From: Falsirhodobacter halotolerans
GTDB taxonomy: Bacteria; Pseudomonadota; Alphaproteobacteria; Rhodobacterales; Rhodobacteraceae
Assembly: GCF_022899245.1 (NCBI RefSeq)
Contig: NZ_JALJAZ010000001.1
Location: 414,501-478,500, forward strand
Reading direction: 5' to 3'
DNA length: 64,000 nt
Positions 1-64,000 of this stretch are shown here, one piece after another. Each line of letters starts with the position of its first letter. Positions within the stretch are counted from its first letter, which is position 1. Both the position numbers and the translations under genes were made by a program. Below the pieces are notes generated by a model. The model was not told the DNA's origin, did not search any database, and was given only the letters and a program-made list of their open reading frames with translations.

Positions 1-774
1 CACGAGGTTCTTCGCATCGGGCCGGCCCTCCAGCCCCTCCACCGTGTCGGGCAGGGGTTCGGCATCGGTCTTGGCCTTGCGGATCTTCTTGGCGATGGTG
101 TCGGCATCGTCGGTCAGGTTGATCCGGCTGGCGTCGGAGGGATCGGATTTCGACATCTTCTTCGTGCCGTCGCGCAGGGACATGACCCGTGTGGCGGGCC
201 CTTCGATCAGCGGTTCGGGAATGGGGAAGAAGTCCGTCTTGTAGTCGTGGTTGAACTTGGCCGCGATGTCGCGGGCCAGTTCGATATGCTGCTTCTGATC
301 CTCGCCCACCGGGACATGGGTGGTGCGGAAGGACAGGATGTCGGCGGCCATCAGCGCGGGGTAGGCCAGAAGACCCAGCGAGGCGTTTTCGGCATTCGCG
401 CCCGATTTGTCCTTGAACTGTGTCATGCGATACATCCAGCCGATGCGCGCCACGCAGGACAAAAGCCAGCCCAACTCGGCATGGGCGGTCACCTGGCTTT
501 GGTTATACAGGATCGAACGCTTCGGATCGACGCCCGACGCGATATAGGAGGCCGCGATCTCGCGCGTTTGCTGGCGCAGGCGCGCGGGGTCCTGCCAGAC
601 GGTGACGGCGTGCAGATCGACCACGCAATACAGCGTCTCGATCCCCTCATCCTGTTTTTGCGCAAAACGCTTCAGCGCGCCAAGGTAGTTGCCAAGCGTC
701 AGACTTCCCGAGGGTTGGATGCCCGAAAAGATGCGCGTGGGAAAAGCCTGAGGCGTTTGGACCGGCTCGGCCAT
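1..774 (-). CDS. trpS: Tryptophan--tRNA ligase TrpS (3' part missing)
   Basis: Class I aminoacyl-tRNA synthetase that charges tRNA-Trp with tryptophan in the cytoplasm. The 258 N-terminal residues are visible; the C-terminus lies beyond the left edge. The HIGH-like signature appears as TLGN at residues 26-29, inside a [14 protein letters not shown] context, and KMSKS falls at residues 206-210. The ATG lies 72 bases from the divergent rhomboid-fold gene. Bacterial TrpS is normally about 330-350 residues, so roughly a quarter is missing. No internal stop or frameshift is seen. Confidence 0.96.
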
Positions 775-846
775 GTGGGTTCTCCGTCTGGTATGTATCC
801 GGCTTTGGGCTTATCGCTTGGGACCGAGATAAGGCAAGGAAAAGCG

Positions 847-1521
847 ATGCAGCACGAAAATCCGGTGAACCCGTTGCCCATGGTTGTGTGGCTGCTGGCG
901 CTGCCGATGGTGGCGCTGGAACTGGTGTTCGCCTTGGGCCAGATCGGGCTGATCGGCGATCCGGCCGCGATCGGCTGGCGGGTTCAGGCGATGGAGCGGT
1001 TCGCCTTCTTTCCCCAGATCCTGCAGGCCATGTGGGAGGCGGGCGACTGGCCGTTGGTCCAACTGATGCGGATGATCACCTATGTCTTCGTGCAAGGGTC
1101 GGTCACGCAGGCGGTGTTCGTGGTGGCGATCCTGCTGGCGCTGGGCAAGATGGTGGGGGAGGTGTTCCATCCGGCGGCGGTCTTGGCGGTGTTCGTCCTG
1201 TCCGCCGTGGTGGGGGCGATCGTCTATACCTGTGTGCCGGGGGTGCGGGTGCCGTTGATCGGCGGGTTTCCCGCCGTCTATGGCCTGATCGGGGCGTTCA
1301 CCTTCCTGCTGTGGGTGAAGCTGGCGGGATCGGGGGCGCAATACCGGGCATTCTCGCTGATCGGGTTGTTGCTGGCGGTGCAGTTGCTGTTCGCCGCGCT
1401 GTTCGGAACGGGGTTCTCCTGGGTGGCGGACCTTGCGGGGTTCGTCACCGGCTTTGCGCTGTCCTTCGTGGTCAGCCCCGGCGGGCCGCAGCGGATGCTG
1501 GCCCGCATCCGTCAGCGCTGA
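847..1521 (+). CDS. Rhomboid-fold membrane protein, apparently protease-dead
   Basis: A 224-aa protein with about six hydrophobic segments and recognisable rhomboid architecture: RMITYVFVQGS near 75-85, GGFPAVYGLIGAF at 139-151 and VADLAGFVTG at 193-202. In active rhomboids these regions carry the oxyanion His and Asn, the GxSG serine and the catalytic His. Here the aligned positions read Q88, V92, F141 and D195, so proteolysis is unlikely. The start follows an AAGGAAAA ribosome site. The 3' end overlaps convergent murJ by 10 bases. Automatic annotation would probably call it a rhomboid serine protease; a pseudo-rhomboid role in binding or quality control of membrane proteins is inference. 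Confidence 0.75.
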   Translation: MQHENPVNPLPMVVWLLALPMVALELVFALGQIGLIGDPAAIGWRVQAMERFAFFPQILQAMWEAGDWPLVQLMRMITYVFVQGSVTQAVFVVAILLALGKMVGEVFHPAAVLAVFVLSAVVGAIVYTCVPGVRVPLIGGFPAVYGLIGAFTFLLWVKLAGSGAQYRAFSLIGLLLAVQLLFAALFGTGFSWVADLAGFVTGFALSFVVSPGGPQRMLARIRQR

Positions 1522-3053
1522 CGGCGCAGCTGGGCCTTCATGTCCGCCGGGCGGAAGGCCCCCAGCAGGAAGGCCGTGCCGAAATAGGTCACGATCCCGA
1601 GCGCGACCAGTGCGGCCAGCGCGCCATAGCGCAGCCCCTCCGTCGCCAGCGGGCCCGCAAGCGCCATCGACGCCGCCCACAGCGCCCCCCCCATGATGAC
1701 CGAGGCCAGCGCGATGCGCGGCAGGCGGGCGCGCAGGCGGGCATCGGGGCGCACCGCATCCCCCATGCCTCGCGCGCCCCACCACAGCTGCGCGAACATC
1801 ACCCAGCCCGAGACGGTGGTGGCCAGCGCCGCCGCAAGGAACCCGATGACCGGCATCATGCCCACGGCGAAGATCACGTTCACCACCATCGACCACAGCG
1901 CATAGCGGAACGGGCTGCGCGTATCCTCGCGCGCGTAATAAAGGGGCTGGAACAGTTTGTGCAGCACGAAGGCGGGCAGACCCAGACCATAGGCCGCCAG
2001 CACCAGCGCGGTGTTCCGTGCGTCCGTCGGGCTGAACGCGCCACGTTCATAGAGCACGCTGGTCAAGGGCAGGGCGATCACCACCAGCGCCACGGCGGCG
2101 GGAAGGGTCAAAAGGGCCGCAAACTCCATCCCGCGGTTGAAGCTGGCGCGACCGCCCTCATGATCGCCCGCGCGCAGACGGCGCGACAGTTCGGGCAGCA
2201 GCACCGTGCCGATGGCGATGCCCACCACACCCAGAGGCAGTTGATAAAGACGGTCGGCATAGGACAGCCAGCCGACCGCGCCTTCGGTGAAGCTGGCGAC
2301 CTGACGCCCCACCAGAAGGTTGATCTGCACGACGCCCCCCGCCAGAACGGCGGGCCCGGCGATGACCAGCAGGCGCTTGAGTTCCGGCGTCAGCCGGGGG
2401 CGTCCGGGCAGGAACGTGTATCCTGCGCGCCGCGCCGCCCACCAGGTGAAGGCGAATTGCGCGATCCCCGTGACCGGCACCGTCCAGGCCAGCGTCAGCC
2501 CCATGTCCCAGCCCAACCGGGCGGCCAGCAGCATGGCAAGGATGAAGATGACGTTCATCATCACCGGCACCAGCGTGGCTTCGGTGAAGCGCCCGTGGGT
2601 GTTCAGCACCCCCGACATCAGCGCCACCAGCGAGATGAACAGGATATAGACGAAGCCGATCCGCCCATACTGCACCGCCAACCCGAAGCGTTCGTCGCCC
2701 ACAAAGCCCGACGCCATCAGCCAGACAAGGCCGGGCATCGCCAGCGTGCCGATCAGCGTGACGGCGATCAGGACGGACCCCAGCGCGTTGAAGGCATCGG
2801 AGGCGAAGCGCTTCGGCTCCTCCCCCGCCTCGACCTTTTTCGCGAACATCGGCACGAAGGCCATGTTGAACGCGCCTTCGGCAAAGAACCGGCGGAACAT
2901 GTTGGGCAGCGAGAAGGCGACAAGAAAGGCCTCGGCCACCGGCCCTGCGCCCAGATAGGCGGCCATCATGATGTCGCGCACGAACCCCACAAGGCGCGAC
3001 CCGAAGGTCCACCCGCCCACGGTCAGAAAGCCGCGCGTCAGCTTTCGGCTCAC
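1512..3053 (-). CDS. murJ: Lipid II flippase MurJ
   Basis: MurJ/MviN of the MOP exporter superfamily, which moves undecaprenyl-linked lipid II across the inner membrane for peptidoglycan synthesis. It has 513 aa and about 14 hydrophobic segments. The family N-terminus is clear: GSRLVGFVRDIMMAAYLG, then FRRFFAEGAFNMAFVPMF. Its ATG overlaps the glnD stop as ATGA, so the two are translationally coupled. glnD-murJ adjacency is common in alphaproteobacteria. Length is typical. Confidence 0.97.
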   Translation of the reverse strand: MSRKLTRGFLTVGGWTFGSRLVGFVRDIMMAAYLGAGPVAEAFLVAFSLPNMFRRFFAEGAFNMAFVPMFAKKVEAGEEPKRFASDAFNALGSVLIAVTLIGTLAMPGLVWLMASGFVGDERFGLAVQYGRIGFVYILFISLVALMSGVLNTHGRFTEATLVPVMMNVIFILAMLLAARLGWDMGLTLAWTVPVTGIAQFAFTWWAARRAGYTFLPGRPRLTPELKRLLVIAGPAVLAGGVVQINLLVGRQVASFTEGAVGWLSYADRLYQLPLGVVGIAIGTVLLPELSRRLRAGDHEGGRASFNRGMEFAALLTLPAAVALVVIALPLTSVLYERGAFSPTDARNTALVLAAYGLGLPAFVLHKLFQPLYYAREDTRSPFRYALWSMVVNVIFAVGMMPVIGFLAAALATTVSGWVMFAQLWWGARGMGDAVRPDARLRARLPRIALASVIMGGALWAASMALAGPLATEGLRYGALAALVALGIVTYFGTAFLLGAFRPADMKAQLRRQR

Positions 3054-5785
3054 CGTCCGGCCCTCGCCGCGCCATCGGCGATGGCCTTGCGCAATTTGGC
3101 CTCAAGACTGTCCCGGCGGGCGCGGGTGTGCAGTTTCAGTCCGAACATGTCTTTCACATAAAACGTATCGACGACCTGCGCCCCATAGGTCGCGATCTGC
3201 GCCGACGCAATATAGACGTTGTCGGCGGCCAGCGTGCGCGTCAGGTCATACAGAAGGCCGGGCCGGTCGCGGGTGTCCACCTCGATGATGGTGTAGATGT
3301 CGGAGCCGTCATTGTCGAAGACGATATGGGTGGGAAAGCGGAAGGCGCTGTCGCGTTTCTTGACCTTGTCGCGGTCGGCGAACGCCTCGCGCGCGACGAC
3401 CTCGCCTTTCAGGATGCGGTCGATCAGCTGGCGCAGGCGGGGCAGGCGGGCAAGGTCGTAGGGCGCGCCGTCGGCGTCGTGGATCCAGAAGACCGCGGTG
3501 GCATAGCCGTCCTTGGTGGTATAGGTGCGCGCATCGACGATGTTGGCCCCGGCCAGCGCCAAGGCCCCCGCAAGGCGCGAGAAGATGCCCGGATGATCGG
3601 CCAGCGCGAAACAGGCGCGGGTGGCGGCGCGGTCCGGCTCCACGTCCAGATCGATGCGGATCTCGTCATCGCCAAGGCCGTCCAGAAGGCGGGCGAAGAC
3701 CACCTGCGCCTCGGTCGGCAGGCCCTGCCAGTAGGGGGGGTAGTGGCGGGCCATTTCGGCCCGCAACCCGCGGGGGGACCAGTCGGCCAAGGCGGCGCGC
3801 AGGGCGCGGCGGGCCTCGCCCTCGCGGTGCTGGCGGTTCAGGGTTTCAAGCCCCCCTTCCAGCGCCGCCTCGGTATCGCGGTAAAGCTGGCGCAGAAGCT
3901 GCGCCTTCCAGTTGTTCCAAGTGCCCGGACCCACGCCGATGATGTCGCAGGTGGTCAGGACGGTCAGCAGGTCCAGCCGTTTGCGCGACCGCACCGCCTT
4001 GGCGAAATCGGCCACGGTGCGGGGATCGGAGATGTCGCGTTTCTGCGCCACGTCCGACATAAGAAGGTGATAGCGGACCAGCCATTCGATCGTGTCGCAT
4101 TCCTCGGGCGTCAGGCCGAAGCGGCGGGTGACGCGGCGGGCGATCTGCGCCCCCAGGATCGAATGATCCTCGGGTCGGCCCTTGCCGATGTCGTGCAGCA
4201 GCAGGGCGATATACATCAGGCGGCGGAAGGTGCCGTCGCGCATCACCTCGGGCGCCACGGGAACGTCGTCCGCCATCTCCCCTTGCTCGATCCGCGCGAA
4301 GGTGGAGATGCACTGGATCGTGTGTTCGTCCACGGTATAGTGGTGATAGACGTTGAACTGCATCATCGCGACGATGCGCCCGAATTCGGGTATGAACGCC
4401 CCCAGCACCCCCAATTCGTTCATCGACCGCAGGATGCGTTCGGGGTTGCCGTGTTTCAGCATCAGGTCAAGAAAGATGCGGTTCGCCTCGCGGTCCTGCG
4501 CCATGTCGTCGTCGATCAAGGGCAGGTTCGCCGCGATCAGGCGCTGGGTGTCGGGATGCATCATCGTGCCGGTGCGCTGCACCTCCTCGAAGATGCGCAG
4601 GATGTTCAGCTTGTCGCTCAGGAACGTCGAGGGATCGCGGGGTTCGATGCGGCCGTGGTTCAGGCGGTAATCGCGTTTCAGCACCTTGCGGCGGCGCAAA
4701 AGGCCCATCAGCCGCGCCTCGCCCTTGGCATGGCGGGCCTCCAGCTCGGCCAGAAAGACGCTGGTCAATTCGCCCACGCGGGTGGCCTGGCGGAAATATT
4801 CCTGCATGAACCGTTCGACGCCGCGACGGCCGGGGCGATCCTCGAACCCCATGCGGGCGGCCACCTCCACCTGCATGTCGAAGGTCAGCTTGTCCACCGC
4901 GCGGCCGGCGGCGTAATGCAGGTGGGACCGGACGGTCCACAGGAAATCCTCGGCCGCGCGGAACAGGTTGTATTCGTCGCGGGTGAACAGATCGGCGGCG
5001 ACCAGCCCTTCGGCTTTCGGCACGCGGTGCAGGTATTTGCCGATCCAATAGAGGGTCTGAAGATCGCGCAGGCCGCCCTTGCCCTCTTTCACGTTGGGTT
5101 CCAGCACATAGCGCTGGCCCCCCTGGCGTTGGTGGCGTTCGGCGCGTTCGGCCAGTTTCGCCTCGATGAACTCCGGCCCCGATTTGCGGAACAGGTCCGT
5201 CCACAGGCGTTCGGGCAGGGTGGCGGCCAGCGCCGCATCGCCGGTGATGAACCGCTGTTCCAGCAGGGCGGTGCGGATGGTGATGTCCGACCGCGCCATC
5301 GTCAGGCATTCGGACACGGACCGCGTGGCGTGGCCGACCTTCAGCTTCAAATCCCACAGGATATACAGCGTCGCCTCCACCACCGCGCGGTCGGCGTCGG
5401 TGGCGCGCGGCTGGGTCAGGAACAAGAGGTCCACATCGGAGAAGGGGGCCATCTCCTCGCGGCCATACCCGCCGACGGCGATGACGGCCAGATGGGCGTC
5501 GCCCGATTGCCCGGCCACGGCGAAGGCGGTGGTCACCAACCGATCCACCAGCGCCGATTGCCCGTTGATCAGGGCGCGGGCGTCATGAGGGTGGGCGGCG
5601 AAGGCCGCGCGCAGTTCGGCCTCGCCCTCGCGCCGAAGATCGGACAGCACGCGGATCGCCGCATCGCGCCATTGGCGCGGGTCGGCGTCGGGGGGCAGAC
5701 CCTCCGCGATCCGGGAGCGGAGCGCGGAGGTGTCGGGCGGTTCAGAAACCGAAGCCGCGAGAGAAGCTGCGGGGGGCTGGGTCAA
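3050..5785 (-). CDS. glnD: Bifunctional PII uridylyltransferase/uridylyl-removing enzyme GlnD
   Basis: Nitrogen sensor that uridylylates PII proteins when glutamine is low and deuridylylates them when it is high. It has 911 aa. Domains in order: nucleotidyltransferase with GGYGREE at 105-111 and metal-binding D117/D119; a GlnE-like helical region; an HD hydrolase domain (LLHDIGKGRPEDHS, near residue 530); and two C-terminal ACT domains (DHPGIFSRLAGAL and DRPGLLYDLTRTL). The start overlaps the end of the upstream lipoprotein gene by 44 bases; no better internal ATG exists before the catalytic domain. Precedes murJ in one operon. Confidence 0.96.
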   Translation of the reverse strand: MTQPPAASLAASVSEPPDTSALRSRIAEGLPPDADPRQWRDAAIRVLSDLRREGEAELRAAFAAHPHDARALINGQSALVDRLVTTAFAVAGQSGDAHLAVIAVGGYGREEMAPFSDVDLLFLTQPRATDADRAVVEATLYILWDLKLKVGHATRSVSECLTMARSDITIRTALLEQRFITGDAALAATLPERLWTDLFRKSGPEFIEAKLAERAERHQRQGGQRYVLEPNVKEGKGGLRDLQTLYWIGKYLHRVPKAEGLVAADLFTRDEYNLFRAAEDFLWTVRSHLHYAAGRAVDKLTFDMQVEVAARMGFEDRPGRRGVERFMQEYFRQATRVGELTSVFLAELEARHAKGEARLMGLLRRRKVLKRDYRLNHGRIEPRDPSTFLSDKLNILRIFEEVQRTGTMMHPDTQRLIAANLPLIDDDMAQDREANRIFLDLMLKHGNPERILRSMNELGVLGAFIPEFGRIVAMMQFNVYHHYTVDEHTIQCISTFARIEQGEMADDVPVAPEVMRDGTFRRLMYIALLLHDIGKGRPEDHSILGAQIARRVTRRFGLTPEECDTIEWLVRYHLLMSDVAQKRDISDPRTVADFAKAVRSRKRLDLLTVLTTCDIIGVGPGTWNNWKAQLLRQLYRDTEAALEGGLETLNRQHREGEARRALRAALADWSPRGLRAEMARHYPPYWQGLPTEAQVVFARLLDGLGDDEIRIDLDVEPDRAATRACFALADHPGIFSRLAGALALAGANIVDARTYTTKDGYATAVFWIHDADGAPYDLARLPRLRQLIDRILKGEVVAREAFADRDKVKKRDSAFRFPTHIVFDNDGSDIYTIIEVDTRDRPGLLYDLTRTLAADNVYIASAQIATYGAQVVDTFYVKDMFGLKLHTRARRDSLEAKLRKAIADGAARAGR

Positions 5786-6914
5786 TGACGCGCACCTGAT
5801 TGTTGGAGATCTGCGCGATGGCCAGCGCGCGTTCGTTGGTGCCGTTCGTCAGAAGGCGGAACGCGCCGCCCGTGCCCGTAAAGCCCGAGGCCTGCGTCAG
5901 GTTCGCCTGCGTGATCGGACGCCCCGATTTCGCCAGCGCGCCGATGGCCGCGATCCCGTCATAGGCGAGGCCGGAAATCGGATGCGGCGCGCCGCCATAG
6001 GTCTGGCTGTAGCGGGCGGTGTATTGCTGCCACGGGCCCGGATCGGGCTGGGCGAACCAGCCGCCCTGCACGCCCGGCAGGCTGATCGTCTGGGTCGGGA
6101 TGTCCCAGCGGGTCAGGCCCATGAACTGCACCATGTCCTGCCCCAGACCCGCATCGCGCAGGCTTTGGCTGATCATCGGCAGGGCGCCCGCGCTGTCGGC
6201 GGTCAGGAAGACGGAATTGGCCCCCGCCTCCTGGGTGCGGGTGGCGATGCCGGGGACGGCGTTGCGGATGCCGTTCTGCGAGAAGTCGTAGCCTTCCTCG
6301 CCCACCACGGTCGCGCCGGCCTGCCGTGCCCCGCTGGCGATGGCGGTGCGTCCCGCCTCGCCCGCGGCGGTGCGGTCATAGACGGTCATCACCCGCCCGG
6401 CATTGTTGCCTGCGGCGTATCCCGCCAGACGGCGGGCCGTGTTTTCGAACGTCTGGCCAAGGACATAGACATTGCCGCCCGCGACCGAGGTGTTGTTGGA
6501 GAAGGCCAGCACGTTGATCCCCTGCGGGGCCACGGCATTGCCGACCGCGTTTGCCTCGGCGGCGAAGACGGGGCCGAGGATGACCTGCGCCCCCTCCTGC
6601 ACCGCAAGGCGGGCCTGCTGCGCGGCCACGCTGGCCTGACCGGAGGTGCGATAGACCTTGAGGTCGATCGTGTTCGCCCCCAAATCGCGGATGGCAAGAC
6701 GGGCCGCGTTCTCCAGTCCGCGGGCCAGATCGTCATCGTTGCTGCGGCCGGATCCGGCCGGCACCAGCAGCGCGACCTGAACGGCCTGTCCGCGCGATGC
6801 GGCGGGTCCTTGGTTTGCAGTGGTCACGGGTTCGCAGGCGGCGAGCGCCAGGGCGGACAGCGCGATGGCGGCGTGGCCCAACGACTTGCGGGCGCGGGTG
6901 AAAATGGACAACAT
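5742..6914 (-). CDS. LppC/LpoA-type periplasmic lipoprotein (penicillin-binding protein activator family)
   Basis: A 390-aa lipoprotein. The signal peptide ends in a lipobox (LALAAC) with acylated Cys27, followed by a type I periplasmic-binding-protein fold like that of leucine-binding proteins. The family is annotated as penicillin-binding protein activator (LpoA) from E. coli; whether it activates a PBP here is not shown. The start chosen is the ATG behind GAGGAACCGAGGGA; an in-frame ATG 69 bases upstream would add a non-signal extension. It lies upstream of glnD-murJ and overlaps glnD by 44 bases. Confidence 0.85.
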   Translation of the reverse strand: MLSIFTRARKSLGHAAIALSALALAACEPVTTANQGPAASRGQAVQVALLVPAGSGRSNDDDLARGLENAARLAIRDLGANTIDLKVYRTSGQASVAAQQARLAVQEGAQVILGPVFAAEANAVGNAVAPQGINVLAFSNNTSVAGGNVYVLGQTFENTARRLAGYAAGNNAGRVMTVYDRTAAGEAGRTAIASGARQAGATVVGEEGYDFSQNGIRNAVPGIATRTQEAGANSVFLTADSAGALPMISQSLRDAGLGQDMVQFMGLTRWDIPTQTISLPGVQGGWFAQPDPGPWQQYTARYSQTYGGAPHPISGLAYDGIAAIGALAKSGRPITQANLTQASGFTGTGGAFRLLTNGTNERALAIAQISNNQVRVIDPAPRSFSRGFGF

Positions 6915-7002
6915 TCCCTCGGTTCCTCTATCCCGTGGCGGGTAATCCTGCGAAAGCCTAGGGCGGATGCGGGGCGAAGGCAACTTATCGAAGGGACAAA
7001 GG

Positions 7003-7836
7003 ATGGCGACGCTGGCCCATGGGCTTTATTTCGTGGCGACGCCGATCGGGGCGGCGCGCGACATCACCCTGCGCGCGCTGGACATCCTGCGCGAGGCCGA
7101 CGTTCTGGCGGCGGAGGATACGCGCACCCTGCGGCACCTGATGGAGATCCACGGCGTGGCGCTGAACGGGCGGCCGCTCGTCGCCTATCACGACCACAAT
7201 GGCGGGCAGGCGACCCCCCGCCTGATCCGCGCGCTGGAGGAGGGCAAGACCGTCGCCTATGCCTCCGAGGCGGGAACGCCGCTGGTCTCCGATCCGGGGT
7301 TCGAACTGGGGCGGGAGGCGATCGCGGCGGGGCTGCCGGTGCTGACCGCGCCCGGCCCCTCGGCAGTGATCGCCGCGCTGACCGTGGCGGGGCTGCCGTC
7401 GGACCGGTTCATGTTCGCGGGCTTCCTGCCGGCCACCCGTTCGGCGCGGCAGAGGGTGCTGCGCGAACTGGCGGGGGTGCCCGCGACGCTGATCTTCTAC
7501 GAATCGCCGCGGCGGCTTGCGGCGTCCCTTGCGGACATGGCCGACGTTCTGGGCCCCCGCGATGCCGCCGTCTGCCGCGAGCTGACCAAACGGTTCGAGG
7601 AGGTGGTGCGCGATCCGCTGCCCGATCTGGCCGCGACCTTTGCCGACCGCGACGTGAAGGGGGAGATCGTGGTGCTGGTGGATCGCGGCACGCCCGAAGT
7701 CGCGACCGAGGCCGACGTGGAAACCGCCCTGCGCGCCGCGTTGGAAACCGCGTCGGTCAAGGATGCGGCGGCGCAGGTGGCCGCGCGGCTGGGCCTTCCC
7801 AAGCGCGACGTCTATCAGATGGCGCTGAAGCTGTGA
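7003..7836 (+). CDS. rsmI: 16S rRNA (cytidine-1402 2'-O)-methyltransferase RsmI
   Basis: SAM-dependent tetrapyrrole-methylase-fold enzyme that 2'-O-methylates C1402 in the 30S decoding centre. It has 277 aa. Diagnostic segments: LYFVATPIGAARDITLRAL at the N-terminus, EDTRTLRHLM, YASEAGTPLVSDPG, TAPGPSAVIAAL and FYESPRRL. The ATG after GAAGGGACAAAGG is preferred over one 36 bases upstream. Divergent from the LppC-type gene, and coupled to yraN by a GTGA overlap, an arrangement widespread in proteobacteria. Confidence 0.96.
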   Translation: MATLAHGLYFVATPIGAARDITLRALDILREADVLAAEDTRTLRHLMEIHGVALNGRPLVAYHDHNGGQATPRLIRALEEGKTVAYASEAGTPLVSDPGFELGREAIAAGLPVLTAPGPSAVIAALTVAGLPSDRFMFAGFLPATRSARQRVLRELAGVPATLIFYESPRRLAASLADMADVLGPRDAAVCRELTKRFEEVVRDPLPDLAATFADRDVKGEIVVLVDRGTPEVATEADVETALRAALETASVKDAAAQVAARLGLPKRDVYQMALKL

Positions 7837-8156
7837 GCGCCACGAACCACCACGCGGGGCTCGCGGCGGAGGAGATCGTGGTGCGCCATTACGGCCTGCC
7901 CGTCGCCGCGCGGCGCTGGCGGGGGCCGGGGGGAGAGATCGACCTGATCCTGCGCGACGGCGCGCAGGTGATCTTCGTGGAGGTGAAGGCCGGACGCCGC
8001 GCCGCCCATGCCCTGCGGCCCGCGCAAGTCGCCCGCATCCGCGCCTCGGCCCTGGCTTTTCTGGGAAACGAGCCTTTGGGCCAGCGCACGGAATGCCGGT
8101 TCGACGTGGCGCTGGTGACCGATGGACGGGTGGAGGTCATTGCCAACCTGATGTGA
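7833..8156 (+). CDS. YraN/UPF0102 endonuclease-fold protein
   Basis: A 107-aa protein of the UPF0102 family, which has a restriction-endonuclease-like fold and is often encoded next to rsmI. The PD-(D/E)xK-like core is visible: GGEIDLILRDGAQVIFVEVKAG, with the conserved E-D and E-V-K positions. It begins with GTG inside the rsmI stop (GTGA). A Holliday junction or DNA repair role has been suggested for the family; no specific function is shown here. Confidence 0.92.
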   Translation: MSATNHHAGLAAEEIVVRHYGLPVAARRWRGPGGEIDLILRDGAQVIFVEVKAGRRAAHALRPAQVARIRASALAFLGNEPLGQRTECRFDVALVTDGRVEVIANLM

Positions 8157-8193
8157 CCGCGCCACATATGGGCGCACATAGAAGGAGAGCCGC

Positions 8194-9126
8194 ATGAAGG
8201 TCGCATTCCAGATGGACCCGATGGGGGACGTCAACATCGATGGGGACAGCACCTTCCGCATCGCGCTTGAGGCGCAGGCGCGGGGGCACACGCTGTTCCA
8301 CTATCACCCGCAGCATCTGGCCTTCGACGAAGGGCGCATCACCGCGCGCGGCCAGTGGATGGAGCTGCGTCGCGAAAAGGGCAACCACGTCACGTTCTCG
8401 GACACCGAGGTGGTGGATCTGTCCACGATGGATGTGGTCTGGCTGCGGCAGGATCCGCCGTTCGACATGGGCTACATCACCTCCACCCACCTGCTCGACA
8501 TGCTGCCCGACAGCGTGCAGGTGGTGAACGACCCGTTCTGGGTGCGGAACTATCCCGAAAAGCTTCTGGTGCTGACCTTTCCGCATCTGACGCCGCCGAC
8601 GATGATCGCCCGCGATCTGGCGACGATCCGCGAGTTCAAGGCGCGACACGGCGACATCATCCTGAAGCCGCTCTATGGCAATGGCGGCGCGGGGGTGTTC
8701 CGGCTGGACGGCAACGATCGCAACCTGTCCTCGCTGCACGAGTTGTTCACGGGCATGAGCCGGGAGCCGCTGATCGTGCAGAAATTCCTGCCCGCCGTGT
8801 CCAAGGGCGACAAGCGTGTGATCCTGGTGAATGGCGAGCCGATCGGGGCGATCAACCGTGTCCCGCAGGAAGGCGAGACGCGGTCCAACATGCATGTGGG
8901 CGGACGGCCCGAAAAAGTGGCCCTGACCGATCGGGATCGCGAGATCTGCGCGGCGATCGGCCCGCTGTTGCGGGAAAAGGGGCAGGTCTTCGTCGGCATC
9001 GACGTGATCGGTGACTGGCTGACCGAAATCAACGTGACCTCGCCCACCGGGTTGCAGGAACTGGAGCGGTTCGATGGCACGAACGGCGCGGCCCTGATCT
9101 GGGAGGCGATCGAGGCCAAGGCCTGA
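8194..9126 (+). CDS. gshB: Glutathione synthetase GshB
   Basis: ATP-grasp ligase joining gamma-glutamylcysteine and glycine, the last step of glutathione synthesis. It has 310 aa. Visible landmarks: [20 protein letters not shown] at the N-terminus, the ATP-grasp core [39 protein letters not shown], and metal-binding [14 protein letters not shown] at the C-terminus. An AAGGAGA ribosome site precedes the ATG. Followed by a strong intrinsic terminator. The window also encodes glutathione-consuming GloB and ChaC. Confidence 0.98.
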
Positions 9127-9140
9127 GGCCCGCCTTCAAG

Positions 9141-9168
9141 GCCCGCCGGACATTCCGGCGGGCTTTTT
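9141..9168 (+). terminator. Rho-independent terminator of gshB
   Basis: A perfect 10-bp stem GCCCGCCGGA / TCCGGCGGGC with a 3-base loop, followed directly by five T residues, 15 bases after the gshB stop. It also separates gshB from the opposite-strand hemP gene. Confidence 0.9.
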
Positions 9169-9184
9169 CATGCCCGGCGACGGG

Positions 9185-9346
9185 TCACTTCGTCAGGATC
9201 AGTTTCCCCGCCCGGGTGATCCGCAGGCTGTAGATCTGCCCGTTCAGCACGATTCGCGCCTGATTGCCGCCATCGGTCAGGCGGGTGGCGTCATGCACCG
9301 GAAGCGTGGTGTCGATCAGGTGGGACAGGTCGGTCATCGCGTTCAT
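9185..9346 (-). CDS. hemP: Hemin uptake protein HemP
   Basis: A 53-aa protein ending in the HemP family pattern: ARIVLNGQIYSLRITRAG, then KLILTK at the very C-terminus. HemP/HmuP proteins are very small and linked to haem uptake and iron-responsive expression in proteobacteria. The ATG overlaps the stop of a 44-aa reading frame as ATGA, with GGAGCG as ribosome site. No haem receptor or ABC transporter is nearby, so hemP is isolated from its usual partners. Identification rests on the conserved C-terminal half. Confidence 0.82.
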   Translation of the reverse strand: MNAMTDLSHLIDTTLPVHDATRLTDGGNQARIVLNGQIYSLRITRAGKLILTK

Positions 9347-9477
9347 GATGGGCGCTCCATACGATCAATGAGGGCGGTCAGGCCGTTGGACGGGGCCAGC
9401 CCGGACAGGGCTTGGCGCAGGATTTCGGGCAGGTCCGCATCGGAACCGGGGGTGGGCGTCGGCGAAGGCTGAGACAT
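9343..9477 (-). CDS. Uncharacterised 44-aa protein coupled to hemP
   Basis: A small reading frame (MSQPSPTPTPGSDADLPEIL at the start, RMERPS at the end) whose TGA overlaps the hemP ATG by four bases. It has an AAAGGTG ribosome site 4 bases before ATG and lies directly downstream of the iron-box-like palindrome. The N-terminus is Pro/Ser/Thr-rich and the rest could form one amphipathic helix. No family is recognised. The tight coupling supports translation; it could be a true partner of HemP or a leader peptide. Confidence 0.5.
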   Translation of the reverse strand: MSQPSPTPTPGSDADLPEILRQALSGLAPSNGLTALIDRMERPS

Positions 9478-9515
9478 GGGTCACCTTTGGGATTCGCATC
9501 GTCTGTCCCGATAAA

Positions 9516-9532
9516 CTGAGCGATTTACTCAG
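9516..9532. promoter_or_regulatory. Palindromic operator candidate (TGA-N9-TCA) between hemP and the DUF533 gene
   Basis: Perfect inverted repeat CTGAG-N7-CTCAG in the 163-base AT-rich gap between the divergent 44-aa/hemP pair and the DUF533 gene. Read as TGA-N9-TCA it fits the core of the iron-responsive operator described for RirA in rhizobia and related alphaproteobacteria, which suits a hemP promoter. The regulator is inferred, not shown. Confidence 0.45.
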
Positions 9533-9640
9533 GTCTGTAAATACTGATTTTTTTACTCGGGAATAAAAGGCGGCTTTTCGCCGCGTTGGTGATCCGGCCC
9601 ATGCACCCCATATGTCGATCCACAACGTATGGAGGATCGC

Positions 9641-10369
9641 ATGAAGGACGCAAAATCCCTGCTCGACGGGTTGGTTCGGGGTCTGGGCGGCGGCGCGTCG
9701 GGAGGCTTGGGCGGTGTGCCGGGCGGCCTGGGGCAGATGGCCGAACAGGCCAAGGGGCTGTGGGACCAGCAGGGCGGCATGACCAAGATGGCGGCGGGCG
9801 GCGGTCTGGTCGCGCTGCTTCTGGGGGGGCGCGGCACGAAGAAGATCGCCGGCACCGCGTTGAAGGTCGGCGGCGCGGCGGTGGTCGGGGCCTTGGCCAT
9901 GCGCGCGTGGCAGGACTGGCAGGCCGGCAAGCAGGCCGAGATCGCGAAGGCCCCCACGCCCGCGGCGCTTCCCTCGCCCGAGGGGACGGTGTTCCTGCCG
10001 TCGGACGCGGCGGCGGCGGACGATCTGTCCACCCGTCTGGTGCAGGCGATGGTGGCGGCGGCCAAGGCCGACGGCCACATCACCGATGACGAACGCGCCC
10101 GCATCACCGAACAGCTGGGCAATATCGGGCTGGACGCCGAGGGCGAGAAGATGATCGCCGACGAACTGAACACCCCCCTGGATGTGGGCCACATCGCAGG
10201 CCTTGCCCGCACACCCGAGGAGGGGGCCGAGATCTATGCCGCCTCGCTTCTGGTGGTGGACCCGGACGCGCCGGCAGAGAAAGGATATCTGGCCATGCTG
10301 GCCGCGCGGCTGAAGCTGGATCCCGAACTGGTGAAGCATCTTCACGCGCGGGTGGCCGAACTGGCCTGA
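9641..10369 (+). CDS. DUF533 / TerB-like family protein
   Basis: A 242-aa protein with a Gly-rich N-terminus (residues 10-35), one hydrophobic stretch (MAAGGGLVALLLGG, near 50-63), a linker, and a C-terminal helical TerB-like domain (STRLVQAMVAAAKADGHITDDERARI onward) with acidic positions resembling a metal-binding EF-type turn. DUF533 proteins such as E. coli YebE are probable inner membrane proteins of unknown function, sometimes stress-induced. The start is set by GGAGG 6 bases before ATG; an ATG 12 bases upstream lacks such a site. Confidence 0.85.
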   Translation: MKDAKSLLDGLVRGLGGGASGGLGGVPGGLGQMAEQAKGLWDQQGGMTKMAAGGGLVALLLGGRGTKKIAGTALKVGGAAVVGALAMRAWQDWQAGKQAEIAKAPTPAALPSPEGTVFLPSDAAAADDLSTRLVQAMVAAAKADGHITDDERARITEQLGNIGLDAEGEKMIADELNTPLDVGHIAGLARTPEEGAEIYAASLLVVDPDAPAEKGYLAMLAARLKLDPELVKHLHARVAELA

Positions 10370-10400
10370 CATTGCGCCCGCCGCGCCGTCGTGATTGGAC

Positions 10401-10417
10401 TGTGACATCAGGTCACA
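10401..10417. promoter_or_regulatory. Perfect 6-bp inverted repeat just before the gap ribosome site
   Basis: TGTGAC-ATCAG-GTCACA, a 17-base palindrome ending where the AGGAG ribosome site of gap begins. It resembles a CRP/FNR half-site pair but the centre is one base too long for the usual 16-bp CRP site. It could be an operator for a local regulator or an RNA hairpin affecting initiation. Confidence 0.35.
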
Positions 10418-10427
10418 GGAGTCGGCG

Positions 10428-11396
10428 ATGCGGGTGTTTCTGAACGGGTTCGGGCGAATCGGGCGTTCGGTTCTGCGGGCGTGGATGAAGGGCGGCTGGC
10501 CGCAGCTTCAGATCGTGGGCATCAACGATATCGCCACGCCCGAGATGTGCGCCTATCTGTTCCAGTATGACAGCGTGTTCGGGCCATGGTCCGGCACGGT
10601 CGCGCTGGAGGGGGGGGCGCTGGTGGTGGACGGCCGCCCCCTTGCGTTGCACCGGACCGCCGATCTGTCCTCGCTGGATCTGTCGGGCGTCGACGTGGTC
10701 TTGGAATGCACGGGGCGGGCGGACAGCCCCGAGGTCGCCACGCGCGGTCTGCGGGCGGGAGCACGGCGGGTGCTGATCTCCGGCCCCTCCGCCGCCGCCG
10801 ATGTGACGCTGGTTCTGGGCGCGAACGAGGATGCGTTGCGGGACGAGCATCGGATCATTTCCAACGCCTCCTGCACGACCAATGCGCTGGCCCCCCTGAT
10901 GCGGCTGCTGGATGTGGAATGGGGCATCGTGACGGGCACGATGACCACGATCCACTGCTATACCGGCAGCCAGCCCACGGTGGATGCCCCGGCGGCGGAT
11001 TACGCCCGGTCGCGGGCGGCGGCGCTGTCGATGGTGCCCACGACCACCTCGGCCCAGCGGCTTCTGGACATGGTGCTGCCGCATCTGGCGGGGCGGGTGC
11101 TGGGATCGGCGGTGCGGGTGCCGGTGGCGTCGGTGTCGGCGGTGGATCTGGCGGTGATGACCGACCGTCCCGCCAAGGCGGAGGCGGTGAACGCGGCGTT
11201 CCGGGCGGCGGGGGGCGTCATCGGCGCGGTGGATGGCCCGCTGGTCAGCACGGACCTTCGCGCGCGGCCCGAAAGCGTGATCATGGCCTGCCCCGAAACC
11301 CGCGTGACCACGGGCGGAATGCTGCGGGTCTTCGGCTGGTATGACAACGAATGGGGCTTTTCCAACCGGATGCTGGACATGGCGGCGCGGCTTTAG
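10428..11396 (+). CDS. gap: Divergent glyceraldehyde-3-phosphate dehydrogenase
   Basis: A 322-aa NAD(P)-dependent GAPDH-family enzyme oxidising an aldose phosphate. The catalytic Cys149 (SNASCTTN) and His176 (TTIHCYTG) fall at the canonical numbers, and the Rossmann start NGFGRIGRSVLRAW and C-terminal WYDNEWGFSNRMLDM are present. The region after His176 departs from the usual glycolytic pattern, so it may be a secondary isozyme or an erythrose-4-phosphate dehydrogenase-like enzyme. It stands alone, without pgk or tkt. AGGAG precedes the ATG. It overlaps the convergent phosphoesterase by four bases. Confidence 0.88.
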   Translation: MRVFLNGFGRIGRSVLRAWMKGGWPQLQIVGINDIATPEMCAYLFQYDSVFGPWSGTVALEGGALVVDGRPLALHRTADLSSLDLSGVDVVLECTGRADSPEVATRGLRAGARRVLISGPSAAADVTLVLGANEDALRDEHRIISNASCTTNALAPLMRLLDVEWGIVTGTMTTIHCYTGSQPTVDAPAADYARSRAAALSMVPTTTSAQRLLDMVLPHLAGRVLGSAVRVPVASVSAVDLAVMTDRPAKAEAVNAAFRAAGGVIGAVDGPLVSTDLRARPESVIMACPETRVTTGGMLRVFGWYDNEWGFSNRMLDMAARL

Positions 11397-12178
11397 TCCC
11401 GCAGCCATCCTTCCGGCGACCGCCGGAACCGTTGCGATGCGATTTCGTCGAACACCGCATCCGCACCCGCCGAAATGGCGGTGACGGCAATTTCCGCCCG
11501 GCTGACATCCAGCACGTTGAAACTGTTTTCCTGGTTGCGCAGCCGATCGGACAGGCCCGTTCCCGCCTGCACGAACAAAAGGCCCGGCGCGGTGGTGAAG
11601 GGCCCGATATGCGTTGTGTGAATGTGCCCGCACAGCACCACATCCGCCCCGCAGTCCGACAGCGCCTTCAGCGCCTTGGCCGATCCGCGCATCAGCTTCT
11701 TGTCCGTCCCTTCCAGATGTTCCAGCGGGTGATGCACCACGACCACCCGCGCGCGGTCGCCCGCGTCGGCAAAGGCGCGGCACACCCGGGTGCGGGTCCG
11801 TTCGGAAAAGCGCCCCGACTGATGGGCGAAGCGGTTGACGGTGTTGACGCCGACGACGACCATGCGGTCATCTTCGTGCGTCGGTTCCAGATTGGCGTCG
11901 ATATGGGTGCGATACCGGTGCCACGGCCACAGCATTCGCACGAACAGATTGTCCAGCGGCGTGTCGTGGTTGCCGGGCACCGCCAGCACCTTCGCCTCGA
12001 TCCGGTCGATGAAGGCGCGGGCGGCCTGGAACTGCGACACCCGCGCGCGCTGGGTGAAATCGCCGGAAATCACGCACAGGTCGGGTTTCAGCGCGTTGGT
12101 CCGCTCCAGCAGCGGTTCCAGCAGCGCGGGGGAGGTCCGGCCGAAATGCAGGTCGGACAGATGGACGATACGCTTCAT
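11393..12178 (-). CDS. Calcineurin-like metallophosphoesterase
   Basis: A 261-aa dinuclear metallophosphoesterase with the full motif set: HLSDLHFG (8-15 region), ISGDFTQ, PGNHD, VVVHHPLE and CGHIHTTHIG. Such proteins hydrolyse phosphodiesters, and some act on cyclic nucleotides or lipid-linked pyrophosphates; the substrate here is unknown. It is coupled by an ATGA overlap to an upstream lipid-kinase-like gene, which hints at lipid or envelope metabolism. Confidence 0.9.
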   Translation of the reverse strand: MKRIVHLSDLHFGRTSPALLEPLLERTNALKPDLCVISGDFTQRARVSQFQAARAFIDRIEAKVLAVPGNHDTPLDNLFVRMLWPWHRYRTHIDANLEPTHEDDRMVVVGVNTVNRFAHQSGRFSERTRTRVCRAFADAGDRARVVVVHHPLEHLEGTDKKLMRGSAKALKALSDCGADVVLCGHIHTTHIGPFTTAPGLLFVQAGTGLSDRLRNQENSFNVLDVSRAEIAVTAISAGADAVFDEIASQRFRRSPEGWLRD

Positions 12179-13092
12179 GCCGTGACCACGCGGTCGGCCT
12201 TGCGCGGGATGATGATCGACAGGGCGTCGGGTTCGATGGCAAATTCCAGCGGGGTCGGCATACGGGATTTCTCGCCGTCATAGGCGACCAGAAGCTTGCC
12301 GCCGTTCGTGTCGATGCTGATGGCGCGGGTGTGGATCAGGTCGATGTCGCGGCCCAGCTTCACCGTGCCCATGCACAGCCGCCACGTCGTCTTGATCAAC
12401 GCCCATTTCCCCTCGGCATGGGAAATGAAAAGGACGAGGTCGTCGTTGCTGATCTCCTCCATCCCCGGCAGCCCGAAGCGTTCCAGCTGATAGGCGGAGC
12501 GGGCGACGAAGACCAGCGGCGTGCGGACCGTGCGCGTTCCCTCATCGGTGATCAGCGTCATGGTCCAGGGCTTGCGATAGCGCAGGAAGGTTTTCAGCAC
12601 CGACCAGTGGGCGGCGATGCGCCAGCGGCCCCAGCGTTTATAGACCGTTTCGCGTTGTTTCAGGATCGCGGGATAAATGCCGATGCTGGCGTTGTTCAGA
12701 AACACCTGCCCGTTCACCGTGCCCACGGCGATGCGATGCGGATCCCCGTTCAGAATGGCGCGGGCGGCGGGTTCGGGCTCTTGCGGAAACTCCAACCCCC
12801 GGGCGAAATAGTTGAAGGTGCCAAGGGGCAGAACGCCCAGCGCGGCGTCCGACCCCTTCATGGCATTGGCCACGCCCATCACGGTTCCGTCGCCCCCCGC
12901 CGCCACGATGGTGGTGAACCCGTCGTCCAGCGCCTGCCGCACGGTGTCCGCCAGATCCTGACCCGGTTGCCAGCGGCGCAGGGTGGCGCCACCGAACACG
13001 GCCATGGCGGCGTCGATGGCTTCGGCGTCGCGGGTGTTGCGACCCGATCCGGGGTTGGCGATCACGCAGATCGAGGCGGGGTCGATGGGCAT
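12175..13092 (-). CDS. Diacylglycerol/lipid kinase family protein
   Basis: A 305-aa protein of the DAGK catalytic-domain family (YegS/DgkB-like), which phosphorylates a lipid hydroxyl with ATP. Motifs: VIANPGSGRNTRDA at the N-terminus, the nucleotide-binding AAGGDGTVMGVANAM, and GVLPLGTFNYFARGL. The C-terminal beta-sandwich region is present. Translation is coupled to the downstream phosphoesterase (ATGA). Its ribosome site GAGGA lies within a short inverted repeat. The exact lipid substrate is not evident. Confidence 0.9.
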   Translation of the reverse strand: MPIDPASICVIANPGSGRNTRDAEAIDAAMAVFGGATLRRWQPGQDLADTVRQALDDGFTTIVAAGGDGTVMGVANAMKGSDAALGVLPLGTFNYFARGLEFPQEPEPAARAILNGDPHRIAVGTVNGQVFLNNASIGIYPAILKQRETVYKRWGRWRIAAHWSVLKTFLRYRKPWTMTLITDEGTRTVRTPLVFVARSAYQLERFGLPGMEEISNDDLVLFISHAEGKWALIKTTWRLCMGTVKLGRDIDLIHTRAISIDTNGGKLLVAYDGEKSRMPTPLEFAIEPDALSIIIPRKADRVVTA

Positions 13093-13096
13093 GGGG

Positions 13097-13119
13097 GTCC
13101 TCGCAAGGGTTACGAGGAC
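13097..13119 (-). promoter_or_regulatory. Hairpin enclosing the lipid kinase ribosome site
   Basis: Inverted repeat GTCCTCG / CGAGGAC (7 bp, 9-base loop) immediately upstream of the kinase ATG. The 3' arm contains the GAGGA ribosome site, so the folded mRNA could hide it. The repeat itself is clear; any regulatory role is inference. Confidence 0.35.
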
Positions 13120-13150
13120 GAACGCGGCCCGCGCCGTTCGGTTTCCTGTC

Positions 13151-14092
13151 TTATTCGTTCAGACACGCGGCCAGCGTGTCCGCCAGCCCGGTCATCAGGT
13201 CGGCATAAAGCTCCGGCCCTTCGGTCAGCGTTCCGCCCTCTGGGTCCAGCGCGCCGCCCAGACGCACACCGGCATCCGCCGCCATCTGTTCGGCCAGTTT
13301 GGGATCGTGCAGGCGTTCGGGGAAGATGCAGGTGGCGGGACCTGCCGCCGCCCGGATATCCCGCAACCGCGCGGCCGAGGGGGAGGAGGCGTCGCCTTCG
13401 GTGATCGCGCCCGCCACGGTCAGGTCATACCGGTCGGCCAGATAGCCATAGGCGTCGTGGAAGACGACGAAGGGTTTGCCCTGCACGGTGTCGAACGTCG
13501 CCTCCAGATCGGTGTCCAGTGCGGTGATCCGGTCGCGCGCCGCCTCGGCATTGGCACGATAGGTGTCGGCATTGTCGGGATCTGCCTCGGCCAGACGTGC
13601 GGCGATGGCATCAAGCCAGACGGCGGCGTTGTCGGGGTTCAGCCAGGCATGGGGGTCGAGGCCGTCATGGGAATGGCCGTGATCGTGATCGTGGTCGCCG
13701 TGGTCATGCCCCTCGTGGTCGTGATCGTGCCCCTCATGGTCATGGTCATGGTCATGGTCATGGTCATCGGCATAGGCGCGGGTGGTCAGCCCGTCCACAT
13801 GCAGCAAGGCCAGATCGTCGCCCGTTTCCACATTGGTCAGGGTGGTGTTCAGCCACGGCGTCATCTCCGGCCCCACCCAGAAGATCACATCGGCCTGTTG
13901 CAGGCTACGGACTTGGCTGGGGCGCAGCTGGAAATGGTGCGGATCGGTGCCGGGGGGCAGAAGGACCGGCGGCGTTTCACCCAGCACCTGCGCCACCAGC
14001 GATTGCACGGGGGCGATATCGGTCACCACTTTCACATCGGCCAGCGCGGGGGTGGCAAGTGTCGCCAACAGCAACGATATTGTATAACGCAT
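13151..14092 (-). CDS. znuA: Zinc ABC transporter substrate-binding protein ZnuA
   Basis: Periplasmic high-affinity Zn2+-binding component of ZnuABC. It has 313 aa. A cleavable signal peptide (MRYTISLLLATLATPALA) is followed by a cluster A-1 fold with ligand contexts GTDPHHFQLRPSQ, LDPHAWLNPDN and FHDAYGYLADRY. Between them lies a long His/Asp-rich loop (about residues 120-155) of HDH repeats typical of zinc-specific members. The ATG after GAAAGGTCGA was chosen; another ATG sits one codon upstream. Divergent from zur, so one shared operator could control both sides. Confidence 0.97.
   Translation of the reverse strand: MRYTISLLLATLATPALADVKVVTDIAPVQSLVAQVLGETPPVLLPPGTDPHHFQLRPSQVRSLQQADVIFWVGPEMTPWLNTTLTNVETGDDLALLHVDGLTTRAYADDHDHDHDHDHEGHDHDHEGHDHGDHDHDHGHSHDGLDPHAWLNPDNAAVWLDAIAARLAEADPDNADTYRANAEAARDRITALDTDLEATFDTVQGKPFVVFHDAYGYLADRYDLTVAGAITEGDASSPSAARLRDIRAAAGPATCIFPERLHDPKLAEQMAADAGVRLGGALDPEGGTLTEGPELYADLMTGLADTLAACLNE
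13735..13764. repeat. Hexanucleotide repeat (CATGGT)5 inside znuA
   Basis: Five perfect tandem copies of CATGGT, continued by degenerate copies on both sides, encoding the alternating His-Asp stretch of ZnuA on the minus strand. Because the unit is six bases, gain or loss of copies would change the length of the metal loop without breaking the frame. Confidence 0.85.
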
Positions 14093-14123
14093 CATTCGAC
14101 CTTTCCAGAATACGGGGCAGGTC

Positions 14124-14141
14124 TTATATGTGATACTATAA
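14124..14141. promoter_or_regulatory. Probable Zur operator between znuA and zur
   Basis: Imperfectly extended inverted repeat TTATA-N8-TATAA in the 66-base divergent spacer. Alphaproteobacterial Zur boxes are AT-rich palindromes with GTTATA/TATAAC-type arms in this setting. The location and the presence of zur support the assignment; the exact boundaries are uncertain. Confidence 0.5.
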
Positions 14142-14158
14142 CAGGTCAAGAGGACGCC

Positions 14159-14641
14159 ATGCCGGACCCGCTTGCTTTCGCCCGCCACGACCACGCCCAT
14201 TGCGCCCATGGGGCGATGGCCCATGCCGAGGATCTGGCCAAACGCGAGGGGCTGCGCCTGACACCCGTGCGCCGCCGCGTGCTGGAGATCCTGCTGGAGG
14301 ATCACCGCGCGCTGGGGGCTTATGACGTGCTGCAACGGCTGGCGGCGGAGGGGTTCGGCAATCAGCCGCCCGTTGCCTATCGTGCGCTGGAATTCCTGGT
14401 GGAGCATGGGCTGGCCCACCGCATTCAGCGTCTGAACGCCTTTACCGCCTGCGCCCATCCGGGCGAAGCCCATGCCCCGGTCTTTCTGATCTGCCGCAGT
14501 TGCAACACGGTGGCGGAGGCGGCGGGCGATGCGATCCGCGCCGCGCTGGAACGCGGGGCGGGCGATCTGGGCTTCACGGTGGAGCGCAGCAACATCGAGG
14601 CGCTGGGCCTTTGCGCCCCCTGCCGGACGGCCGGGGCATGA
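14159..14641 (+). CDS. zur: Fur-family transcriptional repressor Zur
   Basis: A 160-aa zinc-responsive repressor of the Fur family. The winged-helix core is visible as GLRLTPVRRRVLEILLEDHRALGAYDVL and PVAYRALEFLVEHGLAHRI. The structural zinc site is formed by CRSC and CAPC pairs. The N-terminus carries a His-rich patch (RHDHAHCAHGAMAH). It is the first gene of zur-znuC-znuB, coupled to znuC by ATGA, so it probably regulates its own operon and znuA. Confidence 0.95.
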   Translation: MPDPLAFARHDHAHCAHGAMAHAEDLAKREGLRLTPVRRRVLEILLEDHRALGAYDVLQRLAAEGFGNQPPVAYRALEFLVEHGLAHRIQRLNAFTACAHPGEAHAPVFLICRSCNTVAEAAGDAIRAALERGAGDLGFTVERSNIEALGLCAPCRTAGA

Positions 14642-15381
14642 CGCTGATCGCCGCCGAACACCTGTGGGTGCGGCTGGGCAACCAGCCGGTGCTGGAAGAT
14701 GTCAGCCTGTCCCTCGAGGCGGGAGAGATCGTGACCATCGTCGGCCCGAACGGGTCGGGGAAATCGACGCTGCTGCGCACCATCCTTGGCGCGGTGCGCC
14801 CCGACCGGGGGCGTGTGCGGCGGCAGGCGGGGCTTCGTGTCGGCTATGTCCCGCAGAAGCTGGCGCTGGACCCGACCCTGCCGATGCCGGTGGGGCGCTT
14901 CCTGTCCTTGCCCCGCCGCCATGTCGCGGCAAGGGTGACCGAGGCCCTGGCCCGCGTCGATCTGCCGGGGGTGGAGGCGCGCCCGCTGGCCGGTCTGTCG
15001 GGCGGGCAGATGCAGCGCGTCCTCCTGGCCCGCGCCCTGCTGGAGGAACCGCAGGCCATCCTGCTGGACGAACCGACCCAAGGTCTCGATCAGCCGGGCG
15101 AGGCCGCCTTCTATCGCCTGCTGGAGGAGGTGCGCCGCACCACGGGTGCCGCCGTCCTGATGGTCAGCCACGATCTGCATGTCGTCATGGCGGCGTCCGA
15201 CCGCGTCATCTGCCTCAACCGACATGTGTGCTGCGAGGGGGCGCCCGCCATGGTGTCGAACGCGCCGGAATACCGCGCGCTGTTCGGGCTGGGGACCCAA
15301 GGGGCGCTGGCGCTTTATCGTCACGACCACGACCACACGCACGATCATTGCGACCATGAGGGGCACAGCCATGCTGGATGA
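14638..15381 (+). CDS. znuC: Zinc ABC transporter ATP-binding protein ZnuC
   Basis: Cytoplasmic ATPase of the zinc importer, 247 aa. Walker A is GPNGSGKST, the signature is LSGGQMQRVLLARALL, Walker B is AILLDEPTQGLD and the H-loop is MVSHDLHV. The last 20 residues form a His/Asp-rich tail (RHDHDHTHDHCDHEG and on). It overlaps zur by four bases and znuB by 11. The tail may bind zinc and sense cytoplasmic zinc; that is inference. Confidence 0.97.
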   Translation: MTLIAAEHLWVRLGNQPVLEDVSLSLEAGEIVTIVGPNGSGKSTLLRTILGAVRPDRGRVRRQAGLRVGYVPQKLALDPTLPMPVGRFLSLPRRHVAARVTEALARVDLPGVEARPLAGLSGGQMQRVLLARALLEEPQAILLDEPTQGLDQPGEAAFYRLLEEVRRTTGAAVLMVSHDLHVVMAASDRVICLNRHVCCEGAPAMVSNAPEYRALFGLGTQGALALYRHDHDHTHDHCDHEGHSHAG

Positions 15382-16159
15382 TTTCCTGATCCGCGCGGGG
15401 CTCGCCGGTGTGGGCGTGGCGGGGGCGACGGGGCCTTTGGGCGTCTTCGTCGTCTGGCGGCGCATGGCCTATTTCGGGGATGCGACGGCCCATGCGGCGA
15501 TTCTGGGCGTGGCACTGGCGCTGGCGGTGGATCTGCCGATCGCGACGGGCACGCTCTTGGTGGCGGGGGCGATGGCGCTGACGGTGGCCGGGCTGACCGG
15601 GCGCGGCTGGGCGGCGGATACCGTGCTGGGCGTCGCGGCGCATGGCGCGCTGGCCGTGGGGCTGGTCGCGATCAGCTTCGTCCAAGGGGTGCGGCTGGAC
15701 CTTCAAAGCTATCTTTTCGGCGACATCCTGGCGGTGTCGCGCGGGGATATCGCCTTTGTCTGGGGCGGGGCGCTGGTGGTGGCGGGGCTGATCGCGTGGC
15801 GGTGGAACCGGCTGCTTCTCTCCACCGTCAACACCGATCTGGCGCAGGCCGCGGGCATCCGGCCGGGGCGGGAGGCGTTGGTCCTGACGATCGCGTTGGC
15901 GCTGGTCGTGGCCCTGTCGCTGAAGATCGTGGGGGCGCTTTTGATTTCGGCCCTGCTGATCATTCCGGCGGCGGCGGCCCGCCCCTTGGCGCGGTCCCCC
16001 GAACAGATGGTGGCGGGGGCGACGGCCATCGGGGCGGTGTCGGCGCTGGGGGGCCTGTGGGCCTCGGCCCATTGGGACACGCCGGCGGGCCCGTCCATCG
16101 TCAGCGCGGCGGTGGCGATCTTTGCGCTGACGGTGGTGGCGGGGCGTCTTCGCCGTTAA
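15371..16159 (+). CDS. znuB: Zinc ABC transporter permease ZnuB
   Basis: Membrane permease of the metal-specific ABC-3 family, 262 aa, with about eight hydrophobic segments. Family landmarks: FVVWRRMAYFGDATAHAAILG near the N-terminus, SYLFGDILAVSRGDI in the middle and KIVGALLISALLIIPAAAAR near the C-terminus. It completes the ZnuABC system. Its stop shares a TTAA tetranucleotide with the convergent GH25 gene. Confidence 0.96.
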   Translation: MLDDFLIRAGLAGVGVAGATGPLGVFVVWRRMAYFGDATAHAAILGVALALAVDLPIATGTLLVAGAMALTVAGLTGRGWAADTVLGVAAHGALAVGLVAISFVQGVRLDLQSYLFGDILAVSRGDIAFVWGGALVVAGLIAWRWNRLLLSTVNTDLAQAAGIRPGREALVLTIALALVVALSLKIVGALLISALLIIPAAAARPLARSPEQMVAGATAIGAVSALGGLWASAHWDTPAGPSIVSAAVAIFALTVVAGRLRR

Positions 16160-16932
16160 CGGATCCGGCGGGTGTTGAGCCAGCTGGCCCATTCCTGTTC
16201 GGATCCGCGGAAGGCGTTGATGTCCACCCGCCCCTCGATCCCCGGAATAAGGCCGGTGCCGGTGTATTGCCAGAAATGCCAGTCGCGGCCCGGATGCACC
16301 TCGGACGGGTGGCCCGCCGTGGCGCGCAGCCAGAATTCCGCCGGCACCAGCCACATCGCGTTGTCCCGGAAGAAGTCGACCGTGGAATAGACGACGGGCC
16401 GCTGGCCATAGTGATTCTGAAGGATGTTCAGGAAGACCCCGGCCTGGCGCCGCACCTCCTCGGGGTTCGGGCGGATGCGGCAGGTGCGCGAGGTGGGGGT
16501 CCATTCCATGTCCAGAACGGGCGGCAGGTCGCCCCGGTGGCGCGGATGGTTGGCGATGAACCACGCCGCCTGTTCCTCGGGCGTGCGGCAGAAGTAATAG
16601 TAGTGATAGGCGCTGACCGGCACGCCCGCCGCCCGCGCGGCGTTGCGGTGCGTGGTATAAAGCGGATCGACGTAATCCCCGCCTTCCGTGGCCTTCACGA
16701 AGGCGAAGCGCACGCCATAGGCGCTGGCCTGCTGCCAATCGATCGAGGTCTGATACCGCGCCACGTCGATCCCGTGCACCGGATAGGCCGAGGGCACGTT
16801 CCGCCCCGTCCATGTGTGGGGCACCGCATCGCCGAAGGTGTTGGGGATGCCGCGCACCGCTTCGGGTTCCCGCCCGCCACAGGCGGCAAGGAAGGTGACG
16901 AACAGCAGGCAGAGGATGTGGGTGGGGCGCAT
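16156..16932 (-). CDS. GH25-family lysozyme-like lipoprotein
   Basis: A 258-aa predicted lipoprotein: signal peptide with lipobox LAAC (Cys18), then a glycoside hydrolase 25 domain. Motifs: HGIDVARYQTSIDW, FAFVKATEGGDYVDP, AYHYYYF, the catalytic acid stretch PVLDMEW, and a terminal WHFWQYTGTGLIPGIEGRVDIN. GH25 enzymes cleave the MurNAc-GlcNAc bond of peptidoglycan. Lipidation suggests outer-membrane attachment and a remodelling role. The ATG follows AGGA. It convergently overlaps znuB by four bases. Confidence 0.9.
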   Translation of the reverse strand: MRPTHILCLLFVTFLAACGGREPEAVRGIPNTFGDAVPHTWTGRNVPSAYPVHGIDVARYQTSIDWQQASAYGVRFAFVKATEGGDYVDPLYTTHRNAARAAGVPVSAYHYYYFCRTPEEQAAWFIANHPRHRGDLPPVLDMEWTPTSRTCRIRPNPEEVRRQAGVFLNILQNHYGQRPVVYSTVDFFRDNAMWLVPAEFWLRATAGHPSEVHPGRDWHFWQYTGTGLIPGIEGRVDINAFRGSEQEWASWLNTRRIR

Positions 16933-17041
16933 GGGGGTCCTGTTTCGAATCGTTGGCCCTTTGTGGCGGGAAATGCCGCGCGGGTCATCACTTTGACATG
17001 CGGCCCTTTCGCGCGGGGGCCCGGTGACGTAAATTGGCCGC

Positions 17042-20000
17042 ATGTCACATCCCGTCCGCTTCCTGCATCTGCGCGTCCACACCGAACATTCCCTTCTGGA
17101 AGGGGCGGTGCCGGTCAAATCCCTGGTCAAACTGTGCGCGGCGGCGGATATGCCCGCCGTGGCGGTGACGGACACGAACAACATGTTCGCCGCGCTGGAA
17201 TTTTCCGTCACGGCCAGCGGCGCGGGCGTGCAGCCCATCATCGGCTGTCAGGTGGCGCTGGATTACGACCCCGCCCGTCCGGGGGAAAAGCCGCGCCTGC
17301 CTGCGGGCCTTGTCCTGCTGGCGCAGGACGAGGCGGGGTATATGAACCTGATGAAGCTGTCCTCCTGCCTTTACCTCGACAAGGGGGGGCAGTTGCCGCA
17401 GGTCACGCTGGACCAGCTTGAGGCGCATGGCGCAGGGTTGATCTGCCTGACGGGCGGGCCGGACGGGCCGGTGGGGCGGCTTCTGGCGGGCGGGCAGCGG
17501 CCCAAGGCCGAAGCGCTGATGCAGCGGCTGGCCGCGATCTATGGCGACCGGCTTTACGTTGAACTTCAGCGCCATCCGGGCGAGGGGGGGCGCCTGCCCG
17601 AGGCCGAGGCCCTGTCCGAACGCGGTTTCATCGAGATGGCCTATGCCATGAACCTGCCGCTGGTCGCCACGAACGACGTCTATTTCCCCAAGGCCGAGAT
17701 GTATGAGGCGCATGATGCCCTGATCTGCATCGGCGAGGGGGCCTATGTCGATCAGCAGCAGCCCCGCCGCCGCCTGACGCCGCAGCATTACTTCAAGTCC
17801 GAAGCCGAGATGTGCGCCCTGTTCGCCGATCTGCCCGAGGCGCTGGAGAACACGGTGGAGATCGCCCGCCGCTGCGCCTTCAAGGCGGTGAAGCGCAACC
17901 CGATCCTGCCCCGCTTTGCCGAGGACGAGGTGGAGGAGCTGCGCCGTCAGGCCCGCGAGGGGCTGGACCGGCGGCTGGCCGTCATCCCCCACGCGGCCCC
18001 GGTGGAAGATTACCGCAAGCGGCTGGATTTCGAACTGGGCATCATCGAGCGGATGGGCTTTCCCGGCTATTTCCTGATCGTGGCCGATTTCATCAAATGG
18101 GCCAAGGATCACGACATTCCGGTGGGGCCGGGTCGGGGGTCGGGGGCCGGCAGTCTCGTCGCCTATGCGCTGACGATCACCGATCTCGATCCGCTGCGCT
18201 ATGCCCTTCTGTTCGAACGGTTCCTCAACCCCGAACGGGTGTCGATGCCGGATTTCGACATCGACTTCTGCATGGACCGGCGGGAGGAGGTGATCCGCTA
18301 TGTCCAGGGGAAATACGGGCGCGAGAAGGTGGGCCAGATCATCACCTTCGGCGCGCTGTTGTCCAAGGCCGCCGTGCGCGACGTGGGGCGGGTCTTGCAG
18401 ATGTCCTATGGTCAGGTGGACCGGCTGTCGAAGCTGATCCCGGTCGAAGGGGTGAAGCCCGTGTCGATCGCCAAGGCGCTGGCGGATGAGCCGCGCCTGC
18501 GCGAGGCCGCGCGGGAGGAGGTGGTGAAGCGCCTTCTGGATTACGGCCAGAAGATCGAGGGGCTGCTGCGCAACGCCTCCACCCACGCCGCGGGTGTGGT
18601 GATCGGGGATCGTCCGCTGGATGAACTGGTGCCGCTTTATCAGGACCCGCGCTCGGACATGCCCGCGACGCAGTTCAACATGAAATGGGTGGAGGCGGCG
18701 GGGCTGGTGAAGTTCGACTTCCTCGGCCTCAAGACGCTGACGGTGATCCAGAACGCCATCGACCTGATCCGGGAGGGCGGGCGCGACCTGCACACGGGCG
18801 CCGACGGGCGCGCGCTCTATGTGCCCGAACCGGGGACGGAGAACGACATCGGGCATATCCCGCTGGACGACAAGCCGACCTATGATCTTTATTCCTCGGC
18901 CAAGACGGTCGCGGTGTTCCAGGTGGAATCCAGCGGCATGATGGACGCGCTGCGCCGCATGAAGCCCACCTGCATCGAGGATATCGTGGCGCTGGTCGCC
19001 CTTTACCGGCCCGGCCCGATGGAGAACATCCCGACCTATTGCGAGGTGAAGAACGGCGTCCGCGATCTGGAATCCATCCACCCGACCATCGATTTCATCC
19101 TGGCCGAAACGCAGGGCATCATCGTCTATCAGGAACAGGTGATGCAGATCGCGCAGGTCATGGCGGGCTATTCGCTGGGCGGGGCCGACCTTCTGCGCCG
19201 CGCGATGGGCAAGAAGATCGCCGAGGAGATGGCCAAGGAGCGCCCCAAATTCATCAAGGGCGCGGCGGAAACCCACAACATCGACGCGAAGAAGGCGGGC
19301 GAGGTCTTCGACCTTCTGGAGAAGTTCGCCAATTACGGCTTCAACAAATCCCACGCCGCCGCCTATGCCGTCGTCAGCTATCAGACGGGCTGGCTGAAGG
19401 CGAACCATCCGGTGGAGTTCATGGCCGGCGTCATGAACTGCGATATCGACCTGACGGACAAGCTCGCGATCTACAAGCGCGAGGTGGACAAGCTGGGGAT
19501 CGAGACGGTGCCGCCTTGCGTCAACCGCAGCCAGGCGACGTTCAGCGTGAAGGGCGGCAAGCTGGTTTACGGCCTTGGCGCGCTGAAGAACGTGGGCGTG
19601 GAGGCGATGCGGATGATCGTCGCCGGGCGCGGCGATGCGCCCTTCGTCAGCCTGTTCGACATGGCCCGCCGCGTGGACCTGAAACGCGTGGGCAAGCGCC
19701 CTATGGAGATGCTGGCGCGGGCGGGGGCATTCGATGTGCTGGACGGCAACCGTGCGCGGGTGTTCGACGGGCTGGAGGCGCTGGTCGCCTATTCCGCGAT
19801 GGTGCACGACCAGCGCGGCTCGGCGCAGGTGTCGTTGTTCGGCGAAGGGGGGGACGACCTGCCCGAACCGCGCATCATCAACCGCGACGACTGGCTGCCG
19901 GTGGAGCGATTGACCGAGGAGCATCAGGCGATCGGCTTCTATCTGTCGGGCCATCCCCTGGACGATTACATGGCCCCCCTGCGCCGCCGGAACGTGATGA

Positions 20001-20533
20001 CGCTGACCGAATTGACGGCAGCGGCAGAGCAGGGGCCGAAGGTGGCCAAGCTTGCGGGATCGGTGTCGTCGAAGCAGGAACGCAAATCCGCCAAGGGCAA
20101 CCGTTTCGCCTTCGTGCAGCTGTCCGACCCGACGGGATTGTATGAGGTGACGGTGTTTTCCGACACGCTGGAACAGGCGCGCGACCTGCTGGAGCCGGGG
20201 AGCAACGTCGTCCTGACGGTGGAGGCGCAGTTGGAGGGCGACACGCTGAAACTGCTGGCCCGCGCGGCGCAGCCCATCGATTCGGTGGCGGCGGAAGGCG
20301 GCGGCGGCGGGGTCCGCATCCATCTGGAGAAGGCGGAGGCGGCGGCCTCGGTCGCGGCGCTGTTCGGCCGGGTGGCGGGGGGGCGGGCGCAGTCCAAGGT
20401 CCAGTTCTGCATTACCGACCCGCAGGGGCGCGAGGTGTGGGTGGAGCTGCCCCAGCCCTATGCCGTGACGCCGCAGGTGAAGGGGGCGATCAAGGCCATC
20501 CAAGGCGTCGTCATGGTGGAGGATTTCACGTGA
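17042..20533 (+). CDS. dnaE: DNA polymerase III subunit alpha DnaE
   Basis: Catalytic subunit of the replicative DNA polymerase, 1163 aa. The N-terminal PHP domain starts FLHLRVHTEHSLLEGA; the polymerase core includes GPGRGSGAGSLVAYAL and the catalytic PDFDIDFCMDRR; further blocks are QEQVMQIAQVMAGYS and FNKSHAAAYAVVSYQT. An OB-fold (GSVSSKQERKSAKGNRFAFV) and the beta-clamp-binding C-terminal region follow. Length is typical for DnaE1. Transcribed alone and overlapping the convergent AbrB gene by eight bases. Confidence 0.98.
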   Translation: MSHPVRFLHLRVHTEHSLLEGAVPVKSLVKLCAAADMPAVAVTDTNNMFAALEFSVTASGAGVQPIIGCQVALDYDPARPGEKPRLPAGLVLLAQDEAGYMNLMKLSSCLYLDKGGQLPQVTLDQLEAHGAGLICLTGGPDGPVGRLLAGGQRPKAEALMQRLAAIYGDRLYVELQRHPGEGGRLPEAEALSERGFIEMAYAMNLPLVATNDVYFPKAEMYEAHDALICIGEGAYVDQQQPRRRLTPQHYFKSEAEMCALFADLPEALENTVEIARRCAFKAVKRNPILPRFAEDEVEELRRQAREGLDRRLAVIPHAAPVEDYRKRLDFELGIIERMGFPGYFLIVADFIKWAKDHDIPVGPGRGSGAGSLVAYALTITDLDPLRYALLFERFLNPERVSMPDFDIDFCMDRREEVIRYVQGKYGREKVGQIITFGALLSKAAVRDVGRVLQMSYGQVDRLSKLIPVEGVKPVSIAKALADEPRLREAAREEVVKRLLDYGQKIEGLLRNASTHAAGVVIGDRPLDELVPLYQDPRSDMPATQFNMKWVEAAGLVKFDFLGLKTLTVIQNAIDLIREGGRDLHTGADGRALYVPEPGTENDIGHIPLDDKPTYDLYSSAKTVAVFQVESSGMMDALRRMKPTCIEDIVALVALYRPGPMENIPTYCEVKNGVRDLESIHPTIDFILAETQGIIVYQEQVMQIAQVMAGYSLGGADLLRRAMGKKIAEEMAKERPKFIKGAAETHNIDAKKAGEVFDLLEKFANYGFNKSHAAAYAVVSYQTGWLKANHPVEFMAGVMNCDIDLTDKLAIYKREVDKLGIETVPPCVNRSQATFSVKGGKLVYGLGALKNVGVEAMRMIVAGRGDAPFVSLFDMARRVDLKRVGKRPMEMLARAGAFDVLDGNRARVFDGLEALVAYSAMVHDQRGSAQVSLFGEGGDDLPEPRIINRDDWLPVERLTEEHQAIGFYLSGHPLDDYMAPLRRRNVMTLTELTAAAEQGPKVAKLAGSVSSKQERKSAKGNRFAFVQLSDPTGLYEVTVFSDTLEQARDLLEPGSNVVLTVEAQLEGDTLKLLARAAQPIDSVAAEGGGGGVRIHLEKAEAAASVAALFGRVAGGRAQSKVQFCITDPQGREVWVELPQPYAVTPQVKGAIKAIQGVVMVEDFT

Positions 20534-21578
20534 AGTGACGGGCGAACATGCGCGCCAGCGTCACGCCCAGCACGATCCGCACGACGTGATGCACCGTCAC
20601 GAACACCACGCTCAGCTGGATGGACAGGGCGATCAGGCTCATCTCGGCCACGCCGCCGGGGGCGAAGGCCAGAAAGATCGCCGCCACCGGCTGCCCCGTC
20701 GCGCCCGACAGCGCCAGCCCGAACAGGGCCGCGATGCCAAGGCCCATCGCGACGTTCAGCACCGTCACCTTCGCCGCCAGCCCGATATGCCCCATCGGCA
20801 GCCCCGCGAACCGCGCGCCCAGAAGGCTGCCCACCACCACCTGCGCCACGCTGACGGCCCAGGCGGGCGGAATGGCATCCGTCAGCCCCAGCGCGTGGAC
20901 CAGCGCCGACATCAGAAGCGGGCCGGTCATGGGGGCGGCCGGAAACCGCAGGCGCAGCGCGATCCACAACCCCGACGCCGCCGCGGCAAACAGAATGCCC
21001 ACGTCGATCAGGCCCAGCGTCCCGTGGCTTTCCATCCGCAGAACGGGGCTGACATGCGTTTCGGTCAGCAGGGAAAAGGCGATGGGCACGAACAGGATCG
21101 TCAGGATTAGGCGCAGGAATTGCAGCAGGATCAGAAGCTTGACATCCGCCCCCGCCTCCTCGCCCAACATGACGCATTCCATCAGGCCCCCCGGCACCGC
21201 CCCGTAATAGGCGGTGGGCCGGTCGATGCCGAACCGCGAATAGAAGAGGTATCCCAACCCGTGAACCAGCGGAATGTAAAGGACCAGCGCCAGCAGGCTG
21301 GGCCACCATTCCAGCATCTGGCTCGCCACTTCGGGGGTGAAATTGCCGCCGATCGCCAGACCGACGATGGGGATGATGAAGGTCCGCAGCGTTTGCGGCA
21401 CCTGCATCCGGTGCCCGAAGGGACGCCAGCCGAAGGCCGCCACGCCCCCCACCGCCAGCAGCGATCCGATCAGCAGCGCGATGGGCAGGCCCAGCGCCAC
21501 GCCGATGCCCCCGCCCACCCCGCCGATCACCAGCGTGAGGACTGTCGCGGGCCAATCGATCCGGGTCAGGAACTGCAT
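20526..21578 (-). CDS. AbrB-family membrane protein
   Basis: A 350-aa integral membrane protein with about ten hydrophobic segments in two similar halves, matching the AbrB family (formerly annotated as putative ammonia monooxygenase). Signature areas are YYGAVPGGLMECVMLGEEAG in the first half and LAFAPGGVAEMSLIALS in the second; the paired PGG motifs are characteristic. Transport of small solutes has been suggested for relatives, but the substrate is unknown. The ATG lies directly after AGGGGG. Convergent with dnaE. Confidence 0.85.
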   Translation of the reverse strand: MQFLTRIDWPATVLTLVIGGVGGGIGVALGLPIALLIGSLLAVGGVAAFGWRPFGHRMQVPQTLRTFIIPIVGLAIGGNFTPEVASQMLEWWPSLLALVLYIPLVHGLGYLFYSRFGIDRPTAYYGAVPGGLMECVMLGEEAGADVKLLILLQFLRLILTILFVPIAFSLLTETHVSPVLRMESHGTLGLIDVGILFAAAASGLWIALRLRFPAAPMTGPLLMSALVHALGLTDAIPPAWAVSVAQVVVGSLLGARFAGLPMGHIGLAAKVTVLNVAMGLGIAALFGLALSGATGQPVAAIFLAFAPGGVAEMSLIALSIQLSVVFVTVHHVVRIVLGVTLARMFARHFT

Positions 21579-21618
21579 CCCCCTATTCACCACCGGGGCG
21601 CGGGGTTGGCAAGGGCCC

Positions 21619-21822
21619 TCACCAATGCGGCGGGCGCTGATCGGCCAGGGGGATCGTGCCGCCCGCGCCGCCCTCCTGCGCCTCACGCTCGGCCTCGCGT
21701 TCCAGCAAAAGGCCCACGCGGCGGGTCAGGCGGTCGATCTCGCGCGCCTGGGCGGTCACGACATCCGACAAATCCTCGACCATGCGGGTCAGATGGGCGA
21801 TCTGTTCTTCGATATGGTCCAA
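21619..21822 (-). CDS. slyX: SlyX family protein (probable TTG start)
   Basis: A 67-aa coiled-coil protein: [18 protein letters not shown], a heptad-rich middle with [16 protein letters not shown], and the conserved SlyX ending DQRPPHW. SlyX function is unknown. No ATG lies at the expected N-terminus; a TTG after AAGGAACA gives the family-like start. In-frame ATGs further upstream would run into the hisS start on the other strand and add a non-conserved N-terminus. It lies between hisS (divergent) and the AbrB gene. Confidence 0.75.
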
Positions 21823-21898
21823 TGTTCCTTGGCGCGGCTTGTCGCCCGCGCCCCCTTCCGTTAAGCGTCTTGCGCACAGAATAGCGAAGGGTCCGCGC

Positions 21899-23383
21899 AT
21901 GGCCAAGGACAAGTCCCCCCGTCGCCCCAAGGCCGAACCGCCGAAGGGTTTCCGCGATTATTTCGGCGCGGACGTGACCGAACGCAAGGATATGCTCCAC
22001 GCCATTGCCGAGGTGTATCACCGCTATGGCTTCGACCCGCTGGAAACCAGCGCGGTGGAGACGGTGGAGGCGCTGGGCAAGTTCCTTCCCGACGTGGACC
22101 GCCCGAACGAGGGCGTCTTCGGCTGGCAGGACGAGGATGAGCAGTGGCTGGCGCTGCGTTACGATCTGACCGCACCTCTGGCCCGCGTGGCGGCGCAGTT
22201 CCGCAACGATCTGCCCAGCCCCTACCGCCGTTATGCGATGGGGCCGGTCTGGCGCAACGAAAAGCCGGGGCCGGGGCGCTTTCGCCAATTCTATCAATGC
22301 GACGCCGACACGGTGGGCGCGCCTTCGGTCGCGGCGGATGCCGAGATCTGCGCCATGCTGTCGGACGCGCTGGAGGTCGTGGGAATCCCGCGCGGCGATT
22401 ACATCGTGCGGGTCAACAACCGCAAGGTTCTGAACGGCGTGATGCAGGCGGCGGGCATCTTCGACCCCGCCGATCCCGCGCGGTTCGAGGGGGAACGGGG
22501 CATCGTGCTGCGCGCCATCGACAAGCTGGACCGGCTGGGCGAGGACGGGGTCCGCGCGCTTCTGGGCGCGGGGCGCAAGGACGCCTCGGGCGATTACACC
22601 AGCGGGGCCGGTCTGGCCGAGGAGCAGGCGGAGATCGTCATGGGCTTCATGGCGGCCAAGCGCGCCACGGGGGCGGCCACGGCGGCGCGGTTGCGCGAAC
22701 TGGTCGGCACCTCGCCCATCGGGTTGGAAGGGGTGCAGGAGCTGGAGACGATCGCCGAGATCCTTGACCGGCAGGGCTATGCCTCGGACCGGATCGAGGT
22801 GGACCCCTCGGTCGTGCGGGGCCTGGGTTACTACACCGGGCCCGTGTTCGAGGCGGAGCTGACCTTCGAGATTCTGGACGAGAAGGGCCAAAAGCGCCAG
22901 TTCGGCAGCGTGTCCGGCGGCGGGCGCTATGACGATCTGGTCAAGCGCTTCACCGGGCAGGCGGTGCCGGCCACGGGCGTCTCCATCGGGGTGGATCGGC
23001 TTCTGGCGGCCCTGCGCGCCAAGGGGCGCATGGGCGAACAGGCGGCGGGTCCGGTCATCGTGACCGTCATGGACCGCGACCGGATGGGCGACTACATGGC
23101 GATGGCCGCCGATCTGCGCAACGCGGGCGTGCGGGCCGAGGTTTATCTGGGCAACCCCAAGAACTTCGGCAACCAGTTGAAATACGCCGACAAGCGCGCA
23201 TCCCCCGTGGCGGTGATCCAGGGCGGGGATGAGGCGGGCAAGGGCACCGTCATCCTCAAGGACCTGATCCTTGGCGCGAAGATCGCCGAAGGGGCCAGCC
23301 TTGAGGAATGGAAGGCCCGCCCCGCGCAGGTGGAAATTCCGCGCGGCGATCTGGTGGCCGAAGTGCGGAAGATGCTGTCATGA
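21899..23383 (+). CDS. hisS: Histidine--tRNA ligase HisS
   Basis: Class II synthetase charging tRNA-His, 494 aa. Motif 1 region [20 protein letters not shown], motif 2 [19 protein letters not shown], the HisA signature [11 protein letters not shown] and motif 3 [15 protein letters not shown] are all visible, followed by the anticodon-binding domain. The N-terminal extension [13 protein letters not shown] is basic. It is coupled to hisZ by ATGA, placing histidine activation and histidine synthesis in one transcript. Confidence 0.97.
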
Positions 23384-24468
23384 CCAAGGCCGAGGTGCGG
23401 GCCGAGGCGGAACGTCTGTTCGCGGCCTTTCTGTCGGCGGGGGCCGAGGCGGTGGAGGCGGACATCCTGCTGCCCGCCGACACCCTGCTGGACCTGTATG
23501 GCGAAGACATCCGCGCCCGCGCCTATGTCACCCAGGACCCCCTGCGGGGCGAGATGATGTTGCGCCCCGATTTCACCGTGCCGGTGGTGCAGGCGCATAT
23601 GGCGCATGGGGCGGACCCCGCGCGTTATGCCTATATGGGCGAGGTGTTCCGCAAGCAGGATCACCTGCTGCCCCGCGCCTCGGAATACCTTCAGGTCGGG
23701 TTCGAGGTGTTCGACCGCACCGCACCCGAACAGGCGGATGCCGAAGTATTCGCGCTGCTTGCGAACCTTCTGTCCCCCCTGAACCTGCGCCCGGCCACGG
23801 GGGACATGGCGATCCTGCTGGCCGCGATCCGGGGGCTGGAGACGACGCCCACCCGCATCAGCGCGCTGCTGCGTCATGTCTGGCGGCCGAAGCGGTTCCG
23901 GCATCTTCTGGACCGTTATGCCGGGCGCATCGGCCCCCATCCGGCCCGTATCCGCCTGCTGAAGGCGCTGGAGGCGGGCAAGCTGCCCAAGGTCGGCCCG
24001 CATATCGGCCTGCGGTCCGCGCAGGAGATCGCGGCCCGCATCCACGCGCTGGCCGACGACGCCGACACCGCCCCCATTCCGGCCAAGCAGGTGGGATTGC
24101 TGGAGGATCTGATGACCCTGTCCGCGCCCGCGCCCGCGGCGTTGGAGCGGCTGCGCGATCTGGCGGTCGATCTGCCCCATATCACCGACGCGGTGGAGGT
24201 TCTGGCCGCTCGGCTGTCCGCGCTGCGGGCGCGGGGCATCGACACCGACCGCCTGCCGTTCGAAACGGGGCATGGCCGCGTGGCGCTGGAATATTACGAT
24301 GGCTTCGTCTTCAGCTTCCACGCCGCCGATCCCGCGCTGCCGCCGGTGGCGAATGGCGGGCGTTATGACGCGCTGACCCGCGTGTTGGGGCAGGGGCGGT
24401 CCATTCCGGCCGTGGGGGGCGTGGTGCGCCCGCATCTTGTGGCCGGGCTGGGGGGTCTGTCATGCTGA
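23380..24468 (+). CDS. hisZ: ATP phosphoribosyltransferase regulatory subunit HisZ
   Basis: A 362-aa HisRS paralogue lacking aminoacylation function, which assembles with short HisG and allows activity and histidine feedback. The synthetase-like fold is visible in [29 protein letters not shown] and a C-terminal [14 protein letters not shown] segment. It overlaps hisS by four and hisG by seven bases. The hisS-hisZ-hisG order fits the HisZ-dependent first step of histidine synthesis. Confidence 0.94.
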
Positions 24469-25169
24469 AAGTGGGGGTGCCGTCCAAGGGGCGGCTGATG
24501 GAAAAAACCTTCGACTGGTTCGGGGCGCGCGGGGTCACCATGCGCCGCACGGGCAACGAACGGGAATATTCCGGCGCGGTGGATGGGGTGGACGGGGTGC
24601 AGCTCGTGCTTTTGTCCGCCGGAGAGATTCCGCGCGAACTGGCGGCGGGGCGTGTGCATCTGGGCGTCACGGGGTCGGACCTTGTGCGCGACAAGCTGGC
24701 CGATTGGGCGATGCAGGCGGTGCAGGTGGCCCCGTTGGGCTTCGGTCACGCGGACCTGATCCTCGCGGTGCCGACATCCTGGGTGGATGTGGACACGCTG
24801 GACGATCTGGACGCCGCCGCTTCCGCCTTTCGCCGCACCCACGGCTTCCGGCTGCGGATCGCCACGAAATACCACCGCCTCGTGCGCGATTTCCTGACCG
24901 AGAACGGGGTTGCGGATTATCAGCTGGTGGACAGCCAGGGGGCGACCGAGGGCACGGTGCGCAACCTGACGGCCGAGGCGATCGCCGACATCACCTCCAC
25001 CGGCGAGACGCTGCGCGCGAACCACCTGAAGATCCTTGAGGATGCGGTCGTGCACAAATCGCAGGCGACGCTGTTCGCCGCGCGCAACGCCGATTGGGGC
25101 CTTGCGATGGACCCGATGCGGACGTTGATGGCGCGGCTGAACCTGCCCATGCCGGATTTGGGCCGTTAA
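24462..25169 (+). CDS. hisG: ATP phosphoribosyltransferase catalytic subunit HisG (short form)
   Basis: Catalyses condensation of ATP and PRPP, the first committed step of histidine synthesis. It has 235 aa and lacks the C-terminal ACT-like regulatory domain of long HisG, consistent with dependence on HisZ encoded just upstream. Motifs: VPSKGRLMEKTFDW, the substrate-binding GVTGSDLVRDKL, and TEGTVRNLTAEAIADITSTG. The start lies within hisZ. It shares a TTAA stop tetranucleotide with the convergent DUF1489 gene. Confidence 0.95.
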   Translation: MLKVGVPSKGRLMEKTFDWFGARGVTMRRTGNEREYSGAVDGVDGVQLVLLSAGEIPRELAAGRVHLGVTGSDLVRDKLADWAMQAVQVAPLGFGHADLILAVPTSWVDVDTLDDLDAAASAFRRTHGFRLRIATKYHRLVRDFLTENGVADYQLVDSQGATEGTVRNLTAEAIADITSTGETLRANHLKILEDAVVHKSQATLFAARNADWGLAMDPMRTLMARLNLPMPDLGR

Positions 25170-25579
25170 CGCAGCCCCATATCCGCCAGCGCGCGCGCGA
25201 GCGCGGGAGGCAACGGCTCTTCCCGCGCGCGGCCCTGCGGCAGGTCGGCGGGGGCGTCCTTTGGGTCCAGATAGCGCCAGCCCTGAAACGCGCGGCGCGG
25301 CTGCACTTGGGTCCGCACCACCTCCGGGTCGAGGATCAGGGCGCATCGCTCGATCCCGTCCTCGCCGCGCACGGCCTCCATCGCGGTGATACGCTGGCGG
25401 GCCAGAACCAGCCCCTTGAAGATCCAGTAGATCGATCCGCCCGCCAGCACCTCCGCCTCGCGCTTGGGCCACATGCGGGTGATATGGCGGGGGGCGCCCT
25501 GCCAATGGGTGGCCTGACGATGGATCAGATCCTCGACCTTTTCGGCCCCGACGCACAATTTCAGAAGATGCAGGCTCAT
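25166..25579 (-). CDS. DUF1489 family protein
   Basis: A 137-aa protein of the alphaproteobacterial DUF1489 family, starting MSLHLLKLCVGAEKVEDL and containing HITRMWPKREAEVLAGGSIYW and a central region of charged beta-strand character. Function unknown; predicted soluble and cytoplasmic. It may be coupled to a doubtful 36-aa frame upstream (ATGA overlap). Confidence 0.88.
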   Translation of the reverse strand: MSLHLLKLCVGAEKVEDLIHRQATHWQGAPRHITRMWPKREAEVLAGGSIYWIFKGLVLARQRITAMEAVRGEDGIERCALILDPEVVRTQVQPRRAFQGWRYLDPKDAPADLPQGRAREEPLPPALARALADMGLR

Positions 25580-25686
25580 GCCGTATCAGATAGGGCGGGA
25601 CGGCGTCCGCGTCCATCCGCCGCAACACCGCCTTTGGACAAAGGCGCATGTTTCTTGCGGGGACGATTGTATTTCTCACGTTTCAT
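25576..25686 (-). CDS. Doubtful 36-aa basic reading frame upstream of DUF1489
   Basis: Encodes a Lys/Arg-rich peptide beginning MKREKYNRPRKKH, with its stop overlapping the DUF1489 ATG by four bases. Against it: third codon positions are much less GC-rich than in neighbouring genes, and the ribosome site is weak. The 211-base gap it sits in otherwise serves as promoter region for the peptide transporter. It may be a leader peptide or chance. Confidence 0.25.
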   Translation of the reverse strand: MKREKYNRPRKKHAPLSKGGVAADGRGRRPALSDTA

Positions 25687-25790
25687 TGATAATCCCGCTT
25701 GCCTGAACCGCCATTTGCGAAAATCATGCGGCGGCAGTCATGTTGCGTAAGGGCCGAATGAACGGCCCGCGCATATCGGGAGGTAACTGT

Positions 25791-27389
25791 ATGAAATTCG
25801 CCCATCTTCTCGCCGCCTCGACGCTGGCCGTCATGGCCGCCGGCGGCGTGCACGCCAAGACGCTGGTCTATTGCTCGGAAGGCTCGCCCGAAGGGTTCGA
25901 CGCCGCCGCGACCACCGCCGGCACCACGATGGACGCCGCCGCGGGCACCATCCTGAACGGTCTGGTGCAGTTCGAGCCGGGCACGACCAACGTCCAGCCC
26001 GCCCTGGCCGAAAGCTGGGAGGTCAACGAGGACGGCACGGAATACACGTTCAAGCTGCGTCCGGGCGTGAAATTCCATACGACCGACTATTTCACACCGA
26101 CGCGTGACGTGACCGCCGACGACGTGATCTTCTCGTTCGACCGTCAGGGCAATGCCGACAGCCCGTGGATCAACTATCTGCCGGGCATCAGCTACGAGTA
26201 TTACAACTCGATGGAAATGCCGGCCCTGGTGAAAGAGATACAGAAGGTCGACGACCTGACGGTGAAGTTCGTGCTGACCCGCGCCGAAGCGCCGTTCCTT
26301 GCGAACCTCGCGATGCCCTTCGCCTCGATCATCTCCAAGGAATATGCCGACCAGCTGGAAGCCGACGGCAACCTGTCGGCGCTGAACAGCCAGCCGATCG
26401 GCACCGGCCCCTACCAGTTCGTCGCCTATCAGCCGGATGCGGTCATCCGCTATCAGGCGAACCCCGATTACTGGAACGGCGCGCAGGCGATCGACGATCT
26501 GGTCTTCGCCATCACCCCCGATCCGGCGGTGCGCCGTCAGCGTCTGGAAGCCGGCGAATGCCATGTCATGCCCTATCCCGCTCCGGCGGATATCGAGGCG
26601 CTGAAGGGCAACGACACCCTTCAGGTGATGGAGCAGGCGGGCCTGAACGTCGCCTATCTGGCCTACAACACCACCATCGCGCCGTTCGACAATCCCGAAG
26701 TGCGTCGCGCGCTGAACATGGCGATGAACAAGGAAGCGCTGGTCGAGGCGGTGTTCCAGGGCACGGGCGTCGTGGCCAAGAACCCGATCCCGCCGACCAT
26801 GTGGTCCTATAACGACGCGGTCGAGGACAACCCCTACGATCCCGAAGGCGCCAAGGAAATCCTGGCGGCCGAAGGCGTGGACGGCCTGACGATGGAAGTC
26901 TGGGCGATGCCGGTGCAGCGTCCCTACATGCCCAACGCGCGCCGCACGGCCGAACTGATCCAGGCCGACTTCGCCGAAGTGGGCGTGAACGTGAACATCG
27001 TCTCCTATGAATGGGGCGAGTATCTCAAGCGGTCCACCGATCCGACCCGCACGGGCGCGGTGATCCTGGGCTGGACCGGCGACAACGGCGATCCGGACAA
27101 CTTCCTGGCCGTGCTTCTGGGCTGTGCTGCGACCGGCGACGGCGGTGCGAACCGCGCCCAATGGTGCAACGAGGATTTCGACAAGCTGATCCAGGATGCC
27201 AAGGTCACGACCGACGTGGCCGAGCGCACCCGCCTGTATGAAGAGGCGCAGGTCGTCTTCAAGGACCAGAACCCTTGGGCCACGCTGGCGCATTCCACCG
27301 TCTACATGCCGATGTCGGCCAAGGTTCAGGGCTATGTCATGAACCCGCTGGGCCGTCACAGCTTCGAAGGTGTCGACCTGGCCGAGTGA
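25791..27389 (+). CDS. Peptide ABC transporter substrate-binding protein (DppA/OppA-like)
   Basis: A 532-aa periplasmic solute-binding protein of SBP family 5. A signal peptide (cleaved near AAGGVHA) is followed by LVYCSEGSPEGFDAA, as in dipeptide-binding DppA; further family blocks are LAESWEVNEDGTEYTFKLR, IGTGPYQF and VRRALNMAMNKEALVEAVF. Start set by GGGAGGTAACTGT before ATG. First gene of a five-gene operon with two permeases and two ATPases. Dipeptide, haem or oligopeptide substrates are all possible. Confidence 0.93.
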   Translation: MKFAHLLAASTLAVMAAGGVHAKTLVYCSEGSPEGFDAAATTAGTTMDAAAGTILNGLVQFEPGTTNVQPALAESWEVNEDGTEYTFKLRPGVKFHTTDYFTPTRDVTADDVIFSFDRQGNADSPWINYLPGISYEYYNSMEMPALVKEIQKVDDLTVKFVLTRAEAPFLANLAMPFASIISKEYADQLEADGNLSALNSQPIGTGPYQFVAYQPDAVIRYQANPDYWNGAQAIDDLVFAITPDPAVRRQRLEAGECHVMPYPAPADIEALKGNDTLQVMEQAGLNVAYLAYNTTIAPFDNPEVRRALNMAMNKEALVEAVFQGTGVVAKNPIPPTMWSYNDAVEDNPYDPEGAKEILAAEGVDGLTMEVWAMPVQRPYMPNARRTAELIQADFAEVGVNVNIVSYEWGEYLKRSTDPTRTGAVILGWTGDNGDPDNFLAVLLGCAATGDGGANRAQWCNEDFDKLIQDAKVTTDVAERTRLYEEAQVVFKDQNPWATLAHSTVYMPMSAKVQGYVMNPLGRHSFEGVDLAE

Positions 27390-27407
27390 TCGGTCTGCAT
27401 GGCAATC

Positions 27408-27437
27408 GGCGCGCCGAAGGGTTTCCTTCGGCGCGCC
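27408..27437 (+). promoter_or_regulatory. Stable hairpin between binding-protein and permease genes
   Basis: A perfect 13-bp stem GGCGCGCCGAAGG / CCTTCGGCGCGCC with a GTTT loop, not followed by a T run. Such structures after solute-binding-protein genes usually stabilise the 5' transcript or attenuate read-through so that the binding protein is made in excess. That role is inferred here. Confidence 0.75.
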
Positions 27438-27457
27438 CTTAACATTCCTGGGGTCCC

Positions 27458-28465
27458 ATGATCCGATTCTTCTTCGGCAAACTGGCCTATCTGATCCCGA
27501 CCTTCATCGGGATCACCGTGGTCGCCTTCGGTTTTGTCCGCCTGCTGCCGGGCGATCCGGTCCTGCTGATGGCGGGAGAGCGGGGGATCACCCCCGAACG
27601 CCACGCCCTGCTGTCGGCGCAACTTGGCTTCGACCGGCCGATCGTGATGCAGTATCTCGATTTCGTCGGCGGCCTGTTCCAGGGGGATTTCGGGACCTCG
27701 CTGGCCACCCGCCGCCCCGTTCTGGGCGAGTTTCTGACGCTGTTCCCCGCCACGGTGGAACTGGGGCTTTGCGCCATCCTTCTGGCCACGCTGATCGGGA
27801 TCCCGCTGGGCGTGTTCGCCGCGATCAAGCGTGGCAGCGCGTTCGACCAGATTTCCATGGGGGCGGCGCTTGTGGGCTATTCCATGCCGATCTTCTGGTG
27901 GGGGCTGCTGCTGATCATCCTGTTTTCGGGCATCCTTGGCTGGACGCCGGTGTCGGGACGGATCGATCTTTTGTATTTCTTCCCCAATGGCACGGGCTTC
28001 ATGCTGATCGACAGCCTGATGTCGGGGCAATCGGGCGCCTTCCGCTCGGCGCTGAGCCATCTGATCCTGCCGTCCATCGTGCTGGCGACGATCCCGATGG
28101 CCGTCATCGCGCGGCAGTCGCGGTCGGCCATGCTGGAGGTGCTGTCCGAGGATTACGTGCGCACCGCACGGGCCAAGGGCATGACGCCGTGGCGGGTCGT
28201 GGGCATTCACGCGCTGCGCAACGCGATGATCCCGGTCATCACCACGATCGGCCTGCAGATCGGCGTGCTGATGGCGGGCGCGATCCTGACCGAGACGATC
28301 TTTTCCTGGCCGGGCATCGGCAAGTGGATGATCGATTCCATTTCGCGGCGCGATTATCCGTCGGTGCAGGGGGGCCTCTTGCTGATCGCGGGGATCGTGA
28401 TGATCGTGAACCTGGTGGTCGATCTGCTGTATGGCATCATCAATCCGCGCATCCGGCATTCGTGA
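27458..28465 (+). CDS. Peptide ABC transporter permease (DppB-like)
   Basis: A 335-aa inner-membrane permease of the binding-protein-dependent transport family with six predicted transmembrane helices. It begins IRFFFGKLAYLIPTFIGITV, then VRLLPGDPV typical of DppB/OppB. The EAA loop that contacts the ATPases reads RTARAKGMTPWRVVGIHALRN. It follows the hairpin after the binding-protein gene and pairs with the next permease. Confidence 0.95.
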   Translation: MIRFFFGKLAYLIPTFIGITVVAFGFVRLLPGDPVLLMAGERGITPERHALLSAQLGFDRPIVMQYLDFVGGLFQGDFGTSLATRRPVLGEFLTLFPATVELGLCAILLATLIGIPLGVFAAIKRGSAFDQISMGAALVGYSMPIFWWGLLLIILFSGILGWTPVSGRIDLLYFFPNGTGFMLIDSLMSGQSGAFRSALSHLILPSIVLATIPMAVIARQSRSAMLEVLSEDYVRTARAKGMTPWRVVGIHALRNAMIPVITTIGLQIGVLMAGAILTETIFSWPGIGKWMIDSISRRDYPSVQGGLLLIAGIVMIVNLVVDLLYGIINPRIRHS

Positions 28466-28472
28466 GGCATCC

Positions 28473-29366
28473 ATGACCGATACAACCCATACCTCTTCGG
28501 AACGCGGACGCCTGCTGCGCGAATTCTGGTTCTATTTCTCGGAAAACCGTGGCGCGGTGATCGGGCTGGTGGTGTTCGCGCTGCTGGTTCTGGTGGCGAT
28601 TTTCGCCCCGCTGATCGCCCCGCACAATCCCATCCAGCAATACCGGCAGTTCCTTCTGGTCCCGCCCGCGTGGCAGGACGGGGGCACCGCGCAATTCCTT
28701 CTGGGCACCGACGCGGTGGGGCGGGACGTGCTGTCGCGCCTGATCTTCGGCGCGCGGCAATCGCTGGTCATCGGTCTGGTCGTCGTGGCCATCGCCGTCA
28801 TCGGCGGGATCGTCCTTGGCCTGCTGGCGGGCTTTTTCGGCGGCTGGATCGACACGGTGATCATGCGGGTGATGGACGTGATCCTGGCGTTCCCCTCGCT
28901 TTTGCTGGCGCTGGTGATGGTGGCGATCCTGGGGCCGGGCCTGATCAACGCGATGATCGCCATCGCCATCGTGCTGCAACCGCATTTCGCCCGCCTGACC
29001 CGGGCGGCGGTGATGGCGGAAAAGAACAAGGAATACGTCATGGCGGCCCGCGTGTCGGGCGCGGGGCGGCTGCGGCTGATGGTCAAGACCATCCTTCCCA
29101 ACTGCATGGCCCCGCTGATCGTGCAGGGAACGCTGTCGTTCTCGACCGCGATCCTTGACGCCGCGGCGCTTGGTTTTCTTGGCATGGGCGCGCAACCGCC
29201 GCTTCCCGAATGGGGCACCATGCTGGCCGAGGCGCGGGAGTTCATCCTGCGCGCCTGGTGGGTCGTGACCTTCCCCGGCCTTGCCATCCTGATCACGGTT
29301 CTGGCGATCAACCTCGTGGGCGACGGCCTGCGCGACGCGCTCGACCCGAAACTGAAGCGGAGCTGA
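28473..29366 (+). CDS. Peptide ABC transporter permease (DppC-like)
   Basis: A 297-aa permease with the DppC/OppC layout: a soluble N-terminus, one helix (GLVVFALLVLVAIFAPLIAP), the LGTDAVGRDVLSRLIFGARQ motif and a five-helix core with EAA loop YVMAARVSGAGRLRLM. The ATG after GTGAGGCATCC is preferred over one 42 bases upstream that falls inside the preceding gene. It forms the transmembrane pore with the DppB-like protein. Confidence 0.95.
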   Translation: MTDTTHTSSERGRLLREFWFYFSENRGAVIGLVVFALLVLVAIFAPLIAPHNPIQQYRQFLLVPPAWQDGGTAQFLLGTDAVGRDVLSRLIFGARQSLVIGLVVVAIAVIGGIVLGLLAGFFGGWIDTVIMRVMDVILAFPSLLLALVMVAILGPGLINAMIAIAIVLQPHFARLTRAAVMAEKNKEYVMAARVSGAGRLRLMVKTILPNCMAPLIVQGTLSFSTAILDAAALGFLGMGAQPPLPEWGTMLAEAREFILRAWWVVTFPGLAILITVLAINLVGDGLRDALDPKLKRS

Positions 29367-29367
29367 C

Positions 29368-30219
29368 ATGGCCCTTCTGGAAATCCGTAACCTCAACGTC
29401 AGCTTTGCCACCTCCACCGGCGCGTTTCACGCGGTGAAGGGGCTGGATCTGACGGTGCATGAACGCGAAGTGCTGTCCATCGTCGGGGAATCCGGCTCGG
29501 GCAAATCGGTGTCGATGCTGGCGGCGATGGGGCTTCTGCCCAAGACCGCCACCGTCACCGCCGACGTGATGACCTTTGACGGGCGCGATCTCTTGTCCAT
29601 GTCGGACAAGGACCGCCGCGCGATCATCGGGCGGGAGATCTCGATGATCTTTCAGGAGCCGATCGCCTCGCTCAACCCCTGTTTCACCGTGGGGTATCAG
29701 ATCGAGGAGGTGCTGCGCGCCCATCTGGGTCTGGGCCGGGCCGAGCGGCGCGCCCGCGCGATCGAGCTGTTCACCGCCGTGGGCATCCCCGACCCGGAGG
29801 CCAAGCTGTCGGCCTATCCCCACCAGATGTCGGGCGGGCAGTGTCAGCGGGTGATGATCGCCATTGCCATCGCCTGCAAACCCAAGCTGCTGATCGCGGA
29901 CGAGCCGACCACCGCGCTGGACGTGACGATCCAGAAGCAGATCCTCGATCTGCTGATGGCGTTGCAGGAGGAGACGGGGATGGGCATGATCATGATCACC
30001 CATGACATGGGCGTGGTGGCCGAAACCGCCGACCGCGTCATCGTCAAATACAAGGGCCGCAAGATGGAGGAGGCCGACGTGCTGACCCTGTTCGAGGCGC
30101 CCGCCCACCCCTATACCAAGGCGCTGCTGTCGGCCCTGCCGGAACATGCGACGGGCGACCGTCTGTCCACCGTGTCCGATTTCATCGACCCCGCCACCCT
30201 GCAGGAGGACGCGCGATGA
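29368..30219 (+). CDS. Peptide ABC transporter ATPase (DppD-like, short C-terminus)
   Basis: A 283-aa ABC ATPase. Walker [12 protein letters not shown]-loop [14 protein letters not shown], signature [16 protein letters not shown], Walker [13 protein letters not shown] and H-loop MITHDMG are intact. It stops soon after the nucleotide-binding domain and lacks most of the roughly 40-residue Cys-containing oligopeptide-transporter extension usual in DppD/OppD. It overlaps the next ATPase by ATGA. The two presumably form a heterodimer. Confidence 0.93.
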
Positions 30220-31055
30220 CGGTCGTTCTGGAAGCCCGCAACATCGTGCGGGATTACGCGACCTCGGGCGGGATGTTCCGCCCGGCGGGCACGGTGCGGG
30301 CGCTCAAGGGCATCTCGTTTTCCGTGGAGCAGGGCAAGACGCTGGCCATCGTCGGGGAATCGGGGTGCGGCAAGTCCACGCTCGCCCGGATCCTGACGCT
30401 GATCGACCCTGCGACCGAGGGGCAGCTTCTGATCGACGGGCAGGCGGTGGACATTCGCCACATGACCCCCGACCTGCGCCGCAAGGTGCAGATCGTGTTC
30501 CAGAACCCTTACGGCAGCCTGAACCCCCGCCAGAAGGTGGGCGACATGCTGATGGAACCGCTGATCCTGAACACCAAGGACAGCGCGGCCACGCGGCGGG
30601 ACAAGGCGATGGCGATGCTGACTAAGGTCGGCCTGCTGCCCGAGCACTTCAACCGCTATCCGCACATGTTCTCGGGCGGGCAGCGGCAGCGGCTCGCGAT
30701 CGCCCGCGCGCTGATGGTGAACCCGCGGCTTCTGGTTCTGGACGAACCCGTATCGGCGCTGGATCTGTCGGTGCAGGCGCAGGTGCTGAACCTGCTGGCG
30801 GACCTTCAGGACGAATTCGACCTGACCTATGTCTTCATCAGCCACGATCTGTCGGTCGTACGCTACATCGCGGACGAGGTGATGGTGATGTACAAGGGCG
30901 AGGTCGTGGAGCATGGAACCCGCGACGCGGTGTTCGATGCGCCGCAGCATGACTACACCCGCAAGCTGTTCACGGCGACGCCCGTTACCGATCTGGACGC
31001 GATCCGCGCCCGCATCGCTCGGCGCCGGACCGCAGGTATCGGCGTCGGGGTCTGA
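30216..31055 (+). CDS. Peptide ABC transporter ATPase (DppF-like, short C-terminus)
   Basis: A 279-aa ABC ATPase with Walker A GESGCGKST, Q-loop IVFQNPYGSLNPRQKVGDML, signature FSGGQRQRLAIARAL, Walker B LLVLDEPVSALD and H-loop FISHDLS. QNPYGSLNPR is the DppF/OppF Q-loop pattern. As in its partner, the C-terminal Cys-rich extension of classical DppF is absent; the protein ends ARIARRRTAGIGVGV. Last gene of the operon, followed by a GC-rich hairpin. Confidence 0.93.
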   Translation: MTVVLEARNIVRDYATSGGMFRPAGTVRALKGISFSVEQGKTLAIVGESGCGKSTLARILTLIDPATEGQLLIDGQAVDIRHMTPDLRRKVQIVFQNPYGSLNPRQKVGDMLMEPLILNTKDSAATRRDKAMAMLTKVGLLPEHFNRYPHMFSGGQRQRLAIARALMVNPRLLVLDEPVSALDLSVQAQVLNLLADLQDEFDLTYVFISHDLSVVRYIADEVMVMYKGEVVEHGTRDAVFDAPQHDYTRKLFTATPVTDLDAIRARIARRRTAGIGVGV

Positions 31056-31065
31056 CGTCCAGCCT

Positions 31066-31100
31066 CACGGCCGGGGCGGGTTGTGCCGACCCCGGCCGTG
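31066..31100 (+). terminator. GC-rich hairpin ending the peptide transporter operon
   Basis: A perfect 11-bp stem CACGGCCGGGG / CCCCGGCCGTG with a 13-base loop, 11 bases after the last ATPase stop. No T run follows, so termination may need Rho, or the structure may protect the 3' end. Confidence 0.55.
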
Positions 31101-31136
31101 GGATAGGTCAGGGGTTCCAACCCTGCCGAGGACCCC

Positions 31137-32315
31137 ATGCCCCACGCAAACCTGCGTGCGATGACGGTGTTCGGGACGCTGGCGGTGACATTGTTCTCGC
31201 TCGGCGCCTCGGTCCCGACACCGCTTTACCCCCTGTTCCAGGCCAGCTACGGGCTGGCCGCCTTCGACCTGACGCTGATCTTCGGCATCTATGTCGTCTT
31301 TCTTCTGGCCGCGCTGCTGTGTGGCGGGCGGCTGTCGGACCATCTGGGGCGCAAGCCGGTCATCGCGATGGCGCTGGTTCTGAACCTCTTGGCCATCGCG
31401 CAGTTCACCTTTGCCGACGGGCTGACGGCCCTGTTGATCGCGCGCGCGGTGCAGGGCGTGGCGATGGGGCTGGCACTGCCGACGCTGGGGGCCGCCATCG
31501 TGGACGGCGATCATGAGCGGGGGCCGGTCCTGAATTCCATCGCGCCGTTCATCGGCATGTCGGTGGGGGCGCTGGGATCGGGTGTGCTGGCCACTTATGC
31601 CCCCTGGCCGATGATCATGCCGTTTCTGGTGATGGGGGCCTGGACGCTGGTCCAACTGATCTCCCTTCCCAAAATGCCGGAGACGGTGCCGCCGAAACCG
31701 GGGGCGATCGCCTCGCTTATCCCGCGGCTGGGTTTGCCGGTCGCGGCACGGACGACGTTTTCGCTGGTGGTGCCGCCGGTTCTGGCCGGTTGGGCCTTGG
31801 GCGGGCTGTTCATGTCGCTGATGCCGTCGATCCTGCAATCGGCGGTGCGGGCGGACCCCAAGCTGATCTCGGGGGCCACGGTGTTCCTGCTGATGGGCGG
31901 GGCGCTGATCGCCGTGCTGTGGGGGCGCAAGCGGGATGCGGGGCGGATGCTGCGCTTTGGCTGCCTGACGCAGGTCATCGGGGTGCCGATGGTGATTCTG
32001 GGGGTGGAGACGGGGAACATCGCCATCCTGCTTTCGGGAACGGTCATTGCCGGACCGGGGCAGGGGCTGATGTTCTCCTCCGCGATGCGCCTGCTGTTGC
32101 CGCTGGCCCTGGGGCATGAACGGGCGGGGATGATCGCGCTGTTCCTGGCCCTCAGCTATGTCACGATGGCGGTGCCGGCGGTTCTGGCCGGGATGGCGGT
32201 GGGGACCTTCGGCCTGTTGCAGGTGGCGCTGGTTTACGGCGCGGCGATCGTGGCGGTGCAGGGCGTGTCGCTGGCCCGCCTGCTGCGCGACGCCCGCGCG
32301 CCCGCGCCCTGTTGA
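31137..32315 (+). CDS. MFS transporter
   Basis: A 392-aa major facilitator superfamily permease with 12 hydrophobic segments. The loop 2-3 signature is [17 protein letters not shown], and [20 protein letters not shown] in helix 4 resembles drug/proton antiporter motifs. Probably an exporter; the substrate is unknown. GAGG precedes the ATG. Its stop codon is embedded in the -35 element of the rpsD promoter. Confidence 0.88.
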
Positions 32316-32339
32316 CACCCCGGGCGCGGCCTGTATAAG
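32312..32339 (+). promoter_or_regulatory. Strong sigma-70-type promoter of rpsD
   Basis: Consensus TTGACA, a 16-base spacer, then TATAAG. The -35 box overlaps the stop codon of the preceding MFS gene. Transcription would start near 32346 and give an rpsD leader of about 100 bases. Confidence 0.75.
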
Positions 32340-32364
32340 CGCGCGATCATTTGGTGTTGGTGGA

Positions 32365-32399
32365 CCCCGCAAGGGGAAACCTGTCGCCCGCCCGGACAG
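32365..32399 (+). promoter_or_regulatory. Structured rpsD mRNA leader
   Basis: Two adjacent hairpins in the predicted untranslated leader: CCCC-GCAA-GGGG, closed by a GNRA tetraloop, and CTGTC / GACAG with a 9-base loop. S4 is a translational autoregulator in other bacteria, so this could be its target; no match to a named leader family can be claimed from sight. Confidence 0.45.
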
Positions 32400-32445
32400 C
32401 ATCCGGAACGGAAAGGACAACGCCCTTATTCAAAGGAGATCAGCG

Positions 32446-33066
32446 GTGACCAAACGCACCTCTGCCAAATACAAGATCGACCGCCGCATGGGCGAAAACA
32501 TCTGGGGCCGTCCGAAGTCCCCGGTGAACAAGCGTGAATACGGCCCCGGCCAGCACGGCCAGCGCCGCAAGAACAAACTGTCGGACTTCGGCACGCAGCT
32601 GCGCGCGAAGCAGAAGCTCAAAGGCTATTACGGCGATCTGACGGAAAAGCAGTTCCGCCGCATCTTCGCCGAGGCCGAGCGTCTGAAGGGCGACACCTCC
32701 GAAATGCTGATCGGCCTGCTGGAGCGTCGTCTGGACGCCGTGGTCTATCGCGCGAAATTCGTCCCGACCGTCTTTGCCGCACGTCAGTTCGTGAACCACG
32801 GCCACGTGCTGGTCAACGGCAAGCGCGTGAACATCGGCTCCTACCGCCTGCGCGAAGGCGATGTGGTGGAGGTCAAGCAGTCCTCCAAGCAGCTCGCCAT
32901 CGTTCTGGAAGCCGTGGCGCTGGCCGAACGTGACGTGCCCGATTATGTCGAGGTGGATCATTCGAAGATGACCGCGACGCTGACCCGCACGCCGGGCCTG
33001 TCGGACGTGCCCTATCCCGTCGTGATGGAGCCGAACCTGGTCGTCGAATTCTACGCGCAGAACTGA
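32446..33066 (+). CDS. rpsD: 30S ribosomal protein S4
   Basis: Primary 16S rRNA-binding protein that starts assembly of the 30S body. It has 206 aa, starting with GTG behind a near-perfect AAAGGAGA ribosome site. Landmarks: [30 protein letters not shown]-like [28 protein letters not shown] and the S4 RNA-binding domain [20 protein letters not shown] with [15 protein letters not shown]. It is monocistronic in this locus, with its own promoter, leader and terminator. Confidence 0.98.
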
Positions 33067-33086
33067 TCCCTTCGGGGTGTTCTGCG

Positions 33087-33120
33087 AAAGGCCGCTGCGG
33101 GAAACCGTGGCGGCCTTTTT
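33087..33120 (+). terminator. Rho-independent terminator of rpsD
   Basis: Stem GGCCGC / GCGGCC, extended by flanking A/T pairs (AAA...TTT), with a 14-base loop and followed by a run of five T, 20 bases after the rpsD stop. Confidence 0.85.
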
Positions 33121-33205
33121 CGTTCCGGCCGGTGCGCGCGACGTTTCTTCTGGCATGGCCGGGCACGCGACGTTAGAACCCGAAGGGCCAGAGGACCCGA
33201 GGATC

Positions 33206-34291
33206 ATGACGAACGCCATTGCCCCCCAACCCGGAATACTCGACATCGCTTTGTATGAGGGCGGGAAAAGCCATGTGGCGGGGGTGTCGAACATCCTGAA
33301 GCTGTCCTCGAACGAAAATCCCGCCGGCCCGTCGGAAAAGGCCAAGGAGGCGTTCGCCCGCTCGGCCCACACGCTCCACCGCTATCCCGGCACCGATCAC
33401 GCAAGCCTGCGCCAGGCGATCGCCGACGTGCACGGGCTGGATGCCGCGCGGATCATCTGCGGCGTCGGTTCGGATGAGATCATCACCTTTCTCTGCCAGG
33501 CCTATGCGGGCCCGGGGGACGAGGTTCTGTTCACCGAACACGGGTTCCTGATGTATCGCATCTCGGCCCTGGCGGTCGGTGCCACGCCGGTGGAGGCGCC
33601 CGAGCGCGAGCGGATGACGGATGTGGACGCGATCCTTGCGGCCTGCACCGAACAGACCAAGCTGGTTTTCATCGCCAACCCGAACAACCCGACCGGCACG
33701 ATGATTTCCGCGTCCGAAATGGCGCGGCTGGCGGCAAACATTCCGCCGCAGGCGATTCTGGTGATCGACGGGGCTTATGCCGAATATGTGCAAGGCTACG
33801 ACGCCGGGGCCAATCTGTCGGAAGCACGGGAAAACGTGGTGATGACGCGCACCTTCTCCAAGATCTATGGTCTGGGTGGGCTGCGGATCGGCTGGGGTTA
33901 CGGCCCCAAGGCGATCATCGACGTGCTGAATCGCATCCGCGGGCCGTTCAACCTGTCCACCACGCAGCAGGAGGTGGCGGAGGCCGCCGTGCGCGATCAG
34001 GACTGGGTGCAGCGGTGCCGGGCCGAAAACGCCCGCTGGCGCGTCTGGCTGGCCGAGGCGTTGGCCGAGATCGGGGTTCCTTCGGACACGTCGATGGCGA
34101 ATTTCATCCTGGCCCGTTTCGCCGACGCGGCCGAGGCCGAGGCCTGTGACGAGTTTCTGCAAAGTCAGGGGCTGATCGTGCGGCGGGTCTCCAGCTATAA
34201 GCTGCCCCACTGCCTGCGGATCACCGTGGGGGATGAGGCGTCCTGCCGCCGGGTCGCCCATGCCGTCGCGCAGTTCAAGGGCCTGCGCTGA
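33206..34291 (+). CDS. hisC: Histidinol-phosphate aminotransferase HisC
   Basis: PLP-dependent class I/II aminotransferase for imidazole-acetol phosphate; HisC of this group often also aminates aromatic keto acids. It has 361 aa. Motifs: [27 protein letters not shown], the Asp/Tyr pair [10 protein letters not shown], the Schiff-base lysine in [19 protein letters not shown], and CLRITVG at the end. An upstream extension is rejected because family alignment begins at this ATG. Coupling by TGATG to a prephenate dehydrogenase suggests a shared role in tyrosine/phenylalanine synthesis. Confidence 0.95.
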
Positions 34292-35196
34292 TGATCTATG
34301 ACCGCGTGGCGCTGATCGGGCTGGGGCTGATCGCGTCGTCCATGGGCCATGCGATCAAGGCGGCGGGGCTGGCGAACGCGGTCGGTTTCGACACGGACGC
34401 ATCCGTGCGGCAGGTCGCGCGGGACGTGGGGTTCTGCACCGTGGTGGACAGCTTGGCCGAAGCGGTGGCCGGGGCCGATCTGGTCGTGCTGGCCGTGCCG
34501 GTGGGCGCGATGGGGGATGTGGCCGCCGCCATGGCCCCGCATCTGAAGCCGGGGGCGACGGTCACGGATGTGGGGTCGGTCAAGCAGGCGGTGATCGCCG
34601 CCGTGGCCCCGCATATCCCGACCGGCGTGCATTTCGTGCCGGGTCATCCGCTGGCCGGCACCGAATATTCCGGGCCCCGCGCCGGGTTCGCCACCCTGTT
34701 TCAGGATCGCTGGTGCCTGCTGATCGACGACGGCGCGGATGCTGACGCCCTGAGCCGCCTTCGGACCTTCTGGGAGGGGATGGGCGCGAATGTGGATGTG
34801 ATGGACGCGGCGCATCATGATGTCGTCATGGCCGTCGTGTCGCACACGCCGCACCTCATCGCCTATACCATGGTGGGGGTGGCCGAGCATGTCCGCCGCG
34901 TGTCCGACAGCGAGATCGTGAAGTATTCCGCCTCGGGTTTTCGCGATTTCACGCGCATCGCCTCAAGCGATCCGACGATGTGGCGCGACATCTTCCTGAC
35001 GAACAAGGACGCGGTTCTGGATATCCTGGGCCGCTTTTCCGAGGAGTTGTTCGCCCTGCAGCGTGCGATCCGCATCGGCGACGGGAATCATCTGCACGAC
35101 TATTTCACCCGCACCCGCGCGATCCGGCGCGGCATCGTGGAGGCGCGGCAGGACACCGCCGCGCCGAACTTCGGCCGGGGCGGGGAGCGGGGGTGA
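34291..35196 (+). CDS. Prephenate/arogenate dehydrogenase
   Basis: A 301-aa NAD(P)-dependent dehydrogenase making 4-hydroxyphenylpyruvate or tyrosine. A Rossmann motif (VALIGLGLIASSMGHAIK) is at the N-terminus, and PGHPLAGTEYSGP with the catalytic His and VSHTPHLIAYTM are family signatures. There is no chorismate mutase or ACT domain. It overlaps hisC by one base (TGATG) and the extensin-like gene by four (GTGA). Whether it prefers prephenate or arogenate cannot be told. Confidence 0.93.
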   Translation: MIYDRVALIGLGLIASSMGHAIKAAGLANAVGFDTDASVRQVARDVGFCTVVDSLAEAVAGADLVVLAVPVGAMGDVAAAMAPHLKPGATVTDVGSVKQAVIAAVAPHIPTGVHFVPGHPLAGTEYSGPRAGFATLFQDRWCLLIDDGADADALSRLRTFWEGMGANVDVMDAAHHDVVMAVVSHTPHLIAYTMVGVAEHVRRVSDSEIVKYSASGFRDFTRIASSDPTMWRDIFLTNKDAVLDILGRFSEELFALQRAIRIGDGNHLHDYFTRTRAIRRGIVEARQDTAAPNFGRGGERG

Positions 35197-35903
35197 GGGG
35201 CGCGTGGATCGCGGCGCTGGTGCTGGCAGCGACCCCGGTGGCCGCCGCGCCTGACGCCTCGATCCGGCCCGAACACCGCCCGGCCCATGCCGAGGGGGCG
35301 GAGGGTCCAGCCGCGACCTCGCCCCTCCCGCGCGCCCGACCGGTCCGGCCGGCCGCCGCGCCGGGCACAGTGCCCCAGCCCCCCGCACCGGGCCTGTTAT
35401 GCGGCATTCCCGGCCTGAAGGGGGAACGCCGCGCGCCGATTGCCGCGCAGGTCAACGGCTGCGGCATCGCGAATCCCGTGCGGCTGACCGAGGTGTCGGG
35501 CGTGCGCCTGTCGGAGCCTGCGGATGTGGACTGCTCCATCGCCGTGGCCTTGGACACGTGGGTGCGGACGGTGCTGCAACCCGGCTTCGACAACCGGGTG
35601 CGGCAGTTGGACGTGGCGGGGGCCTATGTCTGCCGCGGGCGCAACCGCGTGGCGGGGGCCAAGATCAGCGAGCATGGGCGCGGGCGGGCCATCGACATCC
35701 GCAGTCTGGTGATGACCGATGGCAGCCGCGTGTCGGTGGCGCGGGACTGGAACCGGGGGGATGCGGGGCGGCGGATGGTGGAGGCCTATACGCGCGGTTG
35801 CGGCATCTTCGGCACCACGCTCGGTCCGGGCTCCGACGGGTATCACGAGGATCACATGCATTTCGATGTGCCCCTGACCCGACGAAGCCCGTATTGCCGT
35901 TAG
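35193..35903 (+). CDS. Extensin-like C-terminal domain protein
   Basis: A 236-aa exported protein: signal peptide (ALVLAATPVAAA), a Pro/Ala-rich linker to about residue 65, then an extensin-like C-terminal domain with conserved cysteines and AKISEHGRGRAIDIRS and YHEDHMHFDVPL, which contain His/Asp clusters like those of zinc peptidoglycan peptidases. It begins with GTG inside the preceding stop. Cell-wall hydrolysis is plausible by fold. It shares a TTAG stop tetranucleotide with the convergent MotB-like gene. Confidence 0.88.
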   Translation: MRGAWIAALVLAATPVAAAPDASIRPEHRPAHAEGAEGPAATSPLPRARPVRPAAAPGTVPQPPAPGLLCGIPGLKGERRAPIAAQVNGCGIANPVRLTEVSGVRLSEPADVDCSIAVALDTWVRTVLQPGFDNRVRQLDVAGAYVCRGRNRVAGAKISEHGRGRAIDIRSLVMTDGSRVSVARDWNRGDAGRRMVEAYTRGCGIFGTTLGPGSDGYHEDHMHFDVPLTRRSPYCR

Positions 35904-37405
35904 CGTTCCGTCAGTTTCAACTCGATCCGCCGGTTCTGCGCCCGCGCCTCGGGTGAATCGCCCTCCGCCACGGGGCGGTATTGGGCGAACCCGGTCGGGG
36001 CCAGACGGTCGGCGGGAAAGCCCAGACTGTCCTGCATGTAGCGCACGACGGACAGGGCGCGGGCCTGGCTCAGCTCCCAGTTGTCACGGAACTGGCCGGT
36101 GCCGGACAGGGGGGTGTCGTCGGTATGGCCGTCCACGCGCAGGATCCAGTCGATATTGGACGGAATCTCCCCCGCGATGTCGCGCAGGGTGGTCGCCACC
36201 TCGGCGATCTGGCGGCGGCCCTCGTCGGACAGGTCCGCGGCGCCCACGTTGAACAGCACCTCGGACGAAAACACGAAGCGGTCGCCCACGATCCGCACGC
36301 CCTCGCGGTCGGCCAGAATGTCGCGCAGCTTGCCGAAGAATTCGGACCGATAACGTTCCAGCTGCTCCGCCTCGGAGGCGAGGCGGATACGTTCGGCCTC
36401 CTCGATCTCGGCGCGGCGGCGCTGTTCCTCGGCGGCGCGGGCCAGGGCGACGTTCAACTGGTTGCCCAGATCGTCGATCCGCGCCTCTTGCGTGTCGCCG
36501 GTGGCGGTCTGCAGGTTCAGCGCCTGTTGCAAGGCCCCCAACTGGGCGCGCAGGGCCGCGACCTGTTGGTTCAGCGCCGCCGTCTGGCGTTCGGCCTCGG
36601 TCGATTTCGTGCGTTCGGCGGCCAGCGCCGCTTCGGCCACGGCCACCAGATCGCCACGCGCGGCGGCCTGCGCGGCCTCGGTCTGGGCACCGGCCAGCAG
36701 GGTCAGCGTCTCCTCGGCCTGCTTGCGCTGCTCCTCAAGGTTCAGGCTCATCGCCGTCAGTTCGGCTTCGGAATTGCGCAGGCGTTCGCGCAGGGCTTCG
36801 GCCGCGGCGGCGTCCACCATGCGGGCGGCTTCGGCCTCCGACAGGGCGGTCTGGGCCGTGGCCTGATCGGTCCGCAATTCCGCCACCATCGCCTCGATCG
36901 CCTCGCGCCGGGCGGCGGCCAGACGGGCGGCTTCGGCCTGCGCGTCGATTTCGGACCGGGCCGAGGCGAGGGCGAGGTTCAGCGCCTCCTCCCGCCCGAC
37001 CGCGTCGTCGCGCGCCTGCGCCGCCTGATCGCGCGCCACGATCAACGAGGCCACCTGATCCTCGAAACTGGCGACGCGGGCGGTGGCGTCGTCCAGCCGT
37101 CCGGTCAGCGTGGCGGCAAGTTCGGCCTGCCGGTCGCGTTCCGCCGTCGCCGCGTCCAGATTGCCCGCCAGATCCTGCGCCCGACGCTGCTCCATCCCCA
37201 GCCGTTCGGACAGGGTCGCGACCTCCGCGCTCAGGCTGTCGAGTTCGGAGCCTTGCGAGGTAATGGTGTCGCGCAGCACCGATTGCACGACCAGAAAGAT
37301 CGTCAGCACGAACATCAGCACCAGCAAAAGCGCGGTCATCGCATCCACGAAACCGGGCCAGATCTGGCTTTCGCGGGGCCGCCCGCCGCGACGGGACAGG
37401 GCCAT
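35900..37405 (-). CDS. MotB-like peptidoglycan-binding protein with long coiled coil
   Basis: A 501-aa protein with a single N-terminal transmembrane helix at about 22-44, preceded by WPGFVDAMTALLLVL. D21 sits where MotB has its proton-conducting Asp. A very long Ala/Glu/Arg-rich coiled coil spans about 50-365, then an OmpA/MotB peptidoglycan-binding domain (RVDGHTDDTPLSGTG, NWELSQARALSVV, RRIELKL). It is translated after the MotA-like gene, with stop and start sharing one base. No flagellar genes are near, so it is probably part of a separate ion-driven envelope motor. Confidence 0.85.
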   Translation of the reverse strand: MALSRRGGRPRESQIWPGFVDAMTALLLVLMFVLTIFLVVQSVLRDTITSQGSELDSLSAEVATLSERLGMEQRRAQDLAGNLDAATAERDRQAELAATLTGRLDDATARVASFEDQVASLIVARDQAAQARDDAVGREEALNLALASARSEIDAQAEAARLAAARREAIEAMVAELRTDQATAQTALSEAEAARMVDAAAAEALRERLRNSEAELTAMSLNLEEQRKQAEETLTLLAGAQTEAAQAAARGDLVAVAEAALAAERTKSTEAERQTAALNQQVAALRAQLGALQQALNLQTATGDTQEARIDDLGNQLNVALARAAEEQRRRAEIEEAERIRLASEAEQLERYRSEFFGKLRDILADREGVRIVGDRFVFSSEVLFNVGAADLSDEGRRQIAEVATTLRDIAGEIPSNIDWILRVDGHTDDTPLSGTGQFRDNWELSQARALSVVRYMQDSLGFPADRLAPTGFAQYRPVAEGDSPEARAQNRRIELKLTER

Positions 37406-38634
37406 CAGATTTCCCCTTTCGCCGCCAGACGAAGCGTTTGCGTCAACTGCGCCAGATCGGCGCGCAGTTCATTGACGCTTTCCTGTCGCCCGGCCGCCAT
37501 CTCCTCCAACACGCGCAGAAGATGGGTGTCGATGGACCGCAGGCGGGCGCGGTATTCGGCGTCGGCATGGGGGGCGTCCTTGGCGGCGGACACCTCCATC
37601 GCGTCGGCCATGCGCGACTGCCCTTCGGCAATGCGCGACAGGGCGGCGGTCTGGTGCTCGGACAGGCGGGCATGGGCCTGATCCTGCGCTTCCACCCGGC
37701 CCAGCAGACCGCCGATGGCCTGCGCCAATTCGCTCGTGCGGTCGTCGGAGGCGGCGCGGATCGCTTCGCCCTGCGCCACCAGTTCGCGCAATTCGTCCAT
37801 CTGCACGCTCATCTGGTCCAGAACGCCGGCGACGCCCGCCTCCTCTCCATCGGCAAAGCCAAGACGGGTGATGGAGGACAGCCATTCCTCCAGCTCCTGA
37901 TGAAAGCGCGTCTGGGAATGCGAAGCGAACAGCGCCAGAAGCCCCACGACCAGCGACCCCGCCAGTCCCAGAAGCGAGGAGGAGAAGGCCGTTCCCATCC
38001 CGTCCAGCTGGTTCTGCAGGCCCGTCATCAGCCGCGACATCACCTCCACCCCGCTGGAGGAGGCGCCGTCCTGCGGGGCCAGGTTGCGGATCGTTTCCAC
38101 CAGCGCGGGGACAGTGGTCGCAAGGCCATAGAAGGTGCCCAAGAGGCCGAGGAAGATCAGCAGGCTGCCCAGATAATGCGACACCTCCCGCGATTCATCC
38201 AGACGTGCGCCGACCGAATCAAGGATCGTGCGGGAGGAGGAGGCCGAGATGCGGCTGTTTCCTGTGCGCATCCGCAGAAGGTTCGCCAGCGGCAGCAGCA
38301 TCCCCGGAGGGCTGGCCTGCACCCCCTTGCGTTGCACGAACGCCTCGATCCACGTCACCGACTGCATCAGGCGCACGACGCTGGCGAAGGTCAGCACAAC
38401 CCCGATCAGGAAGACCAGGGTGATGAAGCCGTTCAGCCAGATCTTGGCCACGAACAGCGGCCAGACATGCGGCCAGGCCAGCGCCACGCCGACGCCGACC
38501 ATGACGATGACCAGCGCCATCACCACAAGCTGCCGCAGGGGTTGGGTGAACACGTTGGCGGGCCGCACGATCGGGCCGGGGCGGAGGGCGGTCAGGGGTT
38601 TTTCCACGGGAGGGCGGGCCTTTGGATCGGTCAT
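37405..38634 (-). CDS. MotA/TolQ/ExbB-like proton-channel protein
   Basis: A 409-aa inner-membrane protein. Hydrophobic helices lie near 36-56, 68-89, 155-177 (YLGSLLIFLGLLGTFYGLATTV) and 213-237 (MGTAFSSSLLGLAGSLVVGL); the last two are the hallmark MotA/TolQ pair. The loop at 90-150 is cytoplasmic and the tail from about 245 is helical and charged. It is coupled to the MotB-like gene. The start chosen has only a weak ribosome site; an ATG 30 bases upstream is possible. Role probably energy transduction to the envelope. Confidence 0.82.
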   Translation of the reverse strand: MTDPKARPPVEKPLTALRPGPIVRPANVFTQPLRQLVVMALVIVMVGVGVALAWPHVWPLFVAKIWLNGFITLVFLIGVVLTFASVVRLMQSVTWIEAFVQRKGVQASPPGMLLPLANLLRMRTGNSRISASSSRTILDSVGARLDESREVSHYLGSLLIFLGLLGTFYGLATTVPALVETIRNLAPQDGASSSGVEVMSRLMTGLQNQLDGMGTAFSSSLLGLAGSLVVGLLALFASHSQTRFHQELEEWLSSITRLGFADGEEAGVAGVLDQMSVQMDELRELVAQGEAIRAASDDRTSELAQAIGGLLGRVEAQDQAHARLSEHQTAALSRIAEGQSRMADAMEVSAAKDAPHADAEYRARLRSIDTHLLRVLEEMAAGRQESVNELRADLAQLTQTLRLAAKGEI

Positions 38635-38677
38635 TTGTGGCCACGATAGGGACAGCCGCGCCATCTGCCAACCGTGT

Positions 38678-39199
38678 TCAGGGCTGTTCGCGCACTCGAT
38701 TGGCAAGTGTGCGAAGTTCGTCATCGGGCAGGCCCAGATCGTCCAGACAGCGCAGGGTGTTGAACAGGTAATCGCGGTTGGGTCCCCGCTGGCCGTGGGC
38801 GGCGGCGATCATGCGCGCCTGCGTGTCCATATCGTGAAGGCAATACTGCACATGATCCGGGTCGATGACATAGGTCAGGGCGGTCACCGCGGGATCGGCC
38901 AGGGGCAGGCGCATTTCGTGATAGGCGTCCGAAACCAGTTCGCGTTCGCGCAGCGCGAACAGGGCCGCCGCCTCGGTCCCCCGGGCCACCAGAAAAGCCA
39001 CGCCGTGGCAGACGGCCCCCGCCGCCCGGTCCAGCGCCAGCACCAGGCCGGGGCGTTCCGGCGTGCCGCGATAATGCACGGAGGCCATGCAGAAGCTGCG
39101 CCGCCACCCCTCCAGCCGCGCGGGCACCTGCCGTTCCACCGCAAAGCACGGATCCCAGATCAGCGAGCCATAGCCGAACACCCAGAGCCGTTCCGTCAT
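38678..39199 (-). CDS. chaC: Glutathione-specific gamma-glutamylcyclotransferase ChaC
   Basis: A 173-aa enzyme that splits glutathione into 5-oxoproline and Cys-Gly. The ChaC signature LWVFGYGSLIWDP is at the N-terminus, with ERQVPARLEGWRRSFCMAS, GTPERPGLVLALD and the acidic RERELVSDAY region. The ATG follows AAAGGA. It lies 43 bases upstream of the MotA-like gene on the same strand, so the three may share a transcript, though a functional link is not obvious. Confidence 0.92.
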   Translation of the reverse strand: MTERLWVFGYGSLIWDPCFAVERQVPARLEGWRRSFCMASVHYRGTPERPGLVLALDRAAGAVCHGVAFLVARGTEAAALFALRERELVSDAYHEMRLPLADPAVTALTYVIDPDHVQYCLHDMDTQARMIAAAHGQRGPNRDYLFNTLRCLDDLGLPDDELRTLANRVREQP

Positions 39200-39263
39200 C
39201 CGCTGGTCCTTTGCGCGCCCCGCCGTTATGCCTTTGGCGTAGCGGGCGACAAAGGCGGGTTCA

Positions 39264-40202
39264 ATGCGGTTTCTGAAATGGGTCATCATCCTGTGTGCGC
39301 TGTTCGCGCTGTATTGGGTGGGGGGGCATCACCTGTTTTCAAACGGGCTGCGCGACTGGCTGGCGGCGCAGGAACGGGCGGGGCGCATGGCGCAGGTGCA
39401 GGATCTGACGACAGGGGGCTTTCCAGCGGACTTCGCGGCGGACGGGAAGGGAGTGCTGATCTCCGATCCCGCGTCGGGCTGGGGCTGGATGGCCGAAGGG
39501 GCGCATGTCTCGGTGCCCGCCTGGTGGCCGTTCCGCGTGAATGCCCAAGTGACGGGGCGGCAGGTGATCGACACGCCGACGGGGCAGATCGACCTTCTGG
39601 CCGAAGGGATGGCGGGCCATGTCGGCCTGAACGCCACGCTGGCACCCGTGTCGGGGGAACTGACCTCCGGCCCGATCCATGCGGCAACGGCCCAGGGGAC
39701 GTTGCGGGCGGATGACCTGCGCATCGGCAGCGACCGGACCGAGGGACGCACCCACCGCCTGACCGCCGATGCGAACGGCTTGGCCGTGGAGGCGGGCGAC
39801 ATCCGTCTTGGCGACGGCCGCCTGCACCTGATCGCCGACGTGACGCTGGCCGAGGTGGTGGAGGGTCTGGCCGATGCCGTCGCCGTGCCGGTGGATGCCC
39901 TGCGGATCGAGGCGGGGGAACTTCGGCTGGGCGACATGGCCGTGCAGATCTCGGGCGATCTGGTGTCGGACGGGCGGGGCTTTGCCGCCGGCGACCTGAC
40001 GCTGCGGATGGAGAATTGGCCCGCGGCCCTGAAACTGGCCGTCGATACCGGGGTGCTGCCCGCCGGTCAGGCCCGCACGCTGGAAGGGGGCTTTCGCCTG
40101 ATGGCCGGGGGCGGCGACGCGCTGAACGTGCCGCTGTCGCTGGATGGGGGGATGATCCGCCTGGGCCCGCTGCCCCTCGGACCTGCCCCCCGCTTTCGAT
40201 AG
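39264..40202 (+). CDS. DUF2125 family protein
   Basis: A 312-aa protein with one N-terminal membrane or signal segment (FLKWVIILCALFALYWVGG) and a periplasmic beta-rich body with repeated strands, as in the alphaproteobacterial DUF2125 family. A typical piece is RDWLAAQERAG, then TGGFPADFAADGKG. Function unknown; the repeated amphipathic strands recall AsmA-like envelope lipid proteins, but that is only a resemblance. Divergent from chaC across 64 bases. Confidence 0.82.
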   Translation: MRFLKWVIILCALFALYWVGGHHLFSNGLRDWLAAQERAGRMAQVQDLTTGGFPADFAADGKGVLISDPASGWGWMAEGAHVSVPAWWPFRVNAQVTGRQVIDTPTGQIDLLAEGMAGHVGLNATLAPVSGELTSGPIHAATAQGTLRADDLRIGSDRTEGRTHRLTADANGLAVEAGDIRLGDGRLHLIADVTLAEVVEGLADAVAVPVDALRIEAGELRLGDMAVQISGDLVSDGRGFAAGDLTLRMENWPAALKLAVDTGVLPAGQARTLEGGFRLMAGGGDALNVPLSLDGGMIRLGPLPLGPAPRFR

Positions 40203-40304
40203 GCGCACAGGTCCTGTGCCGTGATGATGGTTTGGGGATGGGGGGGTGCGTGCTAAGGCAGCCCTATCCCAACGCGGCCTGGCCGCCATCATTCAAGGAC
40301 GACC

Positions 40305-40682
40305 ATGGAAAACCTCTCCCGCTATCAGCCCGCAGCCCTGTCCCTTCTGCGCGTGGCCGCTGGCCTCCTGATCCTCAGCTATGGCACGATGAAGGTGCTG
40401 CATTTTCCGGTGGGGATGCAGCCGCCCGTGGGGTCGATGGGCTGGATTGCCGGGTGCATCGAACTGATCGGCGGGGCGCTTCTGACCATCGGGCTGTTCG
40501 CCCGCCCTGCCGCCTTCGTCCTGTCGGGCCTGATGGCCTGCGCCTATTTCATTGCCCATGCGCCGAACGGGTTTTTCCCCGCGCTGAACGGCGGGTCGCT
40601 GGCGATGATCCTGTGCTTCACGTTCCTGTATCTGTCCGTGGCCGGGCCGGGGCCGTATTCGGTGGATGCGAAACGCGCATGA
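40305..40682 (+). CDS. DoxX family membrane protein
   Basis: A 125-aa, four-helix inner-membrane protein of the DoxX family: LSLLRVAAGLLILSYGTMK in helix 1, ELIGGALLTIGLFARPAAF in helices 2-3, and APNGFFPALNGG before helix 4. Function is poorly defined; some relatives are linked to sulfur oxidation or redox stress. It ends next to a bidirectional terminator shared with clpA. Confidence 0.88.
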   Translation: MENLSRYQPAALSLLRVAAGLLILSYGTMKVLHFPVGMQPPVGSMGWIAGCIELIGGALLTIGLFARPAAFVLSGLMACAYFIAHAPNGFFPALNGGSLAMILCFTFLYLSVAGPGPYSVDAKRA

Positions 40683-40683
40683 A

Positions 40684-40707
40684 AAAAGGCCCCCGAGGGG
40701 GCCTTTT
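40684..40707. terminator. Bidirectional terminator between DoxX and clpA
   Basis: A perfect 11-bp inverted repeat AAAAGGCCCCC / GGGGGCCTTTT with a 2-base centre, between the convergent stops. A and T runs on both flanks allow termination in either direction. Confidence 0.85.
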
Positions 40708-40709
40708 CC

Positions 40710-43028
40710 TTATTCGGCGGTCAGGAGGGGCGGGCGCTGGTTGGCGATCCGCCCTTTCTGTTCGTCGATCTGCAACTCGATCTTGTCGTCCTTGACGACG
40801 ACCTTGACGATCCCGCCCTTGGTCAGCCGACCGAACAGCAATTCCTCGGCCAGGGGCTTCTTGATGTTTTCCTGAATGACGCGGCCCAGGGGGCGCGCGC
40901 CCATCCGGTCGTCATAGCCCTTTTCGCCTAGCCAGGCCGCCGCTTCGGGCGTCAGTTCGATGTGGACGTTGCGGTCCATCAACTGCGCCTCAAGCTGCAG
41001 GACGAACTTCTCCACCACCTGCAGGATGATCTCACGTCCCAGCGGCGCGAAGGAGATGATGGCGTCCAGACGATTGCGGAACTCGGGCGTGAAGGTCCGC
41101 TCGATGGCGGCGGTATCCTCGCCCTCGCGCCGGTCGCGACCGAAGCCGATGGCCGATTTCTGCAACTCCGCCGCACCGGCGTTGGAGGTCATGATCAGGA
41201 TCACGTTGCGGAAATCCACCTGCCGGCCGTTGTGGTCGGTCAGCTTGCCGTGGTCCATCACCTGCAGCAGGATGTTGTAGACGTCCGGGTGCGCCTTCTC
41301 CATCTCGTCCAGCAGCAGGACGCAATGGGGATGCTGGTCCACGCCGTCCGTCAACATGCCGCCCTGATCGAAACCGACATAACCGGGAGGGGCCCCGATC
41401 AGACGGCTGACCGCGTGCTTCTCCATATACTCCGACATGTCGAAGCGCAGCAGTTCCACGCCAAGGGTGGAGGCCAGTTGCTTGGCCACTTCCGTTTTCC
41501 CGACGCCCGTCGGACCCGCGAACAGATAGTTGCCGATGGGCTTTTCCGGTTCGCGCAGGCCGGCCCGTGCCAGCTTGATGGCCGAGGCCAGCGCCTCGAT
41601 CGCCTTGTCCTGACCGAAGACCATGCGCTTCAACGTCGGCTCCAGTTCACGCAGAACCTCGGCATCGTCCTTGGACACGTTCTTCGGCGGGATGCGGGCG
41701 ATCTTGGCGACGACGGCCTCGATCTCCTTCACGCCGATGGTCTTGCGCCGCTTGCTGTCCGACAGCAGGTGCTGCGCCGCGCCCGCCTCGTCGATCACGT
41801 CGATGGCCGAATCCGGCAGCTTGCGGTCGTTGATATAGCGCGAGGCCAGTTCCACCGCCGTCTTGATCGCGTCGTTGGTGTAGCGGATGTCGTGGTGATC
41901 CTCGAAATGCGGTTTCAGGCCCGTCAGGATCTTGATCGAATCCGGAATGGAGGGTTCGTTCACGTCGATCTTCTGGAACCGGCGCGACAGGGCGCGGTCC
42001 TTTTCGAAATGCTGGCGGAACTCCTTGTAGGTGGTGGAGCCCATGGTCCGCAGCTTGCCGCCCGACAATGCCGGTTTCAGCAGGTTCGACGCATCCATCG
42101 CCCCGCCCGAGGTCGCCCCCGCACCGATGACGGTGTGAATTTCGTCGATGAACAGGATCGCGTTGGGGTGATCCTCCATCTCCTTGACGACGGCCTTGAG
42201 CCGCTCCTCGAAATCACCGCGGTAACGGGTTCCGGCCAGAAGCGCGCCCATGTCGAGGCTGTAGATCGTGGCCCGGGCCAGAATGTCCGGCGTCTGGCCG
42301 TTGATGATCTTCCACGCCAGGCCTTCGGCGATGGCGGTCTTGCCCACGCCGGGATCGCCCACCAGAAGCGGGTTGTTCTTGCGGCGGCGGCACAGGACCT
42401 GGATGCAGCGCTCCACCTCTGCCTCGCGACCGATCAGCGGGTCCACATCGCCCTTCTTCGCCTTCACGTTCAGATCGACGCAGTATTTCGACAGGGCCGA
42501 CTCCTTGGCCTCCCCGGCTTCGCCCTTGGGCGTCTCATGGTGCGGCTCCTCGGCCCCCGACACGCCGCGATTCTCGCCATAGGCCGGGTCCTTCGCCACG
42601 CCATGCGCGATGAAGTTCACCGCGTCATAGCGGGTCATGTCCTGTTCCTGCAGGAAATAGGCCGCGTTCGATTCCCGTTCGGCAAAGATGGCGACAAGGA
42701 CGTTCGCCCCCGTCACTTCGGTCCGCCCCGAGGATTGGACATGGATCGCCGCGCGCTGGATCACGCGCTGGAAGGCGGCGGTCGGCACGGCTTCGGACCC
42801 CTCGACCGACGTCACGAGGGTGGAGAGGTCGTCGTCGATGAACTCGACCAGCGTCTTGCGAAGCTCGTCCATGTCCACCGCGCAGGCCTTCATCACCCGC
42901 GCCGCGTCCGGTTCGTCCAGAAGGGCCAGAAGGAGGTGTTCAAGTGTGGCGAGTTCATGGCGGCGGGCGTTCGCCAGCGCCAATGCGCCGTGAATGGCTT
43001 GCTCAAGGGTGTTGGAAAAAGATGGCAC
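40710..43028 (-). CDS. clpA: ATP-dependent Clp protease ATP-binding subunit ClpA
   Basis: AAA+ unfoldase feeding substrates to ClpP, 772 aa. Order: Clp N-domain (NTLEQAIHGALALANARRHE), first AAA module with Walker A GDPGVGKTAI, second AAA module with GPTGVGKTEV, and the ClpP-docking IGF loop (KSAIGFGRD). It starts at GTG after AGGAGCACCACACC, giving the family N-terminus; an upstream ATG would add 35 unrelated residues. The adaptor gene clpS, often adjacent, is not seen here. Confidence 0.95.
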   Translation of the reverse strand: MPSFSNTLEQAIHGALALANARRHELATLEHLLLALLDEPDAARVMKACAVDMDELRKTLVEFIDDDLSTLVTSVEGSEAVPTAAFQRVIQRAAIHVQSSGRTEVTGANVLVAIFAERESNAAYFLQEQDMTRYDAVNFIAHGVAKDPAYGENRGVSGAEEPHHETPKGEAGEAKESALSKYCVDLNVKAKKGDVDPLIGREAEVERCIQVLCRRRKNNPLLVGDPGVGKTAIAEGLAWKIINGQTPDILARATIYSLDMGALLAGTRYRGDFEERLKAVVKEMEDHPNAILFIDEIHTVIGAGATSGGAMDASNLLKPALSGGKLRTMGSTTYKEFRQHFEKDRALSRRFQKIDVNEPSIPDSIKILTGLKPHFEDHHDIRYTNDAIKTAVELASRYINDRKLPDSAIDVIDEAGAAQHLLSDSKRRKTIGVKEIEAVVAKIARIPPKNVSKDDAEVLRELEPTLKRMVFGQDKAIEALASAIKLARAGLREPEKPIGNYLFAGPTGVGKTEVAKQLASTLGVELLRFDMSEYMEKHAVSRLIGAPPGYVGFDQGGMLTDGVDQHPHCVLLLDEMEKAHPDVYNILLQVMDHGKLTDHNGRQVDFRNVILIMTSNAGAAELQKSAIGFGRDRREGEDTAAIERTFTPEFRNRLDAIISFAPLGREIILQVVEKFVLQLEAQLMDRNVHIELTPEAAAWLGEKGYDDRMGARPLGRVIQENIKKPLAEELLFGRLTKGGIVKVVVKDDKIELQIDEQKGRIANQRPPLLTAE

Positions 43029-43129
43029 GGTGTGGTGCTCCTGTCCTTGGGAGGCGCCCGGCGGGACCGTGCGACTCTGGCCTCTTGCCCTTAAAGATCG
43101 GTGATTTCCGCCGCGCTTCAAGTGGGAAT

Positions 43130-43160
43130 GCAAAACCGTGCGACATTCGGACGGTTTTGC
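43130..43160. promoter_or_regulatory. Perfect 10-bp inverted repeat upstream of clpA
   Basis: GCAAAACCGT / ACGGTTTTGC with an 11-base centre, about 100 bases before the clpA start and after the gloB stop. There is no T run on the clpA strand beyond the stem. It could be a gloB 3' hairpin or an operator for clpA. Confidence 0.45.
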
Positions 43161-43208
43161 AGTGAAAAGTGATCGCCCGGCCCGGTCCGGGCATGAAATG
43201 CGGGCGGA

Positions 43209-43976
43209 TCAGAAACTGTCCTTGCGGCGTCGCACTTCGGCGAACACCGCGGCATCGTCGTCATCGACCATGCCGAGCGCGGCCTTGACCACCGGAAGGT
43301 TCGCACGAAGGAACGGGTTGGTCGCCAGCTCCTCGGACAGGGTGGACGGGACGGTGGGGGTGTTGTCGTCCCGGGCCGCCTCGACCGCCGCGATACGCGA
43401 GATAAGCATCTCGTTCTCCGGTTCAAGGGTTAGGGCGAAGCGCAGGTTCGACAGGGTGTATTCGTGCCCCGAACAGATCCGCGTCTCGGGCGGCAGGGCC
43501 GACAGCTTGGTCAGGCTGTCCCACATCTGCTCGGGCGTCCCCTCGAACAGCCGCCCGCAGCCCCCCGCCATCAGGCTGTCGCCGGTGAAGGCCAGTTCCG
43601 GTTCGGGCAGGTGAAAGGCGATGTGGCCGACGGTGTGCCCCGGCACGTCGATGACGCGGACCGGCGTGCCCAGAAGGTCCAGCACGTCGCCCTCCGTCAC
43701 CTCGATGTCGAGTTCGGGCAGGCGGGCCACGTCGGCCTTGGCGCCGACGACCTTCGCGCCGGTCGCCGCCCGCAGCTTGGCCACGCCGTCGATGTGATCG
43801 CCGTGGTGGTGGGTCAGCAGGATATGCGTCAGCGGCCATTCGCGCGACGCAAGGACCACGAGGATCGGATTCGCTTCCGGCACATCGACGGCGATCGTTT
43901 CGCGCGTGTCGGTGTTGTGGACCAGGAAGGCGTAGTTGTCCTTCAGGCAGGGAATGGTCATCAGTTCGAGGGGCAT
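43209..43976 (-). CDS. gloB: Hydroxyacylglutathione hydrolase (glyoxalase II) GloB
   Basis: A 255-aa binuclear metallo-beta-lactamase-fold enzyme hydrolysing S-D-lactoylglutathione to lactate and glutathione in methylglyoxal detoxification. The signature THHHGDHIDGV, then HTVGHIAFHL, FTGDSLMAGGCGRLFEGT and CSGHEYTLSNLRFA supply the metal and substrate ligands. The C-terminal glyoxalase II domain (NPFLRANLP) is present. The ATG after GAAAGAA is preferred to one far upstream. Divergent from the methyltransferase gene. Confidence 0.96.
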   Translation of the reverse strand: MPLELMTIPCLKDNYAFLVHNTDTRETIAVDVPEANPILVVLASREWPLTHILLTHHHGDHIDGVAKLRAATGAKVVGAKADVARLPELDIEVTEGDVLDLLGTPVRVIDVPGHTVGHIAFHLPEPELAFTGDSLMAGGCGRLFEGTPEQMWDSLTKLSALPPETRICSGHEYTLSNLRFALTLEPENEMLISRIAAVEAARDDNTPTVPSTLSEELATNPFLRANLPVVKAALGMVDDDDAAVFAEVRRRKDSF

Positions 43977-44055
43977 GGCGTTTCTTTCAGGGGGACCGTA
44001 ACGTTGAACGAACGATACGGCATTTCCGATCCCTGTCTTTCTGCATTTGGTGTCC

Positions 44056-44811
44056 ATGTATCTTGATGTTCTGGATCTTCGCAATTTCTACTATCGCACG
44101 CAGTTGGGGCGGGTGGCGCAGCGCGGCATCCGCGACCGGGTCATGGGTCTCTGGCCCGAGGCGAAGGGGCAGACCGTGGTGGGCTTCGGATTCGCGGTCC
44201 CGCTTCTGCGCCCCTATCTGGGGACGGCGCGGCGGGTGATCGGTCTGATGCCGGGCGCGCAGGGCGTGATGCCCTGGCCCGCGGGAATGGAAAACGTGTC
44301 GGTCCTGACCGAAGAGACGTCCTGGCCGATCGAAACGGGCATGGTGGACAAGCTGGTGCTGCTGCATGGGCTGGAGCCGTCGGACCATCAGGCCGACCTC
44401 TTGGAGGAGTGCTGGCGGGTGCTGGGGCCAGGGGGACGGGCGCTGTTCATCGTGCCGGCGCGGTCGGGGTTGTGGGCGCGCACCGAACGGACGCCCTTCG
44501 GATTCGGCCGCCCCTATTCCGCCAATCAACTTGAGGCGCAGTTGCGACGGCATTCCTTCGTGCCCGAAGGGGCGTATTCGGCCCTGTTCGCGCCGCCGTC
44601 GCACAAGCGGTTCTGGCTGCGCACGGCGGGCGTGTGGGAGCGCGCGGGGCGTCGTCTGGCCCCGTGGCTTGCGGGGGGCGTGGTGATGGTGGAGGTGTCC
44701 AAGCAGGTCTATGCCCCGCGCAAGCCGGGGCTGAAGGCCGCCGTGGCCCGCCCCTTGCGCGCACTGGAAGGTGTGGCCCAGCCACCCGCCCTGCCCAGCC
44801 CGCGCGGATAG
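44056..44811 (+). CDS. Class I SAM-dependent methyltransferase-like protein
   Basis: A 251-aa protein with a Methyltransferase-11-like fold: [19 protein letters not shown], then [16 protein letters not shown] in place of the classical glycine loop, [37 protein letters not shown], and a C-terminal basic extension. The pattern fits a conserved alphaproteobacterial group encoded next to gloB. The glycine-rich SAM loop is weak (GFGF), so activity is uncertain. Substrate unknown. Confidence 0.8.
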
Positions 44812-45008
44812 GGACCGCGGGCCGGGATCTGTCGGGGGTGCGGCAAAAAGGCCGTGGGAAACCCGCCACAGGCTACGGCTTCACAGTTGCGGCATGTCGC
44901 AGGCTCTGATAAACGAACGCCGAATTGCGAATGTGCCGGATGGGCGCATTTGTGCGCATTGATGGCGGCCCACCTCTTGCCGCCGGACCAAGTCTTGAAA
45001 GGGTCGAC

Positions 45009-45568
45009 GTGTCTGAACCAGCCTCGATTTCCTCTGGCATCGCGACACGCTACGCGACGGCCGTGTTCGAACTGGCGAAAGACGCCGCCGCCATCCCGTC
45101 GCTGGAATCCGATCTGGATGCGCTGGACGCCGCCCTGGAGGGCAGCGCCGATCTGCGCGACTTCATCGCCTCGCCCCTGCGGACGCGGGCCGAGCAGGAG
45201 GCGGGCATCACGGCGCTGGCGCGCAAGATGGGCCTGTCGGATCTGGTGACGAACACGCTGGCGGTGATGGCGCAGAAGCGGCGTCTGTTCACCCTGCCGC
45301 GCGTGATCCAGGCCCTGCGCGACCTGATCGCCGAGGATCGGGGCGAAGTGACGGCCGAGGTCACCTCGGCCACCGCCCTGACCCCGGATCAGGCCGCGAA
45401 ACTGTCGGAAACGCTGAAGGCCAAGGCCGGACGTGAAGTGAAATTGAAAACCGCCGTCGACGAAGCGCTGATCGGCGGTCTCGTCGTCAAGCTCGGCTCG
45501 ACCATGATCGACACGTCGGTCCGCTCGAAGCTCGCGGCTCTCCAGAATACCATGAAAGAGGTTGGATA

Positions 45569-45569
<1 letters not shown>
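45009..45569 (+). CDS. atpH: F1Fo ATP synthase subunit delta
   Basis: Peripheral-stalk subunit (OSCP) linking F1 to subunit b, 186 aa. It begins with GTG after GAAAGGGTCGAC; the conserved start [19 protein letters not shown] supports this choice over upstream ATGs. The C-terminal [17 protein letters not shown] and [26 protein letters not shown] are typical. First gene of atpHAGDC; its stop overlaps the atpA start (TAATG). The 197-base upstream gap should hold the operon promoter, but no clear -35/-10 pair was identified. Confidence 0.95.
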
Positions 45570-47107
<1,538 letters not shown>

Positions 47108-47129
47108 GGGCGGGGCAGGGAGATAACAC

Positions 47130-49450
<2,321 letters not shown>

Positions 49451-49459
49451 GGGGATACC

Positions 49460-49858
49460 ATGGCCGATACCCTTCAATTCGATCTCGTCTCGCCCGAGCG
49501 GAGCCTGGCTTCGGTCGCCGCGACCGAGGTTCAGATCCCGGGGGCCGAAGGCGACATGACGGTGATGGCGGGGCATGCCCCCCTCATCACCAGCCTGCGC
49601 CCCGGCATCCTGAAGGCCATCGGTCCGCAGGGTCATCTGACCTATGCCGTGACCGGCGGCTTTGCCGAGGCGACCGGACCGTCCCTGTCGGTGTTGGCGG
49701 AAAACGCCATCCCGGTGGAGGAAGCCACGGCCACGGTCTTTGACGAACTGGTGGCCGAGGCGCGCAGCCTGGCCGAAGTGGCCTTGCCCGAGGATCGGGC
49801 GGCGGCGGAAAAGAAGGTCAGCGACATGATCGCGCTTCGTGCGGCCGCCGGTCACTGA
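49460..49858 (+). CDS. atpC: F1Fo ATP synthase subunit epsilon
   Basis: Small rotor subunit that couples gamma to the c-ring and can inhibit ATP hydrolysis, 132 aa. The N-terminal beta sandwich is seen in [40 protein letters not shown] and [16 protein letters not shown]; the C-terminal helices are short, as in other Rhodobacterales. Last gene of the operon, followed by a strong terminator. The Fo genes (a, b, c) are not here and are normally elsewhere in this order. Confidence 0.96.
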
Positions 49859-49880
49859 GATTCCCGCTAAGATTGTATTC

Positions 49881-49915
49881 AAAAGGCCCGTCGCGCGTTG
49901 CGATGGGCCTTTTTC
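49881..49915 (+). terminator. Rho-independent terminator of the atp operon
   Basis: Stem AAAAGGCCC...CGC / GCG...GGGCCTTTTT with a small internal mismatch and a short loop, ending in five T, about 22 bases past the atpC stop. Confidence 0.85.
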
Positions 49916-49953
49916 TTGGGCTGTGACCTGCTAGTCTGCGGCGAACAACAGAT

Positions 49954-50316
49954 ATGCGGCCCATGAAATACATCACGTCCCCGTCCACGATCGCCATTGC
50001 CCAAGGGTCGAAGCTGCTCTTTTCGGATTTCGCGGATGGGGGGGAGATGTGGACCGGCCTTGGTCCGCGGGAACGCCGCCACCGCATCCAGTTCGACGCG
50101 GCGTTTCTGGCGCCCCCGACGATCATGGTGGGGATGGGCATGTGGGATCTGGGGCCCGATACCCCGGCGCGCGGCGACATTCAGGCCGAGAATGTCGGGC
50201 GCGACGGCTTCGATCTGGTGTTTCGCACCTGGTCGGACACGCGGGTGGCCCGGGTCCGCGCCGATTGGACAGCCATCGGCGCGGTGATGTCGGACAGCGA
50301 CTGGGACGTCGAATGA
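49954..50316 (+). CDS. H-type lectin domain protein
   Basis: A 120-aa protein matching the H-type lectin domain (six-stranded beta sandwich first seen in snail agglutinin). The typical core is SKLLFSDFADGGEMWTGLGP, RERRHRIQFDAAFLAPP and IMVGMGMWDLG, ending in an aromatic RADWTAIGAV. There is no signal peptide, so it is probably cytoplasmic or exported by another route. The sugar ligand is unknown. Start may be this ATG or the one 9 bases later; neither has a clear ribosome site. Confidence 0.8.
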   Translation: MRPMKYITSPSTIAIAQGSKLLFSDFADGGEMWTGLGPRERRHRIQFDAAFLAPPTIMVGMGMWDLGPDTPARGDIQAENVGRDGFDLVFRTWSDTRVARVRADWTAIGAVMSDSDWDVE

Positions 50317-50320
50317 CCGC

Positions 50321-51337
50321 TCAGCGGTTGTAGAGGCCTTCGTAGATCGGAACCAGCGTGTCCGTCTCGAACAGTGAGGATACGGAGGTGCCGTTCCACG
50401 TGTTCAGGATGGCCTGGGCGAACATCGGCGCGGTGGGCACGATGCGGATGTTGGGGCAGGCCTTCACCGCCTCCGTCGGCTCGATCGAATCGGTGATGAC
50501 CAGCGATTTCATGACCGATTTCGACACCCGTTCCACCGCCGGACCGGACAGGACGCCGTGGGTGATATAGGAATGCACCTCGGTCGCGCCGTTCTCGGTC
50601 AGCACCTCGGCCGCCTTGCACAGCGTGCCTGCGGTGTCGCAGATGTCGTCCACGATGATGCAGGTCTTGCCCTGCACGTCGCCGATCACCGTCATCTCCG
50701 CCACTTCGCCCGCCTTTTCACGCCGCTTGTCGACGATGGCGAGGGGGGCGTTGATCCGCTTGGCAATCTCTCGCGCGCGGGCGACGCCGCCCACGTCGGG
50801 CGAGACCACCATCACGTCGTTCAAGCGGCCGCGGAAGGTGTGTTCGATGTCCAGCGCGAAGATCGGCGCGGAATAGAGGTTGTCCACCGGAATGTCGAAG
50901 AACCCCTGGATCTGCGTCGCGTGCAGGTCCAGCGTCAGGATGCGGTCCACCCCCGCCTCCACCAGCAGGTTCGCGACCAGCTTGGCGGAAATGGGCGTGC
51001 GGGCCTTGGCGCGGCGGTCCTGACGGGCATAGCCGAAATAGGGGATGACGGCGGTGATCCGGTCTGCCGACGACCGGCGCAGCGCGTCGGTGATGATCAG
51101 CAGTTCCATCAGGTTGTCATTGGCGGGGTTCGAGGTCGGCTGGATGACGAACATGTCCTCGCCCCGGACATTCTCATAGACTTCGACGAAGATTTCCTGA
51201 TCGTTGAACCGCTCCACCCGCGCGTCGACAAGGCTGACGGCCATGCCGCGATGCACCGCCATACGGCGGGCGATGCCCTTGGCAAGGGTCATGTTGGCGG
51301 TGCCGGAAATCAGTTTCGGCTCGGTCAAAGCGGGCAT
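50321..51337 (-). CDS. prs: Ribose-phosphate pyrophosphokinase Prs
   Basis: Makes PRPP from ribose 5-phosphate and ATP for nucleotide, histidine and tryptophan synthesis; 338 aa. Motifs: [17 protein letters not shown] near the N-terminus, [20 protein letters not shown], the flexible catalytic loop [26 protein letters not shown], and the PRPP-binding [13 protein letters not shown]. The ATG follows AAGGA; an upstream in-frame ATG is not conserved. It feeds HisG, encoded in this window. Confidence 0.98.
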
Positions 51338-51424
51338 GCGGGCTATCCTTGGCAGCGGAATCGACGCGTGACGCATAGCACCCCCGGCCCCCAAGGCAAA
51401 TGTCGGAAGCCGGTTTCGCACAGT

Positions 51425-52456
51425 TTATCCGCGAAGGTGGCCCAGAAACCGATCCACATCCGCGTCCGTGGTGTTCCAGGATGTCACCAGACGCGCCCCC
51501 AACGGATGATCCACGGTCTTGTTGAGGTAGTAGGACGCCCCTGCCGCCCGGGCGCGGGTATGCGCCGCCTCGGGGACATCGGCGAAGACGATGTTCGCCT
51601 CGCACGGATGGATCAGCCGTCCGCCGGGAATGCTCTCGATCCCACGGGCCAGACGCTGCGCGGCGGCGTTCGCCTGCCGGGCCAGACGCAGCCACAGCCC
51701 GTCCTGCAAATAGGCCAGCATCTGCGCCGAAAGATAGCGGTGCTTGGAAAACAGATGCCCACCCCGCTTGCGTCGCCGTTCGAACTCGGTCGCGCGCGCG
51801 GGATCGAACAGGATCACCGCCTCGACCCCAAGAAGCCCATTCTTGGTGCCGCCCAGCGTGACGATGTCGACCCCCGCCTTCCACGTCATGTCGGCGGGGG
51901 AGGCGTTGGTGGCGACCAGCGCGTTGGCGAACCGCGCGCCGTCCAGATGCACCCCCAGATCCGCCGCGCGGGCGATGGCCGTCAGCTCGGCGATCTGGTC
52001 GGGGGAATAGACGGTGCCAAGCTCGGTCGTGTTGGTCAGTGTCAGGGCGGCGGGCAGGGCGTTGTGAATCGACGCCGGCGTCATCCGGCCCAGCGTTGCG
52101 CGCAGGGCGTCGGGGTCCATCCGGCCGTCCGCGCCGGGGACCAGAACCAGCTTGCCGCCATCCATGAAGAATTCGGGGGCATTGCCTTCGTCCATCTGCA
52201 CATGGGCGGTGCTGTGGCACAGGGCGGCCCCCCAGGGCGGGCACAGACAGGCCAAGGACAACGAGTTCGCCGCCGTGCCCGTCGCCACCAGATAGACCGC
52301 CGCCTCGGGCGCCTCGAACACCTCGCGCACGGTGTGGCGGACCTGATCCATGATCGTGTCATGGCCATACGGCATCTCGGCCCCGGAATTGGCGCGCATC
52401 AGCGCATCCATCACCTCGGGCGGGACGCAGGAGGCGTTGTCGGAGCTGAAGAACAT
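51425..52456 (-). CDS. Low-specificity L-threonine aldolase
   Basis: PLP-dependent enzyme cleaving L-threonine or allo-threonine to glycine and acetaldehyde; 343 aa. It starts FFSSDNASCVPPEVMDALM; HLDGARFANALVAT provides the Asp that pairs with the PLP pyridine nitrogen, and TLGGTKNGLLGVEAV carries the Schiff-base lysine. The downstream region is complete. It is followed upstream by a cysteine-cluster gene one base away, probably on one transcript. Confidence 0.92.
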   Translation of the reverse strand: MFFSSDNASCVPPEVMDALMRANSGAEMPYGHDTIMDQVRHTVREVFEAPEAAVYLVATGTAANSLSLACLCPPWGAALCHSTAHVQMDEGNAPEFFMDGGKLVLVPGADGRMDPDALRATLGRMTPASIHNALPAALTLTNTTELGTVYSPDQIAELTAIARAADLGVHLDGARFANALVATNASPADMTWKAGVDIVTLGGTKNGLLGVEAVILFDPARATEFERRRKRGGHLFSKHRYLSAQMLAYLQDGLWLRLARQANAAAQRLARGIESIPGGRLIHPCEANIVFADVPEAAHTRARAAGASYYLNKTVDHPLGARLVTSWNTTDADVDRFLGHLRG

Positions 52457-52457
52457 G

Positions 52458-52904
52458 TTACGGCGTCTCCTCGATCAGGTAATCTTCCCAGTCTTCTTCG
52501 GATACCTGAAACTCCGGCACAGTCCAGCCTTGCACCGACGCGCCGGCACGGTGGATGGAGTTGCGGTCCCCCGTCAGCAGGTGATGCCATTCGGGCAGCG
52601 GATCGCCCTGATGCAACAGGCGATACGCGCAGGTGCGCGGCAGCCAATAGGCGATCTCGGGCAGTTTCTTCGGCGTCAGTTGCACGCAGTCGGGCACGAA
52701 ATCGTGGCGATTGGCATAGCTGGAACAGAGGCACGTCTCCCCATCCAGAAGCTTGCAGGCCAGCCGGGTGAAGGCGATCTCGTTCGTGTCCTCGAACTCG
52801 ATCTTGTTCAGGCAGCATTTGCCGCAGCCGTCGCACAGCGCCTCCCATTCCTGGGGGGTCATCTTCGACAGGGGGACGGTATCCCAGAAACGATCGCGCA
52901 TCAT
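52458..52904 (-). CDS. YcgN/UPF0260 cysteine-cluster protein
   Basis: A 148-aa protein with eight conserved Cys arranged as in the YkgJ/YcgN family: LCDGCGKCCLNKIE, then RLACKLLDGETCLCSSYANR, VPDCVQLTP and RTCAYRLL. These are thought to bind a metal or Fe-S cluster; no precise function is known. It is separated from the threonine aldolase start by one base. Confidence 0.92.
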   Translation of the reverse strand: MMRDRFWDTVPLSKMTPQEWEALCDGCGKCCLNKIEFEDTNEIAFTRLACKLLDGETCLCSSYANRHDFVPDCVQLTPKKLPEIAYWLPRTCAYRLLHQGDPLPEWHHLLTGDRNSIHRAGASVQGWTVPEFQVSEEDWEDYLIEETP

Positions 52905-52935
52905 GGCCTTCAGGTGGGGGTGCGGAAGGGAAAAG

Positions 52936-53862
52936 TCAAAGCGCGGACAGAAGGGCGCGGGCGCGGGCGCAATCGTCGTCCATCTGCGCGATCAGGGCGG
53001 GCAGGCCGTCGAACGTCATCTCGGGGCGCAGCCAGTCGATCAGCGCGACCGACAGATGCGCGCCGTAAAGATCGCCGGTGAAATCGAACAGGAAGGTTTC
53101 AAGGTTCGGCGCCTCTCCGTCGAACATCGGGCGCACGCCAAGGCTGGCGGCGCCGTCATAGGTGCCGCGATGCGGCCCGGTCAGCACATCCACCCGCACG
53201 GCATAGACGCCAAAGCGCGGGCGGTGCAGGCGCGACAGGGCCATGTTGGCAGTGGGATAGCCCAGATCCCGCCCGCGCTTTTCCCCGTGCAGAACCTCGC
53301 CCTCGATCCGGTGCCAATGGCCCAGCATCGCGGCGGCGCGGCGCGGGTCGCCGTCGGTCAGGGCGGCGCGGATGGCGGTGGAGGAGATCTCGTCCCCGTC
53401 GTGACCCACCAGATCGGCCAGCGTGACATCGAAATCATGCTCCGCCCCAAGGGAGATCAGCGTCTCGCAGGTGCCGGCGCGGTCGCGGCCGAAGGCGAAA
53501 TCGCGGCCCACCACCACGTGGCGGATGCCCAGGCCTTCAACCAGAACCTCGCGCACGAAATCGGCGGGGCGCAGGGTGGCCAGCTGTTCGGCAAAGGGCA
53601 ATTCATAAAGCCGTTCCACCCCCAGCTTCGCCAGGCGGTTGCGCCGCGCTTCGGCATTCATCAGGCGGAAGGGGGGCTGGAGGGGGGTGAAATATTCGCG
53701 GGGATGGGGTTCGAACGTCACGATGCCAAGGGGCCCGTTCCCCCGCGCCAGATCGATCACCGCCTGATGGCCGCGGTGCACGCCGTCGAAGTTGCCCATC
53801 GCGACCGAGGCGCCGCGCGCAGGGGCGGGCAGGTCACGCCAGTTGGTGAAAATGTCCATCAT
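52936..53862 (-). CDS. ribF: Bifunctional riboflavin kinase/FAD synthetase RibF
   Basis: Converts riboflavin to FMN and FMN to FAD; 308 aa. The N-terminal adenylyltransferase has AMGNFDGVHRGHQAVI and a HAGH-like HVVVGRDFAFGRDRAG; the C-terminal kinase has KRGRDLGYPTANMALSRLH and ETFLFDFTGDLYG. Both catalytic halves look intact. It lies 31 bases upstream of the cysteine-cluster gene and 57 bases downstream of the HAD gene, all on one strand. Confidence 0.96.
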   Translation of the reverse strand: MMDIFTNWRDLPAPARGASVAMGNFDGVHRGHQAVIDLARGNGPLGIVTFEPHPREYFTPLQPPFRLMNAEARRNRLAKLGVERLYELPFAEQLATLRPADFVREVLVEGLGIRHVVVGRDFAFGRDRAGTCETLISLGAEHDFDVTLADLVGHDGDEISSTAIRAALTDGDPRRAAAMLGHWHRIEGEVLHGEKRGRDLGYPTANMALSRLHRPRFGVYAVRVDVLTGPHRGTYDGAASLGVRPMFDGEAPNLETFLFDFTGDLYGAHLSVALIDWLRPEMTFDGLPALIAQMDDDCARARALLSAL

Positions 53863-53919
53863 CCGGTCCCGTTGGCCCCACGTCCCCCTATCGCGCAGGG
53901 GGGCGCGGGTTTCAAGGCG

Positions 53920-54810
53920 TCAGCGCAGGTGGCCGATGGCGAAGGTCGGCTCCAGCGTCTGTTCGATCAGCCATTTTTCCAGCAACGTCGCATCGGGATT
54001 GGCGGTGTCGTCGCCGAAATGCTTGGCCGCAAGGCCCGAGGTGATGAACAGCGAATCGATCCCTTCGCTCACGCCGCCCTGCACATCGGTCAGGATGCCG
54101 TCGCCCACGCACAGCGTGTCGGCATCGGTCAGGTCGGGGGCGATGGTCGCCCGCTTGCGCCGCGCCAGATCATAGATCGGGCGATGGGGCTTGCCGAGAT
54201 AGATGCTGCGCCCCCCGATCCGGTCATAGGCCTGCGCGATGGCCCCCGCGCACAGAACGCGCTGGTGGCCGATATCCACCTCGATATCCGGGTTGGCGCA
54301 CAACAGCGGCAGATCGCGCGCCTTGGCATCCGCCAGAAGGCCGTCGTAATCGGCCAGCGTGTCGGTCAGATCGTCGAACAGGCCGGTGCAGACGATGCCC
54401 TCGGCCTCTTTCAGGGGCACCCGTTCCACGGCGGGCTGCTGCGCGGCAAGGGCGGACAGATCGGCGGAAAGGTCGGAAAAGAACCCCTCGTCCTTGGGGG
54501 CGCCGACATGGTGCACGCGGCGGCCCACGGCCCCGGTCAGCATCGCGAACTGCGCCGCATCGCCCGAGGTGGCGACATCGTCCCACGCATCGCGCGGCAC
54601 GCCCATGGCGTCGATCTGTTCCACCACCGACCGTTTGGGGCGGGGGGAGTTGGTGACGAGGATCACCGTCCCGCCCGCGCGACGGAAGGTCTGAAGCGCC
54701 GTCACCGCGTCGGGAAAGGGGGCCACGCCGTCATGCAGGCAGCCCCAGATGTCGCAGAACAGCGCGCGGTATTGGCCCAGATCGGCCAGGGATTGAACGA
54801 TGCGTGCCAT
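53920..54810 (-). CDS. HAD-superfamily subfamily IIA protein (TIGR01459 type)
   Basis: A 296-aa NagD-like HAD protein. Motif I reads FCDIWGCLHDG: the nucleophile Asp20 is kept but the usual second Asp is Trp22. Motif II is VILVTNSPRP, then YLGKPHRPIYDLA (Lys) and VGDGILTDVQGG (motif IV). Replacement of the second Asp suggests altered or lost phosphatase chemistry. It overlaps the pyrophosphatase stop by one base. Confidence 0.85.
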   Translation of the reverse strand: MARIVQSLADLGQYRALFCDIWGCLHDGVAPFPDAVTALQTFRRAGGTVILVTNSPRPKRSVVEQIDAMGVPRDAWDDVATSGDAAQFAMLTGAVGRRVHHVGAPKDEGFFSDLSADLSALAAQQPAVERVPLKEAEGIVCTGLFDDLTDTLADYDGLLADAKARDLPLLCANPDIEVDIGHQRVLCAGAIAQAYDRIGGRSIYLGKPHRPIYDLARRKRATIAPDLTDADTLCVGDGILTDVQGGVSEGIDSLFITSGLAAKHFGDDTANPDATLLEKWLIEQTLEPTFAIGHLR

Positions 54811-55745
54811 CAGAGCGCCAGAACCGGAATGATCTGCTTCTTGCGGCTCATGACGCCCGGAAGCACCACCGTGTCGCCCGCGACCGTCACCCCGAAGCTG
54901 CGTTCGGCGATGCGTTTGACCAGATCGTTCGGCACGAGCAGCGTCGCCTCCTCGCGCAGGATGTCCACCACGAACAGCAGCACCTGATGCGCGCCGTCGG
55001 CGGCCGCGACCTCGGGCATCGCGGCGATCAGCGCGTCCTTGCGCGACAGGATCTGGGCGGGGCTGGTGGTTTCCAGAACCGACACCCGCAACTCCGTCCC
55101 GTCCACGGTGTATTCCTTGCTGTCCATTGTCAGCAGGGCCGCTTCGGAAAAGGCCGAGACGTCGGATTTCGCGGCGAACATCTCGGCCGCGAAATCGGCG
55201 ATGTCCACGCGCAGGTCGTGGGCCAGCGCCTCGGCCACGGCGCGGTCATGGGGCGTGGTGGTGGGGCTGCGGAATTCCAGCGTGTCCGACAGGATGCAGG
55301 ACAGCATCAGCCCCTTGATGTGACGGGGGGCCTTGTCCACCGCGCTGCCCATCAGGTCGTGCATGATGGTGGCGGTGCAGGCCAGCGGGCGGATGGTGAT
55401 GTCGATCGGGCCCTTGGTGGTCAGCCCACCGACCAGCAGGTGGTGGTCGATGATCTGGACGATGGCCGCGTCGGCGATGGTGTCGGGCAGTTCGGCGGGG
55501 TTGTTGGTGTCCACGATCACCACCTCCTCGCCGGGGGCGAGGGTGTCCAGAAGGGCGGGCACCTCGACGCCCCAATGGCCCAGAACGAACATCGCTTCGG
55601 TGTTGGGGGTGCCCAGAACGCGGGGGGTGGCGGGGGTCTCGCGCATCTCGGACAGATACCAGGCCCAGACGATGGCCGAGGCGGTGGAATCGGTGTCGGG
55701 GGATTTGTGGCCGAAGACCTGAAGCATCGCGGGGTTCCCGTTCAT
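54810..55745 (-). CDS. ppaC: Manganese-dependent (family II) inorganic pyrophosphatase
   Basis: A 311-aa DHH-family enzyme hydrolysing pyrophosphate. Motifs: VFGHKSPDTDSTASAI, VIVDTNNPAEL, the eponymous DHH in QIIDHHLLVGG, and a C-terminal DHHA2-like region with SRKDALIAAMPE and SRKKQIIP. There is no CBS insertion. The first of two in-frame ATGs (6 codons apart) is used; neither has a clear ribosome site. It is coupled to the HAD gene. Confidence 0.92.
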   Translation of the reverse strand: MNGNPAMLQVFGHKSPDTDSTASAIVWAWYLSEMRETPATPRVLGTPNTEAMFVLGHWGVEVPALLDTLAPGEEVVIVDTNNPAELPDTIADAAIVQIIDHHLLVGGLTTKGPIDITIRPLACTATIMHDLMGSAVDKAPRHIKGLMLSCILSDTLEFRSPTTTPHDRAVAEALAHDLRVDIADFAAEMFAAKSDVSAFSEAALLTMDSKEYTVDGTELRVSVLETTSPAQILSRKDALIAAMPEVAAADGAHQVLLFVVDILREEATLLVPNDLVKRIAERSFGVTVAGDTVVLPGVMSRKKQIIPVLAL

Positions 55746-55943
55746 GAAGATATGCGGTCGTTATAGGGGGGCATCCCCGGCTTGTCACCTCGGGCGCCGC
55801 CCTCTTTTGCGGCGTTTTGCGAACGGGTATTGCGTCTGGCGCATGGCGGGGTTTCGCCTTTTCAGCGTTGTCCGCAGGGGGGTGCGGGCGCATCTTGGGG
55901 ACAAGACGAAACGATCCGCAATCCGAACCGAAAGGCCCGTCCG

Positions 55944-56141
55944 ATGACCACCCTGACCGCAAACACCCCCGTCGCCGCTTCCCCCGCCTCGCTGGGCCTG
56001 TGGGCCAAGCTGGTCACCGCGGCAAGCATCTTCGGCGCCTCGGTCCGCGTTTCGGCGGCGATCCGGTCGCACCGCACCCCCGACGTCGCCGATCTGGACG
56101 TGCTGGGCATCAACCCCGCCGATATGCCGAAAGTCTACTGA
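55944..56141 (+). CDS. Uncharacterised 65-aa protein
   Basis: Small protein with an Ala/Ser-rich N-terminus, an amphipathic segment (LGLWAKLVTAASIFGASVRV) and a C-terminal VADLDVLGINPADMPKVY. The ending loosely recalls DUF1127-type small proteins (LxDIGL...RADI), but no family can be assigned. AAAGG lies upstream of the ATG. It is preceded by a 198-base gap and overlaps convergent TraB/GumN by seven bases. Confidence 0.6.
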   Translation: MTTLTANTPVAASPASLGLWAKLVTAASIFGASVRVSAAIRSHRTPDVADLDVLGINPADMPKVY

Positions 56142-57115
56142 TCCAGACGGCGCAGCGCGTATCCGTCGGCTTCCAGGAGGGACAGCACCCCGTCCCGCCC
56201 CGGCAGGTGCAGCGCGCCCACCGCCACCACGATGGGGCCGGTTCCGGCCTCATCCTCGATCACCGGCATCCAGGCACGGTTGCGCAGGGTGATCAGCGCC
56301 GTTTCCGCCTCGGCAAAGGTGGCGTCGACCTCGGGTTCGGTCAAGGTGCCGTCCTCGATCGCCATCAGGCGCATGAATTCCCACATCACCCGGATATGCC
56401 CGTCGAAATAGGATGAGGCCAGCGTCACCGCGACATCTTCCGAGAGCGGCTCCAGCGGCAACGAGGACCGGATCAGGTCCAACTCCTCCTCCGGGGGGAT
56501 GTTGTCGAACAGGGTGAACAGCGTGTCATAGGGTTCGACCGCGCGGACAGGGATATCCCGGTCCTGCGCCATGGCGATCAGCCGTTTGTCCAGACCGTTG
56601 TCGAACCCGCTTTGCATGGCGCAAGGCGGCATCCCCAGCAACATCGAGATATACCACGGCTTCATCTTGGCCGTCATGAAGCCGGGAATCCCCCGTTCCT
56701 CCATCGCCACGCGCAGCGCGTCCCATTCGGCGGGCGGCAGGCGTTCGGGCAGGGTGGGGCCGGACATCACGCTCATCGCCTCGGGGTGTTCGGCCATGTG
56801 ACGCGCAAGGGCGGCCTCCTCCTCCGGCCCGGCCTCCACCAGAAGATGAGTGGCGCCGTCCAGATGGGGGGCGAGGCCTGCGGCCCAGTCCTCCATCCGC
56901 AGATCGTTCAGATGATAGGTGCCGATGACCACGATCCGCCGGTCATCCTTCGTCGCCTGCCATACCGTGCCGTCGGGATGGGGATGGGCCGCCGTGGCCG
57001 CGTCAAGCGCCGCACGCTGGTCGGCGGGCAGCGCGTCGATCAGGTTTTTGCCTTCGCACAGGGCAAAGGCCGGCGGGGCAACCAGCAGGGCTGCGGCAAG
57101 AACAAGGTGTTTCAT
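56135..57115 (-). CDS. TraB/GumN family protein
   Basis: A 326-aa exported protein: signal peptide (LVLAAALLVAPPAFA) then a TraB/GumN domain. Paired GxxH motifs are VVIGTYHLND near the N-terminus and VAVGALHLPGRDGVLSLLE near the C-terminus, with conserved Glu in VEAGPEEEAAL. Members are thought to be metal-dependent periplasmic proteases of the TIKI type; activity here is inferred from fold only. The start is fixed by the signal peptide. It lies divergent from groES. Confidence 0.87.
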   Translation of the reverse strand: MKHLVLAAALLVAPPAFALCEGKNLIDALPADQRAALDAATAAHPHPDGTVWQATKDDRRIVVIGTYHLNDLRMEDWAAGLAPHLDGATHLLVEAGPEEEAALARHMAEHPEAMSVMSGPTLPERLPPAEWDALRVAMEERGIPGFMTAKMKPWYISMLLGMPPCAMQSGFDNGLDKRLIAMAQDRDIPVRAVEPYDTLFTLFDNIPPEEELDLIRSSLPLEPLSEDVAVTLASSYFDGHIRVMWEFMRLMAIEDGTLTEPEVDATFAEAETALITLRNRAWMPVIEDEAGTGPIVVAVGALHLPGRDGVLSLLEADGYALRRLDQ

Positions 57116-57179
57116 CCCGGCAGCCTGACATGTCCGCCGCCTGTCGCCAAGAGCCACGAAAAATCGCGGGGAGGGGGCG

Positions 57180-57208
57180 TTGACAGAGCCGGTGGCCGTG
57201 CATAGCTT
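57180..57208 (+). promoter_or_regulatory. Promoter of groESL
   Basis: TTGACA at the -35 position and TAGCTT at a 17-base spacing, directly upstream of the CIRCE element, so HrcA bound there would overlap the start of transcription. Confidence 0.6.
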
Positions 57209-57216
57209 GCGGCCCG

Positions 57217-57243
57217 TTAGCACTTCCACAGGGTGAGTGCTAA
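57217..57243. promoter_or_regulatory. CIRCE operator of groESL
   Basis: TTAGCACTT-N9-GAGTGCTAA, the binding site of the heat-shock repressor HrcA. The left arm differs from consensus (TTAGCACTC) at its last base; spacing of nine is canonical. It lies 35 bases before groES. Confidence 0.93.
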
Positions 57244-57278
57244 AGACATTCATTCGAACCTGAGGGAGCGTTTCTCAG

Positions 57279-57566
57279 ATGGCATTCAAACCGTTGCACG
57301 ATCGTGTTCTGGTCCGTCGCATCGAAGGCGATGAAAAGACCAAGGGCGGCCTGATCATCCCCGATTCCGCCAAGGAAAAACCCGCCGAGGGCGAGATCAT
57401 CGCCGTGGGCGAAGGCGCCCGCAAGGACTCGGGCGAGCTGATCGCACCGTCCGTCAAGGTGGGCGACCGCATCCTGTTCGGCAAGTGGTCGGGCACGGAA
57501 GTGACGCTTGAAGGCAAAGAACTGCTGATCATGAAGGAAAGCGACATTCTCGGCATCATCGCCTGA
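57279..57566 (+). CDS. groES: Co-chaperonin GroES
   Basis: A 95-aa heptameric lid of the GroEL chamber. [21 protein letters not shown], the mobile loop [18 protein letters not shown] and [14 protein letters not shown] are typical. AGGGAGCG precedes the ATG. Under CIRCE control and cotranscribed with groEL 43 bases downstream. Confidence 0.98.
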
Positions 57567-57582
57567 GATCCGCCTTTCTTAA

Positions 57583-59250
<1,668 letters not shown>

Positions 59251-59275
59251 GCTGCCGTTTCCTTTCAGGAAACAC

Positions 59276-59302
59276 GGGGGCGTCCTTCGGGGCGCCCCTT
59301 TT
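59276..59302 (+). terminator. Terminator of groESL
   Basis: GC-rich hairpin GGGGGCGTCC-TTCG-GGGCGCCCC (one bulge) followed by TTTT, about 25 bases after the groEL stop. Confidence 0.75.
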
Positions 59303-59412
59303 CGTTTGGCAGGTTTCCGCGCATCCGGGTTGACAGGGGGAACCCGGCGCTTGCCAGACACGCCGCTGGCCCGCATCGTCCGGGGCAACGACAACAACCC
59401 CGGACAGTGAAG

Positions 59413-59880
59413 ATGTTGATGCGCGCCACCCTCGCCCTGACGCTGATGCTTGGCCTTTCGGCTTGTGGTGGGGGGATGACGCCCGTCTCCCGCGGGGCGA
59501 CGCCCGATGTGAACGTGCCCGCCGGACGGGCCGAGGTGGCGCGGATGGTGGACAAATACGCCGACCATTACGGCGTTCCGCGCACGCTGGCCCACCGCGT
59601 CGTGCGCCGCGAAAGCACCTACAACCCCGCGGCCCGCAACGGCTCCTATTACGGGCTGATGCAGATCGCCCCCCAAACCGCGCGCACCATGGGCTTTTCG
59701 GGCGAGGCGGGGCAGCTTCTGGATGCCGAAACCAACCTGCGCTATGCGATGAAATACCTGCGCGGCGCGTGGATGGTGTCGAACGGGTCCGAGGACACCG
59801 CCGTCAAATGGTATAGCCAGGGCTACTATTATGAGGCGAAGCGCCAGAACCTGCTGGTCGAGACCGGCCTCCGCTCCTGA
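59413..59880 (+). CDS. Lytic transglycosylase SLT-domain lipoprotein
   Basis: A 155-aa lipoprotein with lipobox LGLSAC (Cys18), then a compact SLT domain. The catalytic glutamate is E67 in VVRRESTYNPAARNG, followed by YYGLMQIAPQTARTMGF and the NLRYAMKYLRGAW helix. Such enzymes cut the glycan strand of peptidoglycan with formation of anhydro-MurNAc. The ATG is used; a GTG two codons upstream is an alternative. Confidence 0.92.
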   Translation: MLMRATLALTLMLGLSACGGGMTPVSRGATPDVNVPAGRAEVARMVDKYADHYGVPRTLAHRVVRRESTYNPAARNGSYYGLMQIAPQTARTMGFSGEAGQLLDAETNLRYAMKYLRGAWMVSNGSEDTAVKWYSQGYYYEAKRQNLLVETGLRS

Positions 59881-59912
59881 TCTTCGTCATCTCCATCCTT
59901 GCCCTTGCCGCC

Positions 59913-60590
59913 GTGCTGCCCTTGATCCGCGCGGCGGAGGGGGAGCCGCAGGTGATCGCGGCCAGCCTCTGCGTGGCGGGGGCCGCCCTGTCGTGGCTGG
60001 CGCTGATGCTGCGGCGCAAGCGGCGCGATGCGCCGGGACCGGGCGTGATCCTGCGCCGGGCCGCGCAGGTGCAGATGGTCGGGGCGGTTCTGCTGCTGGC
60101 CGGGCTGTTTGCCGTGGCGCAGGGGCTGGCGGCGATGCCGGTGGTGCTGGCCGTTGTGCCGGTGGGGGCGGGGGCACTGGTGGCGACGCTGGTCGGGCGG
60201 CAGATCCTCGGCGATGCGCCGGGTCTGTGGGAATGGCCCGTGGCGATCGGGGTGCTGATCGCGGCGGCCTGGACCGGACCGCTGGACGCGGTGCTGATGC
60301 TGCTGATCGCAGGGGGCAGCGCGGGGGCGCAGGGGCTTTTGCTGCGGCGCGGCGATCCGTTGGACCTTCTGGCCACGCATATGCTGTTGGCGGCGCCGTT
60401 GGCCGCGATTTTGCTGGTGGGGGATGCGCCACTTCGCGGTCTGCCGCTGGTGCTGACGCTTCTGGCGGCGCTGGCGCTGACCTTCGGGCTTTGGGGCTGG
60501 TTGCGCACCGGGCGCGCGGCGGGGAGCGTGGCCCTGCTGCTGGCCGCCGGGGCAGGGCTGGCGATGGAGGGCTGGCCCGCTATCGGATGA
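59913..60590 (+). CDS. Polytopic membrane protein of unknown function
   Basis: A 225-aa protein, almost wholly hydrophobic with about eight segments and basic loops (LMLRRKRRDAPGPG, LLLRRGDPLD). No family recognised; the size and two-fold feel recall half-size transporters, but no motif supports it. The start is uncertain: this GTG would cut into the first helix, and an in-frame CTG at 59877, overlapping the transglycosylase stop, would restore it. It overlaps the convergent Nudix gene by 11 bases. Confidence 0.6.
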   Translation: MLPLIRAAEGEPQVIAASLCVAGAALSWLALMLRRKRRDAPGPGVILRRAAQVQMVGAVLLLAGLFAVAQGLAAMPVVLAVVPVGAGALVATLVGRQILGDAPGLWEWPVAIGVLIAAAWTGPLDAVLMLLIAGGSAGAQGLLLRRGDPLDLLATHMLLAAPLAAILLVGDAPLRGLPLVLTLLAALALTFGLWGWLRTGRAAGSVALLLAAGAGLAMEGWPAIG

Positions 60591-61023
60591 TTGGCTCCAA
60601 CGGGTCATAGATCACGCCCTCGCCCCAAGCCGCCTGGGCCAGACGGTCGGGCTTGACCCGCAACAAGGCCATTTCTTCCCGCGTGACCCAGCGGCGCTGC
60701 GTCACGACCCCCTCGGGATCGCGCCAATCCTGCGCGATGGTGCCCGCCACGACCGTGCAGCGGAAATAGAGATCGACCTGATGGAACGTCCCGCCCGGAT
60801 CGTGGAATTCGTTCACCATGACCGGCGCGCCGACCGTGACGGTCAGGCCGGTTTCCTCATGCACCTCGCGGATCAGGTTGTCGGGCAGGGAGGTGTGGCG
60901 GTTCACCCCGCCGCCGGGGGCGGTCCAAAGGTCGGACACCCCCTCGGGCCACGCGTTGACCAGCAACAGACGCTGCCGGTCGTCCAGAATCAGCGCCCGC
61001 ACCGCAAGGCGCGGACCGCTCAT
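60580..61023 (-). CDS. Nudix hydrolase with an altered Nudix box
   Basis: A 147-aa Nudix-fold protein hydrolysing nucleoside-diphosphate-X type substrates. The Nudix box runs G38 to L60 with REVHEETGL intact, but the first Glu of the consensus is Thr44 (GVNRHTSLPD region). The metal-binding REVHEE core remains, so activity is possible. Substrate unknown. It is coupled by ATGA to ubiK upstream. Confidence 0.88.
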   Translation of the reverse strand: MSGPRLAVRALILDDRQRLLLVNAWPEGVSDLWTAPGGGVNRHTSLPDNLIREVHEETGLTVTVGAPVMVNEFHDPGGTFHQVDLYFRCTVVAGTIAQDWRDPEGVVTQRRWVTREEMALLRVKPDRLAQAAWGEGVIYDPLEPIIR

Positions 61024-61277
61024 GCCTTGGGGGTGTCGGGCTTGGCCTCAAGCGCGGCCAGACGTGCGGCCAGCGCCGCGTTCTCTTCCCGCGCTTTCAG
61101 GGCCATGGCGCGGACAGCGTCGAATTCCTCACGCGTGACCAGATCGCGGTCGGCCAGCCACCGGTCGACCATGCCGCGAAACGCGGTCTCCGCCTCGGTC
61201 CGTGCGCCTTGGGCCACGCCCATGGCGTTGGTCATCAGTTGGGACATGTCGTCCAGAAACTTGCCTCGGGTCTGCAT
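61020..61277 (-). CDS. ubiK: Ubiquinone biosynthesis accessory factor UbiK (BMFP family)
   Basis: An 85-aa coiled-coil protein of the YqiC/BMFP family: FLDDMSQLMTNAMGVAQGAR, then AFRGMVDRWLADRDLVTREE and a C-terminal coil NAALAARLAALEAK. UbiK assists aerobic ubiquinone synthesis in E. coli as a membrane-associated trimer. The start is fixed by AGGAG before this ATG. Divergent from lgt. Confidence 0.9.
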   Translation of the reverse strand: MQTRGKFLDDMSQLMTNAMGVAQGARTEAETAFRGMVDRWLADRDLVTREEFDAVRAMALKAREENAALAARLAALEAKPDTPKA

Positions 61278-61377
61278 GATCGCTCCTGTTCGCGGTTCAG
61301 CAACATATGGCCGCAGGGGGGCCGCTTGACAAGGTCGGGGTCGCCCCCGACAAACATCGCCGAAACACGAGGCCCGC

Positions 61378-62259
61378 ATGTCCTACATCCCCTTCCCCGA
61401 TATCTCGCCCGAGATATTCACCCTGACCCTTGGCGGATTCAGCTTCTCGCTGCGCTGGTATGCGCTGGCCTATATCGCCGGGCTCTTGCTGGGATGGTGG
61501 ATCGTGATGCGCCTGATCCGGCGCGTGGACCTGTGGCCGGCGGGCCAGCCGCCGATGACCGCCGATCAGGTGGAGCGGCTGCTGACTTGGGTCATTCTGG
61601 GGGTGGTGATCGGCGGGCGGCTGGGCTTCGTGCTGTTCTATGATCTGAACTATTACCTTGCGAACCCGCATCTGATCCCCGCCGTGTGGGAAGGGGGGAT
61701 GTCCTTCCACGGCGGATTGCTGGGCGTGATCGCCGCCACGTGGATATTCACCGCGCGAGAGGGGATCGCCAAGCTGTCGGCGGGCGATGCGCTGGCGGCC
61801 GCCGTGCCGCCGGGGCTGTTCTTCGGGCGGCTGGCGAATTTCATCAATGCCGAACTCTGGGGGCGGCCGACCGATCTGCCCTGGGGCGTGGCCTTTCCGG
61901 GGCCGGCGGCGCAGTTCTGTCCGGGGGTGGAGGGCATCTGCGCCCGCCACCCGTCGCAGTTGTATGAGGCGGGGCTGGAAGGCCTGCTGCTGGGCGCGGT
62001 GATCTGGGTGCTGATCCTGCGGCGGGGCTGGCTGCGCTGGCCGGGCGCGATCGCCGGGGTGTTCATCGCCGGCTATGGCGCGTCGCGGTTTCTGGTGGAG
62101 TTCGTCCGCCAGCCCGACGCCCAGTTCGTGACCGAGGGCAACCCGCTGGGGCTGGCTTGGCAGATCGGCGGCTGGGGGCTGACGCAGGGGCAGGCGCTGT
62201 CCCTGCCGATGGTGGCCGTGGGCCTGTGGCTGATCCTGCGGGCGCGGCGGGCGGCGTGA
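61378..62259 (+). CDS. lgt: Prolipoprotein diacylglyceryl transferase Lgt
   Basis: A 293-aa, seven-helix inner-membrane enzyme transferring diacylglycerol from phosphatidylglycerol to the lipobox cysteine. [29 protein letters not shown], the essential [11 protein letters not shown], and the signature [17 protein letters not shown] are present. Its potential substrates in this window include the three lipobox proteins. It is coupled by GTGA to the next gene. Confidence 0.98.
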
Positions 62260-63272
62260 CCCCGCTGGCGCAGGCCTTGGTGCGGGAGATCGGGCTGGAC
62301 GGTCCGATCAGCCTTGCCACCTTCATGCGGCGCGCGTTGCTGGACCCCGATCACGGCTATTACACGACGCGGATGCCCTTCGGGGCGGCGGGCGATTTCA
62401 CCACCGCGCCGGAGATCAGCCAGATGTTCGGCGAGCTGATCGGCCTGTGTCTGGCGCAGCACTGGCTGGAATCGGGGGGCGGGGCCTTCACCTTGGCCGA
62501 GCTTGGGCCGGGGCGCGGGACGCTGATGGCCGACATCCTGCGCGCCACCCGCAACGTGCCCGGATTTCACGCCGCCGCCGATGTGGTGCTGGTGGAGGCG
62601 AGCCCCGCGCTGGCCGCGATGCAGGCCGGGCGCGTGCCGTGTCGCCATGTGGCCCGGGTGCAGGATCTGCCGGACGCCCCGCTGTGGCTGGTCGCGAACG
62701 AGTTCTTCGACGCGCTGCCGATCCGCCAGTTCCACCGGCGGGGGGCGGCGTGGCATGAACGGATGGTCGGCGTGACCGAGGGGCGTCTGGCCTTTGGCCT
62801 CTCGCCCCCTGTGGCGGGCACCTATGACGCCGATATCGTGGAGATCTGCCCCGACGCCGCCCCCATCATGGCCGAGATCGCCGCCCGTGTGACGGATCGC
62901 GGTCTGGCGCTGATCGTGGATTATGGCGGCTGGGGCAGCGATGGCGACACGTTTCAGGCCGTCCGCAACCACGCCTTTGCCGATCCGCTGGCCGATGTGG
63001 GGCAGGCGGACCTGACCGCGCATGTCGATTTTCGCGCGCTGGCGGCGGCGGCGGCGGAGTGCACGATACGCTATACGACGCAGGGGGCGCTTCTGGGCGG
63101 GTTGGGCATCGCCACGCGGGCCGAACGGCTGGCGGCCACCCTCAGCGGGGCGGCGCTGGAGGCGCATGTGGCGGCGTTTCGGCGGTTGACCGAGGCGGGG
63201 CAGATGGGCGAACTGTTCAAGGCCATGGCGGTCACGGGCCGCACCTCACCACAACCACCGGGGTTTCCATGA
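62256..63272 (+). CDS. MidA/NDUFAF7-type SAM-dependent methyltransferase
   Basis: A 338-aa protein of the Methyltransf_28 family, whose mitochondrial member NDUFAF7 dimethylates an arginine of complex I subunit NDUFS2. Motifs: [34 protein letters not shown] with the SAM loop [26 protein letters not shown] and [11 protein letters not shown] start within the lgt stop. A matching complex I role here is inference from the family. Confidence 0.9.
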
Positions 63273-64000
63273 CACTCGAGATCATCACCTCCCGCGCGCT
63301 GCATCCCGTTCGCCACGGGTTCTTCACCCGCAAGGGGGGGGCGTCGTCGGGCATCTTTCACGGGCTGAACTGCGGCCCCGGAAGTTCGGATCTGGCGGAG
63401 GTGGTGGCCATCAACCGCGCCCGCGTGGCCGAGGCGATGGGCGTGGACAGGGCTGCGCTGGTGACGGTGCATCAGGTCCATTCCCCCGACGTGGCGGTGG
63501 TGGAGGGGGCGTTCGACACGGCCCCCCGCGCCGACGCGATGGTGACGCGCGAACCGGGGCTGGCCTTGGGCATCCTGACCGCCGATTGCCAGCCGGTGCT
63601 GCTCGCCGATGCGAAGGCGGGCGTGATCGGCGCGGCCCATGCGGGGTGGAAGGGCGCGCTGTCGGGCGTGTTGGAGGCGACGGTGCAGGCGATGCGCGAT
63701 CTGGGAGCCACGGACATCACCGCGGCGATCGGGCCGTGCATCAGCCAGCGCGCATATGAGGTCGGTCCCGAGATGCTGGACGCCTTCATGGCCGAGGATG
63801 ACGCCTACAGCCGGTTCTTCGCCCAAGGGCAGGGGGACCGGCTGCTGTTCGATCTGCCGGGCTTCGGCCTGTCACGTCTGCGGGCGGCAGGGGTGGAGGC
63901 CGAATGGACCGGCCATTGCACCTATTCCGATGCCGAGCGGTTCTATTCCTATCGCCGCACCACCCACGCGAACGAGGCCGATTACGGCCGCCTTATCGCG
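63269..64000 (+). CDS. pgeF: Purine nucleoside phosphorylase/multicopper-oxidase-fold protein PgeF (3' end cut)
   Basis: Laccase-domain (YfiH/PgeF, formerly polyphenol oxidase) protein. The 244 visible residues include the zinc/copper ligands: VTVHQVHSPDV (His), TADCQPVLLADA (Cys) and AAHAGWKGALSG (His). YfiH prevents misincorporation in peptidoglycan in E. coli, and related proteins act on purine nucleosides. ATGA-coupled to the MidA gene. It reaches GHCTYSDAERFYSYRR, the conserved C-terminal block, so only a few residues lie beyond the right edge. Confidence 0.93.
   Translation, partial: MTLEIITSRALHPVRHGFFTRKGGASSGIFHGLNCGPGSSDLAEVVAINRARVAEAMGVDRAALVTVHQVHSPDVAVVEGAFDTAPRADAMVTREPGLALGILTADCQPVLLADAKAGVIGAAHAGWKGALSGVLEATVQAMRDLGATDITAAIGPCISQRAYEVGPEMLDAFMAEDDAYSRFFAQGQGDRLLFDLPGFGLSRLRAAGVEAEWTGHCTYSDAERFYSYRRTTHANEADYGRLIA

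Follow-up and report, generated by a model that had tools for sequence, protein, structure and literature searches.

A rhomboid beside trpS and murJ that is predicted to be proteolytically inactive is fixed in the Rhodobacteraceae

The window described here is a stretch of 64,000 nucleotides from Falsirhodobacter halotolerans (contig NZ_JALJAZ010000001.1, positions 414,501 to 478,500 of the forward strand), which carries near its beginning a gene for a rhomboid-like protein. An earlier note on this DNA had proposed that the protein keeps the rhomboid fold after the loss of all four catalytic positions and that it is a maintained pseudoprotease rather than a product of decay. The locus raises the question whether this is so and, if it is, what an inactive rhomboid would do in these bacteria. 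Rhomboid pseudoproteases as such are already well known and are well studied in eukaryotes. A bacterial root of the pseudoprotease function was proposed, according to the accessible part of PMC7231995, on the basis of YqgP, a single protein that is catalytically intact. In the literature searched (subscription papers lay mostly outside it, and an earlier mention is possible), no account of a rhomboid-pseudoprotease family dedicated to this state in bacteria was found, and the literature pairing rhomboids with the Rhodobacterales yielded one match only, on Acetobacteraceae. FlgX (PMC6686046) was considered as a bacterial analogue and dropped, the word 'rhomboid' being absent from the accessible main text of that article.

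The gene and its surroundings are summarized in Table 1. It faces both of the neighbors named in the earlier note: trpS is divergent, with a start-to-start gap of 72 bp, and murJ is convergent, with overlapping gene ends. A scan of positions 700-1600 predicted 0 promoters and 0 terminators (shuffled sequences: 0.1 and 1.1, respectively). A Pfam search of the 3.08 Mb genome yielded a single match to PF01694, which is this gene.

Table 1. Coordinates of the pseudo-rhomboid gene, its motifs and its neighbors in the window (n, aligned members of the family)
Feature	Position	Strand	Remarks
Pseudo-rhomboid gene	847..1521	+	224 aa; six long predicted helices 12-32, 86-106, 109-128, 141-160, 165-186, 191-209
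Codons 8-14, N-terminal motif ahead of TM1	868..888	+	Family form NP[LI]PxVV; N8 117/122, P11 120/122
Q88 codon, oxyanion-His column	1108..1110	+	His 77, Gln 27, other 18 (n=122)
V92 codon, oxyanion-Asn column	1120..1122	+	Asn 0/122
F141 codon, nucleophile-Ser column	1267..1269	+	Tyr 75, Phe 39, Met 5, Gly 2, Asp 1 (n=122)
D195 codon, catalytic-His column, TM6	1429..1431	+	Asp 81, Glu 37, Arg 2, Ala 1, Ser 1 (n=122)
Codons 211-224, C-terminal tail	1477..1518	+	Family form PGGW....RLRxR; P211 118/122, R222 116/122
trpS, partial (N-terminal 258 codons), divergent neighbor	1..774	-	
murJ, convergent neighbor	1512..3053	-	10 bp overlap with the end of the rhomboid gene
glnD, next beyond murJ	3050..5785	-	

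The window protein belongs to the rhomboid superfamily by domain and by predicted six-helix fold. The Pfam Rhomboid domain was matched over residues 72-210 with 52.8 bits (cut-off 22.6 bits). An AlphaFold2 model computed from the window protein and 52 relatives reached a pLDDT of 88.7 and a pTM of 0.84 and contains, besides the six long helices, three shorter ones between the first and the second long helix. Foldseek ranked GlpG chains at the top for this model (E 4.9e-5). In a second structural comparison, the nearest folds were iRhom1 (9xy4, Z 18.5) and E. coli GlpG (Z 17.8), followed by H. influenzae GlpG (Z 17.6) and iRhom2 (Z 16.7); the derlins, Derlin-1 (7y4w_W, Z 9.1) and Der1 (6vk0_C, Z 7.9), came far below GlpG and the iRhoms. 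The rhomboid fold put forward earlier was thus recovered, and of the two eukaryotic parallels drawn, the one to iRhoms is matched by the closest fold, whereas the one to derlins is far weaker. Regarding the PDB chains, a single-sequence search gave one weak unrelated match only, and a profile search led to GlpG and the iRhoms. Two GlpG models of NCBIfam remained far below their cut-offs (23.3 of 250 bits and 13.6 of 335 bits).

Two alignments of the family profile, one to H. influenzae GlpG (2nr9) and one to the profile of a catalytic Rhodobacteraceae paralogue, served to map the columns of the catalytic residues; hhalign related the profile of the pseudo family to that of catalytic Rhodobacteraceae rhomboids with a probability of 96%. 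Statements on the old active site derive from these alignments and not from measured distances. The assignment of Q88 to the oxyanion His, V92 to the oxyanion Asn, F141 to the nucleophile Ser and D195 to the catalytic His was borne out by the profile alignments. Among the 122 members of the main alignment (window included), not one has the original residue at the Asn, Ser or catalytic His column. Tyr or Phe occupies the Ser column in 114/122 and Asp or Glu the His column in 118/122, and the oxyanion Asn is replaced mostly by Val, Ala or Gly. In the window protein all four residues are replaced, as the earlier note stated. Across the family a complete loss holds for these three columns, which are fixed as non-catalytic in the relatives read, but not for the oxyanion His, which 77 of the 122 members have kept at column 88; the fourth loss is lineage-specific and the other three are family-wide. 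Five further members were read, all without the original residue at these three columns and one with Asn at the Ser column, which brings the genomes with residues read to 127 of the 288 with the pseudo form. A second set of 150 members (69 of the same order loci, 80 named loci and the window), which is biased toward typical members and includes some genomes twice, gave Tyr 100 and Phe 50 at the Ser column and Asp 119 and Glu 31 at the His column.

On a tree of the 122 rows, a minimum of 18 switches was counted for each of the two exchanges, Tyr/Phe at column 141 and Asp/Glu at column 195, and no row has Ser at the former or His at the latter. By this alignment the old active site is under a new constraint at columns 141 and 195, which nevertheless rank only 88 and 59 of 224 by grouped entropy and fall outside the most conserved columns; column 88 is variable (rank 186 of 224). 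Many columns are invariant, both among 59 and among 150 members. The residue after the Ser column, P142, is Pro in 113/122, and the residue before it is Gly in the window. The pseudo-rhomboids at loci L214, L217, L220 and L316 have extra residues directly ahead of TM6. A coupling of His/Gln at column 88 to Tyr/Phe at column 141 (Fisher p 8e-5, 102 rows) was dropped because only 6 independent contrasts lay on supported branches, with a median sign-test p of 0.5.

The window protein lacks the make-up of a rhomboid serine protease (the Ser of GxSG in TM4 and a His in TM6, with the oxyanion His and Asn in TM2). Rhomboid-type proteolysis would not be expected of it, and the predicted inactivity is well supported. 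That proteolytic activity persists at a relocated or otherwise non-canonical active site is highly improbable. A conserved acid (D/E195) and aromatic residues (Y/F141 and Y145) do lie at the old site in the alignment, but one acid alone makes no aspartyl dyad, and no Ser or Cys column among the 150 members has a conserved His partner. The best Ser column is 206 (141/150), near the end of TM6, and the only His column of at least 85% is 83 (132/150), which is Gln in the window itself. A relocated catalytic pair was rejected after the conserved Ser, His and Cys columns of these members had been checked and none was found suitable; the alternative Ser/His pair that the earlier note had envisaged was likewise not seen as a conserved pair among them.

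The order was sampled with 292 genomes, which were searched with the window protein. A match was obtained in 291; by score, 288 of the 292 have the pseudo form (E 4.4e-24 or better), and three (G109, G226 and G140) have a catalytic rhomboid as best match. The frame is open in every order match listed. The only genome without a match, G231 (locus L247), has a decayed fragment of 58 profile positions beside trpS; no murJ turned up in the 12 kb read there. This genome also has an intact active rhomboid, which is unlinked. Named carriers of the pseudo form include Cereibacter, Rhodobacter, Rhodovulum, Gemmobacter, Thioclava, Ruegeria, Phaeobacter and Shimia. The arrangement trpS-rhomboid-murJ was found in 58/70 order loci (1.5 kb flanks), 71/80 named loci, 16/18 divergent loci, 23/30 hand-picked loci and 5/5 loci of the genus, the misses of murJ being partly explained by short flanks. 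In all loci examined trpS adjoins the rhomboid gene, except for the named locus L164, which lies at a contig end. On a contig of Gemmobacter serpentinus (L103), glnD and murJ are located on the other side of trpS, and the rhomboid gene no longer adjoins murJ.

Selection on the pseudo-rhomboid is purifying and looser than on its housekeeping neighbors trpS and murJ. The 13 closest distinct pairs (dS < 0.4), none of which includes the window, gave dN/dS values of 0.03-0.18. Only pairs with dS < 0.4 are quoted, as a looser filter (5,050 pairs, median 0.47, range 0.03 to 1.10) retained mostly saturated ones. Regarding the genus of the window, where the gene is kept open in 7/7 genomes, dN/dS between the window and its 6 relatives was 0.19-0.55, compared with 0.09 to 0.23 for trpS and murJ in the same pairs, and dN of the pseudo-rhomboid was 2.0-3.5 times that of trpS and murJ. 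The GC3 of the window gene is 0.90, and dS is probably underestimated in GC-rich DNA, such that the ratios are upper values.

The fast evolution in the genus of the window and the decayed fragment of G231, from which it is clear that the gene can be lost, are what speaks for decay or neutral drift of the gene. Taken over the whole family this is very unlikely, given the strong match kept in 288/292 genomes, the low dN/dS of the closest pairs, the invariant columns and the open frames; with frame, helices and flanking motifs conserved as well, simple decay appears to be excluded for the family. The gene combines a predicted rhomboid fold, the loss of the catalytic residues and selection, which are the features of a pseudoprotease. 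Shared substitutions, an intact predicted fold, purifying selection and a locus conserved where examined uphold the earlier view of a maintained protein. That it is a fixed rhomboid pseudoprotease of one alphaproteobacterial family, the Rhodobacteraceae, is a well supported prediction from the sequences.

In a class sample of 385 genomes, matches outside the family reached at most 67.5 bits, compared with 297 to 360 bits for the five Rhodobacteraceae in the sample; the most divergent pseudo forms inside the family score 143 to 253 bits. Among the best 25 loci outside the family, the four columns were readable in 21 and read His, Asn, Ser and His in 21/21. The 28 best murJ loci of other Alphaproteobacteria include 25 in which trpS and murJ are immediate neighbors and leave no space for a rhomboid gene; in the remaining 3/28, trpS was not found within the flank. 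A catalytic rhomboid occupies the same slot in three genomes, namely between trpS and murJ in G109 and G226 and beside trpS only in G140 (L241), where it is intact and has no murJ within 6 kb. A tree of TrpS and MurJ, computed without support values, placed G109 and G226 as the first branch of the family; G140, placed on TrpS alone, groups with genomes carrying the pseudo form.

In a rhomboid tree built without the four catalytic columns, the pseudo form is monophyletic (41 rows, support 100/100). The earlier note had allowed for homologues with the normal dyad that would mark this copy as a recent mutant; such homologues do exist, yet the inactive form constitutes one old clade. The clade next to it unites the syntenic catalytic genes of G109, G226 and G140 with an unlinked class of catalytic rhomboids, class 3. 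The syntenic genes join class 3 (98/86) and not the pseudo clade directly; constraining them to the pseudo clade was not rejected (AU p 0.28), a result that permits an origin in place without proving it. Class 3 is a third, unlinked catalytic kind of rhomboid (GASGA[VIL]FGL-like) found in scattered Rhodobacteraceae; its members L233-L240 form one clade near the pseudo clade, whereas L332 and L337-L340 were assigned by motif only. Since three genomes have a catalytic rhomboid in the slot and two of these form the first branch of the family in the TrpS and MurJ tree, the loss of activity probably occurred there. The simplest history would probably be that a catalytic rhomboid entered the murJ-trpS junction in an ancestor of the family and lost its activity there after the earliest branch had split off. 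Possible alternatives are a duplication before the loss or a replacement in G109, G226 and G140.

Most relatives also have an unlinked catalytic paralogue, A2, which was matched in 274/292 genomes of the order at E <= 0.001 (264 strong and 10 weak matches). A Pfam test was applied to 29 genomes (18 without an A2 match, 10 with a weak one, and G231), and in 14 of them, which represent 7 genera and include that of the window, the pseudo form is the single Rhomboid match (G000, G246, G011, G018, G055, G080, G153, G178, G189, G197, G204, G216, G267 and G288). In the genus of the window, the pseudo form is present in 7/7 genomes and alone in 5/7. Among these seven genomes (L003, L320-L324 and the window at positions 1093-1110), Gln is found at both column 83 and column 88 in the five without another rhomboid, and His at both columns in the two with an active paralogue. 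The pseudo form is thus independent of any other detectable rhomboid in the 14 genomes that keep it alone.

This bears on the idea that the protein regulates the active rhomboid of the same cell, in the manner of an iRhom or of a dominant-negative form, by competition for substrates or by hetero-oligomers. The wide distribution of A2 would suit such a regulator, but the intact pseudo form of the 14 genomes has no other Pfam-detectable rhomboid to regulate, and in the genus of the window only 2/7 genomes have an active paralogue. As the main role it was ruled out by the 14 genomes, which make mere regulation of an active rhomboid unlikely, and we regard this reading as improbable. Somewhat less remote, though still rather unlikely, is a dedicated partner of a local product, e.g., of MurJ, the lipid II flippase, which it might assist as a chaperone or stabilize, as the recurring trpS-rhomboid-murJ arrangement might suggest. 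However, the murJ-trpS adjacency without a rhomboid in 25/28 loci of other Alphaproteobacteria indicates that the position may be neutrally inherited; murJ was not found within the short flank in 12/70 and 7/30 loci, nor near the active form in G140, and the convergent genes do not form one operon. A role in lipid handling or as a scaffold (bilayer thinning, lipid binding, scrambling, or an assembly factor unlinked to protein degradation) is unlikely as well, but deserves more weight than a MurJ partner. Rhomboid pseudoproteases are reported to thin the bilayer in the accessible parts of PMC8641752 and PMC12615303, and an acid is kept in TM6 in 118/122 members; the same features fit the binding of clients, and nothing favors the lipid role specifically.

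The features that the pseudo-rhomboids have conserved point to the role that we rank first. Both ends of the protein, which we take to be cytosolic from the topology of GlpG, are conserved in the pseudo clade (NP[LI]PxVV before TM1 and PGGW....RLRxR after TM6), and neither motif is complete in 3 syntenic active and 8 class-3 proteins. The N-terminus of L229, one of the syntenic active proteins, resembles the family motif in part (PPPIVW), and this motif may partly have been inherited. Within the core, the loop-1 Arg (R75) is present in 121/122, the Gly at position 100 in TM2 in 122/122 and the GxxxG of TM6 (G198/G202) in 112/122 members, the window included. The retained core and conserved ends fit the binding of helices, with putative docking sites at the ends.

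In the proposed mechanism, the rhomboid core, with R75 of loop 1, the GxxxG of TM6 and the TM2/TM5 gate (a feature of other rhomboids), would still bind the transmembrane helices of clients, and the terminal motifs would serve as docking sites for a second protein. This partner would most likely be FtsH or another AAA protease of the membrane. Clients would be presented to this protease for degradation or shielded from it, comparable to the action of the Derlins in ERAD (whose partners Hrd1 and p97 are eukaryotic) and of the catalytically dead variant of YqgP. By analogy with these systems, the protein most likely mediates between transmembrane clients and a membrane AAA protease, either as an adaptor or as a shield, and we assign this role a probability of about 0.5; the lipid or scaffold role and the MurJ-specific role come next, in this order.

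The link to FtsH is suggested by YqgP of B. subtilis, which hands MgtE to FtsH without own activity, the S288A variant still being an FtsH adaptor; this adaptor role requires an unoccupied active site (both according to the accessible part of PMC7231995). The two differ in that YqgP is catalytically intact, depends on an open active site and carries a metal-binding domain at its N-terminus, whereas the Rhodobacteraceae pseudo family is dead as judged by sequence, has approximately 11 residues before TM1 and has an aromatic residue at the Ser position. A cytosolic metal-binding domain of the YqgP type is absent from the window protein, which has only 11 residues ahead of the first helix. The bulky Tyr or Phe may fill the old active site, which counts against the comparison with YqgP. 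Concerning the derlins, the available portion of PMC8641752 states that Dfm1 binds membrane clients and thins the bilayer and that Dfm1 and Derlin-1 need the WR and GxxxG motifs. The derlins (Der1, Dfm1 and Derlin-1) share with the bacterial family the state of a pseudoprotease, the GxxxG in TM6, which is present in the window protein, and the Arg of WR; they differ in the weak fold match and in the Trp of WR, found at position 74 in only 5/122 members and replaced in the window (M74 R75).

The iRhoms likewise share the rhomboid fold without catalytic residues, and give the highest Z value. In contrast to them, the bacterial proteins form a clade of their own among alphaproteobacterial rhomboids, and the 224 aa contain no long N-terminal domain and no iRhom homology domain: helix 1 starts at residue 12, and the 53 residues between the long helices 1 and 2 do not provide a cysteine-rich luminal domain. 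Pro immediately precedes the Ser position in iRhoms (GPx; PMC6451368, accessible part), whereas it follows the Ser column in the bacterial family. With the catalytic alphaproteobacterial rhomboids (PF01694) and GlpG, the family shares the six-helix fold, the loop-1 Arg and the GxxxG of TM6, and it differs from them in the replacements of Ser, His and the oxyanion Asn described above. The rarity of the Trp of WR, the weak fold match to derlins, the looser selection and the variable column 88 all count against the explanation ranked first here, as do the partial resemblance of the L229 N-terminus and the grouping of the syntenic catalytic genes with class 3.

A serine-protease label derived from a Pfam Rhomboid match alone would be wrong for these genes. 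The near-universal inactive form, mostly at one chromosomal position where examined, suggests that a protein able to handle membrane proteins can be of use without cleaving them. One may tentatively consider, though it is on the whole doubtful, that the Rhodobacteraceae have a dedicated, near-universal counterpart of Derlins or iRhoms, i.e., a receptor of transmembrane clients for a membrane AAA protease that originated in place and uses its terminal motifs as docking sites. If true, this would be an independent bacterial replay of the step from protease to pseudoprotease, with both end states present in living relatives. The intact and the dead forms in one chromosomal slot would offer a natural before-and-after comparison, and a naturally dead, near-universal bacterial family that is kept without another detectable rhomboid would make the proposal based on YqgP directly testable.
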